Assembly (NCBI GenBank): GCA_937944095.1
Contig: CALEAC010000116.1
Span: forward strand, 1 to 35,054
Length of the DNA stretch: 35,054 bases
Direction: 5' to 3'
Origin: an uncultured Saprospiraceae bacterium
GTDB lineage: Bacteria; Bacteroidota; Bacteroidia; Chitinophagales; Saprospiraceae
Positions 1-35,054 of the stretch are shown piece by piece (position 1 is the stretch's first letter; every line of letters begins with the position of its first letter). The notes under the pieces were generated by a model, which ran no database searches, was not told where the DNA came from, and saw only the letters and a program-made list of their open reading frames with translations. The translations under genes and the position numbers were made by a program.

Positions 1-1
1 C

Positions 2-247
2 ATACCACCACTGCCGGTTATGAAAACTCTATACGTTTCCGGAGGAAGAAAAGATAAGATATCCAAGGGTGATCTCGCTGGTCTATTTATGAAACAAGCG
101 GAATTAGAAAAAGACGAATTAGGCATCATCGAAGTAAAAGATGAATGTGCCTTTGTCGCAGTGATTCGAGACAAAGCAGAGCTTGTGGCAGAACAACTTA
201 ATAACGCACGCGTAAAGAAAAGAAAGGTTAGAGTCTATACAATATAA
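2..247 (+). CDS. C-terminal fragment of DEAD-box RNA helicase (DbpA-like RNA-binding domain); 5' end outside the window
   Basis: Frame stays open to the left window edge (IPPLPV-MKTLYVSGGRKDKISKGDLAGLF...AEQLNNARVKKRKVRV), which resembles the DbpA/CsdA C-terminal RNA-binding domain. Confidence 0.75.
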   Translation: MPPLPVMKTLYVSGGRKDKISKGDLAGLFMKQAELEKDELGIIEVKDECAFVAVIRDKAELVAEQLNNARVKKRKVRVYTI

Positions 248-331
248 CATGTAGCAGATCAGATTCATTAAATCAAAGTAGGAGCCTAGCCTAGTTATAA
301 TTAAAGTAAGAACTTACACCAGCTATATGAT

Positions 332-2266
332 TTACTTTATAATCACTTTCCTTGTGGAATAACTATGTGCTGTATTAATTTGTAGAAGATAAGTCCCAGC
401 TGATAAGTCGGATGAATCGATAGTCAATTGATGTACTCCTGAAGCGTAATACCTATGTGCTTCTGTTAGCACACTCTGCCCCTGTACATTATAGAGACTT
501 AGTTGAATAGTGGAGCCACGCTGTAGTTCGAAGTCCAAGGTAAAGTAACCTGAGGCTGGATTAGGCACAAGGCCAGTTATCACTAGGTCTTGGAATAATG
601 GAACTGCTTTTTCCTCGACTGAGACTCCATTCTTGTTGTAGAAATAAGCATAGACTGCAAGTCTACCATCAGCAGTTCTTCCGTCTGACCAGAATGGGAT
701 AGTATATTCGCCAACTGTTAGAATCTCATTATACTCTCCGATACCAAAATCATTATTAAGCTGCCCTATGGTACTAAAGTCAGTCGATAAAGAACTGACA
801 GAAAATTCTTGAGATATACCATCATTATCTGTTTGTCTGAGATAATAGTTCGTCTCCATACCTAAAGAATCTGTTCGCCGATCATACCAGCCACCAACCA
901 GTTCCCCAGCTTCTGTGACAGCTAGAGAATTATAGAACTGGTCCGTATCTATATCAGTGAGCTCAGAGAAGCGCTGAGGCTCGGTCCAGCTTATTCCACC
1001 ATCACTAGTGCTTAGATAGTACACACTAGCTGACGTATACGCTATAGAGTCAGTCGGCAGGCCAAAGGCTGTAAATGACACATACAGCGTACCATCTGTA
1101 TCTGTTCCAGACATATCGACCGCCATCTGTGGACAAGGGTAAGCTCTATTTGAACTAATACCAGGTATCGAAAAGTCACTAGTCCCAAAATCAGAGAAGA
1201 CAAACTCTGTTACTTTCTTTGCTGAGGAGTAACTGGCACCCCCATCTTCGGATCGAGAATAATATAGAGCATAGAGGTTTTGGTTTTCGTCTTCATCTGC
1301 AAGGAAAGTAACATGTACCTGACCTTTTCGATCTACTTCTAAAGTAACGAACTGAGAGATGATATGTGTAGAATCAGAAATTACAATAGCCATACTATCA
1401 AACGCTGTCTCATTAGGCAACTTACGACGCATTGTAATATCATATGTTGGCTCATTGGAAGCAAGGCCTAGCATGACATAACCCATATATAAATTTCCCT
1501 TATAGGGACTTTCCTTATTAACATCTCCTACGAGCCACTCCTTATCAGCAGCAGCTTCGAGATCTGAAAAAGCTAGGAGATCTGTAAATTGGTTAAGTTC
1601 AATTGGCTCATAATTGGTATTCCAAGATAAGCCTCCATCTTCGGAGTCAGCAAGATAGATTCCCCACTTACCCTCTGAAATAGCTTGATCTACATCCACT
1701 CTAAGCCACGATAGATAGAGCTTGCCCTTATCGTCATAAGCCAGCAGTGGATCACCACCACCTAGGGTAATGCGATTTAATTCATTCCCAGTAAAGTCAG
1801 ACAACAACCAGGTATCACCAAAATCAAAGGTCACATAAATACTAATAGTTAGAGCCTCAAAAATGTTATCTATATTATAACTCATTACTGCAACGACAAG
1901 ATGATCTGGGTCATTGGGGTCGACAATAGCATGTAGTTCCGACTCCACTTTTCCTTGCTTACTGATGAGCACTTCGCCATTAGCATTATGCTTAGATGAT
2001 AACGGTGAGCTCTCAGCATCATGCATCTCAGCGTTCGCCACCAAACGTTCAAAGAACCCTTCTATCATTTCGAACTTTTCGATGGCTACGACTCTGCCAT
2101 CTTGATGAGTAGGCATGACAAAATTTTCCTGCCCTGATAAAGAGGCTGCAGCTATAGTCAATAAAAACAAGCAAGTACTCCTGGATAGATAAGTCATAAG
2201 GGCAAATTTATAAATGCAACGGTGATCGGTTAACAGTCGAGACCTTAGACAAGTAAAATAATACAC
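332..2266 (-). CDS. Secreted sialidase/BNR-repeat-like protein with T9SS type A C-terminal sorting domain
   Basis: BNR-like repeats (SEDGGLSW, SEDGGASY, STSDGGISW), signal-like N-terminus, C-terminal VPNPASGYF...GTYLLQI...KVIIK. Likely start is the internal Met MTYLSRSTCLFLL (~2197). Confidence 0.8.
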   Translation of the reverse strand: MYYFTCLRSRLLTDHRCIYKFALMTYLSRSTCLFLLTIAAASLSGQENFVMPTHQDGRVVAIEKFEMIEGFFERLVANAEMHDAESSPLSSKHNANGEVLISKQGKVESELHAIVDPNDPDHLVVAVMSYNIDNIFEALTISIYVTFDFGDTWLLSDFTGNELNRITLGGGDPLLAYDDKGKLYLSWLRVDVDQAISEGKWGIYLADSEDGGLSWNTNYEPIELNQFTDLLAFSDLEAAADKEWLVGDVNKESPYKGNLYMGYVMLGLASNEPTYDITMRRKLPNETAFDSMAIVISDSTHIISQFVTLEVDRKGQVHVTFLADEDENQNLYALYYSRSEDGGASYSSAKKVTEFVFSDFGTSDFSIPGISSNRAYPCPQMAVDMSGTDTDGTLYVSFTAFGLPTDSIAYTSASVYYLSTSDGGISWTEPQRFSELTDIDTDQFYNSLAVTEAGELVGGWYDRRTDSLGMETNYYLRQTDNDGISQEFSVSSLSTDFSTIGQLNNDFGIGEYNEILTVGEYTIPFWSDGRTADGRLAVYAYFYNKNGVSVEEKAVPLFQDLVITGLVPNPASGYFTLDFELQRGSTIQLSLYNVQGQSVLTEAHRYYASGVHQLTIDSSDLSAGTYLLQINTAHSYSTRKVIIK

Positions 2267-2336
2267 TTGCTACACTCCTCTGTTACTCTAAATATAAGAA
2301 ATAGATCAGATCTCATAGCTTATATAAGGCAGCTAA

Positions 2337-3278
2337 TCACGACATTTCTGTATCAGGCCTGATCGCTTTGATATTCCGCTGTAAACCCGCGAAACCAGTC
2401 CGTCTAACAGCACTTCCTACAAATAATGCATCAAATTTTTCTTGCGTAAGTCCTGCCCAGTCCTCAGACTCCATCGCTTCTAACATCTCGGAGGGCAAAA
2501 ACTTCGATTCATTGTGCGGCTTAGAGAATTTATTCCAAGGGCAAACATCCTGACAAATATCACAACCAAAGATCCAGTTTTCCATCTTCGATTTATATGC
2601 TTCTGGTATTTGATCCGCTTTGAGCTCTATTGTGAGATAGGAAATACACTTACTGGCATCGAGGGTATAGCCCTCTTCGGCTATTGCCTCTGTCGGACAA
2701 GCAGAAATACATCGAGTGCAGGTTCCACAGTGATCTGAGATGGGCACAGTGTACTCTAGAGGTACATTGAGAAGTAATTCAGCTAGAAAAAAATACGAAC
2801 CTTTCTTTGGATTTATAATTAAGCCATTCTTGCCATACCATCCCAAGCCGGCACGCTTAGCCCACTCTCTTTCCATGATAGGGGCACTGTCTACACATGC
2901 CCGACCGCTAACCCCGGGTAGCTCATCTTGGATAGTTTGCAGTAACTGTTTTAATTTTTTTCTTAAGAGCTTATGATAGTCTTTACCATATGCATACTTG
3001 GCGATCTGAGGGCCTTTATCTGTGAGCGTCTGCTCAGGGAAATAATTATAACTTAAGCAAACGACAGATTGTGCATCAGGCAGTAGTTTCTGAGGGTCTA
3101 TACGCAGTTCGTAATGATTCTCTAAGTAGTGCATCTGACCTTGGTATCCCTGGGCAAGCCAATCCTTGAGCCGGTCTCCTTCGTCATTTAGTGTGGCCAC
3201 TTTGGCGAAGCCTACTTCATCGAAGCCGAGTTCGATTGCTTTGGTACGAATAAGGTCTGATCTCTCTTGTAAGCTCAT
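2337..3278 (-). CDS. queG: Epoxyqueuosine reductase QueG
   Basis: Two 4Fe-4S motifs (CGTCTRCISACPTEAI, CDICQDVCPWN) and QueG-typical ERxWAxxAGLGWxGKNGLII. Confidence 0.93.
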   Translation of the reverse strand: MSLQERSDLIRTKAIELGFDEVGFAKVATLNDEGDRLKDWLAQGYQGQMHYLENHYELRIDPQKLLPDAQSVVCLSYNYFPEQTLTDKGPQIAKYAYGKDYHKLLRKKLKQLLQTIQDELPGVSGRACVDSAPIMEREWAKRAGLGWYGKNGLIINPKKGSYFFLAELLLNVPLEYTVPISDHCGTCTRCISACPTEAIAEEGYTLDASKCISYLTIELKADQIPEAYKSKMENWIFGCDICQDVCPWNKFSKPHNESKFLPSEMLEAMESEDWAGLTQEKFDALFVGSAVRRTGFAGLQRNIKAIRPDTEMS

Positions 3279-4708
3279 TATTCGATGATCAGTATTATAC
3301 TATCCTTTTTGGTCTTAATCTTAAGCCAATCAGTCAGTTTCTCTATCTCGTTTGGGTTGGGCGCTAAAGTGAAACTCGTATACGCAATCACCATTGTATC
3401 TATGCTCTCATCTACCAGGTCTCGAAAGATATTATCTGAGATAGAAAATTCTTCTAATTCAGGAAAAACAGATTTGGCTTCGTTAGAGAAGGCGACGACA
3501 TCGAAACTATTTTCTTCGAGACGGTGGATTTGGCTCTGTAACGCTCGGATGATACTATCCTTTTCATTGAAAACCTCAGTGGAATTATCTCTATATTCTT
3601 CCATGTAATTCTTAAGAGAAGCAAGATCCTCCTCTCCGACAACGTCAGCACCTTGGTAGATGATCAGCTTGCTTTTTTCGCCTAACTTTTGTCTGAAAAG
3701 ATTCTTGATTAATGCCAGTTCCTCCCCTTCTACTCTATCTCCGAAAAGCGTGACTTCGAAAATGCTCGCGTCTTGACGATAAGTCTTTACCTTCTTGATC
3801 ACAGTCCGGCCTGTGGGGTTGATAACCTCCCTGACAAATGATTCACAACTCTGCTCGAATACTGTCTTTTTGACCACATTAAAGGCCGTATAAATACTAG
3901 GAATAATCGTTGCTATGACGATAAAGGCTATATATGTTTTTACTCGAGCTTCTCTAACAGAATCCTCGAATTGCTTCTTACGATAGCGAAGCAACCTGAC
4001 GATAAAATAGGTGGATAGACTTATAAAAACACAATTGATACAAAAGAGATAAAGAGCACCAAAGAAGAAGCCCCATTCGAACTGGGCCAAGCCGTAGCCA
4101 GCTGTACAGAGTGGCGGCATCAGTGCAGTAGCAATCGCCACACCTGGTACAGCATTACTCTTCTCCTTCCTCGAACCAGCAACGATACCAGCTGTTCCGC
4201 CAAAAAAAGCAATCAGAACATCATAGAAATTAGGTGCAGTCCTCGAAATCAGTTCTGACTGGGCATCATCTAAGGGTGATATCCAGAAATACAAAGCAGA
4301 AGCTAAGACACTCATTAACACAGCAATGCCTAAATTCTTTGCTGCTTTGACTATCAGTTGGAAATCATTGATACCCATTCCTAAGCCGATACCCATTATT
4401 GGACCCATAATCGGTGAGATAAGCATGGCACCGATTATAACTGCTGTTGAGTTGACATTCAGACCAACTGAGCAGACCAATATAGCAAAGATGAGAATCC
4501 AGAGATTTGCCCCCTTGAATATTATGCCTTTCCTGATTTCCTTCTTCGCATCGCGCTCATGAGCGTTGTCAATATCTCGAAGATCAAATAGCTCCTTGAG
4601 CCAAGACTGAATATCCTTACCTAAATTATTATTCTGCTGTGTCGATGACTGACTCATATGCAATTTCTTAGCTGCACAAAATTGTATGTTTATTATATCA
4701 AATTCCAA
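3278..4708 (-). CDS. DUF389 family integral membrane protein
   Basis: Hydrophobic segments with GAMLISPIMGPIMGIGLG, typical of DUF389; probable start MSQSSTQQ (~4657). Confidence 0.85.
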   Translation of the reverse strand: MEFDIINIQFCAAKKLHMSQSSTQQNNNLGKDIQSWLKELFDLRDIDNAHERDAKKEIRKGIIFKGANLWILIFAILVCSVGLNVNSTAVIIGAMLISPIMGPIMGIGLGMGINDFQLIVKAAKNLGIAVLMSVLASALYFWISPLDDAQSELISRTAPNFYDVLIAFFGGTAGIVAGSRKEKSNAVPGVAIATALMPPLCTAGYGLAQFEWGFFFGALYLFCINCVFISLSTYFIVRLLRYRKKQFEDSVREARVKTYIAFIVIATIIPSIYTAFNVVKKTVFEQSCESFVREVINPTGRTVIKKVKTYRQDASIFEVTLFGDRVEGEELALIKNLFRQKLGEKSKLIIYQGADVVGEEDLASLKNYMEEYRDNSTEVFNEKDSIIRALQSQIHRLEENSFDVVAFSNEAKSVFPELEEFSISDNIFRDLVDESIDTMVIAYTSFTLAPNPNEIEKLTDWLKIKTKKDSIILIIE

Positions 4709-4771
4709 TCAGTAGCGGAAGACGACACATAATCAGCCTAAAAAACTCAGGAATATATGAATCCATATAAA

Positions 4772-5287
4772 CTAGCGCCTCTTAGCGAAGAAATCCTTAA
4801 GCATAGTCCCACAATTATCATGGCAAATACCATATTCGAGCTTTGTATCAGGATGTAAGAGTTCCTTGCCGTAAATCATGAATCCGCCTTTATCGTCAGA
4901 CGCACCATAGACGAGTTTTTGCACACGTGCCCACTTTAGTGCACCAGCGCACATGATACAGGGCTCTAAGGTCACATAAATCGTACAATCTGTCAGAAAC
5001 TTGGAACCCAAGTAATTGGATGCAGCTGTTATGGCTAAGATCTCAGCATGTGCCGTAATATCCTCTAATCTCTCGACCTGATTATGGGCCTTAGCAATCA
5101 CAACATTATTACAGACAACAACAGCCCCTACAGGTACTTCCCCAGAGGAAGCCGCGATTTCTGCTTCCTGTATCGCCTTTTTCATGAAATGCTCATCAGA
5201 AAATACACTCAACATTATGATATAGATTAGAGTAAAATAAAAAAACGATTGTCCGTAATGATACCAATAGCTGACCACCATTTCCAT
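4772..5287 (-). CDS. tadA: tRNA adenosine(34)/nucleoside deaminase
   Basis: Deaminase motifs TAHAEI and PCIMCAGAL; likely start MLSVFSDEHFM (~5215). Confidence 0.9.
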   Translation of the reverse strand: MEMVVSYWYHYGQSFFYFTLIYIIMLSVFSDEHFMKKAIQEAEIAASSGEVPVGAVVVCNNVVIAKAHNQVERLEDITAHAEILAITAASNYLGSKFLTDCTIYVTLEPCIMCAGALKWARVQKLVYGASDDKGGFMIYGKELLHPDTKLEYGICHDNCGTMLKDFFAKRR

Positions 5288-5488
5288 TCTTGCCCTCTAA
5301 CTCCCTGAAGGGCAACTTCAGCCCGAGCCATGGATACCCTTTTTGGGGATTATGGGTGAGCAGGGCATTATCAGAACCTCTAGCTAAGATTTAGGATACT
5401 CAGATAAAAAAAATGGAGTTGCCTAGTTAGCAATCCCACAACTATAACTTTGCTTATTCAAATATAAGGTACAAACCCAATCAGACAT

Positions 5489-5523
5489 AAAAAAAGGGGA
5501 ACACAGTGAAGCATTCCCCTTTT
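5489..5523 (-). terminator. Rho-independent terminator downstream of the T9SS protein gene at 5542-6234
   Basis: Stem AAAAGGGGAA/TTCCCCTTTT with loop of about 11 nt; T-run on the minus strand. Confidence 0.8.
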
Positions 5524-5541
5524 AACATATATTTTTTAAAA

Positions 5542-6234
5542 TCAGTCCTTGATCAATCTTTTAGTTGTTATTACTTGACCTTTGTTATCATATAAACTAA
5601 GGTAGTATATACCTTTCTGGAAGCTTGTCAGGTCATAAGATGCATCTGTCTTATGGTTATACGTCTGAACCTTCTTACCAACGAAATCAAATAAATTCAT
5701 CATGCTGACATCACTATTATTAGTCACCTTAAAGTAGTTTGCCGCTGGGTTAGGGTAGATACTCACAGTTGTATCGACTAAAGCATCAGAGATAGAAGAT
5801 CCACCTTGTATCTCATAATCAATTCTAAGCACACCATATTCGATCGAGCTATCTTCTGCATCGTACAATCTAAAGTTGATGTGACCAACACCCTGAACGC
5901 CTTTGTGGTCGAGTGTTACTTTAAAAAAACCGACTACTGATTCACCTGACCCTATGAAATTAGGCTCCGAAGGAGGACAAGTTTCTGTCCCTGGTCCATA
6001 ACAAAGATTGGCATCACAGATAGTGAATTGCCACTCTTCTGGAATATCAGCTCTATCTACAGTCCATAGAAATGGAGCCTCTCCAGCTGAATTATTGAAT
6101 ACATCGAACTTTGCATCTATCCGACTATCATCAATGCTACCTGTAACCTCAATGCTTTCTGGATTGATGTCCAGGTTCTGACCAACTAGTGAAAAGGATA
6201 AGCAAAGGCTAACTAAGAGTATAAGTTGTTTCAT
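5542..6234 (-). CDS. Secreted protein with T9SS type A sorting domain
   Basis: Signal peptide MKQLILLVSLCLSFSLVGQ; C-terminal IYPNPAANYFKV...GIYYLSLYDNKGQVITTKRLIKD. Confidence 0.8.
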   Translation of the reverse strand: MKQLILLVSLCLSFSLVGQNLDINPESIEVTGSIDDSRIDAKFDVFNNSAGEAPFLWTVDRADIPEEWQFTICDANLCYGPGTETCPPSEPNFIGSGESVVGFFKVTLDHKGVQGVGHINFRLYDAEDSSIEYGVLRIDYEIQGGSSISDALVDTTVSIYPNPAANYFKVTNNSDVSMMNLFDFVGKKVQTYNHKTDASYDLTSFQKGIYYLSLYDNKGQVITTKRLIKD

Positions 6235-6374
6235 AGTAATATTTATTTGACCTGGATAAAATTAAACATTTTTCATATTTAAAAGCTTAAGAATTGGTGA
6301 ATTGTCTTAAAAAAACACAAAACAAGCTCATAAAAGACGATTTCTAATCTAATTGAGATTTCTTAGATTTGCGG

Positions 6375-7844
6375 ATGGATACAAAGATTAAAGCACCATT
6401 TCTGGAATCATTCACTTTTGATGATGTTCTTTTGGTCCCTGCTTACTCAGAAGTTCTGCCCAGAGATGTCTCCCTTAAGACCAAGATTACTAAAGATCTC
6501 GCACTCAACATTCCGATAGTTTCTGCTGCGATGGACACGGTTACGGAATACAAACTGGCTATAGCGATGGCTAGAACCGGTGGTATAGGTCTGATTCATA
6601 AGAACATGAGTATTGCAGACCAGGCGGAGCAAGTTAGGAAGGTCAAACGATCAGAAAGCGGTATGATTATCGATCCAGTCACCCTGGGTGCTGATGCATT
6701 AGTAGCTGATGCTCAGAGACTTATGAAAGTACATAAGATTGGCGGCATCCCAATAATAGATAAAGATGGTAAGCTGATCGGTATCCTTACTAATCGAGAT
6801 CTAAGATTCGAAACAGACCCTAAGCAAAAGGCTAAGGATCTCATGACGAAAGAAAACCTGATTACTGCACCCGAAGGAACAACCCTAGAGGAAGCTAAAT
6901 CAATCTTGCAGAAACATAAGATCGAGAAACTTCCTGTTGTAACCAAGGACAACATCTTAGTCGGACTCATTACGTATAAGGATATCCTCAGAGTCCAGGA
7001 CTACCCTAATTCTTCTAAGGACATCCATGGCCGATTGCTGGTCGGTGCTGCTGTGGGTGTTACCGCCGACACACTAGAACGTATGGAAGCCCTTATCAGC
7101 ATGGATGTCGATGTGATAGCGATAGATACAGCCCATGGTCACTCATTAGGTGTTCTCAATATGGTCAGAGAAGCCAAAGCCAATTTTCCTGACATACAGA
7201 TTATTGGGGGCAATGTAGCGACCGCCGCCGCCGCCAGAGCCTTAGTCGAAGCTGGCGCTGATGGTGTCAAGGTAGGTATAGGACCAGGATCTATATGCAC
7301 CACAAGGATTGTAGCCGGTGTCGGTGTCCCGCAACTTACAGCCATCATGGAAGCCGCCAAAGGGGTAAAAGGTACAGGGATACCCATCATAGGGGATGGC
7401 GGGATTCGGTACACTGGCGACATAGGTAAGGCAATCGCTGCTGGTGCAGATTGTATTATGGCTGGCTCCCTATTCGCTGGGACGGAAGAAGCGCCAGGCG
7501 AGACAATCCTATATCAAGGCCGAAAATTTAAAGTATACAGGGGCATGGGCTCACTCGGCGCGATGCAGATTGGCTCTAAAGACAGGTACTTTCAGGATAT
7601 GGAAAGCGATGTAAAAAAGCTAGTCCCAGAAGGTATCGAGGGGCGTGTCCCATATAAAGGCACCTTATCAGAAGTCATGGTCCAATATCTCGGCGGACTA
7701 AGAGCTGGTATGGGTTATGTCGGAGCAAAGGATATTTCTACTCTGAAGAATGCTCAGATGGTCAAAATATCAGCTTCTGGCATTCATGAAAGCCATCCTC
7801 ACAACATCAATATCACCAAGGAAGCGCCTAATTATACTCGATAA
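6375..7844 (+). CDS. guaB: Inosine-5'-monophosphate dehydrogenase
   Basis: [16 protein letters not shown], tandem CBS domains, active-site loop [21 protein letters not shown] track starts at TTG 6369; ATG at 6375 is preferred. Confidence 0.97.
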
Positions 7845-7968
7845 ATGCAATAAGGAATACAATTGACCAAGGACGGACGGAGGACGGAATAAGAGGAACG
7901 GTTAACGGTGAGCAAGCATAGAATTAGGGGCTAACAGGAAAACGAGAGCTTCCATGTTTGTGATGTAA

Positions 7969-8370
7969 CTAAGTGATGAATCTATCTCTTGGGAAATTCA
8001 CTTGTAGAGCACATGCATCACTCTGTGTAACAATACTCTGTCGATTCGCAGCGACCTTAGTATAGACCCAATCTCTTATCCATCTAGGCACGACTCTGAA
8101 TACGCCCAATAAACTGAGGGGTGGTGATAACCAACTACAAATCCTTATAGCGGCTGTGCTATCGGAGTAGATTACACCTTGGTCGATGAGTATAACCGAA
8201 TCTGGATTATTAGGTAACGCAAATTGCTGTTGTAGAGACTTATAAGGGTGACTCTGCGATGAGATGAAAAGCAGCTCAGAATTCTTTTCGTGATCTAAGA
8301 TAAAACGGACCGTCCTGTTACAAAAGTCACAGGTGCCATCAATAATGACTACCGGCTGCTTTAGTTCCAT
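7969..8370 (-). CDS. Thiol-disulfide oxidoreductase-like DCC family protein (DUF393)
   Basis: DGTCDFCNRTVRFIL with CxxC and family-typical length. Confidence 0.85.
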   Translation of the reverse strand: MELKQPVVIIDGTCDFCNRTVRFILDHEKNSELLFISSQSHPYKSLQQQFALPNNPDSVILIDQGVIYSDSTAAIRICSWLSPPLSLLGVFRVVPRWIRDWVYTKVAANRQSIVTQSDACALQVNFPRDRFIT

Positions 8371-8374
8371 GTTC

Positions 8375-9331
8375 TCACTTCTTCTTTTTCATCTTAGTGA
8401 CTTCCTTTTTATAGAAGTCATAATGGCCTTTATCTCTGAGGAAGTTCTCTAGCCTCGCTTTGAGTACTTCATCCTCAGAAGCATTGAGACTCTGGATAAC
8501 TTCAGTCAGATCCTCTCCGAGGATACCTCTCTTCCGCAAAGAATAAGACCAATAAATCAAGAATGCGATGATCGCAAATGAAAAAATCGCAAAGTAATAG
8601 GCGTTCTGCCTTACCACCCTAAGAATATCAGGGATAGGTTCGGCCAGATTAATGTTAGACTGGACATCTGCTGCCAAACTGATGATACTGTCCCTAAGCT
8701 CTTTACTCAGCAATTCTGTACTAAGCTTATGAGATAAGGGTCTTAAGTCTAGATTAGCCACTGCAACATTGACAAAAGCCGTCATACTATCTCTCAAGGA
8801 AGCTGAGAAAACTTGCTCGACAGACTTATCTATGCCATGTAGCTGCTTATCCAGATCACGAAATACTCTGTCCAGACTCTTAGTGAGACTATGCTCTAAG
8901 CCCTCTATTGCCGCAGAAAAATCACTTTCTGCATGCTGAGAAGTGGCAGTTAGAAAAGCTTTCAGTTCATGTTCGACTTCCTTATTAATCAAGTTATCGA
9001 CGACACCTCTTGAGAATTTCTTCCCAGGTGTTCTGGTATCAAGATTTCTGAATACTTCATTCAGTTTGTCCTCTATATTTTCTGCTAGACGCTCACTTAA
9101 CACTTGCAATGAGGTATCAGCTGAAGGGGATGCAGATCCTGACAAAGCGCCTTCCATAGCAGCCCTAGTCATATCCTTAATCTTGGACTCTGAAGTCAAT
9201 TCATCTATGCGACTACTGATTTTCTTAGCTGAACCAACACCGATACGGCCTGGTTGGAACAGCGCACAACTACTTATACAGCTGAAAATAATAAGTATGA
9301 AGATGAGTTTAGAGATTCGCATGTAACACAA
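8375..9331 (-). CDS. Hypothetical lipoprotein with one C-terminal-half transmembrane segment
   Basis: Lipobox-like CISSCALF after a hydrophobic N-terminus; TM segment YYFAIFSFAIIAFLIYWSY; start probably the second Met (~9322). Confidence 0.7.
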   Translation of the reverse strand: MCYMRISKLIFILIIFSCISSCALFQPGRIGVGSAKKISSRIDELTSESKIKDMTRAAMEGALSGSASPSADTSLQVLSERLAENIEDKLNEVFRNLDTRTPGKKFSRGVVDNLINKEVEHELKAFLTATSQHAESDFSAAIEGLEHSLTKSLDRVFRDLDKQLHGIDKSVEQVFSASLRDSMTAFVNVAVANLDLRPLSHKLSTELLSKELRDSIISLAADVQSNINLAEPIPDILRVVRQNAYYFAIFSFAIIAFLIYWSYSLRKRGILGEDLTEVIQSLNASEDEVLKARLENFLRDKGHYDFYKKEVTKMKKKK

Positions 9332-9530
9332 ATTTATACCATTGTGCAGCTAGAGTCCACTTATTAATTAGGTGACAAATGAAGGTTTATATCGAAAAAC
9401 AGCCCTTATTGAATACAAATATCTGGCTTATCGCATGCAAGCCTATTAATATTATGCATTCGTGCCAATAACTAGCTATTTGTTTTGGATTAATTAACTT
9501 TTACCTTATCTTAAACTAAAATCTAGCACT

Positions 9531-9959
9531 ATGATGAATAAAGAAGTCAGGAGCATCATGACCAAAGATCCCTTGGTCGCCTCCCCAGAACAATCCATTA
9601 AGGAAGTTACAGCACTGTTATTAGCAAAAAAAATGCAACAAATACCTGTTGTCAAGGATGGTATATTACTAGGTCTAATCACCTCTTATGACTTATGGCG
9701 CAAGACGAACCAAGACCTCGGAGAAGCCCAACTGGTCCAAGATGTGATGACAACCAATGTTCTGACAATAGCCCCAAAAGATAAAGTTGGTACTGCGGCA
9801 CAATTATTTGCTGACAAGCGATTCAAAACGCTGCCAGTTGTCAATCTGGATAATGAGCTCAAAGGTGTGGTGACAGCCTTTGATGTCATAAGACAAGCTT
9901 ACCTCTCCGAGTTTCCGCAGCCTAGTTTGTACCGTGAGGAATTCCTTCAGAATAGCTAG
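9531..9959 (+). CDS. Stand-alone tandem CBS-domain protein
   Basis: Two CBS repeats (VRSIMTKDPLVASPEQSI..., VQDVMTTNVLTIAPKDKV...). Confidence 0.9.
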   Translation: MMNKEVRSIMTKDPLVASPEQSIKEVTALLLAKKMQQIPVVKDGILLGLITSYDLWRKTNQDLGEAQLVQDVMTTNVLTIAPKDKVGTAAQLFADKRFKTLPVVNLDNELKGVVTAFDVIRQAYLSEFPQPSLYREEFLQNS

Positions 9960-9997
9960 CGATACAATATTAATACAAACGGTTATGCATATATCAC

Positions 9998-10032
9998 AAT
10001 GAGGGTGACTCTGATCATCCTCATTTTTTTTT
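9998..10032 (+). terminator. Rho-independent terminator after the CBS protein gene
   Basis: AATGAGG...CCTCATT stem followed by a run of T. Confidence 0.8.
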
Positions 10033-10064
10033 AGTACCCAACAGCTTCACCTTTCAGACTTGTA

Positions 10065-10160
10065 CTATTGAATTTTATACCCGATACTCAATCCAATTCG
10101 AGTAGCTGTAGCAGCTTTTTCAGACACTCTATAATTTAGGTGCTTTGAGCAGACCACTTT
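10065..10160 (-). pseudogene. Possible C-terminal remnant of an outer-membrane beta-barrel protein
   Basis: Minus-strand translation between stops ends HLNYRVSEKAATATRIGLSIGYKIQ*, resembling a beta-barrel C-terminal strand; no upstream reading frame. Confidence 0.35.
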
Positions 10161-10296
10161 TTATAATTATTATAAAGAGTCATAACAAAACTTCGACTGT
10201 CACCATACTATTGCAAAATCAGAAATGATTTTAGCTGGTACCATAATTCTGGCATATCTGTCGAAGATTTGTCCTCATTGGTCTGATTAGCATGCC

Positions 10297-10331
10297 ATAA
10301 AAGGTTCTATGTATTGCATAGTACCTTTTAT
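10297..10331. promoter_or_regulatory. 35-bp near-perfect palindrome upstream of padR (candidate PadR operator or bidirectional hairpin)
   Basis: ATAAAAGGTTCTATG-TATTG-CATAGTACCTTTTAT; 14 of 15 arm positions complementary. Confidence 0.7.
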
Positions 10332-10345
10332 TATACATATCTTTG
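10313..10345 (+). promoter_or_regulatory. Bacteroidota-type promoter for padR-pspC
   Basis: -33-like ATTG (10313-10316), 21-nt spacer, -7 TATCTTTG (10338-10345). Confidence 0.6.
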
Positions 10346-10349
10346 AGGT

Positions 10350-10682
10350 ATGAATACAGATAACACAAAAGCACAAATGAGGAAAGGGTTGCTTGAGTTC
10401 TGCGTCTTATCGCTAGTCGACGAGATGGAGATGTATCCATCAGACATCATCAAGAAACTGAAAGCTTCTCAAATGATTGTTGTCGAAGGCACACTCTACC
10501 CCCTACTTAGTAGATTACTCAAAGCAGAATTAGTTAACTACAACTGGAAAGAAAGCACATCAGGGCCACCCAGAAAGTACTACCAGATTACAGACGGAGG
10601 GCAGAAAGTACTCGAAGACCTAACCAGTTCATGGAATACTCTACAGAAAGCAGTCAATAAAATCATCAAACAATCCAAATGA
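10350..10682 (+). CDS. PadR family transcriptional regulator
   Basis: MNTDNTKAQMRKGLLEFCVLSL...VVEGTLYPLLSRL...GPPRKYYQIT. Confidence 0.93.
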   Translation: MNTDNTKAQMRKGLLEFCVLSLVDEMEMYPSDIIKKLKASQMIVVEGTLYPLLSRLLKAELVNYNWKESTSGPPRKYYQITDGGQKVLEDLTSSWNTLQKAVNKIIKQSK

Positions 10683-11290
10683 AAAAAGTAGAAAATATAA
10701 ATCTAGGTGGAATCAAATTCACAATAGACGAAGATGCTTTTCACGAATTAAGCAGATATATGGATGCCATAGAGAGGCGCTTCACTGGCTTCGATGGTAA
10801 AAAAGACATCGTAGATGATATAGAAATCAGGTTAGCAGAATTATTCCAAGAAGACAAACAGGGCGGTGACATCATCTCTAATTCTAAATTAGCTAGAATT
10901 CAAAAAATAATGGGGATGCCTAAGGAATTCGGTGATGATTATTATGCAGCAGAAACTATGACAGAGCATGTGCAAAAGCGTCTCTTTCGAGATGAAGATG
11001 ACAAAGTTGTCGCTGGTATTGCCTCAGGGCTGTCAGCTTACTATGGTATCAATAATCCCTTACTTATCAGAGCAGTCTTTGTCTTCTTTGCCTTAGGAGG
11101 AATCGGTATCCCACTCTATCTTCTATTGTGGATCTTCGTCCCAAAAGCGAAGACCACCGCCGACAAATTAGCAATGCACGGCGAAGCGATTAATATCGAA
11201 ACCATAGGTACTTACGTAGAAGATAGCATCTCAGAAATCAAAGAGACTATAGAAGACTTAGGCAAGAACTTCAAAAAGAAAATGAATTAA
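10679..11290 (+). CDS. PspC domain-containing protein
   Basis: KRLFRDEDDKVVAGIASGLSAYYGINNPLLIRAVFVFFALGGIGIPLYLLLWIFVP; overlaps the padR stop by 4 nt. Confidence 0.9.
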   Translation: MKKVENINLGGIKFTIDEDAFHELSRYMDAIERRFTGFDGKKDIVDDIEIRLAELFQEDKQGGDIISNSKLARIQKIMGMPKEFGDDYYAAETMTEHVQKRLFRDEDDKVVAGIASGLSAYYGINNPLLIRAVFVFFALGGIGIPLYLLLWIFVPKAKTTADKLAMHGEAINIETIGTYVEDSISEIKETIEDLGKNFKKKMN

Positions 11291-11410
11291 CAGACAAATG
11301 TTTCAATTCCTATAACTAACCTAAACTCTATAGATGAAAGAATTGCTCACAGTTCTGATCTCACTGATAAGGAACGATAGAATAGATTATTACTTCTAGA
11401 ATTAAAATCA

Positions 11411-11446
11411 AGAGGCTGTCTCGTAAGTATGAGTTCAGCCTCTTTT
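11411..11446 (+). terminator. Rho-independent terminator after the pspC-domain gene
   Basis: AGAGGCTG...CAGCCTCT followed by TTTT. Confidence 0.75.
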
Positions 11447-11650
11447 TGTATAATTTACCTTTTTAGCCCCTTATATGAGAGGTGTTCAAATATGGAAATC
11501 TCAGAGCATGGATTTCATTATGAGACTTCCTCCTTCCTTTTTTCTACTAATGCTCTAATATTAATAACTAAGACCTGGTTATTCTTAACACCTTGTAATG
11601 AGCCCTCAAGTGCATACCATACAGCTGCTCATTTCATATCAATCGTAAAA

Positions 11651-14626
11651 CTATCTTAGCACACAGATAAGTTGATTTTCTCTTTGGCCATCTATGCTCA
11701 GTACCAAATCATACCAGCCAGCAGGGATAACTAGTTCATCTAAGGATAATTTTATTTGATGCAAACCAGCATTATATGTTCCAGATAATTTTTCGAAGTC
11801 AGTTACCCTAGCACCTAATGCTGATACTAACTCAAAATGAATATCAGCTGTTTCTGCTAAGCCAAATTCTATATTAATCTGACCTTGTGTCGGATTAGGA
11901 TAAGCAATAAGATCTGCTAATAAACTTAGCTCACTAACAGAAGTAGACTCAGGCACAAATACTGCTGTCAAGGTATCTGAATCACTCAATTCTAAAAAAG
12001 CTCTCTTGTTATTCACATCTGGCCCTACAATAATATTATCGCCATACTCCCAGTGACTGAACATGTATTCAGCTTCATACTCATTGAAGATATTCGCTCT
12101 GATACTATTCTGTACCCCACCGAAATAATGACCTGTCCATGGAAGATCCTCGACATCTAGTGTATTCAGATCAATCTCTCCGATACCTGGTGGCCTCACT
12201 TGTAGTGTCAGGTCATACGGACCATCCAGATCATCGAAACATGACACTGCACCTGCTCCAATTAGCTCACATCTTTCGTTAATGAAATCTTTGAGTCGAT
12301 CTACATTACGCTCCCACTGACTGAGTGTGCCACCCCATCTATCTATCTGCCTAGGCATCTCTGGTTCTATAATAGCAAGCATACTGTCTAGTGTGGTATT
12401 CATATTCTCACAGGAAAATACAGTACTCATTAGATCTGCATAACGCTGGTAATATAATTGCTTGAAATCTGGACTTTCATCTAACAGCTTAATCAATATC
12501 TTTTCGTGTTTGCCGACATTACCAGCTATCTGGTCTGAGGCATCTTCAGTAAAAGCAACGATATCATCATAAAAAAGCTGACAGGTCTCGTCCCATTCTG
12601 AATCACAACATTCTGGCACAAACTCGATTAATAACAGAAAAGCTGCAGTATCGAGTGGCATAGGAGCTGTCTCATTCTGAATGGTCAGGCACTCTGGAAA
12701 TAGATTGCTGACGCTACCATTAGTCTCAATCTCTTCATATAACGCTTCACAGTCTTCATCCCACTGAAACTGACAACAAAATTCATCTGCTTCTATCACT
12801 GCGAGAAATATACTGTCTGTAGGCAGGTAGGGGCATTCACCAGTCAAGATGGTAGAACAATTCTCTGGGTCATCTATTCCTCCAAATCCAAAAGACTGCT
12901 CGAAGAACACGTCTATAGAATCTGAGATCGCATAGATATCACAGGGTTCAGCATCAGGGCTGATATTAGGCACGCCAGTATAATTAATATAATAATCAAA
13001 GGTTGCATCTAAGTCCCACATAATATAACCCCATTTCTTGTGCCCACCATCTGGATCGAGACCTCTCCACCATCCTGTATTGTAATTTAACCAATCTGAG
13101 GCCACGACATTCTGATTGATTAGAAAATAATCTATTAACGAAATCATATTAAGACTATCCTCTGCAATCTTATAGTTATCAGGGATACTCATATCATTAT
13201 CAAGAATAAAATCTCGTAGACCTTCCCAATTAGAAAGCGCTTTCTCACCACCATATTGCAACTCAGTTGTACCCCAGGTCGTTAGATACTCTAAATCATA
13301 TTTTCCCTGACCATAATGGAAGTCTGTATAATCGTGATCTACTGGTCTATCCCTCAGACCATAGACACCCCAGTACTGGCCATTAAGGAATACGATGACA
13401 CGTTCTACTGATCGACCATCTAATTCGAGGCCACCTTCTAGACCAAGGACTTGCACATACTCATCTCGGATATGGGTACTGCCATTATGGAAACCATCAC
13501 TAATTGCTGGGTAATTGTCATCACCAGAATTTCTGAACATGAATTTCTGAAAGTTCTCTCTTTCTGAATTACCAAATAGCTTGGCGTTCAAATCCTTAGT
13601 ATAGCCCATTTCATCTCGAGTTACCCAATCTAAACTACGATGATCCAGAGCCCATGAATCTTGGCCATGACGATTAAGTGATCCGAAAGCAACAGCTTCT
13701 AAGTCTTTATTAGCATTGAAGTATTCCAAAGATCCGATTGGTATATAGGAATCATCACCGTTTGCTAATTCTATCACATTGTCTGCACCTACAGAAAAGA
13801 CTGGAAGTGTAAATGATTCATTTACAAAAAAGGTCTTGAAGTCCATTTTGCCAGGTAACAGTAGCTCGTTACTGTATGCTCTAGCTTTTACAACTGTAGA
13901 TTCAGAGACCTCTAATGGTTCAGTATATTCTCTAGAGTTGCCAGTCGGATTAGTCCCATCGATAGTATATCTAAGAATAGCAGATGAATCATTATTCATA
14001 ATAGTTACGACTAGAGTACTATCATAGAAGCCTGCCTCTTGTTCGATAGTGGGTGTTTGTGTATAACCGTCATACTGCTCTGTACCTAAATTAGATTCGC
14101 CATAACTTGGCGTCGTACATATCTTCCAATTCTCAGCTCCATCAGTCGTTCGACATATAGAATGCTCTACTAGAGTTATCCCAAGTGGATGTGACTCCAT
14201 GACGATTCCATCGATATCGGCTAATTGTACGACCTCATTATCTTTCGTCTGAGTTAATTTGAAATTAGTGTGATACTCTTCATTAAAAACACCGTCTCTT
14301 CCAGAGCATATAAAAACTAAAAAACCCTTCCCCTCTATTATTGTCCCAACAGGCATTTGCCATTTTGTTACTTTAGCTACTTTATCTGATAGATACCAAC
14401 CACTTAGATCGACTGCTTCCTCGCTCGTATTGTATAATTCTATCCAGTCCTCAGTTCTATCGAAGCTATCTACGAAGTTATTCAGATTAGCAGCTGAATA
14501 TTCATTAATCACAACCTGGCCCTGGATAGATAAAAAGAAAAACACCATGGTGACAACAAAAACCCCTTTTGATAAATTTTGCATAATACTTTTTAGTCTA
14601 AATAATACTTGGACAGTTCTAACCAA
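11651..14626 (-). CDS. CotH kinase family protein with N-terminal lamin-tail-like domain and T9SS sorting domain
   Basis: INEYSAANLNNFVDSFDRTEDWIELYN (LTD); CotH motifs VFLNGQYWGVYGLRDRP and WGYIMWDLDATF; C-terminal IAYPNPTQGQINIEF. Confidence 0.88.
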   Translation of the reverse strand: MVRTVQVLFRLKSIMQNLSKGVFVVTMVFFFLSIQGQVVINEYSAANLNNFVDSFDRTEDWIELYNTSEEAVDLSGWYLSDKVAKVTKWQMPVGTIIEGKGFLVFICSGRDGVFNEEYHTNFKLTQTKDNEVVQLADIDGIVMESHPLGITLVEHSICRTTDGAENWKICTTPSYGESNLGTEQYDGYTQTPTIEQEAGFYDSTLVVTIMNNDSSAILRYTIDGTNPTGNSREYTEPLEVSESTVVKARAYSNELLLPGKMDFKTFFVNESFTLPVFSVGADNVIELANGDDSYIPIGSLEYFNANKDLEAVAFGSLNRHGQDSWALDHRSLDWVTRDEMGYTKDLNAKLFGNSERENFQKFMFRNSGDDNYPAISDGFHNGSTHIRDEYVQVLGLEGGLELDGRSVERVIVFLNGQYWGVYGLRDRPVDHDYTDFHYGQGKYDLEYLTTWGTTELQYGGEKALSNWEGLRDFILDNDMSIPDNYKIAEDSLNMISLIDYFLINQNVVASDWLNYNTGWWRGLDPDGGHKKWGYIMWDLDATFDYYINYTGVPNISPDAEPCDIYAISDSIDVFFEQSFGFGGIDDPENCSTILTGECPYLPTDSIFLAVIEADEFCCQFQWDEDCEALYEEIETNGSVSNLFPECLTIQNETAPMPLDTAAFLLLIEFVPECCDSEWDETCQLFYDDIVAFTEDASDQIAGNVGKHEKILIKLLDESPDFKQLYYQRYADLMSTVFSCENMNTTLDSMLAIIEPEMPRQIDRWGGTLSQWERNVDRLKDFINERCELIGAGAVSCFDDLDGPYDLTLQVRPPGIGEIDLNTLDVEDLPWTGHYFGGVQNSIRANIFNEYEAEYMFSHWEYGDNIIVGPDVNNKRAFLELSDSDTLTAVFVPESTSVSELSLLADLIAYPNPTQGQINIEFGLAETADIHFELVSALGARVTDFEKLSGTYNAGLHQIKLSLDELVIPAGWYDLVLSIDGQRENQLICVLR

Positions 14627-15860
14627 AACGTTGCATTAGCCTACATCTTTTATTTAAAAAATTAGTCTGTGGGAATTTATAAATCAGACCTTTTGCCAAA
14701 AGATACTTGACGTAACTCTCTAGAATTAACTCTTCCCTCTTAAGTACACCCCTTTTTATTTGAATCTCAATATCACGCAATTCCATTCTAGCAATAAGGT
14801 GGGGAAACTCAGTCATATTGAGGTCTGTCGTCTCAGCTATCTTTTTCTGTGTTTCAGCATAGTGAGTATAGGCATGATATTCTGATATAAGTAAATTTAA
14901 CTCTGACTGAATCTCGTTCAGCTCCTTTCTTTTTTCTTCTAAAACAGAACGCAGTTCATATTCTTCTTCTAATTTCTCGAGAGCTAATTCATTGCGCTTT
15001 CTTAGGTTAGTATTCTTAGTTGGAATATTAATTCCTAGACCAAGAGAAAGCTCCCTAGCTAGACTTAGACTATTCTTTTCTGCATAATTAAGCTGTACAA
15101 AATCTAATACCTTCTTTGATTCATTTTCTTCTTGCCTAATTTCATTTTCGACTATAGCTAGTTGGTTTGACTGCATCGTTTCTTTAGTTGACCCTACATC
15201 TATAGTGCTAAGCTGTACTACGAATTTATGGAGTTCATCTATAGACCACCAACCACTTCTAGCTAGTACAGGAAGTTCATTAGAGACTAAGATCTCTAGT
15301 CTATTCCATATACTCTGAAGCTCAAGGTTGATCTTAATGCTATCTAGTCCCAATTCAGCAACCTGGTTTCTTAACTTATATAGTGAAGCGAGGTCAGTCG
15401 ATTCAGACTGAGCTATTTTATATTCAAGTATTTTTAACCTATCAGCTAACAGGTCACTAGATAAGTGAATAAGTTCTTGCTGCGCTTGTAAGTAATAGAC
15501 ACTTATGACATCTCGATACCTATTATAGATCAGTGATTCGAGTGACCTCTTCTCTAATAAACTAAGATTAGCTAGCTGCAATCTGAATTGTTCTCTACTA
15601 TAATCAGTGCTAGCGAAATCAGCGAAACTCAAGCGAAATGAATATCGCTGCTGACCTAGATCCCATTCGTCAGTTTCTGTTCTGAATTCCATTTTCTCTA
15701 AGAGGGCAGTTGTCTTCATAGATTCTAAATCCATAGAATCAGAATGGCTCTGCTCTATCCTACCCAACATCATTAATTGATCTGAGTCTATTTGTCCAGT
15801 AACCGTGAAGTGACTCAGCTGACACAGTATAGCTAGAAATAGAAAGATGCTATTTCTCAT
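14619..15860 (-). CDS. TolC-like outer membrane efflux family protein
   Basis: Signal peptide, long coiled-coil helices, position next to a HlyD-like gene, 8-nt overlap with the next ORF. Confidence 0.65.
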   Translation of the reverse strand: MRNSIFLFLAILCQLSHFTVTGQIDSDQLMMLGRIEQSHSDSMDLESMKTTALLEKMEFRTETDEWDLGQQRYSFRLSFADFASTDYSREQFRLQLANLSLLEKRSLESLIYNRYRDVISVYYLQAQQELIHLSSDLLADRLKILEYKIAQSESTDLASLYKLRNQVAELGLDSIKINLELQSIWNRLEILVSNELPVLARSGWWSIDELHKFVVQLSTIDVGSTKETMQSNQLAIVENEIRQEENESKKVLDFVQLNYAEKNSLSLARELSLGLGINIPTKNTNLRKRNELALEKLEEEYELRSVLEEKRKELNEIQSELNLLISEYHAYTHYAETQKKIAETTDLNMTEFPHLIARMELRDIEIQIKRGVLKREELILESYVKYLLAKGLIYKFPQTNFLNKRCRLMQRFG

Positions 15861-16890
15861 GCCCTATATCTTTACTCGTTGCGGTGGCTGTTCTGTATGC
15901 AGCCAGAGAAACTTTCTCTTTTTGAAGGAAGGGATTATCTTGAGGTATGCGTATGAGTATCTCTCTACCGTACGTTTTGACCTCGGGCATCTTTCGCATT
16001 CGTTCGGGGATTTCCACTATCCGATTACCTAGTCCAATCACTTTACCTCTAATCGTCATATCCGGATTAGTTGTAGATGAGATTTCCAACTCATCACCCA
16101 TATCCACTTCTAATAACTGACTCTCATGCACAAAGCCCTTGACTAAAGTAGGTTGCGGTTTGTAGAAATTAATTAAGGTTCGGAACGACTGAATATTTTC
16201 TCCTTCCTTGCAGAGTATATTGCCGATGATGCCATTTTCAGGTGCCACTATCTTGAGCTGCCCTTGTTGCAATTCCACAAATGATTTTTGCTGTTCTATC
16301 TTTTTCTTTTCCTGAATAGCAGGCCATTTTAGGTCATTAATCTGTTCTTCTAGCTGAGAGACCTCTATTTGTGCCTCCGCTTTTTCCTGTATCTTCTTAA
16401 GTTCTATCTGCTTTATTTTTTCTTCCAAAGGCCTGGTCTTTACCTCACTGGATGACTCCTGTTCTAAGCCCAACTTTTCGAGTAGACTATTATGAGTGGC
16501 CAGCTGAGCTTCATACTCTTGTATCTGAAGGTCAAAGAACTCCAACCTATTCGCCTTCATGGTCTCTATTAATTCGATTCGATCTAACAGCCTTTTCTTC
16601 TTTAACTCCAGTTCCTTATCGATATAAGCTAAGTCTGTTTCAGATCGAGCCAACGCCACATCGACTTCTGCTCTACTAACTAACATGAGCAGGTCACCAG
16701 CAAGAACCTGCTGCCCTGGAACAACCAAAATCTGCTCTATGTAAATGTCCTTATCATGATTAATCTCTGTCTCCTTATTCTCGGCAAAGCCATAGAAGAA
16801 GACACTATCTGTACTAATGGAGTTCTGTAAATAATACCATCCGACGCAGAGAGGTACGAAAAGTATATATAGTAAATTCGGTTTCTTCAT
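15850..16890 (-). CDS. HlyD-like periplasmic adaptor/membrane fusion protein
   Basis: N-terminal TM anchor, split biotinyl-lipoyl-like motifs (VVPGQQVLAGDLLMLVSRAEV; IVAPENGIIGNILCKEGENI), coiled-coil middle. Confidence 0.85.
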   Translation of the reverse strand: MKKPNLLYILFVPLCVGWYYLQNSISTDSVFFYGFAENKETEINHDKDIYIEQILVVPGQQVLAGDLLMLVSRAEVDVALARSETDLAYIDKELELKKKRLLDRIELIETMKANRLEFFDLQIQEYEAQLATHNSLLEKLGLEQESSSEVKTRPLEEKIKQIELKKIQEKAEAQIEVSQLEEQINDLKWPAIQEKKKIEQQKSFVELQQGQLKIVAPENGIIGNILCKEGENIQSFRTLINFYKPQPTLVKGFVHESQLLEVDMGDELEISSTTNPDMTIRGKVIGLGNRIVEIPERMRKMPEVKTYGREILIRIPQDNPFLQKEKVSLAAYRTATATSKDIGHEK

Positions 16891-16898
16891 TTACCTAA

Positions 16899-17594
16899 TT
16901 ATATCCTATCAAATTGTCGTTCAGAAAAACTTAGACCCTGCACTTTTACGCCTGATATAGCTTGAAGTTCTGAAATAAGCTTAGAGCTATCATTGATATT
17001 CTTCATGTATATTCTGTATTCCTTCCCTATCAAGTTGGCTTTAAGCTCACTAGTGTAATACTTATACTCAGTCATCCTATAATTAGTTGTATATCTCTTG
17101 ATGATTTGCTCGATCTCTTTATTCTGTGCAGCACTTTTGGGATATTGCAGTTTTAGATCCCCTGGAAAAGTTGCCTTTCTAGAAAAAGGAGAAAGTCGCA
17201 ATAGAAAAGCAGTCGTACAAAATCCAATGGTACCACAGATTGCGATAGTAAAACCAAAGACACCACAGGCGATGCCAGCTGCTATAGCACTGAACATAAA
17301 GACTATATTCCTGGGGTCTCTAATTGTTGTTCTGAACCTGATGATAGACAAGGCGCCCAGCATCCCTAATCCTCTTGCGACACTATCCCCGATTGCTTGT
17401 AAGATCGTGGCGGCCACTATCGTCACTAATACCATCGCTTGTAAAAAATGATTAGGGCGATCTAAACCCTTACTGGTCTTCTCATATGTAAAGGCAATCA
17501 TAATCCCAAGTATAAGTGAACAGCTTACCGTCAATAAGATGGCTACTAAGGTCGGATTCTCAGAATTGTATTGTAATGATGTTATATCAAACAT
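16899..17594 (-). CDS. DUF4956 domain-containing membrane protein
   Basis: DSVARGLGMLGALSIIRFRTTIRDPRNIVFMFSAIAAGIACG, characteristic of DUF4956. Confidence 0.88.
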   Translation of the reverse strand: MFDITSLQYNSENPTLVAILLTVSCSLILGIMIAFTYEKTSKGLDRPNHFLQAMVLVTIVAATILQAIGDSVARGLGMLGALSIIRFRTTIRDPRNIVFMFSAIAAGIACGVFGFTIAICGTIGFCTTAFLLRLSPFSRKATFPGDLKLQYPKSAAQNKEIEQIIKRYTTNYRMTEYKYYTSELKANLIGKEYRIYMKNINDSSKLISELQAISGVKVQGLSFSERQFDRI

Positions 17595-17729
17595 CTAGTC
17601 GATATTATATTAATGATGAGGTTGTACATAGTCTGAACTAAAACAAACACACTTACTTGCATGAAGGTAAGCCTTAAGCAAGATAGTCTTAATAATCTAA
17701 ACCTGTATTAAGCAATTTTGGGCAGTAAA

Positions 17730-20573
17730 TTACAAATAGTAAGTACTCTTATCAGGCTTGAGTGGCCTTTTGAACCATAACGGTCGACGTAAACCATCTG
17801 GACCTGGAGCAGGTCTTGTCATTGCTAGCCACTGGCGATAGTTTTCCATGGATTTCTTGGTATCCACCACGATATCCCCGTATTTCTCATCCGGGCCTGG
17901 CTTCTCTATCCTAACACGCTGATGCCAGCAATGCATCCCAGAAATTGGATCAGGGTGTACAGCATGGGTTATATTCTGATGGACACCGCCATCCATCCAG
18001 AAGATTCTTTTACTATCCTTATCCTCACTGAGGAATGGTTTGATACCAGACTTCGTATTCATACGATAGACGCCATCTCCTTCATTAGCGATACCGACTG
18101 TATTAGTCGACCAGCTGTTGCCTTTATCTTGCTCACGCTTCCATCTACCCAGGTGATGAGAACAAGCAACCACACCTGGCTTCATCCCTTCTGTGACCCA
18201 GACCTTATCGATGAAGTAACCTATATCCGTATTCATTTTGACGAGACTACCAGTCTGAAAGCCCCACTTAGCGGCATCCTTAGGGTGCATCCAAATTGGA
18301 TTCCTATTGCTGATCTCCATCAGCCACTTAGCACTACCTGATCGTGAATGGATTAGCGTCGGTAATCGGAAGGTCGGTACTAAGACATATTCGCCTATAG
18401 ACTTATCTAATTTTTCATTGTGTATATGTGACTTGATATATGTCGGTGTGGCGTATTCGCCCCAACCCCAGTCCACCATCGTCTGACTGAAGATTTCGTT
18501 CTTCATTGTCGGTGTCGGAAATCCTAAGCGTGGCTCTCCATCCACCTGAATAGCTATGTTCTTACCATCCTTAGAATAAATACCTGTCTTCTCATCTAAA
18601 TCTGCACCAGCTAATTTCTCGTCACTGATCACATTTTCATTTTTCTTATAGGTATGTTTCTCTACTTCAAAGGCACCATACTTACGCATGTAGCCGAGTT
18701 CTGTCAGACCTTCCTTGGCCGCCGCAGCTGGTAGGTTAGGTGTATGCTCGAAGATATACTGGTAATATTCGTCTATCGTGATTTTCTCTCCTGGCCTGTA
18801 GGGAGACATGAAATGCTCACGTATCCCTAAACTACCGTCAGGATCTATCCGCCAACTCAGTTCTATCCAGAACTCATCTTCTTCCCATACTTCACCTGGA
18901 TTGCTCTCATAGGTGAATTGTACTTCCTTGCCTGCTCGTCTAGCAGCTTCACGCAAGACGGGTTGTCGGAAAGCGATCCACTTACCAGAATGTGTCGCAT
19001 AACTATTCAGATCATGCCGTTCCGCGCTATGCCCCATCGGCAAGACCATATCAGCAAAGAAAGCTGTCTCATTCCATATAGGCGTCATAGCGATATGACA
19101 ACCGAATAAGCTCTCATCCTTGTAGGCTTCCATCCAGACAAAACCATCAGGATAGGTCCAGACTGGGTTAAACACACGTGAAAAATAAGTATCCATATAA
19201 CCTCTGCCATCCTTAAGCATATGAGGCAGAAGGAAACTCATCTCATACATTGCTAAGGGATATTCCTTAGGGAAATGTAGTTCATTCCAGAACTTCTGTC
19301 CCGGTGGCACGCTATGAAACTGTGGCTTAAACTTACTCCATGAATTAGGTGAAGTACCACCAACTGTACCGACACTACCAGTAAGTACATTAAGAAAATG
19401 CAATGCTCGACTCACACACCAACCACCTAAGTTACCACTGGAGGCACTTCGCCAATTATGTGTCGAAAACTTTTCGCCAGCCTCTCCGATTAATACGGCG
19501 ACGTCGCGAACGACGGCGGCTTTGACACCACTCTCGCTTTCTGCATATTCTGGTGTATATTCAGCGTATTCCTCTATTAGTTTTTCTATAAACATCTCAA
19601 AAGTGACGTCAGCTTGTGGATGTTTCTTCTCTAGGTATTCGTCCCAATTGACCCACTTTTCTAAGTAGTCACGATTATATAATCCTTGCTCTAGTATAAT
19701 CTTAGCCATGGCTAACAGGACAGCGGCTTCCGTCCCAGGATAAGTCGGCATCCAATAATCAGACATGGAAGCCGTATTCGATAACCGTGGATCCATGGTT
19801 GCCAGCTTAGCACCTTTCATCTTAGCTTCGATAATACGCTGCGCATGTGGATTGAAGTAATGTCCACTTTCCAGATGGGCTGAGATTAAAAGTATAAATT
19901 TTGCATTAGCATGGTCTGGACTAGGTCTGTCATGTCCGTACCAGATATTGTAACCAAAACGTGCACCAGAAGAACAGATATTAGTATGACTATTGTGGCC
20001 ATCTATACCCCAAGCCTGAAGGACACGATTAGCATAACCTTCGTGACCTGGTCTACCTACATGATAAGCAATTTCGTTATGTCTTTTTTCTTGTAGAGCT
20101 TTTCGAATTCTTGCTGCGATGGTATCTAATGCTTCATCCCAAGTGATCTTCTCCCAGTTACCTTCACCACGTTTACCTACCCTCTTTAATGGATAAAGGA
20201 TACGCTCGGGATCTGTAATCTGATTAATTGTTGCTGGGCCTTTGGCACAATTCCGACCTCTACTACCTGGGTGGTATGGATTCCCTTCGAATTTCCTAAT
20301 CTCACCCTTTTCCTTATCGACATAAGCAGTCAGTCCACAAGCACTCTCACAGTTAAAGCAAGTCGTCGGTACTAAAGTATACGCTTTCTTCTCTTTCTTA
20401 GGCCAACTGGTCGCTTCGTACTCTTCCCAGTGATCCCACTGATCCATTGGAGGAAAATTCTCAAGTGAAGTCTGAGTCATCCTATCCAATAATGGATCTC
20501 TCTCCTTCTGTAAGTCAGGAATCAGCTTAAGTGACTCCGCTATCTTTTCTATAAATGATCTCTTTGTCCCCAT
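17730..20573 (-). CDS. Molybdopterin-dependent oxidoreductase catalytic subunit (SoeA/PsrA-like, no Tat signal)
   Basis: CFNCESACG...NCAKG 4Fe-4S motif, NICSSGARFG (candidate Mo-ligating Cys), molybdopterin-dinucleotide-binding C-terminus; no twin-arginine signal at the N-terminus. Confidence 0.92.
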   Translation of the reverse strand: MGTKRSFIEKIAESLKLIPDLQKERDPLLDRMTQTSLENFPPMDQWDHWEEYEATSWPKKEKKAYTLVPTTCFNCESACGLTAYVDKEKGEIRKFEGNPYHPGSRGRNCAKGPATINQITDPERILYPLKRVGKRGEGNWEKITWDEALDTIAARIRKALQEKRHNEIAYHVGRPGHEGYANRVLQAWGIDGHNSHTNICSSGARFGYNIWYGHDRPSPDHANAKFILLISAHLESGHYFNPHAQRIIEAKMKGAKLATMDPRLSNTASMSDYWMPTYPGTEAAVLLAMAKIILEQGLYNRDYLEKWVNWDEYLEKKHPQADVTFEMFIEKLIEEYAEYTPEYAESESGVKAAVVRDVAVLIGEAGEKFSTHNWRSASSGNLGGWCVSRALHFLNVLTGSVGTVGGTSPNSWSKFKPQFHSVPPGQKFWNELHFPKEYPLAMYEMSFLLPHMLKDGRGYMDTYFSRVFNPVWTYPDGFVWMEAYKDESLFGCHIAMTPIWNETAFFADMVLPMGHSAERHDLNSYATHSGKWIAFRQPVLREAARRAGKEVQFTYESNPGEVWEEDEFWIELSWRIDPDGSLGIREHFMSPYRPGEKITIDEYYQYIFEHTPNLPAAAAKEGLTELGYMRKYGAFEVEKHTYKKNENVISDEKLAGADLDEKTGIYSKDGKNIAIQVDGEPRLGFPTPTMKNEIFSQTMVDWGWGEYATPTYIKSHIHNEKLDKSIGEYVLVPTFRLPTLIHSRSGSAKWLMEISNRNPIWMHPKDAAKWGFQTGSLVKMNTDIGYFIDKVWVTEGMKPGVVACSHHLGRWKREQDKGNSWSTNTVGIANEGDGVYRMNTKSGIKPFLSEDKDSKRIFWMDGGVHQNITHAVHPDPISGMHCWHQRVRIEKPGPDEKYGDIVVDTKKSMENYRQWLAMTRPAPGPDGLRRPLWFKRPLKPDKSTYYL

Positions 20574-20575
20574 CC

Positions 20576-22183
20576 CTAACTCAGTGCTATTCTTTGTGGT
20601 GCTTCCACCCAGATATGATTATTGAAATAGATACCTACTAGCATCAATATACCAGCTATACTGGTGACTATCGGTGAAGCGCCTAGGAACATCAGAATAG
20701 CTAACGGTATAACATTACCTACCATAATAGTTCCTAGCCAAAAGGGCAACTTGTAACGACCAGTCAGTATCATGGATACAACTGTCTTAGCGTCCTTAGT
20801 TGGATGGGTTATCGTTAGTTCTAATAACAGTGTGAATAAGTTAATTGTCATTGCGATAACCGCAGTCCACTTTAGAAAACTCATCCAAGTCTCAGTATGT
20901 ATTGTCCCTAGTGTAAAAAAGAAATAAATCGCTACACCAGCCATAACAGAATGGACTAACATATGTATGGCCATCGTCGGTGATTGCCAGAAGTCTCTGC
21001 CTTTTGCCTGAGCAAAAAGAAAAGCTGTATATACGGCAACGACAGTAGCAACAACAGCTGTTATGACATAAATGAAGCTGTAATTATCAAACCAGCTAAA
21101 ATACTGAGCCATTAATATTAAGGTCAATAGACCGCCATAGATGGTTATAGCATAGCCTCCTTTGACTAACCAGGACCCCCACTGAGGTCTTAGCAGTACA
21201 TAGGCAAATCGCTTAGGTTGATCTAGGTCCATTATAAGTAATAGCCCAGTTATCGCGAGGAAAACAAGCCCGACAATAGCGCCTGCACTCCATAAGAAGT
21301 TCTCGACTATACCCCCATGAAAAAGCAAAGCAAAGACTGGCACTAATAACATACCCGCAGAAATAGCTTTGGTCCAAACATAGGCACTGACTTCCCAACC
21401 CCATAGAATACCCTTATCGGGTGTATTGTAGACCTCCTTACTTTTTCCCATCACGACTTCGACAGTTCTAGGGGCTTTTTCTGGTTTAGGAGCCGGTGCC
21501 AGAGACATCAACTCACTGATGACATCCGAATTAGTATATGCTAATTTTTCTGCTTCCTTGACAAAGTGGCCAACACCTAAAGATTGCGACCCCCATAAAC
21601 TTCCATCTGATTTTTCGCTGCTACTAGGAACCAGTGAAGCATCATCTGCATCTATATAAAAGAGATTAGGCTGAGTTGCCTTTTCTGGTTTTCTTGTTTT
21701 GACAGTTTGCCTAGCCAGTAATTGAGCAATCTCAGTTTCTGGGTTTTCCATATCACCAGATATAATCGCGTGTTCTGGACAGACAACAACACAGGCTGGT
21801 TCTAGTCCGACATCGACACGATGTGCGCAATAATTACACTTAGCGGCAGTACTTGTATCCGGATCTATATATAGCGCATCGTAAGGACAGGCCTGCATAC
21901 ATGACTTACAACCGATACATCTATCCTTATCGAAATCCACAATACCATCAGGTCTAACAAACAGGGATTCTGTCGGACAGATTTCTACACAGGGTGCATC
22001 TGTACAGTGATTGCATCGCATGACTGAGAACAATCGCCTCGTATCGGGAAAAGTCCCCTTCTCCACTTGCTTAACCCAGGTGCGATTAACGCCCACAGGT
22101 ACTTGGTGCTCTGACTTACAGGCTGTTGTACAGGCGTGACAGCCTATACACTTCCTGTTATCTATAATAAATCCGTACTTCAA
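20576..22183 (-). CDS. Fused 4Fe-4S ferredoxin (DmsB/SoeB-like) and NrfD/DmsC-type membrane anchor
   Basis: Four Cys clusters (CIGCHACTTACK, CNHCTDAPCVEICP, CIGCKSCMQACP, CNYCAHRV...CVVVCP) followed by multiple TM helices. Confidence 0.9.
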   Translation of the reverse strand: MKYGFIIDNRKCIGCHACTTACKSEHQVPVGVNRTWVKQVEKGTFPDTRRLFSVMRCNHCTDAPCVEICPTESLFVRPDGIVDFDKDRCIGCKSCMQACPYDALYIDPDTSTAAKCNYCAHRVDVGLEPACVVVCPEHAIISGDMENPETEIAQLLARQTVKTRKPEKATQPNLFYIDADDASLVPSSSEKSDGSLWGSQSLGVGHFVKEAEKLAYTNSDVISELMSLAPAPKPEKAPRTVEVVMGKSKEVYNTPDKGILWGWEVSAYVWTKAISAGMLLVPVFALLFHGGIVENFLWSAGAIVGLVFLAITGLLLIMDLDQPKRFAYVLLRPQWGSWLVKGGYAITIYGGLLTLILMAQYFSWFDNYSFIYVITAVVATVVAVYTAFLFAQAKGRDFWQSPTMAIHMLVHSVMAGVAIYFFFTLGTIHTETWMSFLKWTAVIAMTINLFTLLLELTITHPTKDAKTVVSMILTGRYKLPFWLGTIMVGNVIPLAILMFLGASPIVTSIAGILMLVGIYFNNHIWVEAPQRIALS

Positions 22184-22186
22184 TGC

Positions 22187-23605
22187 TTAATTTGTCTGTA
22201 GTGTAGAACAAGATCCTTCTATCGTAAGGTCAGAAGTTTTTATTTTATCAAAGCTGCCAATTACATTAGTCAACTTCTCAAAGCCTTTGCTTAATAAAAT
22301 AGAAGCCGCAACTGTAGATCGATAACCGCTCCGACAATGTATATAATAAGGCTGATCAATTGCTAATTCTGAAAAATCGGATTTAGCAAAATAATCGAGC
22401 GGCATATTAATAGGCGTCATATGTGCTGCATCATATTCTCCAGGCTTACGCACATCGATAACTTCGCGGTCTGGGTTAGTCTTGTATATATCTATAAAGT
22501 CTTCTACCTCTAGAGTTTCCAGTCTACTCACTTTTTTGTTGCTACTTTCCCAAGAGCTGAAACCGCCTTTGAGGTAACCTATGGCGTTATCATAACCCAC
22601 TCTGGCTAGTCTTCTGACGGTTTCTTCTTCCCGACCCTCAGGACAGACAATCGCTATTTTCTGTTTCAGATCTGTAATCAACGCACCGACCCACGGGGCA
22701 AAACTGCCATCGAGTCCAACGAACAGAGAACCAGGAATATGTCCCCGGACAAAAGCCCATCGCTCTCGAACATCTAGTATCAGCACTGAATCATCTTTCC
22801 TAAGTGTATCGAAATCCTCTATACTTATAGCTCTTAGACCTTGAGCCATAACCTGATCTAGAGAGCCATACCCTTTTTTATTGAGTGCTGCATTCTTAGC
22901 AAAGTATTGTGGAGGCATCATCAGACCATCGGTCACTTCAGCTATGAACTCAGCCTTAGTCATATCTGGTCTTAATGCATAATTGGTCTTCTTCTGATTA
23001 CCCAGCGTATCCCAAGTCTCACTGCTCATGTTTTTGCCACAGGCTGAGCCAGCACCATGCGCAGGATAGACTATGACGTCGTCTGGCAGAGGCATAATCT
23101 TAATTCTCAAGCTGTCATACAGCCAGCCAGCTAAGTCCTCTTGGGTGAGGTTCGTCGCCTTCTGAGCAAGGTCAGGTCGACCGACATCACCTATAAAGAG
23201 TGTATCTCCAGTGAATATGGCATGTTCCTTACCCTCTTCATTAAGCAAAAGGTAGGTCGTACTTTCTGGCGTGTGTCCTGGGGTATGAAGAACTCGAAAA
23301 GTTAGTTTTCCGACTTTAAACTCATCACCGTCAGTTGCCATGTGTTTTTCGAAGTCTGTTTCTGCTTTAGGACCATAGATGATTGTTGCACCTGTCTTAG
23401 CTGCTAGATCTAGGTGACCCGAAACGAAATCTGCGTGAAAATGAGTCTCAAAGATGTATTTAATCTTAACACCTTTCTCTTGGGCACGCTGGATATATGG
23501 ATAGGATTCCCGTAAAGGGTCTATTACGGCTGCTTCGCCATCAGATTCTATAAAGTATGAACCCTGAGCAAGGCAGTTGGTATATATTTGTTCTATATGC
23601 TTCAT
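22187..23605 (-). CDS. MBL-fold persulfide dioxygenase (ETHE1-like) fused to two rhodanese domains
   Basis: THFHADFVSGH and HTPGHTPES metallo-beta-lactamase motifs; rhodanese sites CPEGREEETV and CRSGYRST. Confidence 0.92.
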   Translation of the reverse strand: MKHIEQIYTNCLAQGSYFIESDGEAAVIDPLRESYPYIQRAQEKGVKIKYIFETHFHADFVSGHLDLAAKTGATIIYGPKAETDFEKHMATDGDEFKVGKLTFRVLHTPGHTPESTTYLLLNEEGKEHAIFTGDTLFIGDVGRPDLAQKATNLTQEDLAGWLYDSLRIKIMPLPDDVIVYPAHGAGSACGKNMSSETWDTLGNQKKTNYALRPDMTKAEFIAEVTDGLMMPPQYFAKNAALNKKGYGSLDQVMAQGLRAISIEDFDTLRKDDSVLILDVRERWAFVRGHIPGSLFVGLDGSFAPWVGALITDLKQKIAIVCPEGREEETVRRLARVGYDNAIGYLKGGFSSWESSNKKVSRLETLEVEDFIDIYKTNPDREVIDVRKPGEYDAAHMTPINMPLDYFAKSDFSELAIDQPYYIHCRSGYRSTVAASILLSKGFEKLTNVIGSFDKIKTSDLTIEGSCSTLQTN

Positions 23606-23623
23606 AGCCGATTAATAAGTGTC

Positions 23624-23645
23624 TAAACTTAAGATTTTAAGTTTA
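23624..23645. promoter_or_regulatory. Perfect 9-bp inverted repeat in the leader of the sulfur operon
   Basis: TAAACTTAA-gatt-TTAAGTTTA, 19-40 nt upstream of the start codon at 23605. Confidence 0.65.
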
Positions 23646-23672
23646 AAAAAAATAATCAGATACTTCTATAGA

Positions 23673-23705
23673 CAAAAGTAGGTCAATAAGTCTATTAAGC
23701 CCAAA
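23673..23705 (-). promoter_or_regulatory. Bacteroidota-type promoter of the sulfur operon
   Basis: Minus strand TTTG-N21-TACTTTTG, an exact match to the -33/-7 consensus. Confidence 0.7.
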
Positions 23706-23716
23706 TATTGGGTTAA

Positions 23717-25129
23717 TTAGGCAATTCCAGCTTGAAGTGACTCATGCGCTTCATCAAGCAGTTGTCGGACAGCAGCGTGATCAGGTCCATGAGCATATAC
23801 TCTTAGGACTGGCTCAGTGCCCGAGGGCCTCACCATAATCCATTCGTCTTCGGAAACAAAGAACTTATAGCCATCTAAGGCTTCAGTTTTAATCACTGGT
23901 CTATCACCAATTTGGGTGATATGTCCAGCTTTGCACTGATCCATAATCGCTAATTTCTTAGATTCTTCGATATGGAGATCATCTCGATCAAACTTGAACG
24001 GCCCGACTTTAGCATAGATATCATCTATCAACTGGGCAAGTGACTTACCTGTCTTAGCCATGAATTCCATGATTACAAGACCAATCCAGATGCCATCTCT
24101 TTCTTTGATATGACCTTTGACAGCGAGACCGCCTGACTCTTCGCCACCGACGAGTACATCTTTTTGGGTCATGATCTCAGCAATGTATTTGAACCCAATC
24201 TTAGTTACTTCGACATCGAGGCCATATTGCTCAGCCAACTTCTGCATCTTATTTGTCACAGAGAAAGTGATGATGACCTTTCCATCATAAGCTTTATGTT
24301 CTTTGAGGTAGTATAGTAGCAATAATAAGATATGGTGTGAATCCACAAATTCACCTGAAGCGTTATATAGACCTATCCTGTCTGCGTCACCATCGTTAGC
24401 AAGACCCAAATTGAGGTCCTCATTATTCTTTAAAGCTGCTGATAATTCGCCTAGGTTTCGATGAATAGGCTCGGGTGCCTGACCATGAAAGGAGGGGTTA
24501 TATTCGCAGTGCAGTAGATGAGCGTCCGGAAATAGTTTCTTTATCACATTCTGTCCAGCACCATACATTGCATCATAGGCCAGCTTGATATTAGATGATC
24601 TGATTAGATCTAGATCAAAGTTATCTTCTACATGCTTGAGGTAGAGGTCCTCTAGGTCCACATGCTCTAATAGGCCCTTTTTCTGATAAGTCTCTAGGGA
24701 TTCCATTCGGCCTAAGGCAGTCTCCGGTATGATTGCTTCTACTTCTGCTATATCACTTGGGATAGTCGGACCGCCATAGGCAGACTTCAATTTAAAACCG
24801 TTGTAGGAAGGTGGATTATGGCTGGCAGTTATGACAACGCCCATATCGGCTTTGAGCTTAACAACACCTAAGGAGACCATAGGCGTCGAGGCAAAGTGCT
24901 CGTCATAATAGACTTTGATACCGAAATTACACATCACCTGAGCAGCCGTCTTACTGAACATCGGCCCACCGAAGCGGCAGTCAAAACCCATGACGGCTGT
25001 TTTCATGCCCTTACTTACCATCCATCTAGCTGTAGCCTCAGCTACTCGCTTGACGTTATAGACTGTATAATCTTGTGCTATGATTGCACGCCAGCCATCC
25101 GTCCCGAATTTGATCGTTGCTTTATTCAC
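23717..25129 (-). CDS. Phosphoglucomutase/phosphomannomutase family protein
   Basis: FGTDGWRA, VVITASHNPPSYNGFK, NDGDADRIGLY, VGGEESGG, RPSGTEPVLRVY. Confidence 0.95.
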   Translation of the reverse strand: MNKATIKFGTDGWRAIIAQDYTVYNVKRVAEATARWMVSKGMKTAVMGFDCRFGGPMFSKTAAQVMCNFGIKVYYDEHFASTPMVSLGVVKLKADMGVVITASHNPPSYNGFKLKSAYGGPTIPSDIAEVEAIIPETALGRMESLETYQKKGLLEHVDLEDLYLKHVEDNFDLDLIRSSNIKLAYDAMYGAGQNVIKKLFPDAHLLHCEYNPSFHGQAPEPIHRNLGELSAALKNNEDLNLGLANDGDADRIGLYNASGEFVDSHHILLLLLYYLKEHKAYDGKVIITFSVTNKMQKLAEQYGLDVEVTKIGFKYIAEIMTQKDVLVGGEESGGLAVKGHIKERDGIWIGLVIMEFMAKTGKSLAQLIDDIYAKVGPFKFDRDDLHIEESKKLAIMDQCKAGHITQIGDRPVIKTEALDGYKFFVSEDEWIMVRPSGTEPVLRVYAHGPDHAAVRQLLDEAHESLQAGIA

Positions 25130-25239
25130 CCTCTATCTATGGAATTGTTCTACAATAAAGCACCAAGGTAAAGCCACTTTTAACTATAAGCAAATTGAAT
25201 AGTCTGGCAACAGTTAGAATTAGGCCTAATAAGAAAATA

Positions 25240-25893
25240 TTAACCTAGATCTATCCAGTCAGTGCCATCATAATATCTGAAGCCTGGCAGGTTATCATAA
25301 CGGTTAGTCCCATCGTCTAGGTATATCAGACCTATTTCTGGAGCAGTTGGTGGTATCGACAACCTTTCCATAACTGGGTTCCCGGGTACTCCCAGTGAAC
25401 CAGTAGGACCTCTCAGACCTGTTTGGCCTGATGCGCCCGCAGCAGCTTGCGGGCCCTGAGGGCCTTCCGGCCCTTGTGGTCCATCTGGACCATCAGAACA
25501 AGTAACATACCTAGAATTGATGCAAAACAAGACAGATGAAAAAGTCTGCGTCCCTAGGTTTCTTAGTCCTTTATTATCATTGAGGTCATATTCGACCTGC
25601 ATTAGTGGTGTGGCGCCTAACCAATCTATAGCTGAGAAACTGCCTTGAAGGCCGATTCCTTGGCCGACGTTGAATGCGATACTGCCATTACCATCGGTCG
25701 TAGTTAGATGACTTTCTCGGTAGAATATATCCTGTTGGTTGTTATCAGCTAAGATAGTGACGATGAACTCGACATCGACATTCTCTAAGGCAGCTGACTG
25801 ATCATCTAGCAAAAGTCCTTGGTAGGTGAATGCCTCATATTGAGCAGTTGCCTGCAGGCTTAGAAGTATTAGAATTGCTACTATTAGTCTCAT
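25240..25893 (-). CDS. Collagen-like repeat secreted protein (paralog 3 of 3)
   Basis: Signal peptide, FTYQGLLLDD domain, [15 protein letters not shown] repeats, C-terminal [29 protein letters not shown]. Confidence 0.85.
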   Translation of the reverse strand: MRLIVAILILLSLQATAQYEAFTYQGLLLDDQSAALENVDVEFIVTILADNNQQDIFYRESHLTTTDGNGSIAFNVGQGIGLQGSFSAIDWLGATPLMQVEYDLNDNKGLRNLGTQTFSSVLFCINSRYVTCSDGPDGPQGPEGPQGPQAAAGASGQTGLRGPTGSLGVPGNPVMERLSIPPTAPEIGLIYLDDGTNRYDNLPGFRYYDGTDWIDLG

Positions 25894-25908
25894 CTTATTT
25901 TCTTTTTT

Positions 25909-26592
25909 TTATAGGTCTATCCAGACACCATTATTGTTATACCTTAACCTAGGCTTACCATCAGCGGTATTGGTGCCATCATCGACATAGAACTTTCCTG
26001 TCGTTGGGACCGTATCCGTCATCCTAAGTCCCGTATCGAATCCGTCATGTCCAGGTTTACCATTTATTCCTTGTGGCCCTTGCGGACCAGATGCCCCAGT
26101 TGCGCCTTGTGGTCCCTGTGGTCCTTGTGGCCCCTGAAGACCTTGCTTTCCAGCAACCCCCATACCACCTAATGCATTGGCAACTTGAGCATATGGCACT
26201 GTTAATATTTCTTGGGAACCTAAGTATTTTCCTTGGCTATATAAGTTAATGAAATACCTTTTATCGACATTCTGATTCACGTAGGACAAAAACTGCTGTC
26301 TGGCATATCTACTGGATAACAATTGGATTGAGAAAAAACCAGATTTTGTCAACTCTACAGTTTTGTTTTCAGAGTGCACCAATTGTCCTAGTGTACTATC
26401 AATTGTAATACTCACATTTATTTGTCTTCTTAGTTCACTAGGATTATTACTGACTATATCATCAAAAATCACAAAGCCATTGAAGGTGATTTGTTGTGGT
26501 ATATTTTCTGCTACATCACATACTGGTCTAACCTGTCCAGACAAGCTACAGTTTATGACAAAAACGGATATAATTAAGATTAATTTTTTCAT
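25909..26592 (-). CDS. Collagen-like repeat secreted protein (paralog 2 of 3)
   Basis: [25 protein letters not shown] repeats; C-terminal FYVDDGTNTADGKPRLRYNNNGVWIDL. Confidence 0.85.
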   Translation of the reverse strand: MKKLILIISVFVINCSLSGQVRPVCDVAENIPQQITFNGFVIFDDIVSNNPSELRRQINVSITIDSTLGQLVHSENKTVELTKSGFFSIQLLSSRYARQQFLSYVNQNVDKRYFINLYSQGKYLGSQEILTVPYAQVANALGGMGVAGKQGLQGPQGPQGPQGATGASGPQGPQGINGKPGHDGFDTGLRMTDTVPTTGKFYVDDGTNTADGKPRLRYNNNGVWIDL

Positions 26593-26601
26593 CTGTAAAA
26601 G

Positions 26602-27279
26602 TTATATATCTGACCACTGGCCATTAATAAATTGTCTGAAACCCACCTTTCCATCAGCCCTATTCGTTCCATCGTCTAGGTAGAGTTCGTTCTCGACAGG
26701 TAATTCTGGAGGTATAGTTGTCAACCTCAACATATCCATGCCTGCAACGCCATCTATACCAGCAAACCCTTGAGGTCCTATTGCACCCGTTGCACCTGTG
26801 GCGCCTTGTGGACCCTGCGGGCCTTCTGGACCTTGTGGTCCATCTGCTCCATCTGCACCAGGGCAACCTTGCAAGCACGTAGTCCTCAATGAAAAAAGAG
26901 CATAGGGCACTGAAAGTAATTTGGTGCCACCATTAGAAGAAAAATCTGAAAATGCGTTGGGCTTAAATTTTATTTCTACATACATCGGTTGGGACCAGTC
27001 TAGTTCTCTAAATTCTATTGACTGCGGTTCGCCTTGACCGATTGCCAATGATAATTCTCCATTCAGACCTGTCCGAGTACTATGAAGCTCACTATACACT
27101 TCATTGCCGGAGTTACTCGTCTCTCGGAGAATCACCTGAACCTCTGTATCCAGCGCAATAAGCTTGTCGCCATTTCTATCTTCCAGGACAGTCTGATAGG
27201 GTATCGATTCTACCTGTGCAGATAGTAAACTTGCCATACTACAAACAATAAAAACGAACCATTTAACAATATTTATCAT
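26602..27279 (-). CDS. Collagen-like repeat secreted protein (paralog 1 of 3)
   Basis: [28 protein letters not shown] repeats; C-terminal [27 protein letters not shown]. Confidence 0.85.
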
Positions 27280-27288
27280 GACAAATTT

Positions 27289-28857
27289 TTATTGATGATT
27301 GAATAAGACTAGTTTTTCTGTATGCCTGTAAGTCCCCTTACTTATTTCTAGAAGATAGGTTCCACTAGTCAATTGTGTGGCATCTATCTTTCTGGAATTT
27401 CTTTTCTGATATACAGGACGGCCACTCAAATCATAGAGTCTGACCTGATCTACTACTTCACTTAGGTACACGATACCGTTAGATGGGTTAGGGTAGGCAA
27501 ATATATCATGTGACGAATCCATTAGTTCTTCAGTGGCTACTATCGGGTATTCGTCCACCATAACAGACCGTGTTGTATTTGTTATTATAGCAGGGTTCCG
27601 GTCAAAGTAAATGTAACCCGTGTTTTGTATTTCTGTATCAAGTGGTAAACCCTCTATCGTTCGGATTCTAAACATCACTTGTCCGTTACTGCCTGCCTCA
27701 TTAGTTGTACTGTCAGGGAGAAAGATATTTTTGAATTGGAACTGGATAATATTCTCTTGGGTTTCTGGAAAAAGAATCTCAAGTTCTCTCGGATGAGAAG
27801 TATAGATGAGATTGAATGTACTTAAATCCAGATGCTCACTCAATGTATCTATGACAACAACATCATCAGCATAATCGTTACCCGTATTCTGAAATCTAAT
27901 CGTATAGACCAGCTCATCCTCTAACAGTGCAAGATTATCTTCTCTGTCTGGCGACACCAACTTATCATTAGGGTCATAGGAGCACTTCAGCTCTTGGGAG
28001 AAACACTCTTCTGCCTTACTGCCATTTTCGAGATCAATCCAGGCTGTACTTTTATAAATAACGCCTACATCCTCTGGCTTCTCTACATCTGGGGCAGTTA
28101 ATTGATAGTGAAGCACAACAATCCTTCCCGGTGTGACATCTACAATCCAACCAACCTTATGGTCATCAATAAAAACATCAGGTACATCCCTAAAGTATAT
28201 ACTCTCTGGATCGATGCGCTCATCTATGGCCAGATAGACTGTATCTTTATAGGAGACACAACCATAATTCATGACGCAAACTCGATAATTGACCTCATTA
28301 AAACACTTGAATTTTTCAGAGGCCATCTTAAGTCCTGGCTCCACACAATCATCGTCTATTCTAACGCCAAAAAGCACTGATACATATTCTGTATCATCGT
28401 CTATAATCACTGTAACAAGCTCATCAGTGGTCAACTCATGTCTAGAGTGAGATCTAACATAACCAAAGTCAAAGCGCCCAGTAGGTGCACTGAACGAGAT
28501 GCCTTCCTGCTTGAAAATATTATATGCATCAGATCCGTCTAAAGTGAATCGGCCTTGTTGCAAGAAATTCTCATCGAAGTCCTTATTACCATCTTCATTT
28601 TCATCAAGAAAAAAACGGACCTGAATTATTGCTTCTTCCGTCGCTGTACTGATTTCAGAACTGAGGACGCCTTGTCTTATTGTCAACTGATCACCGTCCA
28701 TGGAGGTAACAATGGGTTCGCCGACGCTATAATGAAAAGTCTCGTCAGTCTGATTAACTGTACCACCGAGGGCGGAAAAAGTCGAGAAGCCTAATTTCTG
28801 CCCCATGACAGATCCTGTTATCATCAGGAAGAGAAATAAGAGTAAGTTAGATTTCAT
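27289..28857 (-). CDS. Secreted protein with conserved-repeat region and T9SS type A sorting domain
   Basis: CSYDPNDKLVSP...LEDELVYTIRFQNTGNDYADDVVVIDTLS; C-terminal FAYPNPSNGIVYL...GTYLLEISKG. Confidence 0.85.
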   Translation of the reverse strand: MKSNLLLFLFLMITGSVMGQKLGFSTFSALGGTVNQTDETFHYSVGEPIVTSMDGDQLTIRQGVLSSEISTATEEAIIQVRFFLDENEDGNKDFDENFLQQGRFTLDGSDAYNIFKQEGISFSAPTGRFDFGYVRSHSRHELTTDELVTVIIDDDTEYVSVLFGVRIDDDCVEPGLKMASEKFKCFNEVNYRVCVMNYGCVSYKDTVYLAIDERIDPESIYFRDVPDVFIDDHKVGWIVDVTPGRIVVLHYQLTAPDVEKPEDVGVIYKSTAWIDLENGSKAEECFSQELKCSYDPNDKLVSPDREDNLALLEDELVYTIRFQNTGNDYADDVVVIDTLSEHLDLSTFNLIYTSHPRELEILFPETQENIIQFQFKNIFLPDSTTNEAGSNGQVMFRIRTIEGLPLDTEIQNTGYIYFDRNPAIITNTTRSVMVDEYPIVATEELMDSSHDIFAYPNPSNGIVYLSEVVDQVRLYDLSGRPVYQKRNSRKIDATQLTSGTYLLEISKGTYRHTEKLVLFNHQ

Positions 28858-28965
28858 AAGAATTCATCTTGTCCCTATTCATCTATTAATTAGCCAGAAG
28901 GTCACTCTAATTTGTAATTAATGTTTACATATTAATAATTTATTTAATATGTATATTTGAGCTTC

Positions 28966-29607
28966 ATGGACAATTACAGGCATAAAGGGCTCCGTCGCAG
29001 ACTCATCAATACGCTAATAGAGAAAGGCATCACTCAGGAAAGAATATTGCAGGTCATGAATCAGATTCCGAGACATTTGTTTCTAGATTCTGCATTTGCG
29101 GACCAAGCTTATCTGGATAAGGCCCTTCCTATAGCAAAGGACCAAACGATCTCACAACCATATACTGTAGCTGTACAGACCCAGCTTATAGATCCACAGA
29201 CTGAGGACCGTATACTGGAGATAGGGACTGGTTCCGGATATCAGGCAGCTATCCTCTCGCAATTATGCAAAAAAATCTACTCGATAGAAAGACACGAGCA
29301 GCTATACACAAATACCACACTACTACTTAAAAAACTAGGCTATACAAAAGTCATCACCTTGCTAGGAGACGGCTACTTAGGGTCACCTCGTCACGCGCCT
29401 TTTGATAAAATTCTTATAACTGCAGGAGCAGATGAGATACCATCAGCACTACTCATCCAACTTAAGGTAAATGGGAAAATGGTTATACCAATAGGTGATG
29501 GTGAGGTCAAGGTTATGAAAACGATCACGAAGATTAGCGATACGGAATACACTGAGGAAGTGCATGGTCAGTTCAGATTTGTTCCATTTCTGAAAGGGAC
29601 GACCTGA
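28966..29607 (+). CDS. pcm: Protein-L-isoaspartate O-methyltransferase
   Basis: RHLFLDSAFADQAYLDKALPIAKDQTISQPYTVA and LEIGTGSGYQAAIL. ORF track uses TTG at 28957; ATG at 28966 preferred. Confidence 0.93.
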   Translation: MDNYRHKGLRRRLINTLIEKGITQERILQVMNQIPRHLFLDSAFADQAYLDKALPIAKDQTISQPYTVAVQTQLIDPQTEDRILEIGTGSGYQAAILSQLCKKIYSIERHEQLYTNTTLLLKKLGYTKVITLLGDGYLGSPRHAPFDKILITAGADEIPSALLIQLKVNGKMVIPIGDGEVKVMKTITKISDTEYTEEVHGQFRFVPFLKGTT

Positions 29608-29619
29608 ACAAAAAAAATA

Positions 29620-29650
29620 GAGGACAGCAAACTGCTTGTCCTCCATTTTT
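29620..29650. terminator. Terminator hairpin between convergent pcm and the DUF4197 gene
   Basis: GAGGACAGCA/TGC(T)TGTCCTC with T-run on the plus side and A-run on the other. Confidence 0.75.
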
Positions 29651-29676
29651 AATTACTCAATCTATATAACAAAAAC

Positions 29677-30426
29677 TCAATCTCTTCTTTGGTCCTGCTT
29701 TGCAAATACTTCCTGCAATAACGGACTGGTTCTTTGGGATACATCCTCTCTGATGAGAACCTCTTTCTTAGCTATCAATTCGAATAAACCATAAATGGCT
29801 TTCTTAGTCACGTGATCCGTCAAGTCGGTGTTGACATCTTTAGTCAGAGGAATCTTATTGTATTTTTTTGCTACTGTGGTCCAATATTCTGTGGCTCTGA
29901 CCTCCATTAGGGCGCTTTCTATAACTGGACTGAAGTCGCTGTATAATTTCCTATTGGCTTGCTTATCTAGATATCTCGTCGCAGCATCCTCTTCTCCCAT
30001 TAATATTTGCTGGGCATCGCGAAATGACATCTGCTTTATTGCTGAGACAAATATCGGTGTCGCACTCTTAACTGCTAATTCTGCCGCCTCATTCATTTTA
30101 GCAACCATCTTCTGCTCGACATCTTGGAAGCCAGGAACTTTACTCAGTGTACTGATAACTTTGCTCGCCTCTTCGGGTACCAAAATCTTATATGGGCTAT
30201 CGAGGTAACCTTTTTCTGCTGCTAAGCGCTCGACTGCAGACCCTACACCTTCTTCTAATGCTTCCTTCAGTCCACCTGCAATATCGATTTGCTGACCACT
30301 GCCGATATCTTTAAGTGCCTGAGCACTGGACTTAGCCTGATCTAGCAGTTTACCGAATTGTGCATCTGCAGTTGACATAAAGAAGAAATATCCAATAAAA
30401 AAGACGATTAAGGTTTTCATATCCAA
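29677..30426 (-). CDS. DUF4197 domain-containing protein
   Basis: Signal peptide and family-like composition (GLKEALEEGVGSAVERLAAEKGYLDSPYKILVPEE; DAQQILMGEEDAATRYL). Confidence 0.85.
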   Translation of the reverse strand: MDMKTLIVFFIGYFFFMSTADAQFGKLLDQAKSSAQALKDIGSGQQIDIAGGLKEALEEGVGSAVERLAAEKGYLDSPYKILVPEEASKVISTLSKVPGFQDVEQKMVAKMNEAAELAVKSATPIFVSAIKQMSFRDAQQILMGEEDAATRYLDKQANRKLYSDFSPVIESALMEVRATEYWTTVAKKYNKIPLTKDVNTDLTDHVTKKAIYGLFELIAKKEVLIREDVSQRTSPLLQEVFAKQDQRRD

Positions 30427-30577
30427 TTGTTAGTGATATAACCGATCTCGGATCAGATTAGTTATATCTGTCCTATCGAATTAATCTAGATTTAACAAGT
30501 TTAATCATATTAGTTAACTCACTTATATGATAACATTTATAAGGGTTTGGAGCAATTTTTGAACAAGTTAATTAATT

Positions 30578-32272
30578 ATGTCAGAAGTCTCCAAAAAAAC
30601 GACCAGAGCTCAAATCTCAAGAGCCGCTATCCAACGACTTAGTATAGCGATGAGACACCTACTGATTAGAGGTTCATACAAGCCACTAGGGATATCAGGA
30701 GAAGCGATGATCAAGGCAATGCTAGACCTCGAACCAGAGATATATGGCACCATAGCTGATCCGGAAAAAGTCGAACTCAATGGCCTGCTGTATATTTTTC
30801 AGAGATTACCGCAAGGGATCGAAGAGTGCCGATATATTAGGTTAATCAGTAAAGAAGGCTATGAGTCGTCTTCATTCAAAGCCATCGTGCCAGCCAAACG
30901 TAGGCGTAATTGCTTTAGGATAGATGTGACAGAGATGAAGATAGAGATGACTAGAGGTAGAAGTGATGTGTATGACGTGCTGACTCATCTTACCTTTATG
31001 TACATAGAGGCAGAGAAGATTAGAAGAAATGCATTAGACCATAAGGGTCGGAAAAGAAGGGAGTGGATCTTACTAGAAGAAAATATAAGTGCACTTGCAG
31101 CAAAAAAGAAGGTGGATGAAAAAGTGGGTTATTCTTATCTAAGTACACTCTTAGGAAGGACTTATGCTGAGACAGCAGAATTGGCCAAGGTATTCGCGTC
31201 TACGTCTAAAGTGAATAACCTCTTTAATATTGTCTACTGGTTAGGGCACCACAGCATACAAGAATTTCATGAGAATGAAGATAGAGAAATCAGCTTTTCT
31301 CCTGCATTAAGAGAGAAAATAGGTGAGCATCTCTACGGCACCATCTGGGCACAAAACCTCAAGAAGCTACTACATGACAACCAATTATTAGCTAGGCCAC
31401 TCCATATTATCAGTGCTAACCTGCATAGTGTCATGAATACACTTTTTGCTAGACCAGCACTTGGTAAGAATAAGAAAGGGGACAACTTCGATGCCCTCAT
31501 CGAAATGCTCTCAAAAAATGAAAATCAGAGCACAAGAGACAAGGTTACTAAGTATGCTAAACGTCATGGCATGCACGAACTCAACGATAAGTCAGGTACA
31601 AACATCGGGGTCCAAATTTTTGATTGCAACAAGATTAAGAAAGAAGACTTACCAGTAGCCTTACAAGCGACTTATGATAGCCAATTAAGTAAGAATGCAC
31701 TAATCGTTGTCATGGATTATGCTTTCGGAGAGCAAGCCTATGAATGCATGGATGAATTGCTCAAACCCTATGAGTTAGGCCAAGAAAAGATCCCACTGGA
31801 CGTCCAATCAATCAATATCATGGGTAAGGCTGGTATTCTAGCAGGAAATAAGGGAGACATCATGATCCCCAACGCCCATGTATTCGAAGGTAGTGCAGAT
31901 AATTATCCTGTACTTAATGCATTAAGCGCTGCTGATTTCGAAGATTCCGGTCTAGGTGTCTACTCGGGATCTATGATTACGGTGCTGGGTACCTCCCTAC
32001 AAAATCGTGATATCCTGAGGTATTTCCTGAAGTCATCATGGAAAGCGATCGGTTTAGAGATGGAGGGCGCCCATTATCAGAAGGCTATCCAAGCTGCTAG
32101 TCGCATAAGAGACAACATCAGTCAGAACGTTACAATCAGATATGCCTATTATGCTTCTGATAACCCTTTAGAGACTGGTAGCACGCTTGCTTCTGGAGGT
32201 CTCGGTGTAGAAGGCGTCAAGCCGACCTACGCCATTACTCACGCCATACTCAAAGGTGTTTTCCTGCAATAG
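30578..32272 (+). CDS. Uncharacterised protein with nucleoside phosphorylase-like C-terminal region (possibly the DUF6909 family)
   Basis: C-terminal IMGKAGILAGNKGDIMIPNAHVF and AIGLEMEGAHYQKAI resemble PNP/AMP-nucleosidase fold motifs; N-terminal ~330 aa not recognised. Confidence 0.6.
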   Translation: MSEVSKKTTRAQISRAAIQRLSIAMRHLLIRGSYKPLGISGEAMIKAMLDLEPEIYGTIADPEKVELNGLLYIFQRLPQGIEECRYIRLISKEGYESSSFKAIVPAKRRRNCFRIDVTEMKIEMTRGRSDVYDVLTHLTFMYIEAEKIRRNALDHKGRKRREWILLEENISALAAKKKVDEKVGYSYLSTLLGRTYAETAELAKVFASTSKVNNLFNIVYWLGHHSIQEFHENEDREISFSPALREKIGEHLYGTIWAQNLKKLLHDNQLLARPLHIISANLHSVMNTLFARPALGKNKKGDNFDALIEMLSKNENQSTRDKVTKYAKRHGMHELNDKSGTNIGVQIFDCNKIKKEDLPVALQATYDSQLSKNALIVVMDYAFGEQAYECMDELLKPYELGQEKIPLDVQSINIMGKAGILAGNKGDIMIPNAHVFEGSADNYPVLNALSAADFEDSGLGVYSGSMITVLGTSLQNRDILRYFLKSSWKAIGLEMEGAHYQKAIQAASRIRDNISQNVTIRYAYYASDNPLETGSTLASGGLGVEGVKPTYAITHAILKGVFLQ

Positions 32273-32324
32273 CGTCGATTATTCTCAATAAATAATAATT
32301 TTCAAGGATTTATTTTGACCAAAT

Positions 32325-32355
32325 TTTGGTACTCAGTCAAATAGTTGTATATTTA
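32325..32355 (+). promoter_or_regulatory. Candidate promoter for a ncRNA
   Basis: TTTG (32325-32328), 19-nt spacer, TATATTTA (32348-32355). Confidence 0.5.
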
Positions 32356-32360
32356 TACTA

Positions 32361-32574
32361 ATCAAACAATTATGTATGGTGTCACCATGCCGGATTCCGC
32401 AGGTCAGCGACCTGCACCCCAAAAGACATGTGGAATAATTCCTGTTTGGCCAGGTGTACGATTAATATCGATTACACAAAAAGTATAACAGACAAACAGG
32501 TAGTAATAGACCCAGATCTTTATTCCTGTTCTTAAAAAGAATCACGCCGAACTAGCTCCTAGTTCGGTTTTTTT
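32361..32574 (+). ncRNA. Candidate structured ncRNA, about 210 nt, next to the Abi gene
   Basis: Promoter-like element upstream, nested complementary arms (AAGACA/TGT-T-CTT, GGAATAA/TTATTCC, CCTGTTTG/CAAACAGG, GTGTA-CGAT/ATCG-TACAC), canonical terminator, no ORF. Confidence 0.5.
32547..32574 (+). terminator. Strong rho-independent terminator
   Basis: CCGAACTAG-CTC-CTAGTTCGG followed by TTTTTTT. Confidence 0.9.
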
Positions 32575-32725
32575 ATGGAAGAAAACTGTGTTCGAAGATT
32601 GCAATTATTGGAACGCTGTGTGTATTCAAAAAATAATTTCAATGCTATTCAATTTCTTGCAGAGTTGTCTTTATGATAATATTACAAATATTACGTGGTA
32701 ATATTTTGCACTCTGTAACAATGAG

Positions 32726-33667
32726 TCAATTTATAAACTTTTTCCAAAGCGCTTGTCCTTTCCAATTTTCAGGAAATCCCATATGATTTAGATCCACAAC
32801 CTCATATTTACTGAATAGGTCCATCAATTGATAACCATATTTACTGCATGGGTTCACAGATTCAAGACAATATATTATTGCACAGATGACGGCATAGACT
32901 TTAAGTTCTTTGTCCTTAGTATCTTTGTTTTTTTCTTCATTTTCCCATCTATCTATCCATGGTTTCTTTGGAGATTTGATCCAGGCTGGACTTATTGTTA
33001 GTTTCCTATTCCATAACCTACTATGGTGTGCACATATGTTCCTAACATATACAAAGGTTTCTACCCAAGAAATCAATACACTGTGATGGAGGCCAAAACT
33101 TTTGGCAATCGGTATTAGGTCTTTAAAGTCAGCTGTATTTTTTAAGATGCCTAGTAAGGAATTGAAAGTTAAGAGCTCAAAGGATTTCCATGAAGGAGGC
33201 ATAAACTGATTATAGTTTTTCTTGTATCTGACTATGAAATCTTGTTTAGTCTCATCTGAAGTGGTTGCTATTTTATTTAGCAGCTTAAGGTAGCCTTGAT
33301 AATTCTTAAACGCAGATGAATCCTCATACCAGAAACCTGAATTGTATTTAATCGAGAAATGATAAATTATCTGTGTTCTTATAGCGATTTCAATTTGCTC
33401 GATAGCCTGAAAAGTAATAGTACGGAAGTCGCTATCAAACTGATACAACTTAAACGCAGTATCAAAGGTGGCGCCGTCTTTGAAAATTTCGTCTTTCTTG
33501 GGCTCTGCCAATAAAGGGAACCAATAATTACTGAGACGGTTGTAACTTATGTAGGTTAGGATTTTTTCAGCTCTTTCCTCATTTAAAATGGAAAGATTTC
33601 TTTCTTTGAGCAGAGCCACTTGATTTCTGAAAGTCTTTGGTGTCTTTGTGTATTCTGTCTTGGCCAT
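32726..33667 (-). CDS. Abi family protein (Abi_2/AbiD-AbiF-like HEPN RNase)
   Basis: KTFRNQVALLKERNLSI...YISYNRLSNYWFPL...AIEQIEIAIRTQIIYHFS...FVYVRNICAHHSRLWNRKL with Rx4H HEPN motif RNICAH. ORF track starts at 33739, but MAKTEYTK at 33667 lies downstream of the predicted promoter. Confidence 0.9.
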   Translation of the reverse strand: MAKTEYTKTPKTFRNQVALLKERNLSILNEERAEKILTYISYNRLSNYWFPLLAEPKKDEIFKDGATFDTAFKLYQFDSDFRTITFQAIEQIEIAIRTQIIYHFSIKYNSGFWYEDSSAFKNYQGYLKLLNKIATTSDETKQDFIVRYKKNYNQFMPPSWKSFELLTFNSLLGILKNTADFKDLIPIAKSFGLHHSVLISWVETFVYVRNICAHHSRLWNRKLTISPAWIKSPKKPWIDRWENEEKNKDTKDKELKVYAVICAIIYCLESVNPCSKYGYQLMDLFSKYEVVDLNHMGFPENWKGQALWKKFIN

Positions 33668-33736
33668 GAGAGGTATAGATACAGAAAACCCCCAAAAAAT
33701 GCACATCGTAGAGAGGTCCGGGGGGTATTGATAACA

Positions 33737-33744
33737 CAAATATA
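33737..33744 (-). promoter_or_regulatory. -7 element of the Abi gene promoter
   Basis: Minus strand TATATTTG (exact TAnnTTTG); no clear -33 match. Confidence 0.45.
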
Positions 33745-33780
33745 CGCAATGAAGCTATACTATGTATTACTTTAATTTAC

Positions 33781-33938
33781 AATGAAAACTGTGTATCCTC
33801 AATCATACCAGTAGCTTAAAACTGACAAACGAAATTTGATTGATTTTCTAATTCTGATGGAAAAATGAACCATTAACCCTTAAAACACAAAGTTTTCATT
33901 GACATTCTGAACTACTGGTAAGGTAGCGGATACACAGT
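33781..33938. repeat. Multi-arm inverted-repeat region upstream of the Abi gene
   Basis: ACTGTGTATCC (33788-33798)/GGATACACAGT (33928-33938); TACCAGTAG (33806-33814)/CTACTGGTA (33912-33920); AATGAAAACT (33781-33790)/AGTTTTCATT (33891-33900). Confidence 0.75.
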
Positions 33939-34269
33939 AATAGAATAATAAGGAAATTACCACAGTCATAATAGACCCTAACGGTGGTCTGCTTTTTAAC
34001 AGATTCTTTTACTACGGGCTCCTTTACAAGAGGCTTAGCTACAAGAGCTAGTTGTTCTGCTTCTGCTACTGTGGCAAAGGATGCTGTTTGTCTATTAACT
34101 ATTGCTACCTCTTCTTTGATACTGAGGCTATTATTTCTTTACAAAAAAAGGATGCACATAATGCACCCCAAAATGACTAACACCCTTGATCTTTCGGAAA
34201 GATCCGTAAGTAGAATTTCCAGCATTGGAAAAATGGGGGTGTTGGTAAGGAGGGGTAAGCTTATAACTG

Positions 34270-34308
34270 AAAAAAGCTGGTATCCTTTTGTCTAGATACC
34301 AGCTTTTT
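34270..34308. terminator. Bidirectional terminator hairpin
   Basis: AAAAAGCTGGTATC/GATACCAGCTTTTT with 10-nt loop. Confidence 0.85.
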
Positions 34309-34318
34309 GATTTTTAAT

Positions 34319-35050
34319 TTAGTCCGTTTGTAGTTTACTAAGTAGTCTCAGGAATTCGATATAGAGCCAGACTATAGTGAATAGCAGTCCCATTCCGAAG
34401 AACCATTCGTAGTGTTTGGCAACTTGTGATTGCTCGCCTTTTTCGAAATTATCAAAATCCAAGAGTAGATTCAGCGCTGCAACACCTATGATAACGACAC
34501 TAATTCCAATACCAAGTGGTGTAGAGTCATGTATATAAGGGACTGTAAAGCCCGCAAATGACCCTATCCAACTAATCAGATAGACGATCATAATGGCGCC
34601 TACCGCCATGCTCACTGCCATTCTGAATTTCTTAGTGACTGGTATAATTCCAGTCTTATGTACAATCAACATAGACAACAAAGTTGCCAAGGTTAAGCTG
34701 ACTGCATGAAAAATTATATTGTCGTACTGAGCAGCAAATGCTACCGATAAGGTCCCGACGAAGAGGCCCTTCAGTATGGCATATAGTGGTGCCATTGTAG
34801 GTGCTAGATGTGGCTTCATCGAAGTGAAAAAGAAAACAGCAGCACCTCCTAGTGCGCCTATGGGCATGAATATTTGCATCGGAAAAGTGTAACTGTAAAC
34901 AGTCGTTATACCGAGTATTGCTACTAGAATAAGTGTCTTAGATACAGCACCACTCACTGTCATATGATCGGCTTCGATGAAGTGGCCTCCAGTTCTTTTT
35001 TTCTCAAGGCTTATAACCTTAGCTTTAGCTATGGCCTTATCATTGAGCAT
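34319..35050 (-). CDS. Bax inhibitor-1/YccA family membrane protein; start could lie beyond the right edge
   Basis: Seven-TM-like pattern; IFMPIGALGGAAVFFFTSMKPHLAPTMAPLYAILKGLFVG and LNLLLDFDNFE. Confidence 0.85.
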   Translation of the reverse strand: MLNDKAIAKAKVISLEKKRTGGHFIEADHMTVSGAVSKTLILVAILGITTVYSYTFPMQIFMPIGALGGAAVFFFTSMKPHLAPTMAPLYAILKGLFVGTLSVAFAAQYDNIIFHAVSLTLATLLSMLIVHKTGIIPVTKKFRMAVSMAVGAIMIVYLISWIGSFAGFTVPYIHDSTPLGIGISVVIIGVAALNLLLDFDNFEKGEQSQVAKHYEWFFGMGLLFTIVWLYIEFLRLLSKLQTD

Positions 35051-35054
35051 GGGG

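Follow-up and report, generated by a model that had tools for sequence, protein, structure and literature searches.

AbiF and its RNA partner, AbiFr, have been proposed as the ancestor of CRISPR-Cas13. In the system from a Prevotellaceae bacterium (PbAbiF/AbiFr; Zilberzwige-Tal et al., Cell 2025, cited here through PMC12737573 and PMC12373285), one AbiFr is bound per PbAbiF monomer and the RNA inhibits cleavage of single-stranded RNA (PMC12737573); R210 and H215 of PbAbiF have a catalytic role (PMC12373285). AbiF_Cd, encoded in phi027 of Clostridioides difficile, is toxic while its R/H mutant is harmless, and direct binding of the RNA RCd22 neutralizes it, whether RCd22 acts in cis or in trans (PMC12373285). 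The same paper calls an anti-phage effect of AbiF_Cd challenging to demonstrate.

Here we describe a locus in a window of 35,054 nucleotides (the whole stretch of DNA analyzed; contig C116) from the genome of an uncultured Saprospiraceae bacterium, which is 83% complete at 2.78 Mb. The observations comprise the protein family, its catalytic residues and fold, the conservation and covariation of an RNA, a promoter box with its spacing, and the order of the genes; we read the locus, with a probability of about 0.8, as a type III-like AbiF/AbiFr toxin–antitoxin system of a kind already known from C. difficile and Prevotellaceae. We call it type III-like because it has a single hairpin and no tandem repeat array.

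With PbAbiF the window protein shares homology over its whole length, the catalytic R/H pair, an associated noncoding RNA, and a broad bacterial group; identity is ∼32%, in a comparison that covers the protein chains alone, the window protein being known from sequence. As in AbiF_Cd/RCd22, an abiF-type RNA lies between promoter and gene and is co-directional with them, a terminator precedes the ORF, and the protein carries a HEPN RN..AH motif. RCd22 contains a pair of abiF motifs, and its terminator is a hairpin of its own (98 to 132 nt, with 168 nt from transcription start to ATG), whereas in the window one hairpin would also serve as the terminator and the transcript would have a leader of about 65 nt. 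AbiF_Cd is located in a prophage lysis module; the window abiF is found among housekeeping genes. The arrangement also recalls ToxIN-type type III systems, with an RNA antitoxin directly before an RNase toxin, a terminator between the two, and, presumably, neutralization of the protein by the RNA; the putative toxin of the window is, however, a HEPN protein unrelated to ToxN, and a single hairpin takes the place of an array of processed repeats.

The Window Encodes a Predicted AbiF-Type HEPN RNase

The ORF listing contains a minus-strand ORF at 32726–33739 with a TTG start, which the original prediction had taken for an Abi_2-type HEPN RNase gene. Profile searches bear this out: the Abi_2 profile PF07751 scores 164.1 bits (E = 5.5e-48) against a curated cut-off of 25.6, and the PADLOC AbiD profile matches with E = 5.7e-72. 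The gene and its motif are as follows.

32726–33667, minus strand: abiF/abi_2 gene, 313 amino acids, predicted ATG start at 33667, beginning MAKTEYTKTPKTF (from Pfam, the match to 8VZ6, and the starts of relatives)
33011–33043, minus strand: HEPN motif RNICAHHSRLW, residues 209 through 219 (from the PbAbiF alignment, with the literature for catalysis)

The predicted HEPN motif is present, and its first part, RNICAH (residues 209 through 214), satisfies the catalytic pattern R(N/D/H)xxxH. R209 and H214 align with the catalytic R210 and H215 of PbAbiF, and the HEPN R/H pair is invariant in alignment A8. PbAbiF with its noncoding RNA (Protein Data Bank: 8VZ6) is the only significant solved relative, both by sequence (E = 1e-51) and by fold; a Foldseek search with an AlphaFold2 prediction, whose confidence is moderate (pLDDT 73), returned 8VZ6 as its sole significant match (E = 6e-15, TM 0.72 to 0.76). 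Identity is 57 to 71% to the four nearest homologs, from three uncultured Saprospiraceae and Poritiphilus flavus (loci L011 through L014), and 32 to 37% to more distant ones; among named organisms, the gene has its closest relatives in uncultured Saprospiraceae. Judged by profile, alignment, and predicted fold, the ORF does encode an Abi_2/AbiF HEPN RNase, and by analogy it would be an AbiF-type enzyme, putatively toxic and RNA-cutting. A pattern scan found no viral homologs of the window protein.

Among the window ORFs scanned against PADLOC, the abi ORF is the sole strong defense match, as had been claimed; the remaining matches are a deaminase/dCTPase overlap and weak ZorA-like ones. The flanking stretches 32273–32725 and 33740–34318 are likewise free of confident genes. 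In an empty-site comparison the BaxI gene was not adjacent to the DUF6909 gene in 19 relatives, so that no empty insertion site is definable.

The true start of the gene is predicted to be ATG 33667, not the TTG near 33739. The genes of L011 through L014 begin at about the same place as this ATG, and where the ORF is read from TTG, its first ∼70 bp (24 codons) overlap an element kept in the DNA upstream of abi in these four loci. In L011 and L012 the homolog of the N-terminal extension lies in a different frame from the abi gene, for which reason the extension was rejected as coding; the RNA structure is kept in both.

A Conserved Hairpin Lies between a Promoter Box and the Gene

Directly 5′ of abi_2 and on the same strand is a hairpin made up of an outer stem, a short inner stem, a conserved loop, a 3′ bulge, and a terminal U-tract, with its 3′ end 17 nt before ATG 33667.

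33685–33730, minus strand: abiF-type RNA hairpin, putative AbiFr antitoxin (from model R3, covariation, and conservation)
33726–33720 with 33694–33688, minus strand: outer stem, with one C·U mismatch
33717–33700, minus strand: conserved core ACCUCUCUACGAUGUGCA within the hairpin
33688–33685, minus strand: U-tract of the hairpin (from sequence)
33737–33744, minus strand: Bacteroidota −7 promoter box TATATTTG (TAnnTTTG; from its spacing across loci)

L011 through L014 and L027 keep the hairpin, likewise immediately 5′ of abi_2. A covariance model built from five close sequences (R1) recovered it, again upstream of Abi_2, from six more loci, one of which, from a Burkholderiaceae genome, exceeds the Rfam abiF gathering score, and one of which (L021), with a plainer hairpin, is doubtful. 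In the alignment derived from R1, 93.8% of cells are paired, double changes occur in 8 of 10 pairs, and covariation is 0.49, compared with 0.20 after shuffling and 0.03 to 0.10 after sliding; these counts lean toward structure because the alignment was fitted to it, and the alignment takes in one weak, chance-level row. The loop and the 3′ bulge (CCUCU...ACGAUG..CA) are the most conserved parts, and the letters of the terminator stem vary freely with compensation.

For a second covariance model, R3, the training set excluded the window and its group and included the RF03085 members L018, L082, L088, and L092. Run over the 35-kb window with filters off, R3 gave one significant match, at the hairpin site (24.4 bits, E = 2.2e-5; next-best match 10.7 bits), and no tandem array of RNA repeats is present, the single hairpin being the one significant R3 match in the window. 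R3 also matches the hairpin in L011 through L014 and L027, and E values in the relatives of the window range from 6e-5 to 3e-9. Because this independent model finds the hairpin as its sole significant match, we assign it as a predicted abiF-type RNA, though it is missed by RF03085. The original prediction had named the abiF motif as a candidate partner and proposed a search with the Rfam abiF model (RF03085); that search found nothing in the region at E ≤ 5 or in the genome at E ≤ 10, and the hairpin falls below the gathering threshold. The window RNA is instead linked to RF03085 by structure, core, and intermediates (R3, E = 2.2e-5), and, as the Rfam model misses it, a hairpin of this subtype would go unannotated. 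The two have in common an outer stem of 6 to 7 bp, an inner stem of 3 bp, the CCUCU...ACGAUG loop, a 3′ bulge, and a U-tract; the window RNA differs in its inner stem (GGAC/GUGC instead of AGC/GCU) and in one extra bulge base.

In 12 of 15 loci the promoter box precedes the RNA start by 13 to 15 nt, as against a mean of 0.3 and a maximum of 4 loci after shuffling; in the window it stands 14 nt before the hairpin. The order predicted from the consensus is promoter box, hairpin with U-tract, and gene. The idea of a protein–RNA module with an abiF-type RNA was therefore right in kind, with a covarying hairpin, a promoter at fixed spacing, and the R3 match, and wrong in place: the RNA lies within the supposed coding interval, not in the flanks of 450 to 580 bp where it had been expected.

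Proposed Mechanism and Alternative Readings

By analogy with the characterized relatives, from which we infer transcript ends, RNA binding, toxicity, neutralization, trigger, and anti-phage effect, the hairpin very probably acts as the antitoxin of AbiF. The Bacteroidota promoter would start a transcript at about 33731–33735. Most transcripts would stop at the hairpin's own U-tract, giving an RNA of ∼45 to 50 nt (AbiFr), and read-through would give the abiF mRNA; the C·U mismatch in the outer stem and the short U-tract mean that termination may be weak. AbiFr would bind the AbiF homodimer, probably with one RNA per monomer, and block the HEPN RNase site. On a collapse of transcription or of RNA stability, for example during phage takeover, AbiF would become free, cut RNA, and stop growth.

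The strong secondary-structure signals in the flanks, noted in the original prediction, are real folds; they are terminators and one unconserved inverted repeat, and were rejected as the structured-RNA partner.

32546–32568, no strand assigned: ordinary bidirectional intrinsic terminator between the DUF6909 gene and the abi gene
33788–33938, no strand assigned: imperfect inverted repeat with ∼34-nt arms, ∼150 nt, upstream of the module, single copy
34271–34308, no strand assigned: ordinary terminator hairpin beside the BaxI_1 gene

A partner RNA formed by the inverted repeat or by the 3′ hairpins has in its favor that the stretch 33735–33960 folds better than its shuffles (z = −4.2). The repeat, however, is absent upstream of the abi genes of relatives, has no second copy in the genome, and in 58 further genomes of the family has only short, weak counterparts, and the 3′ hairpins are terminators; the chance that the partner is to be sought here is close to negligible, and the inverted repeat is probably not part of the module. 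It is also highly improbable that there is no RNA element at all, with the region being either a plain terminator or the coding N terminus of a protein started at TTG, and Abi a stand-alone RNase under protein-level control. The frame is indeed open from 33739, and the single-sequence fold energy of the hairpin, taken alone, is unremarkable (z = −0.02), but L011 and L012 lose the frame yet keep the stem pairing, an independently built covariance model matches the site, and the promoter box keeps a constant spacing.

A leader that acts in cis only, as an attenuator or as a translational control of the abi mRNA, and that yields no separate antitoxin, has more to commend it: the stem and U-tract end 17 nt before the ATG, and a structured 5′ untranslated region controls AbiD1 translation in Lactococcus (PMC12373285). 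We nevertheless consider it unlikely, as conservation is strongest in the loop and 3′ bulge and not in the terminator stem, RCd22 acts in trans (PMC12373285), and the same core occurs in phages without any abi gene, which a purely cis-acting element would not explain.

abiF-Type and Second-Class RNAs in Bacterial Genomes

An R2 search of 396 genomes of the phylum gave eight matches of 25 bits or more, six of which are just upstream of an Abi_2 gene and two of which are not. Many other Abi_2 genes are preceded by a second hairpin class, which has the same architecture and a different loop (CACGCUUCCCGUMAGAWCAGCG). This class covaries, and the loci scanned gave no match to Rfam 15 at E up to 1. 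It is found upstream of Abi_2 in L065, L067, L069, L073, L077, L084 through L090, and L021 through L023.

The source genome has a second Abi_2 gene (L002, G000:C152, 1270–2145; motif RNICAHGG), which immediately follows a DNA methyltransferase-like ORF; an R3 search of this locus found no abiF-type RNA, so not every Abi_2 needs one. Elsewhere, a type I hsdR-like gene is preceded by both RNA classes in tandem (L043, G198:C23, minus strand 1501–1544 and just upstream), in a genome (G198) without an Abi_2 match. An orphan abiF-class RNA (L045, G252:C49, minus strand 1501–1545) is located in an apparent mobile element that also encodes a resolvase and a TniB-like ATPase, and its genome (G252) likewise gave no Abi_2 match.

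Solitary RNAs in Viral Contigs

A scan of IMG/VR with the canonical abiF core gave 88 stretches; the IMG/VR loci bearing abiF-class RNAs are L103 through L182. One alone of the retrieved viral abiF-class loci has an Abi_2 gene nearby, and among whole viral records Abi_2 is found in 1 of 88 (abiF class, 1 of 50; second class, 0 of 38), in a search that was made by pattern and over many contigs that are fragments. The 50 abiF-class records include the complete genomes of Acinetobacter phage Acj61 (L192) and Roseobacter phage CRP-143 (L191), in both of which the abiF RNA lies between annotated genes and scores above the Rfam gathering threshold. Second-class viral loci are L222 through L278; orphan copies of this class, too, occur in tRNA arrays, and named phages gave no match to it.

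Structure is conserved at these sites. At 68 nonredundant abiF-class sites, 45 have an outer stem of their own of 5 bp or more, compared with 16% when stem partners are swapped; at 30 nonredundant second-class sites, 26 have an outer stem of 6 bp or more (14% when mismatched). Overlap with ORFs is below expectation for both (8 of 68 sites vs. 45 expected; 1 of 30 vs. 20). A same-strand tRNA lies within 300 nt of 23 of the 68 abiF-class sites (random mean 8, maximum 14) and an opposite-strand tRNA within 300 nt of none; in the second class, 17 of 30 sites have tRNAs on the same strand only within that distance (random 3, maximum 7). Part of this strand bias is general co-orientation of phage genes, because the random control keeps strand. 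At the viral loci L158 and L167, two tandem abiF-class hairpins sit in an array with 23 tRNA genes, with a third match upstream.

The exact GGAC subtype of the window was not found in viral contigs, where only near subtypes occur (L097, L098, and L102). L097 and L098 score above the Rfam gathering threshold, L097 and L102 adjoin same-strand tRNAs, and the proteins of the L102 contig are phage-like; several loose 18-mer matches (e.g., L094 and L101) are probably due to chance. In Lactococcus phage sk1, for which a DNA region protecting phage 712 from AbiF has been cited (PMC12737573), neither R3 nor Rfam finds an abiF RNA.

The simplest reading of the viral orphans is that they are decoy antitoxins. 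We lean, by a modest degree of belief, toward the view that solitary AbiFr-type RNAs, in two classes and often within tRNA arrays, are widespread in phages and other mobile elements as decoys that would neutralize host AbiF during infection, in parallel to RNA anti-CRISPRs. The latter (Racr; PMC10651486) are also solitary RNAs of a host system in viral genomes that lack the protein partner; Racr mimic CRISPR repeats, whereas the viral orphans would mimic AbiFr. Racr candidates have been found for all CRISPR types except VI (PMC10651486). Alternatively, the orphans may be a processing element of tRNA arrays; that they are remnants of lost AbiF modules is unlikely because their structure is conserved in so many contigs. 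In the literature searched, which was without Weinberg 2017 and Zilberzwige-Tal 2025, the sole phage abiF RNA mentioned outside the AbiF system itself is an annotation in cyanophage S-CREM1, along with a review citing it, with no decoy reading.

Discussion

The locus adds to the AbiF/AbiFr kind a compact form, in which one hairpin of ∼45 nt is probably both antitoxin and terminator, from a lineage whose RNA Rfam misses. Of these findings, the orphan RNAs most deserve to be followed further. As viral elements conserved in structure, they make it testable whether phages beat AbiF by supplying its antitoxin.
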